DNA from: Tardiphaga sp. P9-11
GTDB taxonomy: Bacteria; Pseudomonadota; Alphaproteobacteria; Rhizobiales; Xanthobacteraceae
NCBI RefSeq assembly: GCF_008329525.1
Contig: NZ_NPKQ01000002.1
Span: 372,001 to 436,000, forward strand
Reading direction: 5' to 3'
DNA: 64,000 nucleotides
Below the pieces are notes generated by a model. It made no database searches and had not been told where the DNA came from. It worked only from the letters and a program-made list of their open reading frames with translations. Shown piece after piece: positions 1 through 64,000 of the stretch. Numbering within the stretch: position 1 is the stretch's first letter; each line of letters opens with the position of its first letter. The translations under genes and the position numbers were made by a program.

Positions 1-704
1 CCGACCGTGCCGATCGACAGCACCACCGCGAGCCACACCACCGACAGCACGAACTCCGCCGACCAGTGGATCACATTGGTCTCAAGGGCCAACGCGCCGA
101 TGCCGAGCATAACCATTGCTGCGAGTTGCTGAATGAAGCTGCCGGTGCGCCAGTCGATGCCGCCGCAATAGCGCTTCTGATAGAGCGTGCCGACGGTGAT
201 CGTGACCAGCGAAACACCGGACGCAAACCATCCCCAGCCCGCCTCGCCCGTCATCGGCCGCCCCTGCAGGATCAGCAACACGCCAGCGAGGCCGAGCCCG
301 AGCCCGCCCCATTGCAGCGGCGTGACGCGCTCGCCGAGAAACCGACTGGCGAGGATCGAGGTGAGGATCGGCTGCAGACCCGGGATCAGCGCCGACAAAC
401 CGACCGGGACCTTGTGCGCCACCGCAAACACGGTGCCGGCGAGATAAAGCCCCTGCACCAGCAGCCCGGCGATGATGCTGTGGCCGATGCCCGCGCGATC
501 CGGCCATGCCGGTCGTACCCACGCAACGATCACCGCCATGATCGCGACGGCCAGCATCATGCGCACAGTGAGATAGGTCAGCGGCTCGGCGCTGTTCAGC
601 ACATATTTCGTGCCGATGAAGCCGGTGCACCACAGCAGCACGAAAACGACGGGCGCGGCACGGCCGATCAGGGTTTCCAGATCGCTTTTCTGAACCTGTT
701 TCAT
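1..704 (-). CDS. EamA/DMT-family membrane transporter (C-terminus cut by window edge)
   Basis: The minus-strand frame is open from an ATG at 704 to the left edge, about 234 codons with no stop. The translation begins MKQVQKSDLETLIGRAAP and is a series of hydrophobic helices separated by short charged loops. Phrases such as LLWCTGFIGTKYVL, PVGLSALIPGLQPILTS and FLGERVTPLQWGGLGLGLAG are typical of the two-repeat, ten-helix EamA exporters (RhaT/YdcZ superfamily). These inner-membrane proteins export amino acids or other small metabolites; the substrate cannot be read from sequence. The gene is divergent from the alcohol dehydrogenase at 806, and the roughly 100-base gap between them should hold both promoters. 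The last one or two helices lie outside the window. Confidence 0.85.
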   Translation of the reverse strand, partial: MKQVQKSDLETLIGRAAPVVFVLLWCTGFIGTKYVLNSAEPLTYLTVRMMLAVAIMAVIVAWVRPAWPDRAGIGHSIIAGLLVQGLYLAGTVFAVAHKVPVGLSALIPGLQPILTSILASRFLGERVTPLQWGGLGLGLAGVLLILQGRPMTGEAGWGWFASGVSLVTITVGTLYQKRYCGGIDWRTGSFIQQLAAMVMLGIGALALETNVIHWSAEFVLSVVWLAVVLSIGTV

Positions 705-805
705 GGGCTGCTCAGTGCCCGATCATGTGCTAAGCGGCAATGGCTGTTTGCGCGGGCCTGCCGCCTGACATCACAACACCGAGATCATTATCGAAGGAAT
801 TTGCC

Positions 806-1933
806 ATGGACGTTCGTGCCGCCGTTGCCATCAGTGCCGGCAAGCCGCTGGAGATCACCACCGTTCAGCTCGAAGGTCCGCGCGACGGCGAAGTGCTGAT
901 CGAGATCAAGGCTACCGGCATCTGCCACACCGACGAGTTCACGCTGTCCGGCGCCGATCCCGAAGGTCTGTTTCCGGCGATCCTCGGCCATGAAGGCGCC
1001 GGCGTCGTCGTCGATGTCGGCCGCGGCGTCACGTCAGTGAAGAAGGGCGACCATGTCATCCCGCTCTACACGCCGGAATGTCGCCAGTGCCCGTCGTGCC
1101 TGTCGCGCAAGACCAATCTCTGTACGTCCATTCGCGCGACGCAGGGCCAGGGCCTGATGCCCGACGGCACCTCGCGTTTCTCGCTCGAGGGCAAGCCGGT
1201 GCACCACTACATGGGCACCTCGACCTTCGCGAATTACACCGTGCTGCCGGAGATCGCGGTGGCGAAGATCCGCGAGGACGCGCCGTTCGACAAGGTCTGC
1301 TATATCGGCTGCGGCGTCACCACCGGCATCGGCGCGGTGTTCAACACCGCCAAGGTCGAGCAAGGCGCCAAGGCCATCGTGTTCGGCTTAGGGGGCATCG
1401 GCCTCAACGTGCTGCAGGGCCTGCGCCTCGCCGGCGCCGACATGATCATCGGTGTCGACATCAACAATGACCGCAAGGCCTGGGGCGAGCGCTTCGGCAT
1501 GACCCACTTCGTCAATCCGAAGGAGCTGGGCAAGGATCTCGTCCCTCACCTCATCGACATGACCAAGCGGGGCGCAGACCAGATCGGCGGCGCCGATTAC
1601 ACCTTTGACTGCACCGGCAATGTCACCGTGATGCGCCAGGCGCTGGAAGCCTGCCACCGCGGCTGGGGCGAATCCATCGTGATCGGCGTAGCGCCGGCCG
1701 GCGCGGAGATCTCGACACGACCATTCCAGCTGGTGACCGGCCGCGTCTGGCGCGGCTCGGCCTTCGGCGGCGCGCGGGGCCGCACCGATGTGCCGAAGAT
1801 TGTCGACTGGTACATGCAGGGCAAGATCCAGATCGATCCGATGATCACCCACGTGATGCCACTGAGCGACATCAACAAGGGATTTGAGCTGATGAAGCGC
1901 GGGGAGAGCATCCGCGGCGTGGTGACGTTCTAG
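806..1933 (+). CDS. frmA: S-(hydroxymethyl)glutathione dehydrogenase / class III alcohol dehydrogenase
   Basis: A 375-residue zinc-dependent medium-chain dehydrogenase that oxidises S-hydroxymethylglutathione in cytosolic formaldehyde detoxification. Catalytic zinc ligands are visible as C40 (GICHTDEFT), H62 (GHEGAG) and a later Cys in YIGCGVTTG. The structural zinc lobe has C92, C95, C98 and C106 (ECRQCPSCLSRKTNLC). The NAD-binding glycine motif is GLGGIGLNV. The start at 806 gives the family N-terminus MDVRAAVAISAGKPLEI and follows a purine-rich GAAGGA; the frame is open further upstream to 740 but that part does not resemble the family. No fghA or gfa partner is adjacent. Confidence 0.95.
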   Translation: MDVRAAVAISAGKPLEITTVQLEGPRDGEVLIEIKATGICHTDEFTLSGADPEGLFPAILGHEGAGVVVDVGRGVTSVKKGDHVIPLYTPECRQCPSCLSRKTNLCTSIRATQGQGLMPDGTSRFSLEGKPVHHYMGTSTFANYTVLPEIAVAKIREDAPFDKVCYIGCGVTTGIGAVFNTAKVEQGAKAIVFGLGGIGLNVLQGLRLAGADMIIGVDINNDRKAWGERFGMTHFVNPKELGKDLVPHLIDMTKRGADQIGGADYTFDCTGNVTVMRQALEACHRGWGESIVIGVAPAGAEISTRPFQLVTGRVWRGSAFGGARGRTDVPKIVDWYMQGKIQIDPMITHVMPLSDINKGFELMKRGESIRGVVTF

Positions 1934-1986
1934 CTTCTTGTCGCTCCCCCAAGCGCAGCATAGCCGCGCGCTGTGGGGAGGGTGAA

Positions 1987-2005
1987 TCGACCGCGTAGCG
2001 GTCGA
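1987..2005. repeat. Short palindrome in repeat-like intergenic DNA
   Basis: The sequence TCGACCGC-GTA-GCGGTCGA forms an 8-bp perfect stem. It sits within a longer phrase (GGGGAGGGTGAATCGACC and GTCGAGACGGGTGGGG) of a kind repeated in intergenic regions of Bradyrhizobium and Rhodopseudomonas. It lies just downstream of the alcohol dehydrogenase. Confidence 0.6.
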
Positions 2006-2080
2006 GACGGGTGGGGTCGTGCCACACACGACGACCTCACGCCGTGCACCCCCATCCCGGCCTCCGCTTCGCTCGGCCGC

Positions 2081-2119
2081 CCCTCCCTCCAGCGCAGCTT
2101 CGCTGCGCTGGAGGGAGGG
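2081..2119. terminator. Strong hairpin between convergent genes, probable bidirectional terminator or REP-like element
   Basis: An 18-bp perfect inverted repeat (CCCTCCCTCCAGCGCAGC and its complement) surrounds a 3-base loop at 2099-2101. It lies between the stop of the dehydrogenase (1933) and the stop of the converging CoA ligase (2147). There is no T-tract on either side, so Rho-independent termination is inferred only from position and stability. The flanking CGGCCTCCGCTTCGCTCGG suggests a repeat-family element. Confidence 0.6.
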
Positions 2120-2146
2120 AGGCCATGAGCGACCCTGCCCTACAAT

Positions 2147-4225
2147 TTACTCCCCCTTGAACACCACGGCGTCCACCACGACGCAGCCATCCGTGTTCAG
2201 CATCACCGGATTGAGGTCGATGCTCATCACCTTGGCCGACGTATCCGCCATCAGCTCGCCGATTTTCACCACCGCATCAACCAGCGCATCGACATCCATT
2301 GGCGGCTCGCCGCGGACGCCTTCGAACAGTGGCGCGATGCGGAGCTTCGCCAGCGCGCGCTTGGCATCGTCCCTGGTGAACGGCGGCAGCAGCAGCGCGG
2401 TGTCCTTGAACACCTCGACATATTTTCCGCCATCACCAACCATGACCACCGGGCCGAAGACGGGATCGCGATGGGCGCCGATCACGATCTCGCGGCGGCC
2501 GGAGGCCATGGCGGCGATGATCACACCATCAAAACGCGAGCCGTGCTTGCGGATAATCTCTTCCATCTCGGTATAGAGATCGCCCGCGTCCTCGCGCGTC
2601 TTGACGCCGATCTTGACCAGACCGAGCTCCGACTTGTGAGCGATGTCAGCAGAACAGCCCTTCACCACCACCGGCCCGCCGATGGCTTCGAAGGCTGCAA
2701 TGGCCTCGGCGCGGGAATGCACGAGCCGATACGGCACCACCGGGATGCCGCGCTCCGCAAGCGCATTCAGGCTGTCGGCCTCGTTCAGCATCACGGTCTT
2801 GTCGGCCGAGATCAATGCGGACGACGGAACGCGCTTGCGCGCCTTCACGCGCGCCATCAGCTCATGATGCGACACATATTGATTCAGCGCGGTGACCGCC
2901 TCGACCTCGGTCGGGAACACCGAGACACCCTGCGCCTGGAACTCCCTGGCGACGCTGGGCTGCGTCGCGGCGACCACCAGCGGCTTGCCGATCTGTTCGG
3001 CGAAAGCCGCGCTATCGCGTGCAAAGGCCGGGACGTCATAGCCCGGGCCCGCCACAGGCACACCGATAACGAACGCATCCGCTGCGGGATCTTCTGCGAT
3101 CACTGGCAGGATGTCGCCGAACAGACGGCTGTTCGACAGCAGCGCCGCGGTGAGATCGATCGGGTTGGTGGTGGTCGCGAAGCTCGGCAGAATGCCCTTG
3201 AGCTTCTTGTCGGTCTCGGGTGCCAGCTTCGCCATCGGCATGCCGACGGTCGAGGCAGCATCCGCGGTCATGACACAGACCGCGCCGGAATTGCTGATCG
3301 CGACGAGGCGACGGCCCTGCGGCTTCCAGCCCTTGAGATAAAGCTCGGTGGCCTCGACGAGACCGCGCATGTCGGGGGCGCGCCAGATGCCATGATGTTC
3401 GAGGAAGGCATCGACCACGCGATCTTCATTGGCGAGCGCGCCGGTATGCGACTGCGCCGCCGCCTTGCCGGGATCGGTACGGCCGGATTTCAGCGCGATA
3501 ATCGGCAGCTTGCGATGAAGCGCGACTTCGGAGAGTTCCTCCAGATACTTCTTCTCCGGAATGCTCTCGAGATAGAGCAGCATCAGCTTCACTTCCGGAT
3601 CTTCCGCCACCGCGATGGCAAGTTCGCCGACGGTGATGTCGCTGTCATTGCCAGTGGCATGGCTGTGGCGAACGCCGATGCCGCGCGGATTGAGGAAGCC
3701 GACCGGCACGGTCGACAGCGCGCCGCTCTGGCTGAGCATGGCCACATGTCCCTCGACGCGGTCTAATTCCATGAACATGGTGGAGAATGACGCGATGGCG
3801 CCGGTGCCGAAATTGGCGAGGCCCTGTGTATTCGGGCCGACGATGCGCATGCCGTGTTTATGCGCGATCTCGACCATGCGGCGCTCTTTGGCCTTGCCGG
3901 CGATCGCGTCGACTTCGCCAAAGCCCGAGGCCATCACCAGTGCGATCTTGACCCCGGCCTTGGCGCAATCCTCGACGGCGCCAATGGCATTATCGCCAGC
4001 GACAGCGACGATCACCATTTCCGGCGCTTCAGGCAGATCGGCGAGGCTCTTGTAGCATTTCTCGCCCTGGATCTCTGTGCGCGACGGATTGATCGGGTAG
4101 ATCTTGCCCTTGAAGCCGAACTTCTGGAGATAGTGGACCGGACGGCCGCCGACCTTGTTGGGATTTTCCGAGGCGCCGATGATGGCCACGGATTTCGGAT
4201 CGAGGGCGAAGCGCAGACGGCTCAT
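2147..4225 (-). CDS. ADP-forming acetate/acyl-CoA ligase family protein
   Basis: A 692-residue protein with the domain order of NDP-forming acyl-CoA synthetases. An N-terminal CoA-binding Rossmann domain (VAIIGASENPNKVGGRP, about residues 13-29) is followed by succinyl-CoA-ligase-like domains (GPNTQGLANF, MLSQSGALS). The C-terminal third is an ATP-grasp domain (GGPVVVKGCSADIAHKSELG). It would activate an organic acid to its CoA thioester with ATP, giving ADP and phosphate; the substrate is unknown. The start codon overlaps the stop of the DUF35 gene by 4 bases (ATGA), so it is the last gene of the acyl-CoA operon. Enzymes of this family often act on aromatic or branched acids. Confidence 0.9.
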   Translation of the reverse strand: MSRLRFALDPKSVAIIGASENPNKVGGRPVHYLQKFGFKGKIYPINPSRTEIQGEKCYKSLADLPEAPEMVIVAVAGDNAIGAVEDCAKAGVKIALVMASGFGEVDAIAGKAKERRMVEIAHKHGMRIVGPNTQGLANFGTGAIASFSTMFMELDRVEGHVAMLSQSGALSTVPVGFLNPRGIGVRHSHATGNDSDITVGELAIAVAEDPEVKLMLLYLESIPEKKYLEELSEVALHRKLPIIALKSGRTDPGKAAAQSHTGALANEDRVVDAFLEHHGIWRAPDMRGLVEATELYLKGWKPQGRRLVAISNSGAVCVMTADAASTVGMPMAKLAPETDKKLKGILPSFATTTNPIDLTAALLSNSRLFGDILPVIAEDPAADAFVIGVPVAGPGYDVPAFARDSAAFAEQIGKPLVVAATQPSVAREFQAQGVSVFPTEVEAVTALNQYVSHHELMARVKARKRVPSSALISADKTVMLNEADSLNALAERGIPVVPYRLVHSRAEAIAAFEAIGGPVVVKGCSADIAHKSELGLVKIGVKTREDAGDLYTEMEEIIRKHGSRFDGVIIAAMASGRREIVIGAHRDPVFGPVVMVGDGGKYVEVFKDTALLLPPFTRDDAKRALAKLRIAPLFEGVRGEPPMDVDALVDAVVKIGELMADTSAKVMSIDLNPVMLNTDGCVVVDAVVFKGE

Positions 4226-4590
4226 TGAGGAGCCCTTTCAAAGAACGGTACGAGGCGACCGGAGAATTGCCGGTAGCCGGCTTTCACCTTGTCGCCGATG
4301 ACGAGATCGTTGGCGCCGTGGGCCATCATGCGAAAGCCTTCGGCAGTGTCGATGAGCAGGATGTTATAGGGCACGTGCTCGCGCGCTTCGGGCGTACCCG
4401 CGCGCAGCACGAGGGAGGACGCATAGACGGTGCCCTCGCCGCTCGCGACGTTGTCGGCGAGATCAGATGACCCGCAGGCGGCACAAAACGAGCGGCGGAA
4501 GTACTGGATCGATCGGCAGGCGCCGCAGCTCTGGTAGCTGATCGCTTCAGTGCCGGTGGTCCAGTCGGCGGCGGGTTTGAGCTCGCTCAT
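4222..4590 (-). CDS. Zn-ribbon / OB-fold (DUF35) acyl-CoA-associated protein
   Basis: A 122-residue protein with a rubredoxin-like zinc ribbon near the N-terminus (CGACRSIQYFRRSFCAACG: two CxxC pairs) followed by an OB-fold of the DUF35 family. Such proteins partner thiolase-fold enzymes; the ChsH2 DUF35 domain with Ltp2 aldolase in steroid degradation is the best studied case. The start at 4590 (MSELKPAADW) overlaps the stop of the thiolase-fold gene by 4 bases, and its own stop overlaps the CoA ligase start by 4 bases, indicating translational coupling. The frame continues upstream without resemblance to the family, so the longer reading is not used. Confidence 0.9.
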   Translation of the reverse strand: MSELKPAADWTTGTEAISYQSCGACRSIQYFRRSFCAACGSSDLADNVASGEGTVYASSLVLRAGTPEAREHVPYNILLIDTAEGFRMMAHGANDLVIGDKVKAGYRQFSGRLVPFFERAPQ

Positions 4591-5723
4591 GACACGCGCT
4601 CCAAGAACATCGAGACATGGGACGACAGCACGCCGCCGTCGCCGTGAAGCAGCGCCACCGAGGCATCCTTGACCTGGCGATTGTCCGCCCGACCCGTCAT
4701 CTGCAGATGTGTTTCGACCAGATGCGCCATGGCGCCACCGACGCCGCAATGGCCGTAAGACAGTAGACCACCATGGGTGTTGAGCGGCATCGCGCCGTGC
4801 TTGCCGAAATGGCCGGCGCGCACGCGTGCCGCCGCCTCGCCGCGGCCGGCGAGACCCAGATCTTCCAGCAACATCGCCAGTGTGATGGTGAAGCTGTCAT
4901 AGACCGCGGCGTAGCGGACGTCGGAGATCTCGATACCCGTCGCTTTCTTCGCACGCGCGATGGCGATCTCGGCGCCGAGTTCGGACAATGCTGGCGCGGC
5001 GGTGATGTGCTGATGCGTATGCGCCTGGGCAGCGCCGCGGACGCGGATTTTGGTTGAACTGGTCGGCTCATAGCTGACGACGAAGGCCGCGCCTCCGTCC
5101 GAGACCGGACAGCAATCGAGCAGCTTCAGCGGCGTGGCGATGGTCTTCGACGCCATCACGTCGGCCACCGTGATCGGCTCGTGAAACTGTGCACCGGGAT
5201 GGGTCATCGCGTGCTGGCGCATCAGCACCGCGAATTCGGCGAGGTCTTCCTGCGTGACGCCGTATTCATGCATGTAACGATTGGCGACGAGGCCGTAATA
5301 GGCCGGAATGGTCGGACCGAGCGGCACTTCGTAGGTGGGATGACCGACCTGTGCCAGCGTCTGGATCGAGGCATCGCGGCTCTGGCCGGTGAGACGGTTC
5401 TCGCCGCCGACCACGAGGACATGTCTGGCCACGCCGCCCTCGACGAGTTGATGCGCCAGCATGGCCATCGCCATGCCGGTGGCACCGCCGACCTGGATCG
5501 CATGGGCATAGGATGGCGTGATGCCGAAATGCTCGGCGAACACGGTGGCGAGCATGATATGCGGCATGGTGGTGGAATAGCCGCACAGGAAGCCGTCGAT
5601 ATCGGTGCGCTTCAGCCCGGCATCGGCCAGTGCCAGCTCGGCGGCGCGGCTCATGAGGTCAATGGTCGATGAGCCCTCGTGCTTGCCGTAAGGGAGAAGA
5701 CCGACGCCGGTGATGTAGCTCAT
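4587..5723 (-). CDS. Thiolase-fold protein lacking the nucleophilic Cys (probable Ltp2-like aldolase)
   Basis: A 378-residue thiolase-superfamily protein starting MSYITGVGLLPYGKHEG. At the place where thiolases carry the acylated Cys (NxCxTG) the sequence is HAIQVGGATGMAM (about residues 75-87) with no Cys. It retains YDSFT (Y275) and LNTHGGLLSYGHCG (Y323), the regions that hold the two catalytic tyrosines of Ltp2-type retro-aldolases. It is translationally coupled to a DUF35 protein, as in the Ltp2-ChsH2 pair. My inference is carbon-carbon cleavage of a beta-hydroxyacyl-CoA by retro-aldol chemistry rather than thiolysis. Annotation pipelines would probably call it acetyl-CoA acetyltransferase. 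Confidence 0.85.
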   Translation of the reverse strand: MSYITGVGLLPYGKHEGSSTIDLMSRAAELALADAGLKRTDIDGFLCGYSTTMPHIMLATVFAEHFGITPSYAHAIQVGGATGMAMAMLAHQLVEGGVARHVLVVGGENRLTGQSRDASIQTLAQVGHPTYEVPLGPTIPAYYGLVANRYMHEYGVTQEDLAEFAVLMRQHAMTHPGAQFHEPITVADVMASKTIATPLKLLDCCPVSDGGAAFVVSYEPTSSTKIRVRGAAQAHTHQHITAAPALSELGAEIAIARAKKATGIEISDVRYAAVYDSFTITLAMLLEDLGLAGRGEAAARVRAGHFGKHGAMPLNTHGGLLSYGHCGVGGAMAHLVETHLQMTGRADNRQVKDASVALLHGDGGVLSSHVSMFLERVS

Positions 5724-5740
5724 GTCGGTTTCTCTTTGCC

Positions 5741-6907
5741 CTAATACGACTTCGGCAGGCCGAGCGCCTTCTCGGCGATGAAGCTCAGGATCAGCTCGCG
5801 GCTGATCGGGGCGATACGCGGGATCAGCGACTCCCGCAAATAGCGCTCGACGTGATATTCCTTGGCGTAACCAAAGCCGCCATGGGTCATCACCGCCTGC
5901 TCGCAGGCGTGATAGCCGGCTTCGCCCGCGAGATACTTCGCTGAATTCGCTGCAGGACCACATGGCAGTCCCTGGTCATACTGCCAACCAGCGGACAGCG
6001 TCATCAGCCAGGCGGCTTCGAGCTCCATCCAGTTCTTCGCCAGGGGATGCTGGATCGCCTGGTTCTGGCCGATCGGGCGGTTGAACACGTTGCGCGCCTT
6101 GGCGTAGTCAGTTGCCTTCCTCAGCGCAGCCTTGCCAAGACCGACAGCTTCCGCCGCGATCAGGATGCGCTCCGGATTCATGCCATGCAGGATATATTCA
6201 AAACCGCGGCCCTCCTCGCCGATGCGATCCTCCAGCGGAATCTCGAAATCGGCGATGAACAGCTCGTTGGAGTCCACGGCCTTGCGGCCGAGCTTCTCGA
6301 TCTCGTGCACGGCGATCTTTGAGCGGTCGAGATCGGTGTAGAACAGACTGAGGCCGTGGGTCGGGCTCTTCACGTCTTCCAGCGGCGTGGTGCGCGCCAG
6401 CAGCAGTATCTTTTCGGCGACCTGCGCGGTGGAGATCCAGACCTTCTGGCCATTGACAATGTAGCGATCGCCCTTGCGCACGGCGCGGGTCTTGAGCTGC
6501 GTGGTGTTGAGGCCGGTATTGGGCTCGGTCACCGCGAAGCAGGATTTCTCGGTACCATTGACGATCGGCGGCAGCATGCGCGCGCACTGCTCGGGCGTGC
6601 CGAATACCACCACCGGATTGAGGCCGAACACATTCATATGCACGGCGGAAGCACCCGACATGCCGGCGCCGGATTCCGAAATCGCCCGCATCATGATCGC
6701 GGCCTCGGTGATCCCCAATCCCGAGCCGCCATATTCCTCGGGAATACAGATGCCGAGCCAGCCGGCATCGGCCATCGCCTTGTGGAAGTCGATGGGGAAA
6801 CCGCCCTCCTTGTCCTTCTTCAGCCAGTAGGCATCGTCGAAACGCGCGCAGATCTTTTCGATGGCATCGCGGATGGATTCCTGGTTGGCGTCGAGGGCGA
6901 AATCCAT
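5741..6907 (-). CDS. Acyl-CoA dehydrogenase
   Basis: A 388-residue FAD-dependent acyl-CoA dehydrogenase, the usual length of the family, with N-terminal helical, middle beta and C-terminal helical domains. Seen motifs include CFAVTEPNTGLNTT (flavin/substrate loop), YIVNGQKVWIS and THGGFGYAKEYHVERYLRE. The catalytic Glu site of medium-chain enzymes is replaced (IPRIAPISRE; Ala at about 366), but HGMNPERIL supplies E246 at the position used by isovaleryl-CoA dehydrogenase. It should introduce a 2,3 double bond into a branched or cyclic acyl-CoA. It starts 3 bases after the CoA-transferase stop and lies 17 bases before the thiolase-fold gene, so it is part of the same operon. Confidence 0.93.
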   Translation of the reverse strand: MDFALDANQESIRDAIEKICARFDDAYWLKKDKEGGFPIDFHKAMADAGWLGICIPEEYGGSGLGITEAAIMMRAISESGAGMSGASAVHMNVFGLNPVVVFGTPEQCARMLPPIVNGTEKSCFAVTEPNTGLNTTQLKTRAVRKGDRYIVNGQKVWISTAQVAEKILLLARTTPLEDVKSPTHGLSLFYTDLDRSKIAVHEIEKLGRKAVDSNELFIADFEIPLEDRIGEEGRGFEYILHGMNPERILIAAEAVGLGKAALRKATDYAKARNVFNRPIGQNQAIQHPLAKNWMELEAAWLMTLSAGWQYDQGLPCGPAANSAKYLAGEAGYHACEQAVMTHGGFGYAKEYHVERYLRESLIPRIAPISRELILSFIAEKALGLPKSY

Positions 6908-6910
6908 GCG

Positions 6911-8134
6911 TTACAGCTCCGACGTATCTGGGATAGCGGCCTGTTTGAGCACGCCATCCTTGTGCATTTTCTCGATCTGCTCGGGCGTATAGCCGACCTC
7001 GGCCAGCACTTCAGCGTTCTGCTCACCGAGGTGCGAGGCGAGACGTGAGAGATCGACCGGCGTCTTGGACCACGTGGCCGCGACCTTCATGTTGCGCACC
7101 GCGCCTTCGGTCGGATGCTCGACCTGCTGGAAGAAGTCGGTCGCTAGCATATGCGGATCCTGCATCATGCTTTCCAGCGTGTGCATCGGAGTCGACGGCA
7201 CGTCGGCCTCGTCCAGCAGCCTGGCCCATTCCGCGGTCGTCTTCGTCTTGAAGATGCGCGACAGTTCGGCATTCACCGTATCGATATGCTGGATGCGCTG
7301 CGGGAATGTGGCAAAGCGCGGATCATCGAACAGCTCCTCGCGGCCGACATGCTTGAGGAAGCTCTTCCACTGCTTGTCGTTATAGACCATGGCGCAGATA
7401 TAGCCGTCCGAGGTCTGGTACGGCCGACGATCCGGCGACAGGTGACGGCCATAGCCGCCTTTGTCGAGCGGCGGATCGAAGGTCAACCCGCCCATATGGT
7501 CGCCCATCATGAAGCCCGCCATGGTCTCGAACATCGGAATATCCACACGCTGGCCCTCGCCAGTACGGTCGCGATGCACCACGCTGGCAAGGATGGCGCC
7601 GAGCGCATTCAGTCCCACGATGCGATCGACCAGCGCATTCGGCACATAGCGCGGCACGCCGTCCGGGCTGATCCGCGCATTCAGGGCGGCGAGCGCGGTG
7701 GCGCCCTGAATCAGGTCGTCGTAAGCGGGCTTTGCAGCATAGGGGCCGGCCTGGCTGAAGCCGAACACGCCGGCATAGATCAGGCGTGGATTGATCTTCG
7801 ACACCACGTCATAGCCGAGACTGAGCCGTACCATGGCCGCCGGACGGACATTGTAGACCAGCACATCGGCCGTCGCGACCAGCTTCAGCAGAGCCTCGCG
7901 GCCTTCTTCCTTCTTGAGGTCGATACAGACACAGCGCTTGTTGCGATTGGTGTTGAGGAAGATCGGCCCCATGCCGGGATTACGCATCGGTCCGATCGCA
8001 CGGACCACGTCGCCATCGGGGGACTCCACCTTGATGACATCGGCGCCATAGTCGCCCAGCGTCTGGGTGCAATAAGGCCCCATCATCACCGAGGTCATGT
8101 CGATGATCTTGATCCCGTGAAGTGGTCCCGCCAA
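6911..8134 (-). CDS. CaiB/BaiF (family III) CoA-transferase
   Basis: A 407-residue protein with the family hallmarks GIKIIDMTSVMMGPYCTQTL, GDYGADVIKVESPDGD and PAYDDLIQG, where an Asp (D139 or D140) forms the acyl anhydride intermediate. It moves CoA between carboxylic acids. The best start is a TTG at 8134: it gives the family N-terminus, is preceded by GGGAG nine bases upstream, and no in-frame ATG fits. The open frame runs upstream to 8476 but overlaps the ligase gene and has no family similarity. A 146-base gap separates it from the upstream acyl-CoA synthetase. Within the operon it could recycle CoA from a product acid to the incoming substrate. Confidence 0.9.
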   Translation of the reverse strand: MAGPLHGIKIIDMTSVMMGPYCTQTLGDYGADVIKVESPDGDVVRAIGPMRNPGMGPIFLNTNRNKRCVCIDLKKEEGREALLKLVATADVLVYNVRPAAMVRLSLGYDVVSKINPRLIYAGVFGFSQAGPYAAKPAYDDLIQGATALAALNARISPDGVPRYVPNALVDRIVGLNALGAILASVVHRDRTGEGQRVDIPMFETMAGFMMGDHMGGLTFDPPLDKGGYGRHLSPDRRPYQTSDGYICAMVYNDKQWKSFLKHVGREELFDDPRFATFPQRIQHIDTVNAELSRIFKTKTTAEWARLLDEADVPSTPMHTLESMMQDPHMLATDFFQQVEHPTEGAVRNMKVAATWSKTPVDLSRLASHLGEQNAEVLAEVGYTPEQIEKMHKDGVLKQAAIPDTSEL

Positions 8135-8280
8135 AGCCGTTTGCTCCCGAAAAGCGTGTGATCTGGCGCTCGTCTGCGCCGCTATTGGCTTCGTCTTAGC
8201 GGGAGCGGCTTTGCAGGCGCAAGGGCGCCAGACGCGGAGCCTTATGCGCGGAGTGCCGGTTCGCATCAAAGTGGTAATGG

Positions 8281-9834
8281 TTAGCCGGCCTTCGGCGGCG
8301 AGGCTGCGCGCATCATCTCCCGCAATTCGGTCTTCAGCACCTTGCCGTAATTGTTCTTCGGCAGCACATCCAGATAGACATAACGCTTGGGACGCTTGAA
8401 ACGGGCGATATTGGCGAGACAATGCGCGTCGAGCGCAGCATCGTCGGCCGACGCGCCGGACTCCAGCACCACACAAGCGACCACGACCTCGCCCCAGTCC
8501 GGCTCGGGCGCGCCGATGGCCGAGACTTCCCGTACGGCGGGATGCGTCAGCAACGCCTCCTCGACCTCGCGCGGATAGATATTGGTTCCGCCGGAAATGA
8601 TGACGTCCTTGGAGCGGTCGGACAAAGTGAGAAAGCCATCCTCATCCAGCCGGCCGACATCGCCGGTGCGCAGCCAGCCGTCCTTCAACGTCTCGGCATT
8701 GGCCTTGTCGTTGTTCCAGTAGCCGAGCATCACCGCCGGGCCCTTGACTTCGACCTCGCCGGTCTCGCCAACCGGCAAAGGCCCTCCGTCGGCATCGGTG
8801 ATCCTCACCGACATCACGCTCTGCGCCGGACCGACCGATGCGAGGCGTTCGAGATAGCGTGGGTGCCCAGTGTCGGCATGGAAGTCCCGCGGCAGCGAGG
8901 TGATCGTCATCGGCGTTTCACCCTGGCCGTAGATTTGCACGAAGCGCTGGCCCATGGTCGCGATGGCGTCGCGGATATCGGCCAGATACATCGGCCCGCC
9001 GCCATAGACGATGGTGCGCAACCCCTCGCCGCTCTCGCCGCGCTTCTTCGCCGCATCGACGAGGCGCCGCACCATGGTGGGTGCCGCGAACATCGCGACA
9101 TCGCCGAGTTGCTTGCCGAGATCTAGCACTTCGTCGGGCTCAAAGCCCTGGCTCTCCGGCACGACGTGGCGTGCGGCCATGCGGATATGGATGAAATTAT
9201 AGAGACCGGCGCCATGCGAGATCGGCGCGGCATAGAGGATGGCGTCGCGCTGATGCACCTGATCGACATCGGCGAGATAGCACATGGACATCGCCACCAG
9301 ATTGCCATGGCTAAGCATCACGCCTTTCGGCCGGCCGGTGGTGCCGGACGTGTAGAACAGCCAGGCGAGATCGTTGTCGTCGCGAGACAGCGGCACCGCG
9401 GATACCGGTTCACCATGCTGCAATTCGTGAAACGTCTCGCTGTCGATGGACAGCATCTGCATGCCGGTCGGCAGGTCTTCCTCGACCTGGACCAGCGCCG
9501 ACCGGCTGTCGTCATCGACAAAGGCCAGCCTCGCGCCAGCATTATCGCAGATCCATGCGGCCTCGCGGCCATGCAGCTTGGCATTGATGGGGATCACTAC
9601 AGCGCCGATCCACCACACCGCATAAAGACATTCGAAATATTGCGTGGCATTCGACATGAACAGCGCGACGCGGTCGCCGGGCTGAATGCCATAATCGCGC
9701 ATCAATCCCGCGCCGATGGCCGCGGCGCGGCGCGCGAAGGTGGCGTAGTCAGCCTGGACCGTGGTGCCGGTCAGGAGCGCCGGCGCCTGCGGATGCAGGC
9801 GTGCCGACGACGCCAGCCATTGTGCGACATTCAT
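8281..9834 (-). CDS. AMP-forming acyl-CoA synthetase (class I adenylate-forming enzyme)
   Basis: A 517-residue member of the ANL superfamily. The P-loop-like motif YTSGTTGRPKG is at residues 161-171, the A5 region reads IYGQGETPM, the A7 region WLRTGDVGRLDEDGF, and the C-terminal catalytic Lys lies in NYGKVLKTELRE. It activates a carboxylic acid through an acyl-adenylate to acyl-CoA. The substrate is not evident; the locus suggests a short-chain, branched or cyclic acid. It begins 29 bases after the thiolase stop. With the ADP-forming ligase and the CoA-transferase, this operon contains three different ways of forming a CoA thioester. Confidence 0.93.
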   Translation of the reverse strand: MNVAQWLASSARLHPQAPALLTGTTVQADYATFARRAAAIGAGLMRDYGIQPGDRVALFMSNATQYFECLYAVWWIGAVVIPINAKLHGREAAWICDNAGARLAFVDDDSRSALVQVEEDLPTGMQMLSIDSETFHELQHGEPVSAVPLSRDDNDLAWLFYTSGTTGRPKGVMLSHGNLVAMSMCYLADVDQVHQRDAILYAAPISHGAGLYNFIHIRMAARHVVPESQGFEPDEVLDLGKQLGDVAMFAAPTMVRRLVDAAKKRGESGEGLRTIVYGGGPMYLADIRDAIATMGQRFVQIYGQGETPMTITSLPRDFHADTGHPRYLERLASVGPAQSVMSVRITDADGGPLPVGETGEVEVKGPAVMLGYWNNDKANAETLKDGWLRTGDVGRLDEDGFLTLSDRSKDVIISGGTNIYPREVEEALLTHPAVREVSAIGAPEPDWGEVVVACVVLESGASADDAALDAHCLANIARFKRPKRYVYLDVLPKNNYGKVLKTELREMMRAASPPKAG

Positions 9835-9863
9835 TGTACGATCTTCTTGGCGTCGCCCGCGCG

Positions 9864-11033
9864 TTACTTCGCCGGCTCGAGGATGGAGACGTAATTCGCC
9901 ACTGCGGCACCACCCATGTTGAAGATGCCGGCGAGTTTTGCATTTTTGATCTGCATGCCCTCGGGCGCCTGACCCAGCAATTGCATTGCGCTGAGCACAT
10001 GCATGGAGACGCCGGTGGCGCCGATCGGATGGCCCTTCGCCTTGAGACCACCGGACGGATTGACCGGCAGCTTGCCGTCCTTCTGGGTCCAGCCTTCCTT
10101 GATGGCGCGTGCACCCTGCCCGCGCGGCGTCAGGCCCATCGCTTCATATTCGATCAGTTCGGCGACGGTGAAGCAGTCATGGGTTTCGACAAAAGAGAGA
10201 TCGCCAATCTCGACGCCGGCAGATTTCAGCGCCTTCTGCCACGCGACCGTGCAGCCCTCGAACTGAAGGATGTCGCGCTTGGACATCGGCAGGAAATCCT
10301 GCGCATGGCCGGTGGCCTTGATGTTGACCGCCTTGCCCATGGTCTTGGCGGTTTCGGAAGCCGTCAGCACCAATGCCGCGGCGCCGTCCGACACCAGCGA
10401 GCAGTCAGTGCGCTTCAACGGACCGGCGACGAACGGGTTCTTGTCGCTTTCGGAGCGACAAAATTCGAAGCCGACGTCCTTGCGCATCTGCGCATAGGGA
10501 TTGTGGACACCGTTGGCGTGGTTCTTGGCGGCAATCATGGCCAGTGCATCGGACTGGTCGCCGTATTTCTGGAAGTATTTTTGCGCGATGCCGCCGAACA
10601 CGCCGGCGAAGCCCGCAGGCGTCTCGCCGTCTTCCGGCAAATAAGAAGCACGCAGCAGGTTCTTGCCTATTTCAGGTCCGGGCGTGCGGGTCATCTGCTC
10701 GACGCCGACCACGAGAACGATCTTGGCGGCGCCGGCGGCGATCGACTTGATGCCCTGATGCACGGCGGCGGAACCGGTGGCGCAGGCATTCTCGACGCGC
10801 GTGGCGGGCTTGAAGCGCAGCGCCGGATCGGCCTGCAGCACCAGCGACGCGGTAAAGTCCTGCGGCGAGAAGCCGGCGTTGAAATGGCCGAGCACGATTT
10901 CATCGACATCGGCGGCGGAGATGCCCGCATCGGCCATGGCTTCGGTCGCAACGCGAACTACCATGCTCTCGACGGTCTCGGCGTCGAATTTTCCGAACGG
11001 CATATGCGCCCAACCAACGATGCTGGCAGTCAT
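9864..11033 (-). CDS. Thiolase (acetyl-CoA acetyltransferase family)
   Basis: A 389-residue thiolase. In contrast to the paralogue at 4587-5723 it has the nucleophile in VENACATGSAA (C84), and the second active-site region NPSGGLKAKGHPIGATG with the catalytic His. It should cleave a beta-ketoacyl-CoA thiolytically, releasing acetyl-CoA or propionyl-CoA. The start at 11033 (MTASIVGWAHMPFG) is preceded by GGGAGA at a good distance; the frame extends 24 bases further upstream but without family resemblance. It is the first gene of the acyl-CoA operon and lies 49 bases downstream of the KDPG aldolase gene in the same direction, so read-through from the sugar-acid operon is possible. Confidence 0.93.
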   Translation of the reverse strand: MTASIVGWAHMPFGKFDAETVESMVVRVATEAMADAGISAADVDEIVLGHFNAGFSPQDFTASLVLQADPALRFKPATRVENACATGSAAVHQGIKSIAAGAAKIVLVVGVEQMTRTPGPEIGKNLLRASYLPEDGETPAGFAGVFGGIAQKYFQKYGDQSDALAMIAAKNHANGVHNPYAQMRKDVGFEFCRSESDKNPFVAGPLKRTDCSLVSDGAAALVLTASETAKTMGKAVNIKATGHAQDFLPMSKRDILQFEGCTVAWQKALKSAGVEIGDLSFVETHDCFTVAELIEYEAMGLTPRGQGARAIKEGWTQKDGKLPVNPSGGLKAKGHPIGATGVSMHVLSAMQLLGQAPEGMQIKNAKLAGIFNMGGAAVANYVSILEPAK

Positions 11034-11082
11034 GGTCGTCTCCCTGATCGATTTCAAGTATTGGGCCCGTTATAGCCCGGCT

Positions 11083-11745
11083 TCATGGCGCTTGCAGGGT
11101 TTTCATGGTCCGCGCGCACATGGCCGTTATGCCTGCCCAGTCGCCGGAACGTACCATTGACGATGGACAGATCCAGGAACCGCCGACCGCCAGAACCATT
11201 GACTCGTTGAGCCAGCTCGCCGCATTGGCCTCGCCAATGCCACCCGTGGGGCAGAATTTCACGTCAGGAAATGGCCCCGCCCAGGCGCGCAGCATCGCGA
11301 TGCCGCCTGCCTGTTCTGCGGGGAAGAATTTCAGAGTGTCAAAACCGCGTTCGCGCGCGAGCATCAGTTCCGATGCGGTGGCGACGCCCGGCAAGAACGG
11401 CAGATCGCTGGACGCTGCGATATCCAGCAATTCGCGCGTCGCGCCGGGACTGACCGTGAAGCGCGCCCCGATGGCATAGGCCTTCTGGAAATCCGCCGGC
11501 GTAAGCACCGTGCCGATGCCAACAATGGCCTCCGGCACCTCGGCGATGACGGCTTTCGCCGCCTCCACCGCGGCCTCGGTGCGCAAGGTGATTTCCAGCG
11601 TGCGGATACCGCCGGCGACCAACGCACGCGCAAGCGGCACGGCATCGGCAACACGTTCGATCGTGAGCACGGGAACGACGAATGCTGCCTTCAGCAGCTT
11701 TCGCAGATAATCCTGACGCTGACCGGTATCGAGAGGCCTGTTCAT
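11083..11745 (-). CDS. eda: 2-dehydro-3-deoxy-phosphogluconate (KDPG) aldolase
   Basis: A 220-residue class I aldolase that cleaves KDPG (or KDPGal) to pyruvate and glyceraldehyde 3-phosphate. The catalytic acid/base E51 lies in LEITLRTEA and the Schiff-base Lys, K139, in TLKFFPAEQAGG. Phosphate-binding glycines are seen in CPTGGIGEAN. The start at 11745 overlaps the kinase stop by 4 bases (ATGA), so kinase and aldolase are translationally coupled and form the last two steps of the sugar-acid route. DgoA-type enzymes for KDPGal belong to the same family, so glucose- and galactose-type substrates cannot be told apart. Confidence 0.95.
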   Translation of the reverse strand: MNRPLDTGQRQDYLRKLLKAAFVVPVLTIERVADAVPLARALVAGGIRTLEITLRTEAAVEAAKAVIAEVPEAIVGIGTVLTPADFQKAYAIGARFTVSPGATRELLDIAASSDLPFLPGVATASELMLARERGFDTLKFFPAEQAGGIAMLRAWAGPFPDVKFCPTGGIGEANAASWLNESMVLAVGGSWICPSSMVRSGDWAGITAMCARTMKTLQAP

Positions 11746-12680
11746 GCGGATGGTCCTCTCATGAGGGTGTCGAACGCGATCATATCGGGCATCGCCTCGC
11801 ACGGGATGATAGCGCCGGGATGGCAGACGACCGTCCCGGCGAGATAGTGACCTGCCTTTGCGGCGGCGACAGGCTGAGCGCCACTCAGACGTGCGTGCAG
11901 ATAGGCAGCGGCAAAACTGTCGCCGGCCGCCGTGGTATCGACCACCGCGCCACTGACCGGCTCGGCCTCGACACGCCTCGACTGGCCATCGTGCCGTATG
12001 ATGCTCGCGGGGGTATCGAGTTTGAGCACCACCTCATCTGCGTCGATACGCAAGAGCAGCTTTTCCTCGGCCTCGCCCGGATAGAGCGGCAACAAGTCCT
12101 CGACCGAGGCCAGAACGATATCGGAGACCACAAAAGCATCCTGAAACGCGACGCGCGCCAGATCGAGATCGGGCCAACCGCGGGCGCGGAAATTGGTATC
12201 GAAGGCGACGCGGACACCTGCGCCGCGCGCATGTTGAAGCGCCGCAATCAGGCGGTCACGGCCCGCCACGTCGAACAGCGACAGCGTGATGGCCGAGAGA
12301 TAGATCAGGTCGTAGTCCGCGAGCGCCGACAGCAGCGCGTCGGTCTCGGGTAGACTTAGCAAGCTGCGAACAGCTGACGCATCGCGCCAGTGATAGAAGC
12401 GGCGCTCGCCCGCCTCATTGGTCTCGATCATATACAAACCGGGCAGCCTGCCCTTGATGCGCATCACACGTGCAGTGCTGATGCCCTCGGCCTGCCAGCC
12501 GGCAATCATCTCGTCGCTGAGCGGATCGTCACCGAGCGCGGTGACATAATCGACCTTCGCGCCAAGCCGGGCGAGATAGACCGCAGTATTCAACGTGTCG
12601 CCGCCAAAGGACCGCGTCAGGTGCCCACCCGGCATCTGACGCAGTTCGATCATGCATTCGCCGATGCTGGCGATCCGCAT
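11742..12680 (-). CDS. kdgK: 2-dehydro-3-deoxygluconokinase (PfkB family sugar kinase)
   Basis: A 312-residue PfkB/ribokinase-family kinase that phosphorylates 2-keto-3-deoxygluconate (or its galacto epimer) on O6. The sugar-binding GGDTLNTAVYLARLG is at about 27-41, and the C-terminal PfkB signature DTTAAGDSFAAAYL contains the catalytic base D254. The start at 12680 gives the conserved MRIASIGECMIEL; the frame extends a dozen codons further into the preceding gene without similarity. It lies 7 bases after the DenD-like gene and overlaps eda. Kinase next to aldolase is the strongest evidence for the KDG assignment within the broad PfkB family. Confidence 0.9.
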   Translation of the reverse strand: MRIASIGECMIELRQMPGGHLTRSFGGDTLNTAVYLARLGAKVDYVTALGDDPLSDEMIAGWQAEGISTARVMRIKGRLPGLYMIETNEAGERRFYHWRDASAVRSLLSLPETDALLSALADYDLIYLSAITLSLFDVAGRDRLIAALQHARGAGVRVAFDTNFRARGWPDLDLARVAFQDAFVVSDIVLASVEDLLPLYPGEAEEKLLLRIDADEVVLKLDTPASIIRHDGQSRRVEAEPVSGAVVDTTAAGDSFAAAYLHARLSGAQPVAAAKAGHYLAGTVVCHPGAIIPCEAMPDMIAFDTLMRGPSA

Positions 12681-12687
12681 GTTGGCC

Positions 12688-13674
12688 TCAATCGACGAAC
12701 TTGCCGCCGAGTTCATCCTCGATATGGATGCGGATGATGTCGTCGAAGGTTTTCTCGGCGGTGGTGAAGCCGAGCTTCAGTGCGCGTGCGGTGTCGAAAT
12801 CACGCGGCCAGCCGGAGACAATTCCGGTGATGACCGGATCGGTCTCGCGCTTGATACGAGCGACAACGTTCTTGCCGGCCACGCGATCCAGTGCGGCGAT
12901 CTGCTCACCGACGGTCACCGACATGCCGGGCATGCTGAGATTACGGCGGGGGCCCATCGCCTGAAGGTCCATGGTGCCAGCGTGGACGAGGAAGCCGACG
13001 GCGGAGCGCGGCGATGCGTGCCAGTGGCGGACATCCTCGGACACCGGCAGGATCGCTTCCTTACCGGCCAGCGGCTCGCGGATGATGTTGGAGAAGAAAC
13101 CGGAGGCGGCCTTGTTCGGTGCGCCCGGACGGACGCATATGGTCGGCAGGCGGATGCCAATGCCGTCCAGGAAACCCTTGCGGGTGTAGTCGGCGATCAG
13201 CATTTCGCAGATCGACTTCTGGGTGCCATAGGAGGTCAGCGGCGTGTGGATGAACTCGTCGCCGATCTTGTCGGGGAACGGCGCGCCGAATACCGCGATG
13301 GACGAGGTGAAGACCAGCCGCGGCTTGTAGCCGCCACCGATGGCCCGGATAGCATCGATCAGGTAGCGGGTGCCGTCGAGATTGATGCGATAGCCCTTGT
13401 CGAAATCGGCCTCCGCCTCCCCTGACACGATGGCGGCGAGATGGAAGATCACCTCCGGTTTGTGGGCAACCAGCGGCGCAGCCGTCTTTGGATCGGCGAA
13501 GTCCGACGTCACCAGTTCGATCGGGATCGACGCACCCGCGGGCTTTGCCGGCGCCACCACATCCTGCAGAGTCATGCGGGTGATGGCGCGATTGCCGAGA
13601 CGGCCGTCGCGAACCAGTTTCTCTGTGAGCTTGCGGCCAACCATGCCGGCGGCGCCGAGAATGAGGATGTGCAA
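12688..13674 (-). CDS. denD: DenD-like NAD-dependent epimerase/dehydrogenase (extended SDR)
   Basis: A 328-residue extended short-chain dehydrogenase with NAD-binding ILGAAGMVGRKL (residues 5-16), FHLAAIVSGEAEADFDKGYR, a catalytic Ser in VFTSSIAVFGAP and SYGTQKSICEM providing Tyr-xxx-Lys. The sequence resembles D-erythronate dehydrogenase DenD. The usual DenD partners (OtnK, OtnC, OtnI) are absent and KDG-pathway genes surround it, so the substrate may be a different sugar or sugar acid. The preferred start is a TTG at 13674, with AAGGAA upstream and the family N-terminus LHILILGAAG. The longer ATG start at 13713 begins inside a repeat element and adds a basic tail foreign to the family. Confidence 0.8.
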   Translation of the reverse strand: MHILILGAAGMVGRKLTEKLVRDGRLGNRAITRMTLQDVVAPAKPAGASIPIELVTSDFADPKTAAPLVAHKPEVIFHLAAIVSGEAEADFDKGYRINLDGTRYLIDAIRAIGGGYKPRLVFTSSIAVFGAPFPDKIGDEFIHTPLTSYGTQKSICEMLIADYTRKGFLDGIGIRLPTICVRPGAPNKAASGFFSNIIREPLAGKEAILPVSEDVRHWHASPRSAVGFLVHAGTMDLQAMGPRRNLSMPGMSVTVGEQIAALDRVAGKNVVARIKRETDPVITGIVSGWPRDFDTARALKLGFTTAEKTFDDIIRIHIEDELGGKFVD

Positions 13675-13708
13675 GGGAGGTTTCCTTTTCTTGATTGGTT
13701 TCTCACTC

Positions 13709-13826
13709 GTCATTCCGGGGCGTGCGTCGCACTTACGGCGCGCGACCCCGGAATCCCGGAGTGGTGATGAACATGTCGGGATTCCGGGTTCGCCCGCGGC
13801 TGGCGCCGCGTTCGCCCCGGAATGAC
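13709..13826. repeat. Intergenic repeat element with 14-bp terminal inverted repeats
   Basis: GTCATTCCGGGGCG at 13709-13722 is matched by its exact reverse complement CGCCCCGGAATGAC at 13813-13826. The interior contains further copies of CCGGAATCCCGG-like and GGGATTCCGGG-like words, so the transcript can fold into a long cruciform. It lies between two genes of one operon (permease and DenD-like). This is the style of dispersed palindromic elements common in Bradyrhizobiaceae genomes; copy number cannot be seen here. Confidence 0.8.
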
Positions 13827-13833
13827 CAAGAGG

Positions 13834-14751
13834 TCACTCCTTCACCGCGCCCGTCATCGCCGATACATAGTGCTCGACGAAGAACGCATACAGGATCACC
13901 AGCGGCAGCGAGCCGACCAGCGCGCCGGCCATCAGCGAGCCCCATTTGTAGATGTCGCCGTCAACGAATTCGTTGACGATGGCCACCGGCACGGTCTTGT
14001 TCTGGGTCGATTGCAGGAAGGTCAGCGCATAGATGAACTCGTTCCAGCACAAAGTGAACGAGAAGATGAAGGCCGAGATCAGGCCGGGCACCGCCAGCGG
14101 GATAATGATCTTGACCAGGATCTGCCAGCGCGAGGCGCCGTCGATCAGCGCGCACTCTTCGAGCTCGAACGGAATGGTCTTGAAATAGCCCATCAGGAGC
14201 CAGGTCGAGAACGGGATCAGCAGCGTCGGATAGACCAGGATCAGCGATAGCGGCGAGTCGAACAGGCCGTAGGCCTGGATGACCGATGCCAGCGGGATGA
14301 ACAGGATCGACGGTGGCACGAGATAGGCCATGAAAATCAACGCGCCGACCGTCTGCGCCCCACGAAACCGCAGCCGCACGATAGCATAGGCGGCGAGCAC
14401 GCTGGCGATGATCGACAGCAGCGTCGACGCTGCGGCTACGTACATAGTGTTCCAGAGCCACTGCGGATAGTTGGTTTCGAACAGCAGCTTTTGGATGTGT
14501 TTGAAGGTCGGCTTGATCACCCAGAACGGATTGAACCGCTCCATGTCGATCAGCTGCTCATCCGGTTTGATCGAGGTCAGCGCCATCCAGTAGAACGGAA
14601 ACAGCAGGATCACGACGATGATGAACAGCGGGATGTAGAGCGTGACGATGCGCCTCGGCAGCGACTCCAGATAAGCCATGCCCTCGCTATGATCGTCTTT
14701 CTCGACGGTCGGCGCGACGGCAGTACGGTGATCGACGGCGTGATCAGTCAT
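13834..14751 (-). CDS. Carbohydrate ABC transporter permease (MalG/UgpE type)
   Basis: A 305-residue inner-membrane permease with six predicted helices. The N-terminal helix is IPLFIIVVILLFPFYWMAL, and the cytoplasmic EAA loop that contacts the ATPase reads EECALIDGASRWQILVKI. It pairs with the MalF-like permease, whose stop codon lies within its first codons (8-base overlap), and with the binding protein and ATPase upstream. The importer probably takes up a sugar or sugar acid that feeds the dehydratase/KDG enzymes of the locus. The 30-residue polar N-terminal extension before the first helix is common in rhizobial homologues. Confidence 0.92.
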   Translation of the reverse strand: MTDHAVDHRTAVAPTVEKDDHSEGMAYLESLPRRIVTLYIPLFIIVVILLFPFYWMALTSIKPDEQLIDMERFNPFWVIKPTFKHIQKLLFETNYPQWLWNTMYVAAASTLLSIIASVLAAYAIVRLRFRGAQTVGALIFMAYLVPPSILFIPLASVIQAYGLFDSPLSLILVYPTLLIPFSTWLLMGYFKTIPFELEECALIDGASRWQILVKIIIPLAVPGLISAFIFSFTLCWNEFIYALTFLQSTQNKTVPVAIVNEFVDGDIYKWGSLMAGALVGSLPLVILYAFFVEHYVSAMTGAVKE

Positions 14752-15703
14752 TGTCAGTGCCTTGCTGCCACTTGCGGCGTTGCATGCCGAACCAGGAAAT
14801 GGCGATGGCCGCCAGAAGGAACGGGATCATGGCGGTGGCGATGGCGGCGCCCTCGCCGAGCCGACCCGAAAGAATGCCGCGCTGATAGCTCAGCGTCGCC
14901 ATCAGATGCGTTGCATTCACCGGACCGCCGCGAGTCAGCGCCCAGATCAGCTGGAAGTCGGTGAACGTAAACAGCACCGAGAAGGTCATGACGACCGCGA
15001 TGATTGGCGTCAGCAGCGGATAGGTGATAAAGCGGAAGCGCTGCCACGAGGTGGCGCCATCCAGCGTCGCCGCTTCATAGAGCGACGGTGACACCGTCTG
15101 CAGGCCCGCCAGCAACGTAATCGCCACAAACGGCACGCCGCGCCAGATATTGGCGAAGATCACGCTCCCTCGTGCCCAGTTGCTGTCACCCAAGAAATTA
15201 ATGTTGTGATCGATCAGACCCATTTTGATCAGCGACCACGAGATGATCGAGAACTGCGAGTCGTAGATCCACCAGAAGGCGATGGCTGAGAGCACCGTCG
15301 GCACGATGAACGGGATCAGCACGGCGGCGCGGATCAGCGCCTTGAACGGCATATGCCGGTTCAAGAGCAGCGCCAGATAGAGGCCAACGGCGAATTTGAT
15401 GGCCGAGGCGACGATCGTATAGAGCAGCGTATTGAACACCGAGAGCCAGAAGATGGAATCGTCGCGAAGCCACTCATAGTTCTCGAGGCCGACGAAGACG
15501 CCGCCGCGGCCGATGCGGTCGTCGGTGAAGCTCATCCAGACGCCGAGAAACAGCGGATAAGCGAGAAACAAAATCAGGAAGGCCGCAGCCGGCAACATGA
15601 ACCACATGGCGAGCCAGTTGCGGTTTATCCGCAGCCGGTCCCAGGCCGAGGATCTGGGGATCACTTTCCCCGCCCCCGGCATCGATGTCTGGATCGTGGT
15701 CAT
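14744..15703 (-). CDS. Carbohydrate ABC transporter permease (MalF/UgpA type)
   Basis: A 319-residue inner-membrane permease. The first helix (WLAMWFMLPAAAFLILFLAY) is followed by a periplasmic loop and five more hydrophobic segments. The EAA motif reads YEAATLDGATSWQRFRFIT near residue 220, and the protein ends with a short basic tail. It forms the heterodimeric channel with the downstream permease, with which it overlaps by 8 bases. A 70-base gap separates it from the RidA gene upstream. The substrate is not determined by the permease sequence. Confidence 0.92.
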   Translation of the reverse strand: MTTIQTSMPGAGKVIPRSSAWDRLRINRNWLAMWFMLPAAAFLILFLAYPLFLGVWMSFTDDRIGRGGVFVGLENYEWLRDDSIFWLSVFNTLLYTIVASAIKFAVGLYLALLLNRHMPFKALIRAAVLIPFIVPTVLSAIAFWWIYDSQFSIISWSLIKMGLIDHNINFLGDSNWARGSVIFANIWRGVPFVAITLLAGLQTVSPSLYEAATLDGATSWQRFRFITYPLLTPIIAVVMTFSVLFTFTDFQLIWALTRGGPVNATHLMATLSYQRGILSGRLGEGAAIATAMIPFLLAAIAISWFGMQRRKWQQGTDND

Positions 15704-15773
15704 TACAAAATAGCTCCAGTCGGATGTCGGCTTCGGTCTGATGTCGTGCAGTCAGTCATGCGTCACTATCCGG

Positions 15774-16202
15774 TTACGGCAGGATCGCTTCGCCCTCGAT
15801 CTCGACACGAGCGTGCGGATCGATCAGTGCGGAAACTTGTACCAGCGTCATCGCCGGAAAATGCTTGCCCAGCGTCGCAGCCCAGGCTTCGCCGATGGCA
15901 GCGCCGGACGTCTTGAATGCGTTGATGTCGGTGACATAGGCGCGCAGCATCACGATCTGTCTGGGTTCGCCGCCAGCCGCCTTCAGCACGGTGACGAGAT
16001 TTTCCATCGCGTAACGCCACTGCGTCCCGAAGTCGGATCCCTCAGCAACCTCGCCCTGCCCGTTCTCCTTGCCGAGCTGACCGGAGATGCGGACGCTCCG
16101 CGTACCACCCGCCACCACCGCATGCGTGAAACCGCGCGGCCGCGCCCAGCCTTCCGGAAGAACTGTCTTGTAGTCGATCTCAGGCATTCCCATTCCCATC
16201 AT
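15774..16202 (-). CDS. RidA/YjgF-family protein
   Basis: A 142-residue RidA-family protein. These trimeric enzymes hydrolyse reactive enamine/imine intermediates or act as related deaminases. The fold is recognised from AVVAGGTRSVRISGQLG, QWRYAMENLVTVLKAAGG, VMLRAYVTDINAFK and a C-terminal EIEGEAILP. The Arg of the active-site region (MLRAYVTD) is present. The start at 16202 has AAGG eight bases upstream; further ATGs at 16199, 16193 and 16187 are possible. It sits inside the ABC transporter operon between binding protein and permeases. Related RidA genes are often found beside sugar-acid and amino-acid catabolic genes, where their precise role is unknown. Confidence 0.88.
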   Translation of the reverse strand: MMGMGMPEIDYKTVLPEGWARPRGFTHAVVAGGTRSVRISGQLGKENGQGEVAEGSDFGTQWRYAMENLVTVLKAAGGEPRQIVMLRAYVTDINAFKTSGAAIGEAWAATLGKHFPAMTLVQVSALIDPHARVEIEGEAILP

Positions 16203-16249
16203 TCAGGCAGCCTTTTGTGAAACGAGATTCATGGCTGCTCCGGAGAGTT

Positions 16250-16275
16250 GCCGGCGCGGGTCGCTCCGCGCCGGC
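16250..16275 (-). promoter_or_regulatory. Stem-loop after the binding-protein gene, probable mRNA-stabilising or attenuating element
   Basis: GCCGGCGCGG and its complement CCGCGCCGGC form a 10-bp stem around a 6-base loop, 10 bases downstream of the binding-protein stop. No U-tract follows in the direction of transcription. Such a position in ABC operons usually protects the binding-protein mRNA from 3' decay and lowers expression of the downstream permeases. Confidence 0.55.
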
Positions 16276-16284
16276 AGGTCATCC

Positions 16285-17610
16285 TCAGGCGCGGAAGATG
16301 CGCTTCGCCGCGCGCTCGGCTGATGACATCGCAGTCTTCACGTCCTCACGGCCAGTACAGTAATTGGCATACATGTCGACGACCACGAAGTCGGCGATCG
16401 CCGCCGCCGCATTCTCGCTCATCTGCGCTTCGCCCGCCGGGGTCGATGCCGTCGAGGCCACGTCGCGATATGGCGTGTTCTTCGGATCGGCGGTCCAGAT
16501 CGGGTTCTTCTCGAAAGCGAGCTGGAACGGCGACAGGTAGCCCTGGGCTGACTCGACCCATGGATTGAACTGCTCCGGCTCCATCAGGAAGGCGGTGAAC
16601 GCCTTGCAGGCCTGCGGGAACTTGGTGAAGGAGAAGATCAGGATCGGGAAGCCCAGATGAAGCTCACGCCGCTTGCCATCCAGACCGACCGGCAAATGCG
16701 CATGGTTCATGTCTTCGGCAATCGCCGGGGCTTCCTTCTTCGCGGTCACATAGACCGAGATGCCGTTGGTGGTCAGATGCAGCTGGCCAGCGAGGAATGC
16801 CTTGTTGTTCGACGAGTCGTTCCAGGATGCAGTGCCGGGAATGAAGTTGTCGTAGAGGCCCTTCACATACTCAAGCGACTTGGCCGTTTCTGGAGAATTG
16901 ATCGTGACCTTGTTGTCCTTGTCGATCAGCTTGCCGCCATGGGCCCACAGCGCCCAATGCACCCAGCCATTGGCATCGCCCGAGGCGTGGCCAAGCGCCA
17001 TGCCGGCCGGCGTGCCGTTCTTGTTCATGCCCTTCACGAGATCCGAGAAACCGGCGAGATCGTTCGGGAACGTCTTGTGCCCGGCCTTTTCAGCAGCAGC
17101 GACGCGGTAGTTCACGAGGCCACCAGTCGCGGCGACCGGAACGCCGATCCACTTGCCGTTATACATGCCGTACTGTTTGCCGGACTCGGCCCAGCCGCCG
17201 TTCTTCTTGCCGAGATAATCGGCGACGTCGGAAACGTCCATGCACTTAGTCGGGAACAGGAACGGCAGTGAATACAGGCCCCAGACCATGTCGAGGCCCT
17301 GCCCGGTATTCGCTGCGACCGAGGCCTTCGGCTGAATGTCGTCGTAGGATTCGTTGGAGACGTTGATGGTGACGCCGGTCGCCTTCTGGAAGGCATCGAC
17401 GATCTTCATGAAGGCAACATCTTCGGCTTCGACGAAGCGCTTCCAGCGCAGCAGATTGATCTTGGCGCCGGCTTCCGGCTTCCATTGCGAGGCCTGCGCC
17501 CATGCCTTGGCATAGCCCAACAGTTGATCCGCGGACATGGTCGCCGCGGCAGCCAGCGTGATCGCGCCGCCCTTGAGCAGAGATCGGCGATCCGGTGTAA
17601 ATCCAGTCAT
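16285..17610 (-). CDS. ABC transporter extracellular sugar-binding protein with Tat signal
   Basis: A 441-residue family 1 solute-binding protein. The N-terminus carries a twin-arginine signal (DRRSLLKGGAITLAAAA) with a likely cleavage after AWAQA near residue 38, so it should be exported folded to the periplasm. The mature part shows the usual pattern of this cluster (INLLRWKRFVEAEDVAF, DMVWGLYSLPFLFP). The start at 17610 is preceded by GGGAGA; an upstream start at 17652 would bury the signal. It lies 72 bases after the ATPase gene and is followed by a stem-loop at 16250. Its ligand sets importer specificity and is unknown; the locus suggests a sugar or sugar acid. Confidence 0.92.
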   Translation of the reverse strand: MTGFTPDRRSLLKGGAITLAAAATMSADQLLGYAKAWAQASQWKPEAGAKINLLRWKRFVEAEDVAFMKIVDAFQKATGVTINVSNESYDDIQPKASVAANTGQGLDMVWGLYSLPFLFPTKCMDVSDVADYLGKKNGGWAESGKQYGMYNGKWIGVPVAATGGLVNYRVAAAEKAGHKTFPNDLAGFSDLVKGMNKNGTPAGMALGHASGDANGWVHWALWAHGGKLIDKDNKVTINSPETAKSLEYVKGLYDNFIPGTASWNDSSNNKAFLAGQLHLTTNGISVYVTAKKEAPAIAEDMNHAHLPVGLDGKRRELHLGFPILIFSFTKFPQACKAFTAFLMEPEQFNPWVESAQGYLSPFQLAFEKNPIWTADPKNTPYRDVASTASTPAGEAQMSENAAAAIADFVVVDMYANYCTGREDVKTAMSSAERAAKRIFRA

Positions 17611-17682
17611 CTTTCGTCTTCTCCCTGTGATATTGGTTCGTTGATCGACCAATGTTTTGAAATCGATTTGGCGCAGAACGCG

Positions 17683-18750
17683 TCAGTTGACGCGCTTGCC
17701 GGTCTCCTTGTCGAACAGATGCGCCGAATTGGCGCGCGGCCTCAGATGGATCTTGTCGCCCGGCGCGACCGGACGACGATCGCGGAAGATCGCGATGATG
17801 TCCTGGGTGCCGATGCGGGCGACGACCTGAGTCTCCGACCCCATCGGCTCGACCACCACGACCTCTGCCTCGATGCCGTCATCGGCGAATTCGAGATGCT
17901 CGGGGCGGATTCCATAAGTGACAGCCTTGTCGTTCCCTGCCGCAGGCGCTGCCGTAATCGGCAGCTTCGCGCCATTGGCCGTTTCGACCCATGGCTGTCC
18001 GCCATTCACCTTCAGCGTGCCTTCGAGGAAATTCATCGCAGGCGATCCGATGAAGCCCGCAACGAACTTGTTCTCCGGGTGATCATAGAGTTCCAGGGGC
18101 GCCCCCATCTGCTCGACGATGCCGTCCTGCATCACGACAATCTTGTCGGCCATGGTCATGGCCTCGATCTGATCATGGGTGACATAGACTGTCGTCGTCT
18201 TCAGGCGCTGATGCAGCTCCTTGATCTCGGCGCGCATGGCGACGCGCAGCTTGGCATCGAGATTCGACAGCGGCTCGTCGAACAGGAAGACCTGCGGATC
18301 GCGAACAATGGCACGGCCCATGGCGACGCGCTGGCGCTGACCACCCGACAACTGCCGGGGAAAGCGCTCGAGCAAACGCCTCAAATCGAGAATATCGGCG
18401 GCGCGATTGACCTTCTGATCGATCTCGCTTTTGTCGGCGCCACGCAGCTTGAGCGAAAAGCCCATATTCTGGGCAACCGTCATATGCGGATAAAGCGCAT
18501 AGTTCTGGAACACCATGGCGATGTCGCGCTCTTTCGGCTGGACATCATTGACCACGCGGTCACCGATCGAAATCGTGCCAGACGTGATCTTCTCCAAGCC
18601 TGCCAACATGCGCAGCAATGTGGATTTTCCGCAGCCGGATGGCCCAACCAGAACCACGAACTGGCCATCCTCGATGGGGACCGATACGCCGTGGAGAACC
18701 TCAAAACCGCCAAAAGACTTACGCACGTCGTGAATCTGCACGGACGCCAT
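17683..18750 (-). CDS. Sugar ABC transporter ATP-binding protein (UgpC/MsmK family)
   Basis: A 355-residue importer ATPase. Walker A is GPSGCGKST at residues 36-44, the signature is LSGGQRQRVAMGRA, Walker B is VFLFDEPLSNLDA, and the H-loop is VYVTHDQIEAMT. The C-terminal third is a TOBE/regulatory OB domain (GIRPEHLEF). The start at 18750 (MASVQIHDVRKSFGG) is preceded by GGGAGGGAA. It is the first gene of the minus-strand operon and is transcribed divergently from the dehydratase gene at 18985, so the 234-base gap must hold both promoters. Confidence 0.94.
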   Translation of the reverse strand: MASVQIHDVRKSFGGFEVLHGVSVPIEDGQFVVLVGPSGCGKSTLLRMLAGLEKITSGTISIGDRVVNDVQPKERDIAMVFQNYALYPHMTVAQNMGFSLKLRGADKSEIDQKVNRAADILDLRRLLERFPRQLSGGQRQRVAMGRAIVRDPQVFLFDEPLSNLDAKLRVAMRAEIKELHQRLKTTTVYVTHDQIEAMTMADKIVVMQDGIVEQMGAPLELYDHPENKFVAGFIGSPAMNFLEGTLKVNGGQPWVETANGAKLPITAAPAAGNDKAVTYGIRPEHLEFADDGIEAEVVVVEPMGSETQVVARIGTQDIIAIFRDRRPVAPGDKIHLRPRANSAHLFDKETGKRVN

Positions 18751-18819
18751 ACATTTCCCTCCCAAATGTCCCATTTTCGAGACAGCGCCCTCCGATTGCC
18801 GGGGCCGCCTGTTCTTACT

Positions 18820-18828
18820 TGTCTGACA
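18820..18828. promoter_or_regulatory. Candidate GntR/FadR-type operator in the divergent promoter region
   Basis: TGTCTGACA is a perfect palindrome around its central base, within ACTTGTCTGACATCC. It resembles the TTGTNNGACAA-like sites of FadR/UxuR subfamily GntR regulators, which commonly control uronate and sugar-acid operons. It sits in the intergenic region shared by the ABC operon and the dehydratase. No regulator gene is adjacent, so the assignment is inference. Confidence 0.4.
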
Positions 18829-18888
18829 TCCTACCAGCTTTTCCGGCGGTGTGTCGTTGGATCATAGTCGTAGAAAAACTTCGCAGAT

Positions 18889-18925
18889 GCAAACATTGCG
18901 AAGCGGCCAGTGGCGTGCAAACATT
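18889..18925. repeat. Direct repeat TGCAAACATT, two copies
   Basis: TGCAAACATT occurs at 18889-18898 and again at 18916-18925, a 27-base period, 60-96 bases before the dehydratase start. The spacing and location are compatible with a regulator binding site upstream of the dehydratase, or with chance. Confidence 0.4.
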
Positions 18926-18984
18926 CGTGACCAATCAAAAGAGACGACGCACCAGAATGTAAAGTGTGCGCTGCGGGAGAAATG

Positions 18985-20823
18985 ATGACCAAGCCGACTT
19001 CGTCCACGCCGACCGCGGGGACCTCGCCTTCAAAGGCAACCAAGCGCAAACTTCGTTCGAGCGAATGGTTCAACGATCCCCACAATCCCGGAATGACTGC
19101 ACTCTATCTTGAGCGCTATCTGAACTACGGCCTGACGCGTCACGAATTGCAGTCCGGCAAGCCAATCATCGGCATTGCGCAGACCGGCAACGACCTGTCG
19201 CCCTGCAATCGCCATCATCTCGAACTCGCCAAGCGCGTGCGCGAAGGCATTACCGCCGCCGGCGGCCTGGTGATGGAATTCCCGGTACATCCGATTCAGG
19301 AGACCGGGAAGCGGCCAACTGCGGCGCTTGATCGCAACCTCGCTTATCTCGGCCTTGTGGAAATCCTGTTCGGCTATCCGCTCGATGGCGTCGTCCTCAC
19401 GACCGGCTGCGACAAGACAACTCCCGCCTGCCTGATGGCTGCGGCTACCGTGAATTTGCCCGCCATTGTCTTATCGGGCGGACCGATGCTGAATGGTTGG
19501 CACGAAGGCCAGCGTACGGGCTCCGGCACCGTGGTGTGGAAGTCGCGCGAGCGGTTGGCCGCAGGCGAGATCGACTACGAAGAATTCATGACGCTGGTGG
19601 CATCGTCCGCACCGTCGGTCGGCCATTGCAACACGATGGGCACAGCGTCGACGATGAACTCGCTAGCGGAAGCATTGGGCATGTCCCTGCCCGGCTGCGC
19701 CGCCATCCCTGCTCCCTATCGCGAGCGCGGTCAGATTGCCTATGAGACGGGCAGCCGCATCGTCGACATGGTGTGGGAGGACCTCAAGCCATCGGATATC
19801 CTGACGCGCAAGGCGTTCGAGAACTGCATCGTGGTCAATTCCGCCATCGGTGGTTCGACCAATGCGCCGATCCATATCAATGCCCTCGCGCGCCATATCG
19901 GTGTCGAGCTTGATATCGACGACTGGCAGACATTCGGCCATGACGTCCCGCTGCTGGTCAACATGCAGCCGGCCGGCTTCTATCTCGGCGAGGAATATCA
20001 CCGCGCCGGCGGCGTCCCTTCTGTGGTGCGCGAATTGATGAAGCACAAGCGCATCCATGAAGATGCGATCACCGTGAACGGCCGTTCGATGGGCGAGAAC
20101 TGCGCCAAATCGCCAGTGCCGGATAACGATGTGATCTGGTCCTACGACAAGCCGCTGGTGAAAGATGCTGGCTTCCTCGTGCTACGCGGCAACCTGTTTG
20201 ACTCCGCGATCATGAAGACCTCGGTGATCTCCAAGGAGTTCCGCGATCGCTATCTGATCAATCCGAAGGATCTGAATGCGTTCGAAGGCCGCGCCATCGT
20301 ATTTGAGGGGCCGGAGGATTATCACGACCGCATTGACGATGCGTCCCTCGACATCGACGAACACTGCATCCTGTTCGTCCGCGGCACCGGGCCGATCGGT
20401 TATCCCGGCGGCGCGGAAGTCGTGAACATGCAGCCGCCTGCTGCACTCATCAAACGCGGCATCCACTCGCTTCCCTGCATCGGCGATGGCCGGCAATCCG
20501 GTACATCGGGCTCGCCGTCGATCCTCAACGCAACGCCGGAGGCTGCGGCCAATGGCGGCCTCGCAATCCTGAAAACCGGCGACAAGGTCCGCATCGACCT
20601 CAACAAGGGCTCGGCGAATATCCTGATCTCCGACGAGGAGCTGAAGCGACGTCGCACCGAACTGATGGCGAATGGCGGCTTCAAATATCCGGCCAACCAG
20701 ACGCCGTGGCAGGAGCTCTATCGTAACACCGTCGGCCAGCAGGCTACCGGTGCTTGTCTCGAACTTGCCACGCGCTATCACGATATCGCCGGCAAGGTCG
20801 GAACGGCGCGGCATAACCACTAA
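18985..20823 (+). CDS. IlvD/Edd-family sugar-acid dehydratase (arabinonate/xylonate/galactonate dehydratase-like)
   Basis: A 612-residue [2Fe-2S] dehydratase. Three cluster cysteines are visible: C74 (DLSPCNRHH), C142 ([11 protein letters not shown]) and C215 ([13 protein letters not shown]). The family removes water from an aldonic acid or dihydroxy acid to give the 2-keto-3-deoxy acid. Motifs and the roughly 600-residue length fit the pentonate/hexonate subgroup better than biosynthetic IlvD. Of the two adjacent ATGs (18982, 18985) the second has the better spacing from GGGAGA. With KDG kinase and KDPG aldolase across the divergent promoter it would supply the 2-keto-3-deoxy acid. The true substrate is unproven. 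Confidence 0.9.
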
Positions 20824-20830
20824 TCCCTCG

Positions 20831-20942
20831 GTCGTCATTGCGAACGCAGCGAAGCAATCCGGTCTTTCTTCTTGGCTTCTGAATTGCTTCGTCGCTTCGC
20901 TCGGGAAAAACCTCCGGCTTTTCCTGAGCTCGCAACGACGGC
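20831..20942. repeat. Intergenic inverted-repeat element
   Basis: The region opens with GTCGTCATTGCGAACGCAGC and closes with CTCGCAACGACG, and internally GAAGCAATCC and GAATTGCTTCGTCGCTTCG form complementary arms. This is the CGTCATTGCGAG...GCAATGACG style of dispersed palindrome common in alphaproteobacteria. It separates the dehydratase from the first SDR gene. Confidence 0.75.
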
Positions 20943-20976
20943 GGAGAGTGAATGAAAAATTTCAGGGAGAACTCAC

Positions 20977-21711
20977 ATGTCTGACCGCTTGAAAGGCAAA
21001 CGCGCCTTCGTCACCGCTGGCGCCGTCGGCATCGGCCGCGCCTGCGCGCTGGCCTTTGCACGGGAAGGCGCAACAGTGTTCGCCACCGATATCGACGACA
21101 AGGGCGTGGCGCTGTTGACTAAAGATGGCATCGCCGAGACCGCGCGGCTCGACGTGCGCGACACGGCTGCCGTCGAAGCGATGGCGAAGAAGGTCGGCGA
21201 TATCGATATCCTGCTGAATGCCGCCGGCTTCGTGCATCATGGCGCAGCACTGGAATGCTCCGATTCCGACTGGGACTTCTCGTTCGACCTCAACGTCAAA
21301 TCGATGCACCGGACCATCCGTGCGTTCCTGCCCGGCATGCTCGCGCGCGGCAATGGTGCGATCGTCAACATTTCCTCGGCCGCCGGTGTCTTCAAGGCAG
21401 CGCCGAACCGCTACGTCTATGGCGCAACCAAAGCCGCCGTCGCCGCCCTCACCCGTGCTGTGGCCGTCGACTACATCACCAAAGGCATTCGCTGCAATGC
21501 GATCTGCCCCGGCACGATCGAAACGCCATCGATGCTCGACCGCGCCGCGGCCGCTGGTCCGAATGGCCGCGAACTTTTCGTGAGCCGGCAGCCGATGGGG
21601 CGCCTGGGCACCGCCGAGGAAATCGCATCCCTCGCCGTCTATCTCGCCAGCGACGAGAGCGCCTTCACCACCGGCGTCGCGCACATCATCGACGGCGGCT
21701 GGACGCTGTAG
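20977..21711 (+). CDS. SDR oxidoreductase, 2-keto-3-deoxy-fuconate-dehydrogenase-like
   Basis: A 244-residue classical short-chain dehydrogenase. The dinucleotide motif is slightly altered to TAGAVGIGRA (residues 13-22), an acidic D38 after beta-2 favours NAD, NAAG is at 81-84, Ser at 133-134, and Y148/K152 lie in YVYGATKAAV. The overall sequence resembles SDRs that oxidise 2-keto-3-deoxy-L-fuconate or 3-hydroxybutyrate. The position after the dehydratase suggests oxidation of a sugar, sugar acid or keto-deoxy acid in the same pathway. A GGGAGA ribosome site precedes the start. The next SDR gene follows after 17 bases. Confidence 0.88.
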   Translation: MSDRLKGKRAFVTAGAVGIGRACALAFAREGATVFATDIDDKGVALLTKDGIAETARLDVRDTAAVEAMAKKVGDIDILLNAAGFVHHGAALECSDSDWDFSFDLNVKSMHRTIRAFLPGMLARGNGAIVNISSAAGVFKAAPNRYVYGATKAAVAALTRAVAVDYITKGIRCNAICPGTIETPSMLDRAAAAGPNGRELFVSRQPMGRLGTAEEIASLAVYLASDESAFTTGVAHIIDGGWTL

Positions 21712-21728
21712 CGTAAGGAATCATCACC

Positions 21729-22475
21729 ATGAACAAGATCGACCTGAACGGCCGCTGCGCCGTTGTCACCGGCGGCGCTCAGGGATTCGGGCGCGCGATC
21801 ACCGAACGCTTCGTGGCTTCCGGCGCCAAGGTGGCGATCTGGGATCAGGATATTAACCTGGCCGTGAAGACGGCAAGCGAAATCGGCGACGAAGTGATTG
21901 CGCTCAAAGTCGACGTCACCGACGTGGCTTCAATTGATGAAGCTCGCGATGCGACGCTTCAAGAGTTCGGCAAGATCGATATCCTGGTCAACAATGCCGG
22001 CATCACGGGATTCAACAAGCCGGTGTGGGAGATCGATTACGACGACTGGCGCAAGGTGATGCGCATCAATCTCGACGGCCCGTTCCTGTGTTGCAAGGCC
22101 GTCGTACCGGTGATGCTGAAGCAGAATTACGGCCGTATCGTCAACATCGCCTCGATCGCCGGCAAGGAAGGCAATCCGAACGCCTCGCACTATTCGGCAT
22201 CGAAGGCCGGCCTGATCGCGCTGACCAAGTCGCTCGGAAAGGAACTGGCCAGCCACGAGATCAATGTCAACGCCATCACGCCTGCTGCGGCGAAGACGGC
22301 GATCTTCGACCAGATGACGGAACAGCACATCAACTTCATGCTGTCGAAGATTCCGAAAGGACGTTTCGTACTGGTACAGGAACTGGCCGCGATGGCTGCG
22401 TGGCTGGCCTCGGAAGACTGTGCCTTCTCGACCGGCGCAGTGTTCGATATTTCGGGCGGACGAGCGACCTACTAA
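21729..22475 (+). CDS. SDR-family NAD-dependent oxidoreductase
   Basis: A 248-residue classical SDR with TGGAQGFGRAI (residues 14-24), D39 after beta-2 (NAD preference), NNAG at 88-91, S142 and Y155/K159 in HYSASKAG. It differs clearly from the preceding SDR and resembles aldose or polyol dehydrogenases. A plausible role is the first oxidation of a free sugar to its lactone or aldonate, ahead of the dehydratase. It is the last gene of the plus-strand operon and its stop faces the stop of tonB 13 bases away, with no obvious hairpin between. Confidence 0.87.
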   Translation: MNKIDLNGRCAVVTGGAQGFGRAITERFVASGAKVAIWDQDINLAVKTASEIGDEVIALKVDVTDVASIDEARDATLQEFGKIDILVNNAGITGFNKPVWEIDYDDWRKVMRINLDGPFLCCKAVVPVMLKQNYGRIVNIASIAGKEGNPNASHYSASKAGLIALTKSLGKELASHEINVNAITPAAAKTAIFDQMTEQHINFMLSKIPKGRFVLVQELAAMAAWLASEDCAFSTGAVFDISGGRATY

Positions 22476-22488
22476 GTCGCCCTTCTCG

Positions 22489-23274
22489 TCAGCCCTTGCC
22501 CTTGACGCGGAAGATCACGGGCACGGTAAAGCTCAGGCCGTCGTCGGCAATCAACGGCGGCGGCGCCGGCAGCGGATCGGAGCGACGGACCATGGCCACT
22601 GCAGCTTCGTCAAACGCAGCGTCGCCGGAGCCCTTCACCACCCGCACAGCCAGAACCTTGCCGAGGCGGTCGATCTCGAAATTCACCGTCACTTCGGCCG
22701 TCTTCTGCTGGCGCTCCTGCGGATAGCGCTTGTTCTTTTCGAGATAGGCGCTGAGCTGCTTCGACCAGATTGTCGACAGGCGCTTCTTGTCGGTACCGAT
22801 GCCGCCCTGCTGTGCCTGCGCTTTCTCGCCAGTCTTGGAATCATCGAGCTTCTGCTGCGCGGCGGCTTCCGACGCGACGGATTCCTGCGACGCCTGCTGC
22901 TGCTTCTGCGCCTTTTCGGGTGTCTCTTCTTCGGGCTTGGTCGCCTTGTTCTCGGTCACGACCTGATCGGGTTCTTCGCTCTCGTGCGGCGTCTCCTTCG
23001 GGAGATCGGACTGCTTCTCGACAGCCTTCTGCTCCTGAACGGCCGGAGATGCAGTCGAGGCCTCCGAGTCCGGGCCCTGCGGCAGATCGGTCGGCTCGAC
23101 GTCCGGGGACAACATTTCCATCCCGACTTCGATGGCATTGGCACCGAGGCCGTCGTCGTCCTCTTGCTGCATCTCGAACACGGCCGCAGCGATACCACCG
23201 ACATGCAGCACCACGGCGACAAGCGCCGCGATCAGCCACAGTCGCCAGGACGACTTTCTATCGAGCTCGGACAT
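22489..23274 (-). CDS. tonB: Energy transducer TonB
   Basis: A 261-residue TonB protein: a single N-terminal membrane anchor (LWLIAALVAVVLHVGGIAAAVF, about residues 11-32), a long acidic/Gln-rich periplasmic spacer (about 36-170) and a C-terminal TonB domain (RYPQERQQKTAEVTVNFEIDR to the end). The spacer is rich in Glu, Gln, Ser and Lys rather than the Pro-Lys/Pro-Glu repeats of the E. coli protein. It transmits proton-motive energy from ExbB/ExbD to outer-membrane receptors. It is the last gene of the iron-uptake operon, 15 bases after exbD. Confidence 0.92.
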   Translation of the reverse strand: MSELDRKSSWRLWLIAALVAVVLHVGGIAAAVFEMQQEDDDGLGANAIEVGMEMLSPDVEPTDLPQGPDSEASTASPAVQEQKAVEKQSDLPKETPHESEEPDQVVTENKATKPEEETPEKAQKQQQASQESVASEAAAQQKLDDSKTGEKAQAQQGGIGTDKKRLSTIWSKQLSAYLEKNKRYPQERQQKTAEVTVNFEIDRLGKVLAVRVVKGSGDAAFDEAAVAMVRRSDPLPAPPPLIADDGLSFTVPVIFRVKGKG

Positions 23275-23289
23275 ATCGCTTCCGTAACG

Positions 23290-23772
23290 TCAGGGCTTCG
23301 GCGCGTCAGGCGCAGCGGTCAGTGCCGGTGATGCCGCAGCGGCATCCGGAACACCTTCCAGCGCAACAAGCTTGGTCTTCTGATAGCCACCGGCACGCAG
23401 CCGTTCCATTACGTCAAAGAATTCGCCATAGGGCACACCGCGATCGACGCGCAGGAAGATCGGACGATCCTTGTTGCCGTCGCCCATCGCATCGAGCTGG
23501 CGCACGAGATCGACGCGCTTGACCATGTTCTCGCCGATCGCGACAGCGAGATCTGGCTTGATGCTCACATAAGTCGGCTTGTCCGGCTTCTTCTGCGGCG
23601 TCGCCGTGGAGGATGGCAGATTGATCGGCAAGTCCACCGTCGACAGTGGCGCTGCCACCATGAAGATGATCAGCAGAACCAGAATGACGTCGATGAAGGG
23701 TGTGACGTTGATTTCGTGATTTTCAGCGAAATCATCATCGTCATCAGAACCTTCGGAAAGCGACATACCCAT
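23290..23772 (-). CDS. exbD: TonB-system transport protein ExbD
   Basis: A 160-residue inner-membrane protein with an acidic cytoplasmic N-terminus (SEGSDDDDDFAENHEINVTP) and one membrane helix beginning FIDVILVLLIIFMVAAPL. The helix carries the conserved proton-conducting Asp of the ExbD/TolR family. The rest is periplasmic, with SLSEG-to-DLPINLPSS and the KPTYVSIK, IFLRVDRGVPYGE elements of the family. The start lies 2 bases after the exbB stop; a second ATG at 23766 is an alternative. Confidence 0.93.
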   Translation of the reverse strand: MGMSLSEGSDDDDDFAENHEINVTPFIDVILVLLIIFMVAAPLSTVDLPINLPSSTATPQKKPDKPTYVSIKPDLAVAIGENMVKRVDLVRQLDAMGDGNKDRPIFLRVDRGVPYGEFFDVMERLRAGGYQKTKLVALEGVPDAAAASPALTAAPDAPKP

Positions 23773-23774
23773 GG

Positions 23775-24704
23775 CTATTCAGCCGCCGCGCGTGCGTGTG
23801 AACTGGAGTGGGTGCGATCGAGATCACGTGAGAGCAAACGTCCGGCGGCGCCTTGAGCGCGGCCGACGATTTCCATGTAGGCCTTCGTGACGCGCGAGAA
23901 GTGATTGTAGATGATGACCGCCGGGATCGCCGCGACGAGGCCGATCGCGGTCGCCAGCAGCGCTTCGGCAATGCCGGGCGCGACAACCGCAAGATTTGTG
24001 GTCTGCGACTTCGAGATACCGATGAAGCTGTTCATGATGCCCCACACGGTGCCGAACAGTCCAACGAACGGCGACGTTGCGCCGATAGTGGCGAGCACGC
24101 CCATGCCGGTGCGCACCTTGCGGCCTTCAGCGCGAACGATTTCGCCAAAGCTCGACGCGGCGCGCTCCTTGATGCCTTCATCGCTCGAAATGCCGGCGGA
24201 CATCCGCCCTTCCCGCATCGCTGCCGCCAAAAACCGCGACAGGATCGTGCCGCGCTCACCGAGTGCCATCTGCGCTTCGGACAGCGAACGCGATTCACCG
24301 ATCTTGCGGAGCGCACCCTTCAGGCGACGCATCGCCCAGCTCAGTTCCATCATCTTGAAGATGCCGACCGTCCAGGTGACGACCGATGCGAAAGCCAGAC
24401 CCACCATCACCGCCTTGACGATGATGTCGGCACCCATGAACATTTTCCAGGGCGACAGATCATGCTCACCGGTCGCGACCATCGGCCTGGCGGCGGCCTC
24501 AGCCACCGGGCTCGCAAGAGCTGTCGAAGCGGCCGGGCTCGCTACTGGGCTGCTCGGCTGAGAAGTTACCGGGGCCGGCGCCACAGTGGGAGCTGCCTGA
24601 GTAACCACTGGCGCCACGGGCTTTGCAGCCTGCTGCGCAATGATTGGCGAAGCAAACGCAACCACTGCCAGCACAGCCAGCGACTTAAGAACGGTTCTAA
24701 ACAA
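23775..24704 (-). CDS. exbB: TonB-system proton channel protein ExbB
   Basis: A 309-residue MotA/TolQ/ExbB-family protein. It has a cleavable-looking signal (SLAVLAVVAFASPIIAQQA) followed by an Ala/Pro/Val-rich periplasmic extension to about residue 75, a feature of the long ExbB form of alphaproteobacteria. Three membrane helices follow (first IIVKAVMVGLAFASVVTWTVG). The channel-forming region reads GATSPFVGLFGTVWGIMNSF and APGIAEALLATAIGLVAAIPA. It starts 2 bases after the dioxygenase stop. Confidence 0.93.
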   Translation of the reverse strand: MFRTVLKSLAVLAVVAFASPIIAQQAAKPVAPVVTQAAPTVAPAPVTSQPSSPVASPAASTALASPVAEAAARPMVATGEHDLSPWKMFMGADIIVKAVMVGLAFASVVTWTVGIFKMMELSWAMRRLKGALRKIGESRSLSEAQMALGERGTILSRFLAAAMREGRMSAGISSDEGIKERAASSFGEIVRAEGRKVRTGMGVLATIGATSPFVGLFGTVWGIMNSFIGISKSQTTNLAVVAPGIAEALLATAIGLVAAIPAVIIYNHFSRVTKAYMEIVGRAQGAAGRLLSRDLDRTHSSSHARAAAE

Positions 24705-24706
24705 GC

Positions 24707-25396
24707 TTATACCTCGGCCCAGTAGCGGATGAGATTATGATAGATGCCCGTCAATTTGACCGTTTCTGGGTCGTCCCTTCCGAGACGTTCAACTAGGCTC
24801 TGAATCGCGCTGTCGAGATCGAAGATCATGCTGCGCGCGTGAGCATCACGTATCATGCTCTGAAGCCAGAAAAAAGACGCTACGCGCATACCTGCCCTTA
24901 GAGGCGTTACAAGGTGCAAACTGGAAGCAGGATAAAGTACGAGATGGCCGGCCGGCAGCTTCACCTCGTGTGAGCCGTAATTGTCTTCAATGACAAGCTC
25001 ACCGCCTTCATATTCCTCGGGTTCAGAGAGGAACAATGTCACCGACAGGTCAGTGCGGATACGCATGCCGGTGAGATGGTCCCCGCGCACCGCATTGTCG
25101 ACATGCACGCCGAAGTGATGTCCGTCCGATGCGACATAACGATTGAACAGCGGCGGAAAGATATGCAACGGAATTGCCGCAGATAAAAACCGCGGATTCG
25201 ACGTCAGTGCCGAGATGATGCGATTGCCAAGCGCGCGCGCCACGTCGCTATCCGGCGGCAGTTGCTCGTTCCTTTTGACCAGCGCCGATTGTGCGCCAGC
25301 CGTCGAGCGACCGTCCTCCCAACCGGCCGCATCCATGATGCGGCGGAACTCCGCCACATCACTTTTGCTCAGAACATCAGGGATGCAGATCAGCAT
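24707..25396 (-). CDS. piuC: PKHD-type Fe(II)/2-oxoglutarate-dependent hydroxylase (PiuC/YbiX family)
   Basis: A 229-residue dioxygenase. The iron facial triad is H98 and D100 ([11 protein letters not shown]) plus H161 (SSLHLVTPL), and R171 (GMRVASFFW) would bind 2-oxoglutarate. PiuC/YbiX genes sit beside catecholate siderophore receptors (PiuA, Fiu), as here, 12 bases downstream of the receptor gene. The hydroxylated substrate is not established. It is followed at 2 bases by exbB, so it belongs to the same transcript. Confidence 0.92.
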
Positions 25397-25408
25397 AACA
25401 ACAGACGA

Positions 25409-27787
25409 TCACAGTGACCCCATCAGAGTAAACCAGACGGACCGCCCCGGCGCGATGAACGTGAACGGCGTATTGCTGCGATAGAACGCGTCGTAATAGA
25501 CCGTATCGAAGATATTGTTGACCGATACTTTCGCCTTCAGGTGCTTGTCGAACCTGTACTCTGTAAAGGCGTCAAACCGCCAGTGCGACGGCAACACGTT
25601 TCCGTTAACCGCACCGAAGGTGCCGCCGTAGATCTGCGAAGCATAGGTTGCTTGCCCCCCAATCTCCCACGGCTCGGTGATCTGATACTTGGTCAGCAAA
25701 TTGAAGGATTCGTGCGCGATGTTGGCGAGTTGCGCGCCGACCTGCGTCGGATCGATTGACTTCAGCACCCTGGATTCCATGAACACGGCACCGGCGAACA
25801 TGCTCCAGCGTGGGGTGATTTTGCCGCCCATGCCAAGATCGACACCGCGCACGCGATATTGCGCACCAGCGATGATGTCATTTCCGCTTGTTTCGCGAGC
25901 ATTGCTCTTGACGGTCTCGAACAGCGCCGCGGTGACCAACAGGTGGCGATCGAACAGCTCCCACTTGGTGCCCACTTCCGACGACCGGTTTTCTTCGGGA
26001 GCCAAGGCCTGGAAAGTTGTATTGTTGACCACAAGTCCGCCATACGCCGTGCCAGTCGCATCGAGTTCCGCACCGACCGGATTGGACGATGTGGCGAAGG
26101 CGCCATACAGGCTGCCATATGGCACCGGCTTCAGGACAGCTCCAAGGTTGTAATTGACCATGCCGGTCTTCACGCCCGTACTTGAAGTCCGGTTAGAGCC
26201 GTTGATCTCATAGTCGTCGTAGCGGATGCCTCCGTTGAGGATCACCACGTCCTGGAAATTGGCCGTATGAATGGCGTAAGCCGCCTTGGTGTCGACGTTG
26301 ATATTGGTCGGATTGTTGGCGCGCTGGGGCGCATTGTTGAATGGGAACAAGTTGGGCGGATTGGCGATCGGCACGATGAGCTGGGTACCGGTCAAAATGC
26401 CGTTCAGCTCCGACGTCAGACCCGTATAGTTATCGCGCATCACGCTTTCCTGCGAAATCTCGACGCCGGTCACCAGCGTGTTCTTGATTCCGTAAGCGTC
26501 AAACTTGAACGTCGCGTCGGTGACGTTGGCCACCACATCCGTAACCTGGTAGCGGCTCTGCGCGGAGAGCGTCGCAGTGGTTGCCGTGGCATTGCTGGGC
26601 AGTGTTCCAACATAGTCGAGGATCGAGCGCTCCAGCCGGGTCTTGTTGGTGAGCGTGATATCGGGCGTGATCTTCAATTCGCCGATCACTGTACCGAAAT
26701 CCTGCCGGGCCTTCTGAAAGTCGCGGTTGACGAAGCCGTAATAGGTTTCCCGCGGCACGTTAATGTCGGTAACAGGCGCACGCGCCGTGCGGTTATAGGG
26801 TACGCCGAAATCCGGCAGGCCGCTGAGATCTGTGTGGACGTAGTTGGCTGTGACCTTGAAGGCGTCCGTCGGCGTCCATTTCAGAGCAGCGAATGCTCCC
26901 CAGCGATCGTCGGTCACGTAGTTCCGGCCGGCCACTTCGGCATCCTGGTAAAGTCCGCCGCTACGCAGGCTCAGGGTCGGGCTGACTACCTGATTGACGT
27001 CAAAGGTAATCCGCTTGGTCTGATCGGTGCCATAGGTCGTTTCGACCTTCTGGAAATTACGGTCACCGGCCTGTTTGGTCACGATATTGATGGCGCCACC
27101 TGCCGTGCCACGACCAGCAAAGGACGACGCCGGACCACGCAGAATCTCGACCTGCTCGGTGAAGAAATTTTCACGAATGCTGATGGCCGGATCGCGCACA
27201 CCGTCGATGAAGATGTCGTTTCGTGCATCGAATCCGCGGATAAAAAAGCGATCACCGAAAGCGTTGCCGCCCTCGCCCGTACCGAGCGTAACACCTGCCG
27301 TGGTGCGCGCGACTTCCTTCAGGCTCGTCGCATTCTTGTCTTCGAGGATTTCCTTGGTCAGCACGGTGACCGTGCGCGGCGTGTCGATCAGCTTTTCGGA
27401 GAATTTGGTTCCCGCGAGCCGGTCGCCTTTATAAGGCGCTGCAGCATCGGCATAGGGATTGGCGTCGGCCGCGAGACCACCCGCATTCGGGTAAGGCACC
27501 GGCGCCACTTGCACTGGCTGGGTCCGGCGCGCCGCGCGCCGCAGTGCGGTTCGCGCGCGTATCTGATCGGGTGTCGGCCGCACCGCCGGACGCGGCCGCG
27601 TGACCGGTGCATCGACCGTTACCGGCGGGAGTACCGATTGCTGGGCTTCCGCGCCGCCGAACGAGGCGACGGCGATCATGCCAGCAACGGCAGAGGTCTT
27701 GCGGGCGGAGTGATTGCTATCGGATCGTTCGTTGGTGGCTGTCGTAGGGCTCGAACGCAACGATACCGGAATCTTCGCAAAACCCAT
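25409..27787 (-). CDS. TonB-dependent siderophore receptor (Fiu/PiuA-like)
   Basis: A 792-residue outer-membrane receptor. An N-terminal export signal ends near GGAEAQQ. The plug domain follows (PRTVTVLTKEILEDKNATSL, GDRFFIRGFDARNDIFIDG, EILRGPASSFAGRGTAGG), then a 22-strand barrel with alternating aromatic segments, ending in a short C-terminal strand that closes with Phe-rich VWFTLMGSL. It imports ferric siderophore; the PiuC neighbour suggests a catecholate type. It is the first gene of a TonB-ExbB-ExbD operon, so receptor and energising complex are made together. Two candidate Irr boxes lie 130-171 bases upstream. Confidence 0.93.
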   Translation of the reverse strand: MGFAKIPVSLRSSPTTATNERSDSNHSARKTSAVAGMIAVASFGGAEAQQSVLPPVTVDAPVTRPRPAVRPTPDQIRARTALRRAARRTQPVQVAPVPYPNAGGLAADANPYADAAAPYKGDRLAGTKFSEKLIDTPRTVTVLTKEILEDKNATSLKEVARTTAGVTLGTGEGGNAFGDRFFIRGFDARNDIFIDGVRDPAISIRENFFTEQVEILRGPASSFAGRGTAGGAINIVTKQAGDRNFQKVETTYGTDQTKRITFDVNQVVSPTLSLRSGGLYQDAEVAGRNYVTDDRWGAFAALKWTPTDAFKVTANYVHTDLSGLPDFGVPYNRTARAPVTDINVPRETYYGFVNRDFQKARQDFGTVIGELKITPDITLTNKTRLERSILDYVGTLPSNATATTATLSAQSRYQVTDVVANVTDATFKFDAYGIKNTLVTGVEISQESVMRDNYTGLTSELNGILTGTQLIVPIANPPNLFPFNNAPQRANNPTNINVDTKAAYAIHTANFQDVVILNGGIRYDDYEINGSNRTSSTGVKTGMVNYNLGAVLKPVPYGSLYGAFATSSNPVGAELDATGTAYGGLVVNNTTFQALAPEENRSSEVGTKWELFDRHLLVTAALFETVKSNARETSGNDIIAGAQYRVRGVDLGMGGKITPRWSMFAGAVFMESRVLKSIDPTQVGAQLANIAHESFNLLTKYQITEPWEIGGQATYASQIYGGTFGAVNGNVLPSHWRFDAFTEYRFDKHLKAKVSVNNIFDTVYYDAFYRSNTPFTFIAPGRSVWFTLMGSL

Positions 27788-27916
27788 AAAACCTGCCCCT
27801 GCCGTCCCATACGCAGCTAATTCTGCGCCAATTCGAAGCAGCGGTAGCTTGGCACGAGCGGAAGCGTCAACACATTAGGGCAAAATCACGACAGTCACAC
27901 GTTTGAATACATCCAG

Positions 27917-27949
27917 ATAACAATACTTCTAAACTAAAATCATTCTAAT
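27917..27949. promoter_or_regulatory. Two overlapping ICE-like (Irr) boxes upstream of the iron-uptake operon
   Basis: Read on the minus strand, 27949-27933 gives ATTAGAATGATTTTAGT and 27933-27917 gives TTTAGAAGTATTGTTAT. Both match the rhizobial iron-control element (TTTAGAA-N3-TTCTAAA) well in the left half and poorly in the right half, roughly 13 of 17 positions by eye. Their location upstream of a siderophore receptor and tonB-exb genes fits control by Irr or a Fur-type regulator. The assignment is based on consensus and context only. Confidence 0.5.
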
Positions 27950-28017
27950 CTTGTAGTACGCGACTGACGGACTGACATCGACAAATCGGCACCAGCAACG
28001 ATCCGCAACGATCGCTT

Positions 28018-28257
28018 TCAATCCGAGCTGGGCGGTTTCATCAGCGAGAACATCTCGTCGACAGTTGCAAGCGCCGACTGCCTGACCCGATCCGTGTTCT
28101 CCATCCCGGCGATGTTGATGCCACGCACGACGGCTTTGATCTCGTCCCGATAGTCGGTCAGGAAGCGCAGCGGATCCGGCGATTCATTGGCGACCCGCGC
28201 GATCAGTCCGGTGATCAAAATCTGACAGGCGATCATCCGCCCGTTCAACTCGTCCAT
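28018..28257 (-). CDS. Small hypothetical protein, 79 residues
   Basis: The start at 28257 is chosen because GGAG lies six bases upstream of the ATG; an in-frame extension to 28398 lacks such a site. The protein (MDELNGRMIACQILITGL...) is acidic to neutral, largely helical by composition, with a single Cys, and has no signal peptide or convincing membrane segment. I recognise no family, though the sequence looks like the many small conserved proteins of Bradyrhizobiaceae. It lies alone between the iron operon and the divergent RND efflux operon; no function is proposed. Confidence 0.6.
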   Translation of the reverse strand: MDELNGRMIACQILITGLIARVANESPDPLRFLTDYRDEIKAVVRGINIAGMENTDRVRQSALATVDEMFSLMKPPSSD

Positions 28258-28617
28258 GTTACACTCCGGATTGTTCGCATTATCCGCCGTAATGTCGGCT
28301 TTGACGAGGCTATGACGGATACGGCGCGCAGTTACAACTGCAGGCGCCTCACAACTCGCCGCTGGATTATCCAATACGGCGCACAAAACTGGCTGCATAG
28401 TCGCCTACCAAGCCGATCATTGTGGTCGGACCGAGCGGTGCAACGGTACTCATAATCGTCAGCGCCTACATGAAGATTTGGCAATGAAGCACACATTCAA
28501 GCGGTCGTGTGTTTACAGCATTTGAGTCGCGACCTAGCTGATCAGAGCCACTCGAGTGAGTGAGCATCGGACGCGCATGTCCGCCTCAGTAGTTGCCAAG
28601 AGATTGATGAGATCACC
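28258..28617. other. 360-base intergenic region, promoters only
   Basis: No gene, RNA or repeat is recognised here. It must contain the divergent promoters of the 79-residue protein and of the RND efflux operon. No TetR-type long palindrome was found by eye, and no regulator gene adjoins the efflux operon. Confidence 0.5.
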
Positions 28618-29790
28618 ATGACAACGCTTAATCGTTTTCGATGGACCGGACTAATCGTTCTGGCGATACTGGGGGCCGGCGGATACGTTGCCTGGCAACA
28701 CTACGCAACTACTGCAGCAAAGCAGGCGAGCGCCAACAAACCACGCGGTCCAGCCCCTGTTCCCGTGAAGATCGCCCCCGTCGAGAAATCGGATTTCCCG
28801 GTCTATCTGACCGGTCTCGGAAACGTTCAGGGCTTCAACACGGTTGTCGTCCGAACGCGTGTTGACGGCCAGATCGATCGCATCGCCTTTGTTGAGGGCC
28901 AGTATGTCAAGCAGGGTGACGTTCTGGCAGAGATTGATCCGCGCCCGTTCCAGGCCGCCCTCGATCAGGCCAAAGCCAAGAAAGCGCAGGACGAGGCCAA
29001 TATCGCCAACGCCAATCTCGACCTGCAGCGTTACACTAAACTCGGCGAATTCGCGACCAAGCAACAAACAGACACACAACGGTCGACGGTGCAGCAGCTC
29101 ACCGCGCAGATCGCAGCCGATGAAGCAGCAATTTCCAACGCCCAGACACAGCTCGACTACGCGACCATTCGCGCCCCGATCGCAGGCGTCACCGGCTTCC
29201 GCCAGGTCGATCAAGGCAACATCGTAAATGCTTCGACCCAGACCGGCATTGTCACCATCGCCCAGGTCGAGCCTATCGCTGCGATATTCACCGCGCCCGA
29301 AGAGCAGCTTCCGCAGATCAAGGCGGCGCTCGCCGTCGCGCCTCCCGCTGTGATCGCCATGACCACCGACGGCAAGCGCGTACTATCCACGGGCAAGCTC
29401 GCTTTGATCAACAATCAGGTCGATACCACCAGCGGCACTATTCGGCTGAAGGCCGTGTTTGATAACAAGGATCACGCGCTGTGGCCCGGCCAGTCAATCT
29501 CGACCCGTCTGCTCGTCACCACGCTCAAGGACGCCACTGTCATTCCCGATGACGCGATCCAGCACGGCAATGACGGGCTCTACGCCTACAGTGTCAATCA
29601 GGACAACAAGGCCGAGGTGCAGAAGATCAAGGCTACTCAGTCAATCGACGGGCGCACGGTTATCGAGAGCGGTTTGACACCGGGTCAGCAGGTCATTGTG
29701 TCCGGCCAGTACAAGGTACAGCCGGGATCTTTGGTTAGCACCGCCGTCGCCAATTCCGGTGACAACCAATCGAAGGTCAAAGCAGAATGA
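28618..29790 (+). CDS. RND efflux periplasmic adaptor (MdtA/AcrA-like membrane fusion protein)
   Basis: A 390-residue adaptor with an N-terminal membrane anchor (GLIVLAILGAGGYVAWQHYA, about 11-30), paired lipoyl half-motifs (VVRTRVDGQIDRIAFVEGQYVKQGD and YATIRAPIAGVTGFRQVDQG), a coiled-coil hairpin between them rich in Gln/Ala/Lys (residues about 110-170), and beta-barrel and membrane-proximal domains. Sequence and length fit the MdtA group. Its stop overlaps the pump start by 4 bases (ATGA). No outer-membrane channel gene follows, so a TolC-like protein encoded elsewhere would complete the tripartite pump. Confidence 0.93.
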   Translation: MTTLNRFRWTGLIVLAILGAGGYVAWQHYATTAAKQASANKPRGPAPVPVKIAPVEKSDFPVYLTGLGNVQGFNTVVVRTRVDGQIDRIAFVEGQYVKQGDVLAEIDPRPFQAALDQAKAKKAQDEANIANANLDLQRYTKLGEFATKQQTDTQRSTVQQLTAQIAADEAAISNAQTQLDYATIRAPIAGVTGFRQVDQGNIVNASTQTGIVTIAQVEPIAAIFTAPEEQLPQIKAALAVAPPAVIAMTTDGKRVLSTGKLALINNQVDTTSGTIRLKAVFDNKDHALWPGQSISTRLLVTTLKDATVIPDDAIQHGNDGLYAYSVNQDNKAEVQKIKATQSIDGRTVIESGLTPGQQVIVSGQYKVQPGSLVSTAVANSGDNQSKVKAE

Positions 29791-32700
29791 GCGGGGGTAT
29801 TTCAGGGCCGTTTATCCGCTACCCCATTGGCACCTCACTGCTGATGGCCGGCATTCTCTTCGTAGGTCTCGTCGCCTACCCTATGCTTCCGGTCGCACCG
29901 CTTCCGCAGGTCGACTTCCCCACCATCCAGGTCTCCGCCAGCCTTCCGGGCGGCAGCCCCGAAACGATGGCTTCGTCGGTTGCGCAACCGCTGGAGCGAC
30001 AATTCGCGCAAATCCCTGGCATCTCGCAGATGACCTCGACGAGCTATCTCGGCACGGCGGCGGTCACCATCCAGTTCGACCTCAACCGTTCGATCGACGG
30101 CGCCGCCAATGACGTGCAAGCGGCTATCAACGCCGCCAGCGGCCAGTTGCCCAAGAACCTCCCCAGCCCGCCGACCTACCGCAAGGTCAACCCGGCTGAC
30201 GCGCCGATCATGCTGCTTTCCGCGACATCCGACACCCTGCCCCTGACGACCGTCAGCGATAGTGTCGATGCGCAGCTCGCCCAGCAGATCAGTCAGATCG
30301 CGGGCGTGGCGCAGGTGGTCATCGGCGGACAGCAAAAGCCGTCCGTTCGCATCCAGGTCGACCCGGCCAAGCTCGTCGCCAAGGGATTGTCGCTGGAGGA
30401 CGTCCGTAGCCAGATCGCGATCACCACCGTCGACAGCCCGAAGGGCAATATCGATGGGGCCACGCGCTCCTACACGATCTACGCCAACGACCAGCTGCTC
30501 GAGGCGAAGGACTGGAACGACATCATCATCGCCTACCGCAACGGCGGTCCGCTCCGCATTCGCGACATCGGCCGTGCGGTCACCGGTCCGGAAGACGCCA
30601 AACAGCTCGCCTGGGCGAATGGCAAGCGCGGCGTGTTCCTGGTCGTTTTCAAACAGCCTGGCGCTAACGTCATCGATACCGTCGACAAGATCAAGGCGAC
30701 GCTGCCGCAGCTTGTCGCCACGATCTCGCCGGCCATCAAGATCGATGTCATCAGCGATCGCACCACAACCATTCGCGCTGCCGTCGCCGACGTGCAATAC
30801 ACGCTATTGCTCACCATCGCACTGGTCGTGATGGTCATCTTCGTCTTCCTTCGGAATTTCTGGGCTACGGTCATTCCGACGGTGACCGTACCGCTGGCGC
30901 TGCTCGGCGCCTGCGCCCTGATGTACGTATTCGGCTATACGCTCGATAATCTCTCGCTGATGGCACTCACCATCGCCGTCGGCTTCGTCGTCGACGACGC
31001 GATCGTAATGCTGGAAAACATCACGCGATACATCGAGGAAGGCGAGAAGCCGATGGCCGCCGCGTTCAAGGGCGCGCAACAGATCGGCTTCACGATCGTG
31101 TCGATCAGCATCTCGCTGGTCGCGGTGCTGATTCCGCTGCTTCTGATGGGCGGCATCATCGGGCGTCTGTTCCGCGAATTTGCGGTGGTTCTGACGATGA
31201 CGATCTTCGTCTCGATGGTGGTGTCGCTGACCCTGACCCCGATGATGGCCTCGCGCTTCCTGCGCGCGCACAAACAGGGCGAGAAGCACAACAAGCTGTA
31301 CGAATGGAGCGAGCGGGGCTTCGACGCCATGCTGCGCGCTTATGAACGCGGCCTCGACCTCGTGCTGCGCTGGCGATTGACCACTCTATTCGTGTTCTTC
31401 GCCACGCTCGCTCTGTCAGTCTATCTGTTCGTGATCATTCCGAAAGGTTTCTTCCCGCAGCAGGACGTCGGCCTGATCACCGGAACGTCCGAAGCCAATC
31501 AGGACATCTCCTTTGCCGACATGGTCCGGCGCCAGGAGGAGATCGGCAAGATCGTGCAGGCCGATCCCGCCGTCGCCTCCGTCGCCATGAACCTCGGCGG
31601 CAGCGGACGTGCCGAGAACAACGGCAACATGTTCATCACGCTGAAGCCGATCGAGCAGCGCAACGCCAATGCCCAGCAGATCATCGCCCGACTGCGTCCA
31701 AAGCTCGAAAAGGTCGAAGGCATCCGGCTATTCATGCAGGCTGCACAGGATGTTCGCCTTGGCGGCCGGCCGAGCCGCACGCAATTCCAGTTCACGCTGC
31801 AGGACGCCGACCTCAACGAGCTCAATGCCTGGGCACCGAAAATCCTTGCCAAGATGCAGACGCTGCCGGAACTGCGCGACGTCGCGACCGACCAGCAGAC
31901 CCAAGGCACGACGCTCCAGCTCAAGATCAACCGAGACACGGCTGCGAGATACGGCATCCAGCCGCAACTGATCGACGACACGTTGTACGATGCCTTCGGC
32001 CAGCGCCAGGTGACCCAGTACTTCACGCAGCTCAACAGCTATCACGTGATCCTTGAGGTCCTGCCGGAGCTGCAGGGCACCATCGACTCTCTGAACAAGA
32101 TCTACATCAAGTCGCCCACCACAGGCGAACAGGTGCCGCTGGCGACCTTCGCGACCTGGACCAGTGTCCCGGTACGACCGTTGTCGATCAGCCATCAGGG
32201 ACAGTTCCCGGCCACCACGATCAGCTTCAACCTCGCACAGGGGGCAGCGCTGGGCGACGCGACGCAAGCCGTCGAACGAGCGATGGTCGAGATTGGTGCG
32301 CCGACCACGCTGAGCAGCAGCTTCCAGGGCACTGCGCAGGCATTCCAGCAGTCGTTGAGCTCAGTGCCGCTGCTTATCATGGCCGCGCTGGTTGTCGTCT
32401 ATCTGATCCTCGGTATTCTCTATGAGAGCTATATCCATCCGTTGACGATCCTATCCACGCTGCCCTCGGCGGGCGTCGGCGCGCTGGCGATCCTGATGGC
32501 GTTCGGCTTTGACTTCAGTCTGATCGCCCTTATCGGCATCATCCTACTAATCGGCATCGTAAAGAAGAACGGCATCATGATGATCGACTTCGCCATCGCG
32601 GCGGAGCGCGACGAGCATCTCTCGCCAACTGAATCGATCCGCAAGGCGGCGTTGATGCGTTTCCGCCCGATCATGATGACGACCATGGCGGCGCTGCTCG

Positions 32701-32933
32701 GCGGCGTGCCGTTGATGCTCGGCACCGGCACTGGCTCCGAAATCCGCCAGCCGCTCGGTTATGCCATGGTCGGCGGCCTCATCGTCAGCCAGGCGCTGAC
32801 GCTGTTCACCACGCCGGTGATCTATGTCTATCTCGACCAGCTTTCCAACATCATGTCCGGCTGGGGGCGATCGAAGCGCGACAACGACGAACAATCGGAC
32901 AAGCCTGTGCTCGCAAAGGAAGCCGCAGAGTAG
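29787..32933 (+). CDS. RND efflux pump, inner-membrane permease (MdtB/MdtC-like)
   Basis: A 1048-residue HAE1-type proton antiporter. The N-terminal helix (YPIGTSLLMAGILFVGLVAYPMLP) is followed by a large periplasmic pore domain, six helices, a second pore domain and six helices. The proton-relay aspartates lie in GFVVDDAIVMLENI near residue 402. A single pump gene is present, whereas mdtBC loci have two. Substrates (drugs, bile-salt-like compounds, plant phenolics) cannot be read from sequence. The stop is 12 bases from the stop of the converging methyltransferase gene. Confidence 0.95.
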   Translation: MSGGISGPFIRYPIGTSLLMAGILFVGLVAYPMLPVAPLPQVDFPTIQVSASLPGGSPETMASSVAQPLERQFAQIPGISQMTSTSYLGTAAVTIQFDLNRSIDGAANDVQAAINAASGQLPKNLPSPPTYRKVNPADAPIMLLSATSDTLPLTTVSDSVDAQLAQQISQIAGVAQVVIGGQQKPSVRIQVDPAKLVAKGLSLEDVRSQIAITTVDSPKGNIDGATRSYTIYANDQLLEAKDWNDIIIAYRNGGPLRIRDIGRAVTGPEDAKQLAWANGKRGVFLVVFKQPGANVIDTVDKIKATLPQLVATISPAIKIDVISDRTTTIRAAVADVQYTLLLTIALVVMVIFVFLRNFWATVIPTVTVPLALLGACALMYVFGYTLDNLSLMALTIAVGFVVDDAIVMLENITRYIEEGEKPMAAAFKGAQQIGFTIVSISISLVAVLIPLLLMGGIIGRLFREFAVVLTMTIFVSMVVSLTLTPMMASRFLRAHKQGEKHNKLYEWSERGFDAMLRAYERGLDLVLRWRLTTLFVFFATLALSVYLFVIIPKGFFPQQDVGLITGTSEANQDISFADMVRRQEEIGKIVQADPAVASVAMNLGGSGRAENNGNMFITLKPIEQRNANAQQIIARLRPKLEKVEGIRLFMQAAQDVRLGGRPSRTQFQFTLQDADLNELNAWAPKILAKMQTLPELRDVATDQQTQGTTLQLKINRDTAARYGIQPQLIDDTLYDAFGQRQVTQYFTQLNSYHVILEVLPELQGTIDSLNKIYIKSPTTGEQVPLATFATWTSVPVRPLSISHQGQFPATTISFNLAQGAALGDATQAVERAMVEIGAPTTLSSSFQGTAQAFQQSLSSVPLLIMAALVVVYLILGILYESYIHPLTILSTLPSAGVGALAILMAFGFDFSLIALIGIILLIGIVKKNGIMMIDFAIAAERDEHLSPTESIRKAALMRFRPIMMTTMAALLGGVPLMLGTGTGSEIRQPLGYAMVGGLIVSQALTLFTTPVIYVYLDQLSNIMSGWGRSKRDNDEQSDKPVLAKEAAE

Positions 32934-32945
32934 CGCCGCTGATTG

Positions 32946-33677
32946 CTACGCGGTCTCGTTCAACCTGGTTCCTACATAGACCGTGTTGGACACTTCCTCA
33001 TCGGCATTCAGATTATCGAATGCCACGACATGCGCGCTCACCGCACCGAACACGCTCCCCATCACCGCCGTGAAGGCAGTATCTGGTGGATCGTTCGACC
33101 ACAGCGCAAACACGCCGCCGGGTTTGAGATGCTCCGACAGACGCTGCAGCCCCGCGGCCGTGTAGAGCACAGCATGGCTTGGATGCAGCAGATTGTCCGG
33201 CGCATGATCGATATCCACCAGTACCGCATCGAAGCGGCGGCCGGAGGCATCGGGATCGAGATAGCCCTGCGCCGACGTCGCCATCTTGAAGAAGTCGCCA
33301 TGCACGAGGCGGCAGCGCCCATCCGCCGACAGTTCGCGGCCGATCGGGATCAGGCCGGCCTGATGCCACTCAATCACTTCAGGCAACGCGTCAATGACAA
33401 CGAGTGAACCCACCCTCTGGTGCGCGAGAACCGCCTGCGCGGTGTAGCCCAGACCGAGACCGCCAACGACAACATCCAACCCACTGCCGGCCAGCGAAGC
33501 CAAGCCGATATCGGCCAGAGCAATCTCGGCAGCGGTGAATGCGCTCGACATCAGGAATTCGTCGCCGAGCTTGATCTCGTAGATGTCGGTTTCAGTCCCC
33601 GGCTTTCGGCGGCGGCGCAGTGTCAGCACGCCCATCGGCGTCGGACGATAGTCCAGTTCTTCGAACATGATGCTCAT
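32946..33677 (-). CDS. Spermidine-synthase-like SAM-dependent methyltransferase-fold protein
   Basis: A 243-residue Rossmann-fold protein. The cofactor motif is VVVGGLGLGYTAQAVL (about 79-94), followed by VVIDALPEVIEWHQAG (acidic loop), RLVHGDFF and FDAVLVDIDHAPDN. The resemblance is to the catalytic domain of spermidine synthase and related proteins, but the aminopropyl-acceptor residues cannot be confirmed, so methyltransferase and polyamine-type activities both remain possible. The chosen ATG at 33677 could be replaced by 33668 (MFEELDYRPTP). Nothing in the neighbourhood indicates a pathway. Confidence 0.75.
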   Translation of the reverse strand: MSIMFEELDYRPTPMGVLTLRRRRKPGTETDIYEIKLGDEFLMSSAFTAAEIALADIGLASLAGSGLDVVVGGLGLGYTAQAVLAHQRVGSLVVIDALPEVIEWHQAGLIPIGRELSADGRCRLVHGDFFKMATSAQGYLDPDASGRRFDAVLVDIDHAPDNLLHPSHAVLYTAAGLQRLSEHLKPGGVFALWSNDPPDTAFTAVMGSVFGAVSAHVVAFDNLNADEEVSNTVYVGTRLNETA

Positions 33678-33758
33678 ATCCGACCATGCGCATGGTGCGG
33701 GCAATGCGGCAACAGCGAATTTTCCGATACGAGTGTGGCGGGCACTGACACCTGATGA

Positions 33759-34085
33759 TCAGGCGTCAGCCATATCGCCGTGATCGCTCTTTGCCGGCGA
33801 TTTCTTCTTGTTGCCCTTGGTGTTCAGGAAGCGAATGTCGATCTGGGCGCCGTTCACCTTCACCAGTTCGCATCGGCGATAGGCAAGCCCCGTCGATGAC
33901 AGCAACAGGAAGAATTCCTTGAGGTTGAGGCCCTCGATAGAGCTATCGAGGATCAACTCGGCATCATGGCTCGACACGGCTTTGAGCACGCAACTGCGCC
34001 GCCATGTGCCGTCGATGGCCATGATCCAGACATTGTAGCCGCGCCCGAAGATAACGCGTCCGTTGGTTGCAACTTCGTCTGCCAT
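33759..34085 (-). CDS. PilZ-domain-like small protein
   Basis: A 108-residue protein starting MADEVATNGRVIFGRGYNV with a strong AGGAGGGG ribosome site. The central segment (TWRRSCVLKAVSSHDAELILD, then LKEFFLLLSSTGLAYRRCELV) has the RRxx...beta-strand pattern of the small PilZ-like proteins common in Bradyrhizobium. The full RxxxR plus D/NxSxxG cyclic-di-GMP signature is not complete here (the second motif is weak), so c-di-GMP binding is uncertain. The C-terminus is a Lys-rich tail. It lies 8 bases downstream of cheR in the same direction, suggesting a role in motility control. Confidence 0.72.
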   Translation of the reverse strand: MADEVATNGRVIFGRGYNVWIMAIDGTWRRSCVLKAVSSHDAELILDSSIEGLNLKEFFLLLSSTGLAYRRCELVKVNGAQIDIRFLNTKGNKKKSPAKSDHGDMADA

Positions 34086-34093
34086 GACCCCTC

Positions 34094-34975
34094 CTATGCG
34101 CGCAGGCTGGCGGAAGAGGATTTCAGTCCGGCACCCACACCGGGCACGATCGACGGCGACGCTTGCGCGCCTATCGGCAGGTAGACACCACGGCGATCGG
34201 GACAAACCCGATAACGGTCGGTCAGACCGATCACGGTCTCGGCTGCACCCAGAAACAGATAGCCATCGGCTTCGCTGACTTTTGCCAGCCTGCCGAAGAT
34301 GTCGGTTTTGGTCGCCTGATCGAAATAGATCAGCACGTTACGGCAAAAGATGACGTCGAACTTGCCGAGATGCGCGTAGTCCTGCAGCAGATTGAACTGC
34401 CTGAACTGAACCATCGCGCGGACGTCGGCATTGAGCTGCCATGTCGTGCCGGTCTGCTTGAAGTATTTCACCAAGAGCTGGATCGGCAGGCCGCGCTGCA
34501 CCTCGAACTGGGTGTAAACGCCGGTGCGCGATTTTTCGAGTACTTCAGGCGACAGATCCGTGGCCACGATCTCGACGCGCCACCCCGTCAGTGCGGCACC
34601 GAGTTCCTTCACGATCATGGCGAGCGAATATGGCTCCTGCCCGGTCGAGCCGGCGGCGCACCAGATTCGCAGACTGCGCTTGGCCGCACGAGCCTTGATC
34701 AGGTCCGGCATGACCGTGTTCTGGAAGTGCTCGAACGGCGTCTTGTCGCGAAAGAAGAAGGTCTCGTTGGTCGTCATGGCTTCGACCACATCCGCAATCA
34801 TCGGCTCGGAGCCAGCCTTCATCTTCTGCACCAGCTCGCTGATCCCCGCGACATCGGCCTTACGCGCCAGCGGCATCAACCTGCTTTCGAGCAGATACTT
34901 CTTGTCGGCCGATAACACCAGTCCGGAACGCTCTTTCAGGATCTTCTGCAAGTACTCATAATCAAGAGGGGTCAT
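34094..34975 (-). CDS. cheR: Chemotaxis protein-glutamate methyltransferase CheR
   Basis: A 293-residue two-domain CheR. The N-terminal all-helical domain (MTPLDYEYLQKILKERSGL) binds receptors, and the C-terminal SAM domain is marked by TTNETFFFRDKTPFEHF, RIWCAAGSTGQEPYSLAM and FDVIFCRNVLIYFD. It methylates glutamates on chemoreceptors. It lies 530 bases downstream of an intact chemoreceptor in the same direction, with a decayed receptor tail between. CheA, CheW, CheB and CheY are not in the window, so this is an outlying part of a chemotaxis system. Confidence 0.95.
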   Translation of the reverse strand: MTPLDYEYLQKILKERSGLVLSADKKYLLESRLMPLARKADVAGISELVQKMKAGSEPMIADVVEAMTTNETFFFRDKTPFEHFQNTVMPDLIKARAAKRSLRIWCAAGSTGQEPYSLAMIVKELGAALTGWRVEIVATDLSPEVLEKSRTGVYTQFEVQRGLPIQLLVKYFKQTGTTWQLNADVRAMVQFRQFNLLQDYAHLGKFDVIFCRNVLIYFDQATKTDIFGRLAKVSEADGYLFLGAAETVIGLTDRYRVCPDRRGVYLPIGAQASPSIVPGVGAGLKSSSASLRA

Positions 34976-35140
34976 GGTCTCTTTCTAAGACGCGCCGCCG
35001 GTCCGAATAACTTGCAGCGACGACGGTATGCCGCTCCACGCAAAAAATGCAGCTCACACGATTGCAGCAAATGACTAAGAGATCACCAAGATGCCGCAAG
35101 AAACGGCGTGCGCCCGCTGGAATCAAGCTGTTTTCGCCTC

Positions 35141-35340
35141 AGACGGTGCGGGCGGTGTGATGAATTTACCGACTCCATCCTTCAGACGAGCACTATCCGA
35201 CGAGAGCGACTGGGCTGTGAAGGGCACCGAGTAGATGCTAAATCGGGTTTCGTTGCGCCGCGCTGCACCCGGGTGATGTTCGACAAAACGTGCCGATGCC
35301 CTGCGCGGCTTGTTGCGCGTTGCGGGAGACTTCCTGCGCC
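35141..35340 (-). pseudogene. Decayed 3' end of a second methyl-accepting chemotaxis gene
   Basis: This 200-base stretch aligns along its length with the last ~65 codons of the intact chemoreceptor at 35505-37196 on the same strand. Matching islands include TGCGGGAGA.TTCCTG, GTCGAACATCACC, CAGCGCGGCGC and CAGTCGCT.TCGTC. Translated in shifting frames it reads EVSRNAQQAAQG, then SNITRVQRGAT, then QSLSSDSARLKDGVGKF, against [23 protein letters not shown] and [17 protein letters not shown] of the intact protein. At least two single-base deletions separate the blocks, so it cannot be translated. Similarity stops abruptly at its upstream edge, indicating deletion of the rest of a tandem copy. Confidence 0.8.
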
Positions 35341-35455
35341 AGGCACAAAGTTGAGAAGCGTGGCAACATCACCGCCGCCCGCGGTAGCTCGCAACCTGCG
35401 CAAGCAAGATAATTCGCCGAGCGAATGCGCGAGAGGCGACGTCGTTTGACAATGG

Positions 35456-35480
35456 AAAAAGCCGGCGCTTACGCGCCGGC
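35456..35480 (-). terminator. Rho-independent terminator of the chemoreceptor gene
   Basis: On the minus strand GCCGGCGC-GTAA-GCGCCGGC (35480-35461) forms an 8-bp GC-only stem with a 4-base loop, directly followed by TTTTT (35460-35456). It starts 25 bases after the chemoreceptor stop. It also separates the intact receptor from the decayed tail and cheR. Confidence 0.85.
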
Positions 35481-35504
35481 TTCGATGTCTCGATATTTGT
35501 ACTA

Positions 35505-37196
35505 TCAGGCAGCGCGTACAGCGTTCAGGAACTTGCTAACTTCAACCTTCAAACGCGTGCTGTCGGACGACAGCGACTGCGCTGCGGAGAGCACCTGCGA
35601 GGATGCCGAGCCGGTCTCGCTGGCGCCACGCTGTACGTCGGTGATGTTCGACGAGACCTGCATGGTGCCCTGAGCTGCCTGCTGGACGTTGCGGGAGATT
35701 TCCTGTGTCGCTGCGCCCTGCTCTTCAACCGCTGATGCGATGGTCGAGGCGATCTCGGACATGCGGCCGATGGTATCGCCGATTTCCTTGATCGCTCCGA
35801 CCGACTCCTGCGTTGCTGCCTGGATGCCGGAAATCTGCGTACTGATCTCGCCGGTGGCTTTTGCAGTCTGCTCGGCCAGCGCCTTCACTTCCGATGCAAC
35901 CACCGCGAAGCCACGACCGGCTTCGCCGGCGCGTGCCGCTTCAATCGTTGCATTCAGTGCCAGAAGATTGGTCTGGCCGGCGATGTTGTTGATCAGCTCG
36001 ACGACGTCACCGATGCGTGCTGCCGCGCTGGCTAGGGCACTGACACGATCGTTGGTGAGACGTGCCTGATCCACAGCCTGGTTGGCGATGCTCGCCGATT
36101 CCTGCACCTGACGGCTGATTTCGTTCACCGATGAGGCCATCTCTTCAGTCGCGGACGCAACCGACTGCACATTCGTCGAAGCTTCCTCCGAAGCGGCCGC
36201 CACAGTCGTGGTCAGCTCCTGCGAACGCTCGGCGGTCGCAGTCAGCGTACCGGCAGAAGCTTCGAGTTCGGTCGAGGCTGACGACACCGTCTCGACGATT
36301 TCTCCGATCATCGCTTCGAACTCGCGGGTGATGGTATCGACGCGGCGACCGCGTTCGATCTTGGCTTCAGCATCGGCAGCTGCCGCTTCGTCCGCGGCAC
36401 GCTTGTCGATCAGCGCCTGCTTGAACACCTGCAGCGCGTCACCCATGGTGCCGATTTCGGTCTTCATGCCCTGATGCGGCACGATAGCGGTCAGATCGCC
36501 TTGCCCCAGTGCCTGCATCGGCTTGACGATCGAGGCGATGCCGCTGGAGACGTCCTTCACAAGATAGATACCGATGCCAATGCCAAGCACAGCCGAAATA
36601 GCGAGGATAGCGACAACGATCAAGAAGGCCGCGTCGTAATTGGCAAGGGCATCGGCACCCGCAGCGTCGGAGCCCTTCAGGTTGAGCTCGATATCCTTGT
36701 TGAGAAGTTCGTCAGCCTTCAGACCGATTGGATTGACCGTCTTTGTGTTCAGCAGATTGGCTTCCTGAGGCATCTTGCCTGCGCTCTTGCGCGACAGATC
36801 CATCACATCGAGCGTGCCTTTCCTGTAGGCGTCCCAGACCTTGCTCCACTCCTCATAGAGAACGCGCTCTTCCGGCGAGGTGATCAGCTTCTCATACTTC
36901 GCGCGGATAGCGGTGTTGCTCGTCACCACCGTCTCGAGCGTTTTCTCATTGGCCAGCTTTTCTTCGAGCGTCTCGGACAGCATGTGCTGACGGATCACGT
37001 TGCGATAGGTGATCGTACCCGAACGCAAATCACCGAGCAGGCGAACGCTCGGCAGCCAGCTGGTCTGGATATCCACCGCATTGGCGTTGATCGCCTGCAT
37101 CTTCCGAACCGCGACCAGGCCCAGACCCGTCATCGCCAGTAGCAGAAATGAAAGAACGATGGTGATCTTGGCGCGAATAGACAGACTGGCGAGCAT
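35505..37196 (-). CDS. Methyl-accepting chemotaxis protein (4-helix-bundle sensor, HAMP)
   Basis: A 563-residue transmembrane chemoreceptor. The first helix is [20 protein letters not shown] (about 11-30); a helical periplasmic 4HB-type sensor domain extends to about 190; the second helix is [27 protein letters not shown] follows, then a methylated-helix signalling domain with the hairpin tip [21 protein letters not shown]. No C-terminal CheR-binding pentapeptide is present (it ends FLNAVRAA). Ligand unknown. It ends in a terminator at 35456-35480; a duplicated relative has decayed just downstream. Confidence 0.95.
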
Positions 37197-37715
37197 GACT
37201 AAGGGTCCCTCGGTTTTCGACCGTTGGTCCGCAATGTGCGGGGTGTCGTGGAAATGGAGCAGTCAGCAGAAGTGCAATGGCAGAGCGGCGAACACGGGGT
37301 TCGATGACTTTCTCGTTATCAAGTCCCGCCACTTCAATTTGTAGGTATTATGTAAACCGTTGGTAAAGGTGCGACATTCTGGCCGAGCAAAAATGAACCG
37401 CAGGTCTCTTTTTTCGATCGCGTGCAATATCAGCCAGTTAGCAACAAGTATCTGAAGTTGACAATCTCCATTTCACTACTTGTAGAGGCATCCCTGCACA
37501 GGGCAGCGACGACATCGTGCCTCCGGGAAAAGCAGCGAATCAAGATTACAACTTTTAGTTCCGGTCCCTGGCGCTCGCAGACCTGAAGTTTTATTCGCCA
37601 CTCAGCGCGAGAACGACGCGGCGTGTGAGCACGACTGAATGTGCTGGCTGGGAACCACCAGCGGTCTGGTCCGGATATTTATCTTGCCGTCAGGTTATAA
37701 CCACCCAACTGCATT
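37197..37715. other. 519-base gene-poor region upstream of the chemoreceptor
   Basis: No coding sequence, RNA or repeat is recognised. The base composition is noticeably more AT-rich than the flanks (for example around 37330-37470 and 37540-37600), which fits promoter DNA for the chemoreceptor and possibly acquired or decayed sequence. I could not find a convincing flagellar sigma-28 or sigma-54 promoter by eye. Confidence 0.45.
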
Positions 37716-37913
37716 TCAATCTGAAGATAGTAGCAGCGCCCCGTGGCGGTTGATCTGGTAGGTTTGCGACGACATGCAATTGGGACACCGGAACGTCCGA
37801 CGATCGCCGGGCAGACTGGCTCTAGGTTGAGCCACAATCTTGATAAGGGTGCGTGCCGCCCCGCAGCGGCGGCACAGCAATAGATTGACTGCTGGTAGTT
37901 TCGTTGCTCTCAC
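37716..37913 (-). CDS. Small zinc-ribbon-like protein, 65 residues, GTG start
   Basis: Starts with GTG at 37913, preceded by GGAGG with 7-base spacing, a good ribosome site. The product is basic and carries two CxxC pairs (LLCRRCGAART and FRCPNCMSSQTY), enough for one zinc ribbon; the linker is Arg/Pro-rich. Small proteins of this pattern are common in Bradyrhizobium and uncharacterised. It stands alone between the chemoreceptor and tRNA-Gln in a gene-poor stretch. DNA or RNA binding is conceivable but not shown. Confidence 0.6.
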   Translation of the reverse strand: MRATKLPAVNLLLCRRCGAARTLIKIVAQPRASLPGDRRTFRCPNCMSSQTYQINRHGALLLSSD

Positions 37914-38096
37914 ATCGATGCCTCCGCCAGGGTGAAGTCATCGACTCAAGTCCGGTTGTCCCGCTCCGTTCCACAACTTTTGCTACGCGGCGACTATGCT
38001 GCAGCGCTCCTGATGATCGCCCGACAGCCTTCAGCGCGCTCTTTCGCTTCAGCTTGGAGCGGGTCGGTACTGGTCAAGGTGCGACTTTGGGTAAGC

Positions 38097-38170
38097 TGGC
38101 TGGGGAACTAGGATTCGAACCTAGACAAACAGAGTCAGAGTCTGTTGTGCTACCGTTACACCATTCCCCA
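38097..38170 (-). tRNA. tRNA-Gln (anticodon CTG)
   Basis: On the minus strand the gene runs from TGGGGAA at 38170 to TTCCCCA-G-CCA ending at 38097. The 7-bp acceptor stem is perfect, the anticodon arm is ACAGA-CTCTGAC-TCTGT with anticodon CTG reading CAG codons, and the T arm is CTAGG-TTCGAAT-CCTAG. The D arm has the short GGTGTAACGGTAGCAC form of bacterial tRNA-Gln. The 3' CCA is encoded, giving 74 nucleotides. Confidence 0.95.
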
Positions 38171-38358
38171 AACGATTCAGAGACTTACAGAAAAATTCAG
38201 TCTGGAATCGGTCGGAACTGAGATGCTCATCTCGTTCGGGCGCGTTCTAGCCCGTCCGCCGGACAAAGCGCAAGGCCTCTCAACGGAAATGGCTGCCAAT
38301 CCCTGTCATTGGCGATGGACAGGCCGCGCGAACCGCGTCCTGCCCGATCTCTCAGCCA

Positions 38359-39780
38359 CTATTCGCCGGGGCCACCCACCGGAATGGCCATCGGCTCCGG
38401 CGCCAGACGCTTGCCCAGCGCCAGATAGACACCGCCGCCGACAGCGATGCCCGCCAGCCAGCTCAGATCCGCACCGCCGAGAAGACTGATCGAGATCGGC
38501 CCCTGCAACGCAGGCACCAGGCCATCCTGGAACAGCCAGGTGGCGATCAGACCGGCGAAGAACGCAATCATGCCGCTCCAGTTGATATCGCCATAGATAC
38601 TGGTCTCCGGCGATTTGTAGAGTTCGGCGATATCGATCTGGCTCTTCCGCTTGACGAAGAAGTCGGCCAACACCACCCCGGCATAGGGGCTCATCCACAT
38701 CAACAGGCTGATCAGCCAGTTGTCGAACGCCTTGGCGAAAGACGGCGCGAAGATGAAATACACTGTCACCGCATAGCCGGCGACGCCGACGATCAGCGCC
38801 AGCATCGTCCGCGAAAAGCGCACGCCCATGCTGAGTGCCGCCAGCGCCGACGAATAGACATTGAGGATATTGGTGGCGATCGGCCCGTGCAGCACCAGCA
38901 GCAGCACGAGAATGCTGGCAACGCCTCCGAACACCGCCGACACCATCTTGGCCGGATCGGTGTCGAGCGTCACCGATGCGATGGTGGCACCGAGAATGGC
39001 CAGCCACACCGATGGCACGAACATCCCGACATAGCTGTACCAGAAAACGGCTTTGGATGATGTCGAGCGCGGCACGAAGCGCGAATAATCCGATGCCCAG
39101 GTCACCCACGAAATGCCCCAGCCGACACCAACGGCGGTCATCAGCAGCGACAGCATCGCCAGATGTGGCCCTGGCGGCAGCGACGTGGTGTGATTCCAGT
39201 TGACGACGCCAGGCTGGCTCCAGGCCAGCATGCTCATCAACACCATGATCACCACCGTGACCGGCACGGTGTATTTCTCGAAGGTGCGGATCGCATAGAA
39301 ACCATAGGTGCCGATCACCACCTGCGTCACCATCACGATGGTGATCACCACAAGGTTGGCAAACCAGCTATCGGCAATGCCGAACTGACCGAGAATGGCC
39401 ATCGAGATCTTGACCGGAAAATACGTATTCACGCCGATCCAGCCGAGCGTCATCAGGAACATCAGCAAACTCGGCAGATAGGCACCCCTGCGCCCGAAGG
39501 CCGAGCGCGCGAGGACCATCTGGTTGACGCCGGTCTTATGGCCCATGACCGTAAAGGCGGCGAAGATCGCGGAGCCCGCCGCGTTGCCGATCACGATGAC
39601 CGCAATCGTCTCCCACAAACCAAGCTTGAGAATGATACCAAGCGCGCCGAGCGCCCAGTTCACCGGCGCGATATTGGCACCGGCCCAGATCCACATCTGC
39701 TGCGGCCCGGTCGAATCCCGGTCGGCATCGGGGATCGGTTCGATACTGTGGATGTCTGCCCGCAACTCAGAGTTAGTCAT
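38359..39780 (-). CDS. NCS1-family nucleobase/heterocycle permease
   Basis: A 473-residue, roughly 12-helix permease of the nucleobase:cation symporter-1 family. Typical segments are QQMWIWAGANIAPVNWALGALG (helix 1), NAAGSAIFAAFTVMGHKTG, ARSAFGRRGAYLPS and YGFYAIRTFEKYTVPV. Family members import cytosine, uracil, allantoin, hydantoins, thiamine or pyridoxine. The start at 39780 (MTNSELRADIHS) is used; the frame extends four codons further. It is the last gene of a catabolic operon, so its substrate is probably the compound degraded by the enzymes upstream, possibly a ring acid with nitrogen. Genuine substrate unknown. Confidence 0.9.
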   Translation of the reverse strand: MTNSELRADIHSIEPIPDADRDSTGPQQMWIWAGANIAPVNWALGALGIILKLGLWETIAVIVIGNAAGSAIFAAFTVMGHKTGVNQMVLARSAFGRRGAYLPSLLMFLMTLGWIGVNTYFPVKISMAILGQFGIADSWFANLVVITIVMVTQVVIGTYGFYAIRTFEKYTVPVTVVIMVLMSMLAWSQPGVVNWNHTTSLPPGPHLAMLSLLMTAVGVGWGISWVTWASDYSRFVPRSTSSKAVFWYSYVGMFVPSVWLAILGATIASVTLDTDPAKMVSAVFGGVASILVLLLVLHGPIATNILNVYSSALAALSMGVRFSRTMLALIVGVAGYAVTVYFIFAPSFAKAFDNWLISLLMWMSPYAGVVLADFFVKRKSQIDIAELYKSPETSIYGDINWSGMIAFFAGLIATWLFQDGLVPALQGPISISLLGGADLSWLAGIAVGGGVYLALGKRLAPEPMAIPVGGPGE

Positions 39781-39852
39781 GCTCGCCCCCACGTCAGAAA
39801 CAACCTGAGGTCAACAAAGCAAGACGCGTACCAATCCCGGCAGAGCGACTTG

Positions 39853-40812
39853 CTACTTGTGGGGCACCGGCGGCGTTCCATGCGTGTGGAACGACTCGAT
39901 GGTCTTGAGGCCCCAGGCCTGCCCTTTCTTGCGCTCCTCTTCGGTCCAGACGATCGGCTTCCAGTCCGGCGCCAGGATCAGCCGCGCGCCGGCGTTCGCG
40001 ACTTCGACGCGGTTGCCGCCCGGCTCGTAGACATAGAGGAAGAAGGTCTGCTGGATCGCATGTTTGTGCGGGCCGGTCTCGATAAAGACGCCATTTTCCA
40101 GGAAAATATCGGCCGCGCGCAGAATGTCTTCGCGGCTGTCCAGCGCGTAGGTGACGTGGTGGAAACGTCCCTTGGTGCCAGAGTGGTCGCGTGAATAGGC
40201 GAAGTCGTAGGTCTTGTTCGACATGGTCATCCACATCGCCGCTTCCGTGCCGTCATTGAGCACGATCTGCTCGGTCAGCCGGAGCCCCATATAGTGCTCG
40301 AAAAACTCGCGGTTGGCCTTGATGTCTACCGCAAGGCAGTTGAGGTGGTCGAGCCGTCGCACATTGATGCCGCGCGCCGGATAACGCTGCGCCTGATTTT
40401 TAAGCGCTGGCTTGAGTTCCGGCGGCGCCTCATACCATTCGGTCTCGTAATAGAGTTCGACGATATGTCCGTCGGGATCCCGGCAGCGAAATGCCGGCCC
40501 GTGCCCGAGATCGCCGTCGGTCCAGCCGATATCGTAGCCGGAGCCTTTCAGTGCCGCCACGCGGCGCTCCAGCGCCTGCGGGCTGCGTGCGCGCAGCGCC
40601 ATATGCTCCATGCCCGACGTGTTCGACGCCGTCAGCTTCAGCGAATAGCGCTCATAGTCGTCCCAGCCGCGCAGATAGACCGACTCGCCCTGCCGGCCCG
40701 ACACGGTCATGCCCATCACGTCGACGAAGAATTTCAGGCTCTCGTCCGGCTTCGGCGTCAGCAGTTCGAGATGGCCGAGATGGGCGAGATCGAAGATGGG
40801 TTCAGGAAGCAT
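39853..40812 (-). CDS. Type I (VOC) extradiol ring-cleavage dioxygenase
   Basis: A 319-residue two-domain vicinal-oxygen-chelate protein of catechol 2,3-dioxygenase type. The catalytic C-terminal domain retains the metal ligands: H156 (RRLDHLN), H218 or H219 (RFHHVTYAL) and E270 (GGNRVEVANAG). It also keeps second-sphere residues H210 (SRDHSG), a His in TGPHKHA and a Tyr in FFLYVYEP. It should cleave a catechol-type ring next to the hydroxyls. The protocatechuate/gallate enzymes that normally precede the downstream LigI/GalB/LigK steps are type II (LigAB), so this is a non-orthologous ring-cleaver. It lies 72 bases upstream of the permease and 35 bases after the decarboxylase-like gene. Confidence 0.9.
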   Translation of the reverse strand: MLPEPIFDLAHLGHLELLTPKPDESLKFFVDVMGMTVSGRQGESVYLRGWDDYERYSLKLTASNTSGMEHMALRARSPQALERRVAALKGSGYDIGWTDGDLGHGPAFRCRDPDGHIVELYYETEWYEAPPELKPALKNQAQRYPARGINVRRLDHLNCLAVDIKANREFFEHYMGLRLTEQIVLNDGTEAAMWMTMSNKTYDFAYSRDHSGTKGRFHHVTYALDSREDILRAADIFLENGVFIETGPHKHAIQQTFFLYVYEPGGNRVEVANAGARLILAPDWKPIVWTEEERKKGQAWGLKTIESFHTHGTPPVPHK

Positions 40813-40847
40813 CGGTGTCGTCCTTGGGCGAAGCCCCCGTTATCGCA

Positions 40848-41696
40848 TCAGCGCAGCGCGCGCGTCACGTCGTCGAACAGTTCATCGACGTAGAACTTGC
40901 GCGGGATCAGGCCCTGCTGCGCGGAATAGTCCGTGATCAGTTCCAGCGATCGCGTCATGTCATCCTTGCTGAACGCCGGCACCTTGCCCGTTGCATCCGC
41001 CCTGCTCGCCTCCAGCATCCGCTGCACCTCGCGCACCACGTCGGGCCGCGTATCGGACAATTGCTTGCTGACGACCACCATGTGGTTGATCGGCACGACA
41101 CCATACCTGGCCAGCCAGGCCTTCTCTTCAGCGGCCACGTCTGGGAACAACTGCGCCCCCCGTGGATCGTCGCTCTTCTCGCCGAGCACGGCGTCCAGTT
41201 CGCCATCGAACAGTATCTGCATGATCGCCTTGCCGGCAGGCGCCTTGGTGGTGCTGTCTACATATTCCGCGACATGCGGCTCCTCGAAGGTGATCCATTC
41301 GATCGCATCGAGATTGACGCCGTAGTCATTGGCGAGCATGCCGCGCAGCCACGCGCCCGTCGTTGTCGTAAACGACCGAATACCGACGCGCTTGCCTTCA
41401 AGATCCTTAGGTCCGGCAATACCAGCCCCGGGGTTGGTGACGGCGAAGCCAAATTGATGCCGCGCCATCATCACGCTTGGCAGCAGCACCATCGGCTTGT
41501 CATAGCTCCTGGCCATCAGATAGGTGACGATGGCCATTTCGGCGACGTCGAAAGCAGCGTCGCGTACCATGGGCTTGAAGCCCTTGTTGGTCGGCGTGTA
41601 CTCCGCAAAGTCCAGTTCGACGAGATCAGACGTGATCGCGCCGGATTTCAACGCCGCTGTATGCGGATGATCGCCGAGCAGAATACGAAGCCGCAT
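40848..41696 (-). CDS. 4,5-dihydroxyphthalate-decarboxylase-like periplasmic-binding-fold protein
   Basis: A 282-residue protein of the PBP2 fold without a signal peptide (MRLRILLGDHPHTAALKSG). It resembles the Pht5/4,5-dihydroxyphthalate decarboxylase group, a cytoplasmic enzyme family derived from binding proteins, and also NMT1-type binding proteins. Segments EMAIVTYLMARSYDKP and GKRVGIRSFTTTTGAWLRGML are shared by this group. The ATG at 41696 is preceded by AAGGAGG; a GTG one codon upstream is equally readable. In this operon decarboxylation of an aromatic diacid before or after ring opening is plausible. A ligand-binding role cannot be excluded. Confidence 0.75.
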   Translation of the reverse strand: MRLRILLGDHPHTAALKSGAITSDLVELDFAEYTPTNKGFKPMVRDAAFDVAEMAIVTYLMARSYDKPMVLLPSVMMARHQFGFAVTNPGAGIAGPKDLEGKRVGIRSFTTTTGAWLRGMLANDYGVNLDAIEWITFEEPHVAEYVDSTTKAPAGKAIMQILFDGELDAVLGEKSDDPRGAQLFPDVAAEEKAWLARYGVVPINHMVVVSKQLSDTRPDVVREVQRMLEASRADATGKVPAFSKDDMTRSLELITDYSAQQGLIPRKFYVDELFDDVTRALR

Positions 41697-41713
41697 CACA
41701 GCCTCCTTCCCGA

Positions 41714-42406
41714 TCAGGCCTGATCGGGATCGTCGACGTAGACCAGACCCGCTTTCGCCAGCGGCTCGCGCATATTGTACATGTCGAGACCGAGAACGCC
41801 GGAGGCGAGCTTCTGGCGCTTGGCGTCTTCTTCCGCAAAACGCTTCTCGCCCTTCACTGCAACCTCGGCAGCATCCTTTCGCGGGATCACTACAACGCCG
41901 TCTTCATCGGCAACGATGACATCGCCCGGCATCACCTGCGCGCCGGCGCAGACCACCGGCACGTTCACCGCGCCGAGCGTCGCCTTGACCGTCCCCTTCG
42001 CAGAAATCGCGCGTGACCACACGGGAAAGCCCATCTCGCGCAGCGTCTTGATATCGCGGCAGCCGGCATCGATGATCAGACCGACGCCACCACGCGCCTT
42101 CAGCGACGTCGCGAGGAGATCGCCGAACATGCCGTCGGTATTGTCCGTGGTGCAGGCCACCACCAGCATGTCGCCGGGCTTGCACTGCTCGATGGCCACA
42201 TGCAGCATCCAGTTGTCGCCGGGCTGCGCCAGCACCGTCACGGCGGTGCCGGCGGCCTCTGCGCCGGACCACACCGGCCGCATATAGGTCTTCATCAGGC
42301 CGAAGCGGCCATAGGCCTCGTGCACCGTAGAAACACCGAGCGCGCCGAGCCGCTGCACGACGTCGGCATCCGCGCGTTGAATATTCCTGACGACGACGGG
42401 TTTCAT
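41714..42406 (-). CDS. 4-carboxy-4-hydroxy-2-oxoadipate (CHA) aldolase, RraA family
   Basis: A 230-residue class II aldolase of the RraA/LigK/GalC type, which splits CHA into pyruvate and oxaloacetate and often decarboxylates oxaloacetate too. The active-site loop is [20 protein letters not shown] with the conserved Arg-Asp pair (R/D near 123-124), and the substrate loop [21 protein letters not shown] is typical. Its start overlaps the GalB-like stop by 4 bases (ATGA), linking hydratase and aldolase as consecutive steps. Confidence 0.92.
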
Positions 42407-43125
42407 GCCAGCACCTCAAGGGTCATCGGGAACAGCCGTTGATAGGCTTCGCCATAGGTCATGGCCGCGCCGGTGTTGCGGCCGCCCTGCATGCCGCGCT
42501 GCAAGGCCACCCGCTCGTAATAGGCCCAGAGGTGCTTTTGCGCAGCGAGAATTTCAAACGTCTTCCGCTTGATGTCCCAGACCTCATCGATATTGAGGAT
42601 CACCTGTGGCTTGAAGTTGCACATCTCCGGCTGATGAGGCTCGAACAAAAACACCGGCGGCGCGGAGTAGCTGTATTCCGCTTCAGGCTTGTGCCCCATC
42701 GCCTGCGCGATGATGCGGGCCTCCTGTGCGGCGGCGGTCGCCGCGGGATGATCCACATTGTACGGATCTTCAAGCGAATGCGTCAGCACGAAACTCGGAT
42801 TGAGCTCCCGATAGATATCGATCAGCCGCTCCTTGTGCGCCTCGGTCAGATGCAGCGGGTAATCGCCGGCATCGAAGAATTCGATCTCCGCGCCCAATGA
42901 TGCTGCCGCGCGCTCGGCTTCGTCTTTCCGACCGGCCTTGACCTTGTCGAGCGTCATGCCCGCCTGTTTCCAGGCAAATTGCGACTCGCCGCGCTCGCCG
43001 TAAGCAAGGCAGACGATCTTGACGCGGTACCCCTTCTTGGCGTGGAGCGCGATGGCGCCGCCGGCACGCCAGACGAAATCGCCGGGATGGGCGGAGACCA
43101 CGAGGCCGGTCTTGGCTTTGGACAT
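42403..43125 (-). CDS. galB: 4-oxalomesaconate hydratase, GalB-like (PIG-L/LmbE family)
   Basis: A 240-residue PIG-L deacetylase-fold protein. The family metal motif HPDD appears as [12 protein letters not shown] (residues 9-20), with Gly replacing the first Asp; the second metal His lies in [16 protein letters not shown]. GalB of the gallate pathway is the known zinc hydratase of this fold and converts 4-oxalomesaconate to CHA. The neighbours LigI-like (producing OMA) and CHA aldolase (consuming CHA) make this assignment strong. The start at 43125 ([15 protein letters not shown]) has AAGGAA upstream. Confidence 0.87.
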
Positions 43126-43153
43126 CGGATGTTCCTTCGGATTTTCGCGTCGC

Positions 43154-44023
43154 CTAGGTGTCGAATTCAAACAATCGCGCAGGATTATCGACGAGGATCT
43201 TCTGTTGAACCTCGGCATCCGGCGCAAATAGCGGAATCAAATCGACGAGATCGCCGTCATTGGGCATCGCCTTGACGTTGGGATGCGGCCAGTCGGTACC
43301 CCAGATCACGCGATCTGGTGCAGTCTCACAGATTCTCTTCGCGAACGGCACGGCGTCAGTGAAAGGCGGTCCCATCGAGGTCACGCGTTCGCAGCCGGAG
43401 ACCTTCACCCAGCATTTTTCGTCGCGCTGCATGAGGTCGATCAGCGTGCGGAACGGCTGCTGATCGAGCCCGTCGGCGGCCTTCACGCGGCCCATATGGT
43501 CGATGGTGTAGCGCACCGGAAGCTTCGCCAGCAGTTCAGCATAGTCAGGCAGATCGACCGCATCGAAATGCAGATCGACGTGCCAGTTTATCGGCGCGAT
43601 CATGTCGATGATGCGATGAAACACTTTCATATCCGGCGTGCCGCCGAGATGTCGCACGAAGTTGAAGCGGCAACCGCGGAAGCCGCCTTCATGCAGTTCG
43701 CGCAGGCCCCGCTCCGTGATCGTGCCATCGATATTGGCCACAGCGCGATAGCGCCCGTCGCTTACCGCGATGGCGTCGAGCGCGACGCGGTTGTCTGTGC
43801 CGTGTACGCTGGCATTGACGATGACCGCGCGACCGATGCCGAGCTTCTTGTGCAGCGCCTGAAAATCTTCCAACGGCGCATCGGGCGGGATGTAAGAGCC
43901 GACATAGGGATATTTGTCGCCGGGCCCGAAGATATGCGTATGCGCGTCGCAGGCTAGCGGCGGCAGCTTGAACTTCGGCGTCTTTGTATGCGGATCGGGA
44001 CCGGGAACGGTGGGTTTCGTCAT
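43154..44023 (-). CDS. 2-pyrone-4,6-dicarboxylate (PDC) hydrolase, LigI-like amidohydrolase
   Basis: A 289-residue TIM-barrel amidohydrolase. The strand-1 motif CDAHTHIFGPGDKYPY (H28, H30), the HVDLHFD segment, IDHMGRV and WGTDWPHPNVK match the LigI cluster, which hydrolyses PDC to 4-oxalomesaconate without needing a bound metal. Sulfomuconolactone hydrolases are close relatives. The start at 44023 overlaps the stop of the TctC gene by 4 bases. It would feed the GalB-like hydratase 28 bases downstream. Confidence 0.87.
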   Translation of the reverse strand: MTKPTVPGPDPHTKTPKFKLPPLACDAHTHIFGPGDKYPYVGSYIPPDAPLEDFQALHKKLGIGRAVIVNASVHGTDNRVALDAIAVSDGRYRAVANIDGTITERGLRELHEGGFRGCRFNFVRHLGGTPDMKVFHRIIDMIAPINWHVDLHFDAVDLPDYAELLAKLPVRYTIDHMGRVKAADGLDQQPFRTLIDLMQRDEKCWVKVSGCERVTSMGPPFTDAVPFAKRICETAPDRVIWGTDWPHPNVKAMPNDGDLVDLIPLFAPDAEVQQKILVDNPARLFEFDT

Positions 44024-45024
44024 TGTTTCGGAATTCCTGCCTTGTCGATCACGGCGGTCCATTTGGCGATGTCGTCGACCAGTCGGGCCTTCAATTCCTC
44101 CGGCGAGCTGGCTTTCGCCTCGATGCCGAGATCGAGCAGCTTCTGCTTCACATCGGGCATCGCCAGCACCTCGCGCAAACCCGCATTCAACCGCGCAATC
44201 GCTTCGGGCGGCGTGCCGGATGGCGCGAACAGCGCGTTCCACGACACCACGTCATAGCCCTTCGCACCGCCTTCGATCATTGTCGGGACGTCTTTCAGGA
44301 TCACCGAACGCGCATCGCCAGTGGTGCCGACAGGCCGCATCTTGCCATCCTGCAGCGCCGATTTCATCCCGACATAATTGTCGATCATCACATCGATATC
44401 TTCGCGCAGTAACCCGACGATGACTTCCGGTGTTCCGCGATAAGGCACGATCTGAAAATTGATCCCGGCGGTGGATTTGAGCAATTCGGCCGACAGGTTC
44501 TGTGTGCTGCCCACACTGATCGTGCCGACATTCAACTTGCCCGGATTGTCGCGTGCAAACTTGATGAGGTCAGCCAGAGTCTTGTGTTGCGAATTCGCAT
44601 TGGTGCCGACGATGAAATCGAAAAATCCGATCGAGGAGATCGGTGCAAAATTCTTCACGGGATCGAATGGCAGGCTCTTGAACAGCGGCACGCTGACAGC
44701 GGTGCCGTTGCTGAGCAGCGCCAGCGTATAGCCATCGGGCTGCGACGACAGCACTGCGCGTGCCGCGGCGACGCCACCGGCGCCGGGCATGTTCTCGATC
44801 ACAAGGCGCTGCCCTAGATTGTCACCAAGCTTCTCGGCGACGACGCGCATGGTGATGTCGGCTACACCGCCGGCTGCGAATGGTACGATCACCCGGATAG
44901 GCCGGGCCGGATAGCCGGATTGCGCCTGCACCAGAGGCACCGCGCTTGCGAGGAACATCACGCCGAGCGCCACTTGCGCGGCGGTCAGCAGGTGCTTGAG
45001 CCTGGTCGGAAAGCAGAGCGTCAT
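44020..45024 (-). CDS. Bug/TctC-family periplasmic solute-binding protein
   Basis: A 334-residue binding protein with a signal peptide cleaved near PLVQA-QSGYP (residue ~35). The family motif YPARPIRVIVPFAAGGVADITMR follows directly. TctC/Bug proteins bind carboxylates in the periplasm. No TctA/TctB membrane genes are near; the family is often found orphaned. It is the first enzyme-operon gene, downstream of the LysR gene, and is translationally coupled to the LigI-like hydrolase, so its ligand is probably the operon's aromatic or heteroaromatic acid. Confidence 0.92.
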   Translation of the reverse strand: MTLCFPTRLKHLLTAAQVALGVMFLASAVPLVQAQSGYPARPIRVIVPFAAGGVADITMRVVAEKLGDNLGQRLVIENMPGAGGVAAARAVLSSQPDGYTLALLSNGTAVSVPLFKSLPFDPVKNFAPISSIGFFDFIVGTNANSQHKTLADLIKFARDNPGKLNVGTISVGSTQNLSAELLKSTAGINFQIVPYRGTPEVIVGLLREDIDVMIDNYVGMKSALQDGKMRPVGTTGDARSVILKDVPTMIEGGAKGYDVVSWNALFAPSGTPPEAIARLNAGLREVLAMPDVKQKLLDLGIEAKASSPEELKARLVDDIAKWTAVIDKAGIPKQ

Positions 45025-45140
45025 GATGGATTGAAGACGCCTGACGCGTCCACCCTCGCCGTTTTTGTATCGGCGCCAATGGCTGTCACGTCATCGCAAC
45101 AAAGCCATGGACCGTTCTGCTCCCGGAGTATCCAATTCCG

Positions 45141-45162
45141 ATTTATGAAACAAATGAGAAAT
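45141..45162. promoter_or_regulatory. Weak candidate LysR-type operator before the catabolic operon
   Basis: ATTTATGAAACAAATGAGAAAT is an imperfect palindrome whose outer arms (ATTT.T.A and T.A.AAAT) are complementary, with AT-rich character in otherwise GC-rich DNA. It lies 117-138 bases upstream of the TctC start, a usual place for a LysR-type activation site. The evidence is weak. Confidence 0.3.
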
Positions 45163-45207
45163 CTGGCATAATCGTGCAATTCCCTGCATATATCCAGCAG
45201 CGGCGGA

Positions 45208-46104
45208 TTATCCCACCGCCTGAAAGTATTTTCGCGTCAGGTCGATCAGCGCCTGCGCCGGCTTGCTCACCGGCTGTCCGCGCTTGACGATGATCCCCAC
45301 CGTACGGCTGACGCTCGGGTTGCGCAGCGGAACGGCGACCAGTCCGGCGGTCCCCTGCGTCGCCACCGCGATGCTCGGCACTACGGCGATCCCGAGCTTT
45401 TCGAACACCATGCCGACGGCAGTCTGCAGGTGCTGAACTTCGTAGCGCCAGTTCAGCGTATCACGCCGATGGCCGAGCGCATCGTCGATCAGGGCCCGGT
45501 TGCCGGCCTGCGGGCTGATACGGATCAACGGCGTGTCCTCGAGATGCGACCAGGCCACGAACTTGCGCTGCGCAAAGACGTGATCTTTCGTGCACAAAAG
45601 AACGAACCGCTCCTTGATCAGCGGGGTGACGGCCAGATCCCAGATATTGGTCGCCGTGATCGTGATGCCGAACTCCGCCTGCCCGGACTGCACAAGGGTC
45701 GCAATCTCGCCGGCCGAATTGTCATGGATCTTGATCGAGATCCCCGGGTGTAGCACGGTGAACTGCTTCAGCACCCGCGGCAGATGATAGGCGGCGATGG
45801 TCGGCAGACAGCCGAGCGCGATGTGCTCCTGCCGTTTGCGGCCCCGCGCCCGTAGCAGGTCGATGGAGTCGGAGAGTTCCCCGATCATCCGCCGCGCGGT
45901 CGGTAGTAGTTCCAGCCCGGCCGGGGTTAGCGCCACCTGACGCGTGGTCCGGGCCAAAAGCTGGAAACCGAGATCCTCTTCCAATTTCTTGATCCGGTGG
46001 CTCAAAGCCGTCTGCGACAGATTGAGATGTGCGGCCGCGCGCGAAAAACTGCCCCGCTCCGCGATACTCAGAAACGCCTGCAGGCCGGGAAAATCGATGC
46101 GCAT
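45208..46104 (-). CDS. LysR-family transcriptional regulator
   Basis: A 298-residue LysR-type regulator. The winged helix-turn-helix occupies the first 60 residues (GSFSRAAAHLNLSQTALSHRI, KKLEEDLGFQLLART) and a periplasmic-binding-like effector domain follows. Its position directly upstream and in the same direction as the catabolic operon suggests it is that operon's activator, sensing substrate or an intermediate. The start at 46104 gives the family N-terminus MRIDFPGLQAFLSIAERG; the frame extends further upstream without similarity. It is divergent from the HerA-type gene. Confidence 0.93.
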   Translation of the reverse strand: MRIDFPGLQAFLSIAERGSFSRAAAHLNLSQTALSHRIKKLEEDLGFQLLARTTRQVALTPAGLELLPTARRMIGELSDSIDLLRARGRKRQEHIALGCLPTIAAYHLPRVLKQFTVLHPGISIKIHDNSAGEIATLVQSGQAEFGITITATNIWDLAVTPLIKERFVLLCTKDHVFAQRKFVAWSHLEDTPLIRISPQAGNRALIDDALGHRRDTLNWRYEVQHLQTAVGMVFEKLGIAVVPSIAVATQGTAGLVAVPLRNPSVSRTVGIIVKRGQPVSKPAQALIDLTRKYFQAVG

Positions 46105-46405
46105 GAGGGGTCCGAACACGGCCAAAGGCGACCGCGGTGAGATAACGCGGCGGCGACGACCCACGCAAGGTCAGGCGGTCCGCAGAGCCGACCTCGCGGG
46201 CTGGTTAAAACCGCGTAAAGCGAAATTCGTAGCCTTGAACAACAAGGTATCCAGTGCTGGCATTTTCGCGCTCCCGTGCACTACGAATTCCGCAACGCGA
46301 GTTTGACGAGCAAAGCCACCTCGGTTTCAGCCGGCGCGCCTTAACAATTTGTGCAGTCCCTGACCTGCATAGTCGTCCCCAACCGGGGCGTGAGACGCGA
46401 ATTCA

Positions 46406-48166
46406 ATGACAAGTTTAAACGCAGCGGCGTCGTTCGGTCGCATTATCTCAGTACGAGGCTCGCTGGCCCGCGTCGGATTGCTCGCCGTAAGCCCGATGAC
46501 GCCCTCGGAAATGCGCGGAACCGTCGGTCGCTTCGTGAGTATCCGTTGCTCCTCCTCGACCATCATCGCCATGATCACGGAGGTCTCTTCCGAGAATATG
46601 CACGCGTCGGATACGTATATCGCCAGCGCCTCGGTCGATCTGCTCGGCGAAATCCTGGGATCGGGCGATCGGGCGAAGTTTCAGCGTGGCGTCACCGACT
46701 ATCCGACCATTGGCGATATCGTCGACCTGATCAGCACTGAGGACCTGCGTACGGTCTACGCGCCCTCAGGGGCAGAGCAGATCAATGTCGGTACGCTGCA
46801 GCAAGACAAGACGGTCACGGCCTATGTTGATGTCGAGGAGATGCTCAGCAAGCATTTCGCGGTACTCGGCTCCACGGGTGTCGGTAAATCTTCCGGCGTG
46901 TCGCTACTGCTCAACGAGATCCTGAAATCGCGCCCGCATCTGCGCATCTTCCTGCTCGACGTTCACAATGAATATGGCCGCTGCTTCGGCGACAAGGCGC
47001 TGGTGCTGAACCCGCGCAATTTGAAACTTCCGTTCTGGTTGTTCAACTTCGAGGAAATCGTCGACGTGCTGTTCGCCGGCCGCCCCGGCGTGCCCGAAGA
47101 GCTCGAAATTCTCACGGAAGTGGTCCCGATCGCCAAGGGCGTCTATACGCAATACCAGAACGCGGACCGCGTCGGCCTCAAGCGTATCGATCCGAAAACT
47201 AGCGGTTACACGGTCGATACGCCGGTTCCCTATCGCCTGGTCGATCTGATTTCACTGATCGACGAGCGTATGGGCAAGCTTGAGAACCGCTCTTCGCGCA
47301 TCCAGTATCACAAGCTGATCTCGCGCATCGAAGCGGTGAAGAACGATCCGCGCTACGCCTTCATGTTCGACAACGCCAACGTTGGCGGCGACACTATGGC
47401 GGAAGTGATCAGCCATCTGTTCCGCCTGCCCGCCAATGGCAAGCCGATGACTATCATGCAGCTCGCCGGCTTCCCCGCGGAAGTGGTCGACTCCGTAGTG
47501 TCGGTGCTGTGCCGCATGGCTTTCGATTTCGGCCTGTGGAGCGACGGCGCCTCGCCCTTGCTGTTTGTGTGCGAGGAAGCGCATCGCTATGCCTCCGCCG
47601 ACCGCAATATCGGCTTCGGCCCGACCCGCAAGGCGGTGTCGCGCATCGCCAAGGAAGGCCGCAAATACGGTGTCTATCTCGGTCTCGTGACACAGCGGCC
47701 GGCCGAACTCGACGCCACGATCATTTCACAGTGCAACACGCTGTTCGCCATGCGCCTCGCCAACGAGCGCGACCAGGCCCTGCTGCGCTCCGCGGTGTCG
47801 GATGCCGCTGCCAACCTGCTCTCCTTCGTACCGTCACTCGGCACCCGCGAAGTGCTCGCGTTCGGTGAAGGCGTCGCATTGCCGACCCGCCTCCGTTTCA
47901 AGGAAGTGCCGCCGCATCAGCTACCGCGCTCCGAAGCCACGATCGCGACGGTGCCCTCGGTGGCCGCCGGTCATGACATGCAGTTCGTCAGCGCGGTGCT
48001 GGAACGCTGGCGTGGCGCCACATCGCATCGCGATGTGCCGAACGATCCCGGCTTCATCGAACGCCCTGCAGCTCCGGCACAGCGCAGCGTCGAAGCCCCG
48101 ATGCTGCAGCCCTCGCTCGGTCTCGATCCGGATCGCTTCTCGCTGCTCAAGAAACCGCTGCGCTGA
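46406..48166 (+). CDS. HerA-type ATP-binding protein / DNA translocase-like ATPase
   Basis: A 586-residue HerA/FtsK-superfamily ATPase. An N-terminal HAS-barrel-like segment (GRIISVRGSLARVGLL, about 11-26) precedes Walker A GSTGVGKS (155-162). Walker B is LLFVCEEAHRYA, and LVTQRPAELDATIISQCNT with an Arg-finger region follows. HerA hexamers translocate DNA, with NurA nuclease in archaea and with various partners in bacterial defence or repair. Here no NurA, SIR2 or DUF4297 partner adjoins, so a housekeeping rather than defence role is likely. The ribosome site before the ATG is weak. Confidence 0.88.
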   Translation: MTSLNAAASFGRIISVRGSLARVGLLAVSPMTPSEMRGTVGRFVSIRCSSSTIIAMITEVSSENMHASDTYIASASVDLLGEILGSGDRAKFQRGVTDYPTIGDIVDLISTEDLRTVYAPSGAEQINVGTLQQDKTVTAYVDVEEMLSKHFAVLGSTGVGKSSGVSLLLNEILKSRPHLRIFLLDVHNEYGRCFGDKALVLNPRNLKLPFWLFNFEEIVDVLFAGRPGVPEELEILTEVVPIAKGVYTQYQNADRVGLKRIDPKTSGYTVDTPVPYRLVDLISLIDERMGKLENRSSRIQYHKLISRIEAVKNDPRYAFMFDNANVGGDTMAEVISHLFRLPANGKPMTIMQLAGFPAEVVDSVVSVLCRMAFDFGLWSDGASPLLFVCEEAHRYASADRNIGFGPTRKAVSRIAKEGRKYGVYLGLVTQRPAELDATIISQCNTLFAMRLANERDQALLRSAVSDAAANLLSFVPSLGTREVLAFGEGVALPTRLRFKEVPPHQLPRSEATIATVPSVAAGHDMQFVSAVLERWRGATSHRDVPNDPGFIERPAAPAQRSVEAPMLQPSLGLDPDRFSLLKKPLR

Positions 48167-48256
48167 TCGCATCGGTTTGCGTTGCCGCAAGCGCTTTGCG
48201 GTGACGGCGTGATCGCCTATGGTCCCGTGAAACAGAAACGTTCACGGGAACGCCAG

Positions 48257-48835
48257 ATGACCCAGCCGATTGCAAAACGCTTTCCGACGCCCGCCCTCGA
48301 CAAGTTGCCCGAGGACATCCGCACGCGCATCATGGGCGTGCAGGAAAAGTCCGGCTTCGTGCCGAACGTGTTCCTGTCGCTGGCCTATCGCCCCGACGAA
48401 TTCCGCGCCTTCTTCGCCTATCACGACGCATTGATGGACAAGGACAGCGGATTGACCAAGGCCGAGCGCGAGATGATCGTCGTCGCGACGTCAGCCGCCA
48501 ACCAGTGCCATTATTGCGTCATTGCGCATGGGGCGATCCTGCGTATTCGCGCCAAGAACCCGACCATAGCCGACCAGATCGCCGTCAACTATCGCAAGGC
48601 CGACATCACGCCGAAGCAGCATGCGATGCTGGATTTCGCCATGAAGGTGAGCCGATCCGCCGAGACCATCGGCGAGCAGGATTTTGCCGAGGTTTCCGGC
48701 CACGGCTTCAGCGACGACGACATCTGGGACATCACCGCGATCTCGGCTTTCTTCGCGCTGTCGAACCGGATGGCCAACGTCACCAATATGAAACCGAACG
48801 ACGAGTTCTATTTGATGGGCCGGCTGCCGAAGTAA
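48257..48835 (+). CDS. Peroxidase-related protein, AhpD / carboxymuconolactone-decarboxylase-like
   Basis: A 192-residue all-helical AhpD-like protein. The redox motif is NQCHYCVIAHG with C84, C87 and H91, the ExxE-less AhpD core used for peroxide or disulfide reduction. The length (about 190) and the N-terminus IAKRFPTPALDKLPEDIR fit the uncharacterised peroxidase-related subgroup. The start at 48257 (MTQPIAKRF) is chosen over an upstream open extension that has no similarity. It stands 21 bases before the MgtC gene. Confidence 0.9.
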   Translation: MTQPIAKRFPTPALDKLPEDIRTRIMGVQEKSGFVPNVFLSLAYRPDEFRAFFAYHDALMDKDSGLTKAEREMIVVATSAANQCHYCVIAHGAILRIRAKNPTIADQIAVNYRKADITPKQHAMLDFAMKVSRSAETIGEQDFAEVSGHGFSDDDIWDITAISAFFALSNRMANVTNMKPNDEFYLMGRLPK

Positions 48836-48856
48836 CGGCGCAACAGGAACACTCCA

Positions 48857-49366
48857 TTGCTCGACTGGACGGACATCATCCTGCGTCTCGGCATCGCCGC
48901 CCTCGTCGGCAGCGCCATCGGCCTCAATCGCGACCTGCACGGCAAGCCAGTTGGCGTGCGCACGCTGGGGCTGGTCAGCCTGGCCACCGCCATGATCGTA
49001 GTGCTGGCCGATCCACTCGGCAAAGGCGGCTTCACGGATGCCGGCAGCCGGGTCATTCAGGGCGTTCTCACAGGCATCGGCTTTCTCGGCGCCGGCGTGA
49101 TCTTCCACGCCGAGCGCCATTTCCGCGTCCGTGGCCTGACCAGCGCCGCCTGTGTGTGGCTGACAGCCTGTGTCGGCATCATGTGCGGCGCCGGTCACTG
49201 GCGCATTGTCACCGTCTCGGTGGTGATCGCCTTCCTCGTGCTGCTGTTCGGCGGCAAGGTTGAACGCGCGCTACACCGTGCCTTTGGCGGCAAAGACGAT
49301 CCGGCGTCGATCCCGGTGGATCCCCCTCAGTCGTCCGACGCCGGTCCGCACCAGCCGGGCAAATAG
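48857..49366 (+). CDS. MgtC/SapB-family membrane protein (TTG start)
   Basis: A 169-residue inner-membrane protein with four to five hydrophobic segments. The first reads IILRLGIAALVGSAIGLNRDL, followed by the family's GVRTLGLVSLATAMIV and GIGFLGAGVIFH. The MgtC family is linked to growth at low magnesium and, in pathogens, to ATP-synthase control; this short form lacks the C-terminal soluble domain. The start is a TTG at 48857 with AGGA upstream. Its last 40 bases overlap, tail to tail, the end of the ParB-like gene on the other strand. Confidence 0.9.
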   Translation: MLDWTDIILRLGIAALVGSAIGLNRDLHGKPVGVRTLGLVSLATAMIVVLADPLGKGGFTDAGSRVIQGVLTGIGFLGAGVIFHAERHFRVRGLTSAACVWLTACVGIMCGAGHWRIVTVSVVIAFLVLLFGGKVERALHRAFGGKDDPASIPVDPPQSSDAGPHQPGK

Positions 49367-49953
49367 ATCGCATCCTTGCTTTTGGCGATCGCCAGCGCCT
49401 TCTCCAATGCCTTGGCAAAATCGGCCCCGACCTCCTTGGTGGAGAGCCGGCTGCGAAACAGGTCTGCCCACAGGAATTCGCTGAACGGCGTCGTGTCCTT
49501 GGCATAGCCGCCGGCGCGGCGAATTTCGCCGGCCAGGCTGCGGAATGGATCGTCCTTCAGGCCCGTCACCGATTTCGGAATGTCCTTGAAGTGTCGTCGA
49601 TCGCCCTTGGCGTCATAAGGATAGGCCCAGCGGCGGTGATCGAGCACGCCCCAGAATGCTTTCATGTCGACCATCGTGAGATCTGCGATCACGGTGACGA
49701 GCACATCCTTCACGCCTTCGTCATGCAACGCACGTGCGAGATGATGGTGATCGACCACGTAATGGCGCTGATCCGGCCCCAGCACCACCGGAATCATGTG
49801 TTTGCCAAGCAGTTCGGCCTGTTTGCGCTTTGACTTGTGCGCACGCCAGCGTTTGCGCTTCTCCTTCACTTCGCGCATGCCCACTGTCATCTGCGTTGGC
49901 CGCAGCGACAGGATCGGGACCGGATGCAGCAACGGTTCACGTGTGTTCGGCAT
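49327..49953 (-). CDS. ParB-like nuclease-domain protein (ParBc_2 type)
   Basis: A 208-residue cytosolic protein with a ParB/Srx-fold core. Seen are SLRPTQMTVGMREVKEKRKRW, VVLGPDQRHYVVDHHHLARAL (the DxHHxxRAL nucleotide-binding pattern of the family) and DMKAFWGVLDHRRWAYPYD. This is the Putative ParB-like nuclease family (Pfam ParBc_2), of unknown biological role. The start at 49953 is preceded by GGAGG; an ATG four codons upstream is less well placed. The 3' end overlaps mgtC by 40 bases. Confidence 0.85.
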   Translation of the reverse strand: MPNTREPLLHPVPILSLRPTQMTVGMREVKEKRKRWRAHKSKRKQAELLGKHMIPVVLGPDQRHYVVDHHHLARALHDEGVKDVLVTVIADLTMVDMKAFWGVLDHRRWAYPYDAKGDRRHFKDIPKSVTGLKDDPFRSLAGEIRRAGGYAKDTTPFSEFLWADLFRSRLSTKEVGADFAKALEKALAIAKSKDAIYLPGWCGPASDD

Positions 49954-50130
49954 GTGGCCTCCCATCTATCCTACGTTTCATCGGAGCGAAGTATGGCATG
50001 GTCGCCGCGCCAATGCGGATCAGTTCCACGTCATCTCCAGCGATTGCCGCATCCATGCCATGCGGACTTTAGCTGCGCGAAGCAGTCGCATCGTGCTACA
50101 CTTCGGTATTACATGCGCAGACCCACGACC

Positions 50131-50478
50131 ATGAAGACCCAGCAGCCGATTATCAGGGAGGATGACGAGCACCGCGTGCTTCGTTTCGTGCCGCGCACCT
50201 CGGATACGCTGCCATACCATCCCACCTCTCCCGCCGACGCCCCCCGCCGCCGCCAAACCACCGGCGCGAGCGACCTGTCCCGGTATCAACAGACACAGGA
50301 CGATACGGACGACTTCCGCCACCGGATGCTGGCCAATAGCGCAGCCTTCGGCTTTACGGTGATCCTGGTGGGTGTCGGAATCTGGCTCGCGGTCAGCATC
50401 GCCGATCTCCGGAAAACCCAGGATTGCGTGTTGATGGGCCGCCGCGACTGCGCCCACATTGTTGCGCCGCACGGCTGA
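50131..50478 (+). CDS. Small single-pass membrane protein, hypothetical
   Basis: A 115-residue protein. The first two thirds are polar and Pro/Arg/Asp-rich ([19 protein letters not shown]), followed by one membrane helix ([23 protein letters not shown], about 75-97) and a short tail with two Cys ([14 protein letters not shown]). Similar small membrane proteins occur in Bradyrhizobium without known function. The start is uncertain: ATG at 50131 or 50113, neither with a clear ribosome site. It lies just ahead of acpXL but is separated by 188 bases. Confidence 0.6.
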
Positions 50479-50666
50479 GGCGCGCCATACCCCCCTTCCA
50501 CAGCCCACAGCGGCTGGTGAGCAGGCGCTCAACTGCATTGAACTGCCGCCCCCGCTCCGATATACGGGCAATCGACTCTATACGGCGGACCGGGACTACC
50601 CGGGGCGAAGCCCTGTGTTTGCGCGCGCCGATCGAAAATTATCTTCAATATATCAAAGGCTTAGTA

Positions 50667-50948
50667 ATGTCCTCCACATTCGATCAGGTCGCTACAATCA
50701 TCGCCGAGACTTGCGACATTCCCCGCGACACGATCACGCCGGAAAGCCACGCCATCGACGATCTGGGGATCGACAGCCTCGACTTCCTGGATATCGCTTT
50801 TGCGATCGACAAGGCGTTCGGGATCAAGCTGCCGCTGGAAAAGTGGACCCAGGAGGTCAACGACGGCAAGGCGACCACCGAGCAGTATTTCGTCCTGAAG
50901 AACCTCAGCGCGCGCATCGACGAATTGGTCGCGGCCAAGGGCGCGTAA
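50667..50948 (+). CDS. acpXL: Acyl carrier protein AcpXL for lipid A very-long-chain fatty acid
   Basis: A 93-residue specialised acyl carrier protein. The phosphopantetheine Ser is S37 in [12 protein letters not shown]. Features of AcpXL rather than housekeeping AcpP are the inserted [23 protein letters not shown] segment and the N-terminus [16 protein letters not shown]. It carries the growing 26-30 carbon omega-1-hydroxy chain of rhizobial lipid A. It opens a six-gene cluster; fabZ follows after 9 bases. Confidence 0.95.
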
Positions 50949-50957
50949 CGCCCCGCC

Positions 50958-51431
50958 ATGAACCTCGAATATTTTCACCTGATCGACCGCATCACCGACC
51001 TTAATGTCGGCGAACGGACGATCACGGTCGAAGCGAACGTCCCTGAAAAGAGCACCATCTTCGAGGGCCACTTCCCGGGCTACCCGCTGATGCCCGGCGT
51101 GCTGCTGATCGAGTCGATGGCGCAGACCTCAGGCTGGCTGTTGATCGCGCTGATGAAATTCGAGCGCATGCCGTTCCTCGCCGCGGTGAAGGAAGCCAAG
51201 ATGCGCACCTTCATCACGCCAGGTACGAAGCTGGACATCAACGCCAGCGTGCTGCACGAAGGCGACGGATTCTTCATGACCACGGTCAAGATCAAGGTCG
51301 ACGGCAAGCTGACCTGCAACGCGCAGCTCACTTTCAAGACCGTCCCGTTCCCCCATCCGGATCTGCGCGGGCACATGGACGTTGTGGCCGAGCGTATCGG
51401 ATTCCCCCTACAGGCAATCACCAATGGCTGA
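50958..51431 (+). CDS. fabZXL: 3-hydroxyacyl-ACP dehydratase, FabZ-like (fabZXL)
   Basis: A 157-residue hot-dog-fold dehydratase. The catalytic His is H38 (IFEGHFPGYPLMPGV) and the acidic residue E52 (LLIESMAQ). It dehydrates 3-hydroxyacyl-AcpXL in the elongation cycle of the very-long-chain fatty acid. Its final 8 bases overlap the start of the next gene. The C-terminal half is longer than typical FabZ and lies between AcpXL and the ketosynthases, as in Rhizobium. Confidence 0.94.
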   Translation: MNLEYFHLIDRITDLNVGERTITVEANVPEKSTIFEGHFPGYPLMPGVLLIESMAQTSGWLLIALMKFERMPFLAAVKEAKMRTFITPGTKLDINASVLHEGDGFFMTTVKIKVDGKLTCNAQLTFKTVPFPHPDLRGHMDVVAERIGFPLQAITNG

Positions 51432-52629
51432 AACCCGACCGATGACATCCGAGCCGGTGGAAGCGTGGATCACCGGCATAGGCCTCGCGACGTCATTGGG
51501 CGAAGGCCCCGACGCGCACTGGGATGCGCTGAACAACAAGCGCATCAATGTTGATGAAACCGGCTTTGCACCGAATATCGTGCATCCCCTCGCCCCCGTT
51601 TCCTATGATGCGCAGATTCCCAAGAAGGGCGATCAACGGCAGATGGAAGCCTGGCAGCGGATCGGCACCTATGCCGCCGGCCTCGCGCTCGATTCCGCTG
51701 GCGTCAAAGGCAACAAAGACATCCTGTCGAAGATGGACATGATCGTCGCCGCCGGTGGTGGTGAGCGCGATCTGGCCGTCGATTCCGGCATCCTGAACTC
51801 GGACGGTTACGGCGCCGCGACACCGGGTCTGCTCAACGAAAAGCTGCTCAACGACCTCAGGCCAACGCTATTTCTGGCGCAGCTCTCGAACCTGCTTGCT
51901 GGCAACATCGCCATCGTCCACGGCGTCACCGGCTCATCGCGGACCTTCATGGGCGAGGAAGCTGCTGGAGTCGACGCCGCACGTATCGCGTTGGCACGCA
52001 TCGCCTCAGGCCAGAGCGACATCGCACTGATCGGCGCCGCACATAATGGCGAGCGCAAGGATCTTCTGCTGCTGTACGAATTCGACGATTTCAATCTGAA
52101 GAACAAGTTCGAGACTGTCTGGGCGCGCGAAAACAATTCGGGCTTTGCACTCGGCTCTGCCGGCGCATTCCTCGTAATCGAGTCGAAGGCGCATGCTGAA
52201 GCCCGCGGCGCCAAGCCTCTCGCACGGTTGAAGAGCGTCGTTGCCGATCACGCGCGTCGCAAGACGCCCGGCGAAGTCACGACGGTCCTGCAGAAGCTGT
52301 GGTCGCAGCTCGGCGCAAAGAACGACGCAGCGATCATCACCGGCGCGACTGGTGCGGAGCCAGTGACATCCGAGGAGCGCGCCTTCCTGAAGGATCATGC
52401 CGACGTCGCCATTCGCGGCACCGGTACCCTCTTCGGTCATACGCTTGAAACCCAATTCCCGCTCGGCCTCGGCCTTGCGGCGCTAGCGATCTCGCGCGGT
52501 GCGATGTTTCCGCCGAACGATTCAACCGGCCTTGAGATTGAAAAGTCCGGCAAGCCCACCCAGATTGTCGTGATCGGCGCCGGCCATTGGCGCGGCGAAG
52601 GCATGGCGCTGGTTGAAGCCATTAGTTGA
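51424..52629 (+). CDS. fabF2XL: Ketosynthase-fold protein without active-site Cys (fabF2XL, chain-length-factor-like)
   Basis: A 401-residue ketosynthase-fold protein, recognised from AWITGIGLATSLGEGPDAHW, SGFALGSAGAFLVIESKAHA and TLFGHTLETQFPLG. The translation contains no cysteine at all. The nucleophile region reads VTGSSRTFMGEEAAGVDAAR instead of STACASG. The first catalytic His is also missing (IITGATGAEPV in place of NAHGTGT), while the second (FGHT) remains. It should therefore be a non-catalytic subunit pairing with FabF1XL, as chain-length factors do in type II polyketide synthases. The start at 51424 overlaps fabZXL. Confidence 0.88.
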   Translation: MAETRPMTSEPVEAWITGIGLATSLGEGPDAHWDALNNKRINVDETGFAPNIVHPLAPVSYDAQIPKKGDQRQMEAWQRIGTYAAGLALDSAGVKGNKDILSKMDMIVAAGGGERDLAVDSGILNSDGYGAATPGLLNEKLLNDLRPTLFLAQLSNLLAGNIAIVHGVTGSSRTFMGEEAAGVDAARIALARIASGQSDIALIGAAHNGERKDLLLLYEFDDFNLKNKFETVWARENNSGFALGSAGAFLVIESKAHAEARGAKPLARLKSVVADHARRKTPGEVTTVLQKLWSQLGAKNDAAIITGATGAEPVTSEERAFLKDHADVAIRGTGTLFGHTLETQFPLGLGLAALAISRGAMFPPNDSTGLEIEKSGKPTQIVVIGAGHWRGEGMALVEAIS

Positions 52630-52656
52630 GCGGTCGACGCGGCCGACGGAGATAAT

Positions 52657-53937
52657 ATGACTGCAACGCGCGATAAATTCGGCCGACCGATTGTTGTCGT
52701 CACCGGCATGGGTGTTGCGACATCGCTTGGTGCCGGCAAGGAAGATAATTGGGCAAAGCTCACCGCCGGCGAATCCGGCATCCGCACCATCACGCGCTTT
52801 CCCGTCGACGGCATGAAGACCACGATGGCAGGCACGATCGATTTCGTGCCGGTCGAGCCGTTCTCCTCCACTGATCTCTCCGAGAAACTCGGCGAGATGG
52901 TCACCGAGGAAGCGATTGCGCAGGCCAATATCGGCAGCAAGGGCGACTTCCCTGGCCCGCTGTTCCTCGCCGTTGCTCCTGTTGAGGTCGAGTGGCCGCA
53001 GCGTCAGCTCATCGCAAAGGCTGCGGGCGCCAATAGCGACATCAATTACGACACGCTGCTCCGCGTCGCCGGCGGCGGCCAGTTCGTTCAGTATCATCGC
53101 CGCTTCCTGTTCGGCTCTGTCGCCGATCATCTCGCCGACACCTTCGGCACCAAGGGCTCGCCGATCTCGCTGTCGACCGCCTGCGCCTCTGGCGCGACTG
53201 CGATCCAGCTCGGCGTCGAAGCGATCCGCCGCGGCGAAGCCGATGCGGCGCTGTGCGTCGCCACCGACGGTTCGGTAAACCCGGAAGCACTCATTCGCTT
53301 CTCCCTGCTCTCGGCGCTCTCAACCCATAACGATCCGCCTGAGAAGGCCGTCCGTCCATTCGCCAAGAACCGCGATGGTTTCGTGATGGCCGAAGGCGCT
53401 GGCGCGCTAGTGCTGGAAAGCCTGGAAGCCGCCACTGCGCGTGGCGCGAAGATCCTTGGCATCGTCGCCGGCTGCGGCGAACTCGCGGATTCCTTCCACC
53501 GCACCCGCTCCAGCCCGGACGGCAAGCCCATCATCGGCTGCGTGAACAACGCGCTGGTGGATGCCGGCCTGACGTCGGACCAGATCGACTACATCAACGC
53601 CCACGGCACCGGCACGCCGGAAAACGACAAGATGGAGTATCTCGGCATCTCCAGCGTATTCGGCGAGCGCGCAAAGGAGATCCCGGTCTCGTCGAACAAG
53701 TCCATGGTCGGCCATACTCTCTCCGCCGCGGGCGCCGTCGAAGCAGTGTTCTCGCTGCTAACGCTGGCGCATCAGCGGATTCCCCCGACCATCAATTACG
53801 ATGTGCCCGATCCAGCCATTCCGTTCGACGTGGTTCCCAATACCGCCCGGGATGCACGTGTGACCGCCGTGATGTCGAATTCCTTCGGCTTTGGCGGCCA
53901 GAATGCCTCGCTGATCCTCACCGGCGAGCCCGTTTAG
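52657..53937 (+). CDS. fabF1XL: 3-oxoacyl-ACP synthase for very-long-chain fatty acid (fabF1XL)
   Basis: A 426-residue condensing enzyme with a complete Cys-His-His triad: C176 (STACASGATA), H316 (NAHGTGTPEND) and H353 (SMVGHTLSAAGA). It elongates acyl-AcpXL with malonyl units. It begins 27 bases after the Cys-free paralogue, so the two can assemble as a heterodimer. An insertion around residues 95-150 (NIGSKGDFPG to YHRRFLFG) distinguishes it from housekeeping FabF. Confidence 0.95.
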   Translation: MTATRDKFGRPIVVVTGMGVATSLGAGKEDNWAKLTAGESGIRTITRFPVDGMKTTMAGTIDFVPVEPFSSTDLSEKLGEMVTEEAIAQANIGSKGDFPGPLFLAVAPVEVEWPQRQLIAKAAGANSDINYDTLLRVAGGGQFVQYHRRFLFGSVADHLADTFGTKGSPISLSTACASGATAIQLGVEAIRRGEADAALCVATDGSVNPEALIRFSLLSALSTHNDPPEKAVRPFAKNRDGFVMAEGAGALVLESLEAATARGAKILGIVAGCGELADSFHRTRSSPDGKPIIGCVNNALVDAGLTSDQIDYINAHGTGTPENDKMEYLGISSVFGERAKEIPVSSNKSMVGHTLSAAGAVEAVFSLLTLAHQRIPPTINYDVPDPAIPFDVVPNTARDARVTAVMSNSFGFGGQNASLILTGEPV

Positions 53938-54040
53938 GGCTCTCTGGCCTCTGGGCGGCCCCCTCTCCGGTTGACGTCATGGCGTGAACCGGCGATACGC
54001 AGGCATCCGAAATCAACCTTTCTTGCCGGAGACGCGGTTC

Positions 54041-55063
54041 ATGCGTGCGCTCAATCTTGTTGCTGATCGTGAGCTCGTCGTCGTCGACGTGCCGCCGCCC
54101 CCGCCGCCCGCTGCCGGCGAAGTACAAATCCGCGTCAAGGCTGTCGGCCTGAACCATATCGACGTCTGGGGCTTCCGCGGCATGGCCTTCGCCAAGCGCA
54201 AGCTGCCGCTGTCGATTGGCGCAGAAGCTTCGGGCGAAATCGCTGCCGTTGGCGAAGGCGTTACCAACCTGAAGCCCGGCCAGAAGGTCGTGATGTATGG
54301 CGCACTGACCTGCGGTCATTGCAAGGCCTGTCAGGAAGGCCGCGACAATTTCTGTGAGAATGTCGGCGGCCTCTATGGCTTCCACATCGATGGCTTCTCA
54401 CGCGAACTGATGAACATGCCGGCACGGCTCGTGATCCCCGTCCCTGACGGCATCAGCTTCCGCGATGCCGCGTGTGCGCCGATCGCGTTCTCGACCGTCC
54501 AGCACATGCTGTTCGACAATGCCAAGCTGCAGCCGGGCGAGACCATTCTCGTTCACGCTGGCGGCTCTGGCATCGGTACCGTCGCGATCAAGATGGCGAA
54601 GAAGATTGGCTGCACCGTCATCACCACCGTGGGCGACGACAGCAAGATCGAAGGCGTCAAGGCGCTCGGCGCCGACCACGTCATCAACTATCGCAAGGAT
54701 CGCTTCGAAGGCGAGACCCGCAAGATCACCAAGAAGAAGGGCGTCGATGTCGTGTTCGAACACGTCGGCGCTGACACCTTCAACGGTTCGCTGCTGGTCA
54801 TGAAGCGCGGCGGCCGCCTGGTCACCTGCGGCTCGACCTCGGGTCCCACAACCACCATCAACCTGATGCAGCTGTTCCAGCAGCAGTACCGCATCTTCGG
54901 TTCGTTCGGCGCCACCATGAAGAACATCAGTGAGAGCCTCGACAAGATGGCCGACGGCATGCTGCCGGTGATCGATACCGAAGTACCGATCAGCGACGTC
55001 GAGACCGCACTGAAGCGGATGGAAACCCGCCAGGTGTTCGGCAAGATCATCGTTCACTTCTGA
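54041..55063 (+). CDS. Zinc-binding alcohol dehydrogenase-like enzyme of the acpXL cluster
   Basis: A 340-residue medium-chain dehydrogenase/reductase. The structural zinc site is intact (CGHCKACQEGRDNFC; C91, C94, C97, C105), and the nucleotide fold is LVHAGGSGIGTVAIK. The catalytic zinc Cys usually in the GxCHTD motif is replaced: KAVGLNHIDVWG has Asn at that place, so it may be an enoyl-type reductase or quinone-reductase-like. In Rhizobium the equivalent cluster gene is thought to act in very-long-chain fatty acid synthesis, possibly as enoyl reductase. GGAG precedes the ATG at 54041. It shares one base with the next gene. Confidence 0.9.
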   Translation: MRALNLVADRELVVVDVPPPPPPAAGEVQIRVKAVGLNHIDVWGFRGMAFAKRKLPLSIGAEASGEIAAVGEGVTNLKPGQKVVMYGALTCGHCKACQEGRDNFCENVGGLYGFHIDGFSRELMNMPARLVIPVPDGISFRDAACAPIAFSTVQHMLFDNAKLQPGETILVHAGGSGIGTVAIKMAKKIGCTVITTVGDDSKIEGVKALGADHVINYRKDRFEGETRKITKKKGVDVVFEHVGADTFNGSLLVMKRGGRLVTCGSTSGPTTTINLMQLFQQQYRIFGSFGATMKNISESLDKMADGMLPVIDTEVPISDVETALKRMETRQVFGKIIVHF

Positions 55064-55998
55064 TGCTCCGCCTGCTGCTTCGCACCAAGGCCCGCATTCG
55101 CGATGCCCTGAAGCCAGCAGGCGACGCCGCCGTCGGTGCGCTGACGATCGCCATCTTGCGCACCACGCGCTATTTCGATCCGGTCAAGACCGCCAACCGG
55201 TTCGGCAAGATCACGCAGCGCATCGGGCCGCTGTTTCGCGAAGACAAGATCGGTCGCGCCAATCTCACAGCTGCCTTCCCCGAGAAGTCACCGGAAGAGA
55301 TCGAGAAGATTCTCGCCGGTGTCTGGGACAATATGGGCCGCGTCGGTGCGGAGTTCGCGCATCTCGACCAGATCTGGGATTACGACCCGGCACATCCGAC
55401 CAAGCCCAGCAATGTCGAATTCTCGGCGCGGACGGCGGAAATTTTCGATCAGCTGCGCGATGACGGCAGGCCGGCGCTGATTTTCGCGAGCCATCTCGGC
55501 AATTGGGAAATTCCAGCACTTGCAGCCGTTGCTCACGGCCTCGACGCAGCCGTGTTGTACCGCCGGCCGAACAGTGCCGCTGCTGACCGCGCCATCCATC
55601 AGACGCGCGCGATCAATATGGGTAACCTCATTCCGGCCAGCCATGACGCGCCGCTCAAGCTCGCGCATGCACTGAATGAGGGCAAGCACGTCGCCATGCT
55701 GGTGGATCAATGGTTCACCAATGGCGTTCCGGTGGATTTCTTCGGTCGCAAGACCAATGCCAATCCGATGCTGGCGCGGCTGCTGCGCCAGGTGGATTGC
55801 CCGATCCATGGCGTTCGTATCATCCGCCTGCCCCATCATCGTTTCCGGATCGAGGTCTCCGAAGAGGTGAAACCGGTGCGCGATCCCAACGGCAAGGTCG
55901 ACGTTCAGGGCACCATGCAGGCGGTGACGTCGGTGCTGGAAGGCTGGATCCGGGAATATCCCGAGCAGTGGCTGTGGCTGCACCGCAGGTGGCGGTAG
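55063..55998 (+). CDS. lpxXL: Lipid A very-long-chain acyltransferase LpxXL
   Basis: A 311-residue LpxL/HtrB-family acyltransferase. The catalytic HX4E is H144-E149 in FASHLGNWEIP; further conserved segments are VAMLVDQWFTNGVPVDFFGR and NPMLARLL. It transfers the very-long-chain fatty acid from AcpXL onto lipid A at the inner membrane. The ATG overlaps the preceding stop by one base (TGATG), giving tight coupling to the elongation genes. It ends 3 bases before the stop of a gene on the opposite strand. Confidence 0.95.
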   Translation: MLRLLLRTKARIRDALKPAGDAAVGALTIAILRTTRYFDPVKTANRFGKITQRIGPLFREDKIGRANLTAAFPEKSPEEIEKILAGVWDNMGRVGAEFAHLDQIWDYDPAHPTKPSNVEFSARTAEIFDQLRDDGRPALIFASHLGNWEIPALAAVAHGLDAAVLYRRPNSAAADRAIHQTRAINMGNLIPASHDAPLKLAHALNEGKHVAMLVDQWFTNGVPVDFFGRKTNANPMLARLLRQVDCPIHGVRIIRLPHHRFRIEVSEEVKPVRDPNGKVDVQGTMQAVTSVLEGWIREYPEQWLWLHRRWR

Positions 55999-56001
55999 CG
56001 C

Positions 56002-57102
56002 TCAGCGCCCCGTCTTCACCTTTGTCCAGAGCCGGTTGATCACGCGCTGCGTGGCAGGATCACGTGCGGTGATGACGAAGAGTTTCTGCAGCATCGCGTC
56101 ATCCGGGTAGATCGTCTTGTCGTTCAGGATTTTCGGATCGACCAGCTTCTGGCTGGCGAGATTGCCGTTGGCGTAACCAAGGAAATCCGAGTTCTTCGCT
56201 GCAACATCCGGCCGGTAGAGATAGTTGATCAGCTCATAGGCCTCAACGACGTTCTTCGCATCGGCTGGGATCGCCAGATTGTCGAAGAACATCTGGGCAC
56301 CCTCTTTCGGCACCGCATAGCCGATCTCGACGCCGTTCTTCGCTTCATCCGCCCGCGCACGCGCCTGGATGATGTCGCCGGACCAGCCGACCACGAGACA
56401 GATCTCGCCAGTCGCCAATGCACTCAAATACTCGGATGAGTGAAACTTGCGGACATTGCCTCTGATCTTGCCGACGAGATCGGCGGCCTTTTCGAGGTCC
56501 GGCTGCTTGGTGGAATTGGGATCGAGGCCCAGCGCATTCAGCGCCGCCGGCAGGATGTCATCGGCGGAGTCCAGCATGTGGATTCCGCAATCCTTGAACT
56601 TCGCGAGGTTCTCCGGCTTGAAGATGATATCCCAGCTATCGATCTTCGTGTCGGGTCCAAGAATCTTCGCGACCTGCTTGACGTTGTAGCCAATGCCGGT
56701 GGTGCCCCACATATAGTTCGCAGCAAACTGATTGCCGGGGTCGTAGATCGCGAGGCGTTTTGTGACTTCCGGCCAGGCATTGGCAAGGTTCGGGAGTTTC
56801 GCCTTGTCCAGCTTCTGGAACACTTTTGCGGTGATCTGGCGCTGCAGGAAATAAGCCGTCGGCACCACCACGTCGTAACCGGATTTGCCGGCCAGCAGAC
56901 GCGTCTCCAGCGTCTCATTGGCATCGAAGGTGTCGTAAACGACCTTGATGCCGGTCTCCCTGGTGAACGCCTCCAGCACACCGGGCGCCATGTAGTTCGA
57001 CCAGTTATAGAAATTAACGACGCGTTCCTGCGCATGTGCGGGCAAGGACCACAGCAGTGCCATTCCGACGACCCACGCGCGCCCGTGGCTGCCCATGCGC
57101 AT
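56002..57102 (-). CDS. Polyamine ABC transporter substrate-binding protein (PotF/PotD family)
   Basis: A 366-residue periplasmic binding protein. The signal peptide ends near SLPAHA-QERVV. The polyamine-type family motif VVNFYNWSNYMAPGVLEAFT follows, and IDSWDIIFKPENLAKFKDCG and CLVVGWSGDI are typical of PotF-like proteins. It would bind putrescine or spermidine. The permease and ATPase genes are absent, so it is an orphan. ATG at 57102 is used; TTG at 57105 and ATG at 57096 are alternatives. It is 9 bases after the aminotransferase stop. Confidence 0.9.
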   Translation of the reverse strand: MRMGSHGRAWVVGMALLWSLPAHAQERVVNFYNWSNYMAPGVLEAFTRETGIKVVYDTFDANETLETRLLAGKSGYDVVVPTAYFLQRQITAKVFQKLDKAKLPNLANAWPEVTKRLAIYDPGNQFAANYMWGTTGIGYNVKQVAKILGPDTKIDSWDIIFKPENLAKFKDCGIHMLDSADDILPAALNALGLDPNSTKQPDLEKAADLVGKIRGNVRKFHSSEYLSALATGEICLVVGWSGDIIQARARADEAKNGVEIGYAVPKEGAQMFFDNLAIPADAKNVVEAYELINYLYRPDVAAKNSDFLGYANGNLASQKLVDPKILNDKTIYPDDAMLQKLFVITARDPATQRVINRLWTKVKTGR

Positions 57103-57111
57103 CAACTTCCC

Positions 57112-58266
57112 CTAGCGGCGGTGAACGGCGTCGTGCAGACGCTCCAGCGCGGTATCGAGCGTCGCGTCATTCTTCGCAAAACAGAACCGCACTACCGACG
57201 TCACCTTGTCCTGCTCATAGAACGCTGAGACAGGAATCGCCGCGACCTTGTAGTCGTAGACGAGACGTCGGCAAAACTCCTCGTCGGTCTCGTTCAACCC
57301 GAGCGGCGACAGATCGACAGTGAGGAAATACGTGCCCTGCGACTTGATGACGGGAAAGCCTATGCTCTCCAGACCAGCCGCCAAACGATCGCGACTGCGC
57401 GCGAGATCGGCGCGCATCTGCTTGAAGTAATCGTCGGACTTGCCGAGACCATAGGCGACCGCAACCTGCAGGTTCGGCGCGGTCGTGAAGGTCAGGAACT
57501 GATGCACCTTGGCGCAGACGCGCAGCAGATGCGGCGGGGCGCAGACAAAGCCGATCTTCCAGCCGGTCAGCGAAAAGATCTTGCCGGCCGAGCCGACCTT
57601 GATGGTGCGGTCGCGCATGCCGGGAATGGTGATCAGCGGGATATGATCGTGCCCATCGAAGGTCACGTGTTCCCACACTTCATCGCAGATCGCGATCGTA
57701 TCGAATTCCTGGCAGAACTTCGCCAGCAGTTCGAGGTCCTCGCGCGGCGACACCACCGCCGCCGGGTTGAGCGGGCTGTTGAACAGCACAGCCTTGGTCT
57801 TGTGATTGAAGACCGCGCGCAAATCTTCTTCCGTGAGACGCCAGTGCGGTGGCTTCAGGCTGACCAGACGCGGAATGCCGCCGGCCTGGCGGATGATCGG
57901 CAGATAAGAGTCGTAGACCGGCTGGAAGCACACGACTTCATCGCCGGGCTCGACCACCGCGAGGATCGACGAGGTCAGCGCCTCGGTGCCGCCGGAGGTC
58001 ACCATTACCTCGGTCATCGGATCGAGCGTGAGCTTGTGCCAGTGCTGGTAATGCGTGGCGATTGCCTGACGCAGTTCCGGGATACCCATCATCGACGGAT
58101 ACTGGTTATAGCCGTGCAGCGTCGCGTCCGCGGCCGCCTGACGGATATCATCGGGACCGGGATGATCGGGAAAGCCCTGCCCGAGATTGATGGCGTTATG
58201 GTCGCGCGCAAGCTGCGACATCGCCTCGAACACCGTGACGGGCAGCTCGGAGAAGATCTTGTTCAT
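57112..58266 (-). CDS. PLP-dependent class I/II aminotransferase
   Basis: A 384-residue fold-type I aminotransferase. The Schiff-base Lys is K229 (VGSAGKIFSLTGWKIG), the PLP-phosphate Ser/Gly region is TSGGTEALTSS, and NSPLNPAAV and AICDEVWEH are typical. It resembles the YbdL/kynurenine-glutamine transaminase K group, which accepts methionine and aromatic amino acids. The ATG at 58266 gives MNKIFSELPVTVFEAMSQLA. It lies 7 bases after the rhodanese gene; the connection between the two is not obvious. Confidence 0.92.
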   Translation of the reverse strand: MNKIFSELPVTVFEAMSQLARDHNAINLGQGFPDHPGPDDIRQAAADATLHGYNQYPSMMGIPELRQAIATHYQHWHKLTLDPMTEVMVTSGGTEALTSSILAVVEPGDEVVCFQPVYDSYLPIIRQAGGIPRLVSLKPPHWRLTEEDLRAVFNHKTKAVLFNSPLNPAAVVSPREDLELLAKFCQEFDTIAICDEVWEHVTFDGHDHIPLITIPGMRDRTIKVGSAGKIFSLTGWKIGFVCAPPHLLRVCAKVHQFLTFTTAPNLQVAVAYGLGKSDDYFKQMRADLARSRDRLAAGLESIGFPVIKSQGTYFLTVDLSPLGLNETDEEFCRRLVYDYKVAAIPVSAFYEQDKVTSVVRFCFAKNDATLDTALERLHDAVHRR

Positions 58267-58273
58267 CGAGTGA

Positions 58274-58606
58274 TCAGCCAGCCTTGCTCGGCAGGCCCGC
58301 AGCTTTCCAGCCGAGCATCCCGCCGGCGAGATGCTTGTCGTAGGCAAATCCATCGGCCTGGGCGGCCAGCGAGGCAGTCACCGAGCGCTTGCCGGAGCGG
58401 CAGGCAAATACGATCTGCTTACCTGCGGGATCGGGCAGATCGGCGCTGTCGAAGGTCGAGAGCGGCACGACGACAGCATCCGGATAGGCTTCGACCGCGA
58501 CCTCGTTGGGCTCGCGCACATCAACCAGCAGATACTTGCCGTCGGCGATCCCCTTGGAGACTTCTTCGGGCGTCAAATCGTGAACGGTATGAGCTTCGCC
58601 TGCCAC
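58274..58606 (-). CDS. Rhodanese-domain sulfurtransferase-like protein (GTG start)
   Basis: A 110-residue single-domain rhodanese. The active-site loop is FACRSGKRSVTAS with C69. The conserved Asp and Arg of LLVDVREPNEVAVE mark the N-terminal half. The start is GTG at 58606, preceded by AGGAGG five bases away. It may transfer sulfane sulfur to a thiol acceptor. It heads a short operon with the aminotransferase and the PotF-like protein. Confidence 0.9.
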   Translation of the reverse strand: MAGEAHTVHDLTPEEVSKGIADGKYLLVDVREPNEVAVEAYPDAVVVPLSTFDSADLPDPAGKQIVFACRSGKRSVTASLAAQADGFAYDKHLAGGMLGWKAAGLPSKAG

Positions 58607-58717
58607 TACAACCTCCTGGCGCCCCGGTGCGGAGCGAATACGACGGGGCCGAGATACCCCGATTTTTCGGGCGCCAAACTCGCCTCTGCCGCGGCGAAAA
58701 TCAAGCGTTACAGGGGT

Positions 58718-60640
58718 CTAAATCGTGACTTGCGTCCCCACCTCGACCACGCGCCCTGTGGGGATCTGGAAATAGTCGGTGGCATCATTGGCGGTGCGGC
58801 TCAGCCCGATGAATAGATGGTCCTGCCAGCGCGGCATGCCGGAATGTGCGGCCGGCTTCAGCGCCCGCCGTGACAGGAAGAACGACGTCGACATGATGTC
58901 GAACTGCCAGCCGGTCTTGCGCGCTATCGCCAGGGATTTAGGCACATTCGGCGATTCCATGAAGCCGAAGCGCAGCGTCACTTTCGAGAAGGTAGCGCTG
59001 ATCTCTTCCATGCGCACGCGTTCGCTCGGATCGATGCGCGGCGTCGGTGCGGTTTCGATGGTGAGAATAACGTTCTTCTCGTGAAGCACTTTGTAGTGTT
59101 TCAGACTATGCATCAGCGCCGTCGGCGCAGAGTCGGGATCGCTGGTGAGAAACACTGCTGTTCCGGCGACGCGTTGCGGCGGACGCTTCTCCAGCATGGC
59201 CACGAGATCGGCCAGCGGAAACTCCAGCTTGCGCGACTTCTCGAACAGCAGGCGGCTGCCGCGCCGCCACGTATACATCAGCAGGATAATCACGCCGCCC
59301 ATCGCCAGCGGCACCCAGCCGCCGTCGAACACCTTCAGGAGGTTCGCGGTGAGGAAGGTGACGTCGATCACCAGAAATGGCACAATCAGCGCTGCAGCCG
59401 CGATCGGCGACCACTTCCAGCCGCGCCAGATCACCACAAAGCCCATCATCGCAGTGACGACCATGGTGCCGGTGACAGAGATGCCATATGCCGAGGCCAG
59501 CGAGCTCGACGACTTGAACAGCACGACAAGCACGATCACTGCGATGAACAGCAGCATGTTGACGCGCGGAATGTAGATCTGGCCGGAATGCGACTCCGAT
59601 GTGTGCCGGATTTCGAAACGTGGCAACAGGCCAAGCTGAATTGCCTGCTGGGTCAGCGAATAGGCGCCTGTGATCACTGCTTGGCTCGCGATCACGGTAG
59701 CAGTCGCCGCGAGGATCACCATGGGGATCAGCGCCCAGTCGGGAAACATGAGATAGAACGGATTTTCCAGCGCGGTGGGATCGCGCATCACCAGCGCAGC
59801 CTGTCCGAAATAGTTGATGGCCAGTGACGGCAGCACGAGAAACAGCCACGCCAGCTGGATCGGCTTCTTGCCGAAATGGCCCAAGTCAGCATAGAGCGCT
59901 TCGGCACCGGTTACAGCGAGAAAAACTGCGCCCAAGGTAACGAAGGCGATGATGCCGTGATGGAACATGAAGTAGATCGCATGCACGGGATTAAGGGCCG
60001 CAAGCACTTCAGGATGCTTCATGATCTGCGGAATGGCCGCTACCGCGATCACGATGAACCACAGGCACATGATCGGTCCGAAGAACGTCGCGACCTTCGC
60101 GGTGCCACGCGATTGCACGGCGAAAAGCGCCACCAGGATCACGATGGTGATCGGTACAACATAGGGATCGAAGGCGGTGGTGACGAGCTTGACGCCCTCG
60201 ATGGCCGAGAGCACGGACAGCGCCGGCGTGATCACGGCATCGCCATAGAACAGCGCCGCGGCAATGATGCCGAGCATCACCACCACCGTCCCGCTCGATC
60301 CGATCGCCCGTTGGGCCAGCGCCATTAGGGCCAACGGGCCGCCCTCGCCGTTGTTGTCGGCGCGCAGCAGCAGCACGACATATTTGAGCGTCACCACGAT
60401 GATCAGGGCCCATAGGATCAGCGACAGAACGCCAAGGATCGCTTCATTGTCCACGCCTGGCGCCTTGTGGCCCCCGGCCGCGACCAGCGCCTCACGGAGT
60501 GCGTAAAGCGGGCTGGTGCCGATGTCGCCATAGACGACCCCGATACTGCCCATGACGAGCGAGCCAAAGCTGGCCGTCGAATGCCCATGGGTAGGGTCCG
60601 CCGGGGACGTCGCGGCGGGAGATGCGCTATCGATGGTCAT
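58718..60640 (-). CDS. kup: Kup-type potassium transporter (copy 1)
   Basis: A 640-residue KUP/HAK potassium:proton symporter with about 12 helices. Recognisable are [54 protein letters not shown] and [14 protein letters not shown]-terminal cytosolic domain ends [23 protein letters not shown]. The start at 60640 ([12 protein letters not shown]) is chosen; the longer frame upstream is not conserved. A second, similar kup gene lies upstream in tandem, and the last 23 residues are identical between the two. Confidence 0.95.
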
Positions 60641-60764
60641 GGAAACGGCCTCGAAGACTTCTGAATCGCAGATCTCTGAACAGCGGGGCAGCGAGGCCGT
60701 TGCCGGCCCCGATGATCGCACCCGTTATAGCGCAAATCCGGGAACCGGACATAACAAAAGGTGT

Positions 60765-62666
60765 TTAGATCGTCACCTGAGTACCGACCTCCACCACACG
60801 TCCGGTGGGAATCTGGAAATAGTCGGTGGCATCGTTTGCCGAGCGGCTGAGCGCGATGAACAGATGGTCCTGCCATAGCGGCATCCCTGATTGCGCCGAC
60901 GGCTTCAGCGAACGCCGCGACACGAAGAACGACGTTGCCATGATGTCGAACTGCCAGCCGAGTTTTCGCGCGACGACCAGTGCCTTCGGCACGTTCGGCG
61001 ATTCCATGAAGCCAAAACGCAGCTTCACCATCGAGAACTTGTCGCTGATGTTCTCCATGCGAACGCGTTCAGCGAGATCGACCTTCGGCGTCTGCGCAGT
61101 CTCGATAGTCAGGATCACATTGTGTTCGTGCAAAACCTTGTTGTGCTTCAGATTATGCAGCAGCGCCGTCGGCACGAATTCGGGATCGCTGGTGAGAAAC
61201 ACCGCGGTCCCCTTCACGACATGCGGTGGACGCTTTTCGAGGCTCTTGATGAGATCGCGAAGCGGCACTTCGGTGCGACGTGTCTTGGTGATGAGGATCG
61301 CAGCACCACGGCGCCAGGTCCAGATCACGCCGGCCATCAGTACACCGAACAGCAGCGGCACCCAGGCGCCTTCCAGCAGCTTCAGGAGATTGGCGCTCAG
61401 GAAGGTCAAATCGACGAACACCAGCGGCGCGATGAGGGCTGCGGCGGTCGCGGCTTTCCAGTTCCACAGCTTCCAGATCACCACGAAGCCCATAATGCCA
61501 TCGGCGACCATGGTGGTGGAGACGGCGATGCCATAGGCAGACGCAAGACCGCTCGACGACTTGAACAGCAGCACCAGCAGCAGCACGCCGATCAGCAGCA
61601 GACGATTGACCCGAGGCAAATAGATCTGGCCGGCATGGGTCTCGGAGGTGAAGCGCACTTCGAAGCGGGGCAACAGACCAAGCTGCACCGCCTGACGCAC
61701 CAGCGAATACGCGCCGGTGATCACCGCCTGGCTCGCAATCACGGTGGCAGCCGTCGCCAGTGCAATCAGCGGCAACAGCATCGATTCCGGTGCCATCCGA
61801 TAGAACGGATTTTCGATCGCAGCCGGGTTCGACAGTACGAGCGCGCCCTGCCCGAAATAATTGATCAAGAGCGCCGGCAGTACGAAGAAAAACCAGCCGT
61901 ACTGAATTGGCCTGCGGCCGAAATGGCCAAGATCCGCATAGAGCGCCTCGCCCCCGGTCACGGCGAGGAAGACCGCGCCCAGGGTCACCAGACCGATGGT
62001 GCCGTGGGTCAGCATAAACTGCACGGCGTAGTATGGGTTGATCGCTTTCAGCACCGTCGGATCATCGAAGATGTGCGAGGCGCCCATCAGCGCGAGCGCC
62101 GTAAACCAGACGATCATCACCGGACCGAAGGCAGAGGCCACCTTTGCGGTGCCAATCCGCTGCACCGAGAACAGCACCACGAGAATTGCGACCGTGACCG
62201 GCACGACATAAGGTTCGAGCGCGGGTGCCTTGAGTTTAAGGCCTTCCACCGCCGAGAGCACCGAGATCGCCGGGGTGATCATGGAATCACCGATAAACAT
62301 CGAGGCGCCGATCACGCCCATCACCATCAGCGGCAAGCTTCGCCGACCCAAGGCACGCTGGCCGAGCGCCATCAGCGACAGCGTTCCGCCCTCGCCATTG
62401 TTGTCGGCGCGCAGCAGGAACAGCACATATTTGGCGGTGACAACGATGAACAGCGCCCACAGGATCAGCGAGAGCACGCCGAGCACGATGACAGGCGTCA
62501 CTGGCGCGCCATGCGTCGCGCCGTGTACCGCCTCGCGGAACGCGTAAAGCGGCGACGTTCCGATGTCGCCGAACACGACGCCGATACTGCCGACCGTGAG
62601 CGACCAGAAGCCGGTATGAGCCGGAGCTTCGATCGGTCCCTCGCCTGTTGTTTCCGTAACGGCCAT
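60765..62666 (-). CDS. kup: Kup-type potassium transporter (copy 2)
   Basis: A 633-residue KUP/HAK potassium symporter. It shares [54 protein letters not shown] and [13 protein letters not shown] with copy 1, plus an identical C-terminal tail. Differences in the N-terminal tail and parts of the membrane region suggest divergence after duplication, perhaps toward different affinity or pH range. The start at 62666 ([13 protein letters not shown]) is used; the frame extends further upstream. About 124 bases separate it from copy 1. Confidence 0.95.
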
Positions 62667-62816
62667 TCTGCTCGTGACGCCTCTGGACAATCCGGACCCG
62701 GCTATGGCGTGCCGGGCAATGCCAGTCAACCGGGACACTAGCCTATCCTGCCGCCGATCACGTATCCCGGACGCGGCAAAATCGAGGTGGAGCAGCGAAA
62801 AAAGGAATTGACTGTT

Positions 62817-63641
62817 TTACGGCTTGAGGTTTGGCGGCAGCGGCGGGTCTTCCCGCATCAGCGTAATGGTCACCCGCCGGTTGGCGGCCATGGTCGGATC
62901 ATCGGGGAACAGCGGCTGGCTGTCTGCCTTGCCCGACACCGAGAAGATATGGGACGACGGCAGGCCTTCCCGTTCCAGAATCTGCCGAACGACATTGGCG
63001 CGATCGGCCGACAGATCGAATGCGTCATATTCGCTGCGCGCCGGCACGAAACCCGCGGCAGTGTGACCGACGATCGCCACGCGCAGCGGCGTTGCCTTCA
63101 GCGGCCCGGCGAGTTTCTGCAGCAGCAGACGTGTGCGCTCATAAGGAACCTTGGATCCGTCAGCAAACATCGAGCGGCCGTTCTGATCGATGATTTCCAG
63201 ATTGAGGCCCTGCTTGGTTTCCTCGAACATGATGTTCTTGGAGATCTCGTTGATCTCCGGCATGTCCTGCAGCGCCTGTCGCAGTGATGCCGAAGCGAGC
63301 GCGAATTCGCGATCCATCTTCAGCTTGGCGCCGGCGGGACGACCACCTTTCTCGCTCGGACTGGTGATGTTCGACGCATCGTCCGGCGACACATGGTCCT
63401 TGTTCTTCGTCTGGCCGCGCGTCGGCAAACCGTCGGACTCGATCACGCCGGAATAACGCGCATCAGACTGCACACCGAATGCTTCGCGGACCGAACCGGC
63501 AACGATCTTGAGCTTGGCGCCATCAGGGCTCGAGAACGCCACGAGCATGACGAAATAGCTGAGCAGCAGCGCCATCAGGTCGGCGAAGGTCACGAACCAG
63601 CCATGGCCGCCGTGTGCTTCTCCGCGTTTTTTCTTCGCCAT
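62817..63641 (-). CDS. motB: Flagellar motor stator protein MotB
   Basis: A 274-residue stator protein: a basic cytoplasmic N-terminus (MAKKKRGEAHGG), one membrane helix with the proton-binding D21 in FVTFADLMALLLSYFVMLV, and a periplasmic OmpA-type peptidoglycan-binding domain (VAIVGHTAAGFVPA, FDLSADRANVVRQIL, NRRVTITL). An insert rich in Ser, Pro and Lys follows the helix (around 75-105). The gene lies 30 bases after motA on the same strand. Confidence 0.93.
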   Translation of the reverse strand: MAKKKRGEAHGGHGWFVTFADLMALLLSYFVMLVAFSSPDGAKLKIVAGSVREAFGVQSDARYSGVIESDGLPTRGQTKNKDHVSPDDASNITSPSEKGGRPAGAKLKMDREFALASASLRQALQDMPEINEISKNIMFEETKQGLNLEIIDQNGRSMFADGSKVPYERTRLLLQKLAGPLKATPLRVAIVGHTAAGFVPARSEYDAFDLSADRANVVRQILEREGLPSSHIFSVSGKADSQPLFPDDPTMAANRRVTITLMREDPPLPPNLKP

Positions 63642-63671
63642 CGGACGTGCTCCGAGCCTGCCTCCAGTGCG

Positions 63672-64000
63672 TTACGCTGGGACCGGCTCACTTTCGTCAT
63701 GGCGGTGCTTCTCGGGCAGATAGGCCAGCAGCATTTCGCGCACCAGCGCCGGGCTCTTCGAGTCGCGGATCATCAGGATGCCGTCGATGATGAGCGTGCG
63801 GTTGGTTTCCTCATCGAGCACCTTGACGTGCAGTTTGTCGGCAATGGGCAGACAGATCAGGTTGCCGACGATCGCGCCATACAGTGTCGCCAGCAGCGCG
63901 ACCGCCATGAACGGGCCGAGCTTGGACGGATCGGACATGTTCGAGAACATCTGCACCATGCCCAGCAGCGTGCCGATCATGCCGAAGGCCGGGGCGCAAT
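63672..64000 (-). CDS. motA: MotA/ExbB-family proton channel, stator protein (N-terminus cut by window edge)
   Basis: The C-terminal 109 or so residues of a MotA-family protein. The frame is open to the right edge and reads CAPAFGMIGTLLGMVQMFS, then PFMAVALLATLYGAIVGNLICLPIADKLHVK, corresponding to membrane helices 3 and 4 and the cytoplasmic tail. The proton-channel GTLLGMVQ motif matches the MotA/PomA subgroup. Pairing with motB downstream supports flagellar stator function. The ATG at 63980 is internal, not the start. Confidence 0.9.
   Translation of the reverse strand, partial: CAPAFGMIGTLLGMVQMFSNMSDPSKLGPFMAVALLATLYGAIVGNLICLPIADKLHVKVLDEETNRTLIIDGILMIRDSKSPALVREMLLAYLPEKHRHDESEPVPA

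What the first reader, a model, noticed from the sequence alone, without database searches (positions are those of the whole stretch)
51424..52629. Ketosynthase of the lipid A acyl cluster contains no cysteine: a chain-length-factor-like subunit
The translated protein has no Cys anywhere, and the first catalytic His is gone, while the fold and the second His are kept. The next gene encodes a complete Cys-His-His ketosynthase. This pattern matches KS/chain-length-factor heterodimers of type II polyketide synthases, here applied to very-long-chain fatty acid synthesis, where a partner controlling chain length of 26-30 carbons would make sense.
Basis: partly seen in the sequence, partly recalled or inferred. 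Interest (0 to 1): 0.62.

Follow-up and report, generated by a model that had tools for sequence, protein, structure and literature searches.

The report
Catalytically dead ketosynthase in lipid A cluster
A gene that annotation calls an active fatty-acid-building enzyme has lost key catalytic residues in every relative aligned here, yet nearly always travels with an intact twin, which suggests that it is the silent half of a two-part enzyme making the very long fatty acid of the outer membrane.

Summary
The protein at 51424-52629 (FabF2XL, NCBIfam PRK06519) has no Cys. The Cys, first His and Lys of a FabF active site are replaced by Glu179, Thr309 and Gly334; His339 remains. The next gene (FabF1XL) is a complete ketosynthase. 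Having no Cys at all is near chance (P 0.04), but the site change is not: in 161 aligned FabF2XL the Cys column is Glu 160, Asp 1; first His and Lys are never kept, the second His in 147. Low dN/dS (0.04-0.14) and a published Agrobacterium insertion mutant without very-long-chain acid, partly complemented, argue against decay. In two genome draws FabF1XL was never found without FabF2XL. The strongest conservation lies not at the catalytic loops but in segments matching the KS acyl-pocket and (recalled) dimer-interface regions. Best reading: a non-catalytic, chain-length-factor-like partner needed by FabF1XL. Heterodimer and length control are inferred: AlphaFold was inconclusive, and the mutant loses the acid instead of changing its length. 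Descent from polyketide chain-length factors is unresolved. In the open-licence papers searched I saw no statement of this.

The parts
51424..52629 (+). fabF2XL: catalytically dead ketosynthase homologue, 401 aa, NCBIfam NF005084/PRK06519
   Evidence: PF00109 47.6 bits; 614.4 bits, cut-off 320
51736..51795 (+). FabF2XL residues 105-124 DMIVAAGGGERDLAVDSGIL; G113, R115, D116, D120 invariant in 161 of 161; matches the loop that bears chain-length residues F109/T112/F116 of actinorhodin CLF (residue-level alignment ambiguous)
51856..51927 (+). FabF2XL residues 145-168 LRPTLFLAQLSNLLAGNIAIVHGV, the most conserved stretch (two 12-residue windows, 0.943 and 0.912); matches FabF 129-152
51931..51966 (+). 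FabF2XL residues 170-181 GSSRTFMGEEAA, leading to and covering the former Cys site; matches FabF 154-165
51958..51960 (+). codon of Glu179 at the catalytic Cys position (FabF C163)
52348..52350 (+). codon of Thr309 at the first catalytic His position (FabF H303)
52423..52425 (+). codon of Gly334 at the catalytic Lys position (FabF K335)
52438..52440 (+). codon of His339, the retained second His (FabF H340)
52657..53937 (+). fabF1XL: intact ketosynthase, presumed catalytic partner (C176, H316, K348, H353), NCBIfam NF005076/PRK06501
   Evidence: (781.6 bits, cut-off 629)
50667..50948 (+). acpXL, 93-aa acyl carrier protein of the cluster
   Evidence: position and tblastn relatives upstream of fabF2XL; named from its place in the published cluster order; no Pfam test in the right frame was made
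50958..51431 (+). fabZXL, dehydratase; its end overlaps the fabF2XL start by 8 bases
   Evidence: PF07977 71.8 bits
54041..55063 (+). adhA2XL, zinc-binding dehydrogenase of the cluster
55063..55998 (+). lpxXL, lipid A acyltransferase of the cluster
   Evidence: NF005120, 453.2 bits, cut-off 273

Best explanation
FabF2XL is a non-catalytic ketosynthase homologue that serves as the obligatory partner of FabF1XL, working like the chain-length factor of type II polyketide synthases. FabF1XL carries the acyl chain on Cys176 and condenses it with malonyl-AcpXL. FabF2XL takes the place of the second identical subunit of a FabF homodimer and supplies the far wall of the acyl tunnel at the interface, so that the tunnel can take chains far longer than C18, up to C26-C30. 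Shown here: loss of catalytic residues in all aligned relatives, purifying selection, pairing, and conservation centred on non-catalytic segments. From print: the gene is needed for the acid. Inferred: physical heterodimer, tunnel geometry, effect on length.
For: Active site lost in 161 of 161 aligned FabF2XL at Cys, first His and Lys, and kept in FabF1XL (Cys in 159 of 160, one X; His, Lys, His in 160 of 160). Order draw: 66 of 249 genomes have FabF2XL and the same 66 have FabF1XL. Class draw: 21 and 20 of 387, the odd one (G437) being cut by a contig end; four positive genomes are in both draws. All 5 order-draw genomes with two FabF2XL matches have two FabF1XL matches. FabF1XL lies directly downstream at 164 of 168 FabF2XL places, 3 others being cut by contig ends. 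dN/dS 0.037-0.135 over four pairs. The three most conserved FabF2XL windows are 145-156, 157-168 and 170-181; the four most conserved FabF1XL windows are the loops of both His, the Cys and the Phe400 gate. FabF I108 lies in the segment matching FabF2XL 105-116 and is named a gating residue of the acyl pocket (legend passage, PMC7138838); CLF residues in this loop act in chain length (passage, PMC4383371). That FabF 129-161 is dimer interface is recalled, not computed here. Fold: KS, Z up to 28.6 (from a modest model). Print: A. fabrum fabF2XL insertion mutant has no VLCFA, partly restored by the gene in trans (PMC11901934, section 2.2 read).
Against: AlphaFold of the joined pair gave pTM 0.51 and mean pLDDT 61 with a shallow alignment: no support for a defined heterodimer, and no refutation. 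The mutant shows absence of VLCFA, not a changed length, and its insertion may be polar on fabF1XL. One intact FabF2XL (L153) has no FabF1XL within the 5 kb downstream. Two alignments of the chain-length loop disagree: one search puts CLF F109 and T112 opposite R115 and A118, one search puts T112 and F116 opposite G113 and L117; in neither are the CLF residues kept. By profile, FabF2XL is as close to FabF/FabB as to CLFs.
Confidence: 0.74

Rival explanations
1. FabF2XL is an enzyme with a changed active residue (invariant Glu178 and near-invariant Glu179) doing another reaction on AcpXL-bound acids, such as hydrolysis or transfer, and does not need FabF1XL physically.
For: The GEE motif is almost invariant (E178 161 of 161, E179 160 of 161); the retained second His is conserved above the protein's average (0.78 against a mean of 0.625); the mutant lacks the product altogether.
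Against: The columns of the first His, Lys335, Glu349 and Phe400 are at or below average conservation (0.63, 0.60, 0.46, 0.59), and the second His is missing in 14 of 161; two Streptomyces CLFs have a similar SEQ motif at this site; pairing with FabF1XL.
Confidence: 0.13
2. FabF2XL is a malonyl-AcpXL decarboxylase (KSQ-like) that primes or feeds the pathway.
For: KSQ domains also lack the Cys (recalled). Structures of FabF C163Q are among the listed fold matches (ranks 20 and 22), which tells little.
Against: Decarboxylation in KSQ is thought to need both His (recalled); the first His is absent in 161 of 161, the second in 14, the Lys in all. The site is Glu or Asp, never Gln.
Confidence: 0.05
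3. FabF2XL is a homodimeric acyl-AcpXL binding or scaffolding protein of the elongation complex, not the other half of the ketosynthase.
For: Its cluster encodes a dedicated carrier protein and other enzymes; the AlphaFold pair model gave no defined arrangement.
Against: The strongest conservation lies in segments matching the KS pocket and (recalled) dimer interface; FabF1XL is doubled in 5 of 5 genomes where FabF2XL is.
Confidence: 0.06
4. Decaying paralogue or sequence error.
For: Loss of catalytic residues.
Against: dN/dS 0.037-0.135, the same replacement in 160 of 161 sequences, mutant phenotype and partial complementation, failure to obtain mutants in Bradyrhizobium ORS278 (passage in PMC5613085).
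Confidence: 0.01

Closest known systems
Chain-length factor (KS-beta) of type II polyketide synthases, e.g. actinorhodin CLF (1tqy_B), AntDE (6smo), ishigamide Iga11-Iga12
   Same: KS fold without a working active site, encoded next to a complete KS; Cys replaced within a similar motif (SEQAGG versus GEEAAG); first His lost
   Different: Glu not Gln at the Cys site; second His mostly kept where the two aligned Streptomyces CLFs have Arg; Lys lost where those two keep it; chain-length loop residues differ; no shared clade shown; fatty acid, not polyketide, pathway
KS-CLF didomain of polyunsaturated fatty acid synthases (PfaC)
   Same: KS/CLF pair used to make a long fatty acid (passages in PMC13311796)
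   Different: There the two are domains of a megasynthase; here discrete proteins of a type II system whose product is found saturated in lipid A (C28:0-(27OH)); sequences not compared here
ApeO-ApeC of aryl polyene synthesis
   Same: Discrete KS and inactive partner in a fatty-acid-like pathway; cavity lined by both subunits (section read, PMC8358021)
   Different: The E. coli CFT073 protein annotated 'chain length factor' in that cluster (taken as ApeC from recall) has 240 aa; FabF2XL keeps nearly the full KS length
FabF2XL of the published rhizobial acpXL-lpxXL clusters
   Same: Same gene, order and family
   Different: The passages seen name it a fatty acid elongation protein or beta-ketoacyl-ACP synthase; the main text of PMC11901934 holds none of 'cysteine', 'active site', 'heterodimer', 'chain length factor'

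Membership tests
FabF2XL family (NCBIfam NF005084 / PRK06519) | profile score over curated cut-off | tested here: met
   614.4 bits, cut-off 320
Active beta-ketoacyl-ACP synthase (FabF type) | Cys-His-His triad plus Lys | tested here: not met
   Cys, first His and Lys absent in the window's protein and in 161 of 161 aligned
Chain-length factor | ketosynthase fold | tested here: met
   Pfam PF00109; VIA-align Z up to 28.6 with a modest model, pLDDT 58
Chain-length factor | catalytic Cys lost | tested here: met
   Glu 160, Asp 1 of 161
Chain-length factor | Gln at the Cys site, as in aromatic CLFs | tested here: not met
   Glu/Asp; some known CLFs also depart from Gln (recalled), so this feature defines only the aromatic class
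Chain-length factor | encoded with a complete KS partner | tested here: met
   164 of 168 places, 3 cut by contig ends, 1 exception
Chain-length factor | obligate KS heterodimer | tested here: inconclusive
   joined-pair model pTM 0.51 with shallow alignment
Chain-length factor | controls product chain length | not testable with these tools
   published mutant has no VLCFA at all
Chain-length factor | common descent with polyketide CLFs | tested here: inconclusive
   tree of 55 rows (17 of the 161 FabF2XL) joins them at 93/92, unstarred, but holding FabF2XL with FabF1XL fits as well, p-AU 0.543; mean hhalign score FAS 182, CLF 175, KS-alpha 153, FabF1XL 120 over 6 subsamples
KSQ decarboxylase | Gln for Cys with both His kept (recalled definition) | tested here: not met
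   Glu/Asp at the site, first His absent

The most novel reading that the evidence does not exclude
FabF2XL is a molecular ruler of its own kind: an inactive ketosynthase half that opens the homodimer tunnel of a discrete type II fatty acid synthase to C26-C30 and closes it with an invariant charged loop (G113, R115, D116, D120). It would have arisen within fatty acid synthesis independently of polyketide chain-length factors, and be required wherever Alphaproteobacteria make lipid A very-long-chain acids with this cluster.
Probability: 0.33. Interest if true: 0.72.

Novelty: new variant of a known kind. Interest (0 to 1): 0.52.

Why it matters
How rhizobia and their relatives set the 26-30 carbon length of the lipid A acid is not explained in the papers seen here, where the two genes are named as two ketosynthases or elongation proteins. 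If one is a silent partner, the pathway has one elongating heterodimer, the annotation of FabF2XL as a synthase is wrong family-wide, and chain length becomes testable by changing a handful of residues in a non-catalytic protein. It would extend the KS/chain-length-factor principle from polyketides and polyunsaturated megasynthases to a discrete fatty acid synthase of the outer membrane.

Tried and rejected
AlphaFold on FabF2XL alone (28 rows, pLDDT 58, pTM 0.67) and on the FabF2XL-FabF1XL read-through (78 rows, pLDDT 61, pTM 0.51): the rows came from close relatives only, so both are shallow; no claim on the dimer rests on them. Foldseek and VIA-align give the KS fold but do not separate FabF from KS/CLF chains. 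Tree: the first run held a wrong row (an antisense frame taken as a ketosynthase) and joined FabF2XL to CLFs at 97/94, starred; the corrected run gives 93/92, unstarred, and after the placement was not kept as a claim. A simple 'open glycine gate' reading of G111-G113 was dropped because two alignments of that loop disagree (with 84, and 95). Coevolution analysis was not run: the effective number of sequences at 80% identity is 55 (FabF2XL) and 40 (FabF1XL). The acpXL piece given to Pfam was out of frame, so its lack of a match means nothing. A phylum draw found matches over the family cut-off in 44 of 397 genomes, all listed as of the window's class or nearer; the best matches of the other 42 genomes are at most 91.1 bits and look like ordinary ketosynthases (not aligned).

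Literature: ten searches of an open-licence PubMed Central library. Several listings were capped (30 of 526 papers, 40 of 101, 15 of 37, 8 of 64, 15 of 173), and of listed papers I saw title and start of abstract only, apart from those whose passages or sections are cited in this report. None of those says that FabF2XL is inactive or a chain-length factor. Four papers hold 'fabF2XL'; I read passages of all four and one section of one. Subscription papers are not covered.

Full report
What is there. The window lies in a 6.16-Mb genome in 30 contigs; its FabF2XL is 98% identical to that of Tardiphaga robiniae LMG 26467. The finding sits in a cluster acpXL (50667-50948), fabZXL (50958-51431), fabF2XL (51424-52629), fabF1XL (52657-53937), adhA2XL (54041-55063), lpxXL (55063-55998), all on the + strand. 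[quoted passage not shown] without adhA2XL in Bradyrhizobium ORS278, PMC5613085). The fabF2XL start overlaps the fabZXL end by 8 bases.

Checking the observation. FabF2XL is 401 aa without Cys. Alone this is near chance: P = 0.04 at the window's Cys frequency, and 7 of 30 long ORFs of the window also lack Cys. Among FabF2XL under 62% identity to the window's only 7 of 73 lack all Cys. What is not chance is the active site. Against E. coli FabF, the Cys position holds Glu179, the first His Thr309, the Lys Gly334, and the second His is His339. In FabF2XL the Cys column is Glu 160, Asp 1; the first His column Thr 112, Ser 38, Cys 7, Asn 3, Gly 1; Lys never; second His 147 of 161. FabF1XL keeps Cys in 159 of 160 (one X) and His, Lys, His in 160 of 160.

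It is maintained. dN/dS between the window and four relatives is 0.037-0.135 for FabF2XL and 0.023-0.116 for FabF1XL. In print, an A. fabrum fabF2XL insertion mutant has no VLCFA in lipid A, and supplying fabF2XL in trans restores part of it (PMC11901934 section 2.2). The insertion lies upstream of fabF1XL in the same transcript, so polarity may contribute, but the partial complementation says that FabF2XL itself is needed. In Bradyrhizobium ORS278, mutants in fabF2XL, fabF1XL, fabZXL and acpXL could not be obtained (passage, PMC5613085).

It is paired. Of 249 genomes drawn from the window's order, 66 have FabF2XL and the same 66 have FabF1XL, all over the curated cut-offs. Of 387 drawn from the class, 21 have FabF2XL (20 over the cut-off) and 20 FabF1XL (12 over the cut-off); the exception, G437, has FabF2XL running off a contig end on its downstream side. 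Four positive genomes are in both draws. Limits were E 1e-60 for FabF2XL and 1e-100 for FabF1XL. Five order-draw genomes with two FabF2XL matches each have two FabF1XL matches, some of them fragments. FabF1XL follows FabF2XL directly at 164 of 168 places (near-identical loci not removed); three are cut by contig ends. L153 is a real exception, with other genes downstream, in a fragmented genome that has two FabF1XL on other contigs. In a phylum draw, matches over the family cut-off were found in 44 of 397 genomes, none outside the window's class.

Where constraint lies. The four most conserved 12-residue windows of FabF1XL are the loops of the first His, the Phe400 gate, the Cys and the second His. 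Those of FabF2XL are 145-156, 157-168, 170-181 and 64-75, followed by 78-89, 105-116 and 17-28. In FabF2XL the columns of the first His, Lys, Glu349 and Phe400 are at or below the mean conservation of 0.625 (0.63, 0.60, 0.46, 0.59); the second His (0.78) and the Cys site (0.97, as Glu) are above it. Segments 105-116 and 145-168 match FabF 101-109 and 129-152. FabF I108, in the first, is named a gating residue of the acyl pocket (legend passage, PMC7138838). That FabF 129-161 forms the dimer interface is recalled, not computed here. In the actinorhodin KS/CLF, F109, T112 and F116 of the CLF were shown by mutation to act in chain length, with F140 and L143 of the KS among further residues proposed (passage, PMC4383371). 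In 1tqy_B these three are chain positions 117, 120 and 124 (offset 8). Their FabF2XL counterparts are ambiguous: one search puts F109 and T112 opposite R115 and A118, while hhalign puts T112 and F116 opposite G113 and L117 (GQREL against GERDL). Either way they fall in a loop with invariant G113, R115, D116 and D120, and the CLF residues are not kept.

Mechanism. The most likely reading is a FabF1XL-FabF2XL heterodimer: FabF1XL catalyses, FabF2XL completes the dimer and forms the distal tunnel wall so that C26-C30 chains fit. Published KS/CLF pairs are obligate heterodimers whose interface channel is mainly responsible for the number of extensions (passages, PMC12664062), and in ApeO-ApeC the cavity is lined by both subunits (section read, PMC8358021). 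Shown: dead site, conservation, pairing. From print: requirement for the acid. Inferred: binding, tunnel, length. I tried to test binding by AlphaFold on the in-frame read-through of both genes; pTM was 0.51 and confidence was modest even in FabF1XL, probably because the alignment was shallow, so this is inconclusive.

Relationship to known families. FabF2XL has the ketosynthase fold. Its profile scores FabF/FabB and CLF profiles about equally (199 and 190; means 182 and 175 over six subsamples), KS-alpha lower (161; 153) and FabF1XL lowest (126; 120). By sequence its best PDB matches are FabF chains; the actinorhodin CLF comes lower (59 bits against 102). A tree of 55 ketosynthases joins it to CLFs at 93/92, below the trust limit, over a stem of 2.3 changes per column; grouping it with FabF1XL fits as well (p-AU 0.543). 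It works like a CLF; whether it is one by descent is open, and an independent origin is possible.

Novelty. Pseudo-KS partners are a known kind, including in polyunsaturated fatty acid synthases (passages, PMC13311796). In the listings and passages seen I found no statement that FabF2XL is inactive or CLF-like; the passages call it a fatty acid elongation protein or beta-ketoacyl-ACP synthase, and NCBIfam names it beta-ketoacyl-ACP synthase. The searched library lacks most subscription papers, and listings were capped. I rate it a new variant of a known kind, interest 0.52.

Noticed in passing
L138, L139, L144, L143/L169, and G043 (L146, L153): Five genomes of the order draw carry two FabF2XL and two FabF1XL matches. 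In L138, L139 and L144 one pair has no acpXL or fabZXL beside it, and a second, diverged pair lies about 6-7.5 kb downstream behind its own acpXL-fabZXL; this might reflect two very-long-chain acids in one organism.
   Followed up: partly
FabF1XL column at FabF F133: The FabF1XL position matching FabF F133 is very variable (Tyr, Met, Leu, Trp, Phe; conservation 0.25) while the matching FabF2XL position is nearly always Leu (156 of 161). It may track lineage-specific chain length.
   Followed up: no
51424-51431: The fabF2XL start codon lies inside the last codons of fabZXL (8-base overlap), suggesting translational coupling.
   Followed up: no
L104, L146 and nine other loci: In 11 of 158 loci where acpXL and both ketosynthases were detected (164 loci tallied), tblastn found no fabZXL between acpXL and fabF2XL, so another dehydratase may serve there.
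   Followed up: no
51424-52629: NCBIfam PRK06519 names this family beta-ketoacyl-ACP synthase as an equivalog, although no member aligned here has the catalytic Cys, first His or Lys; the name may mislead pathway reconstructions.
   Followed up: yes
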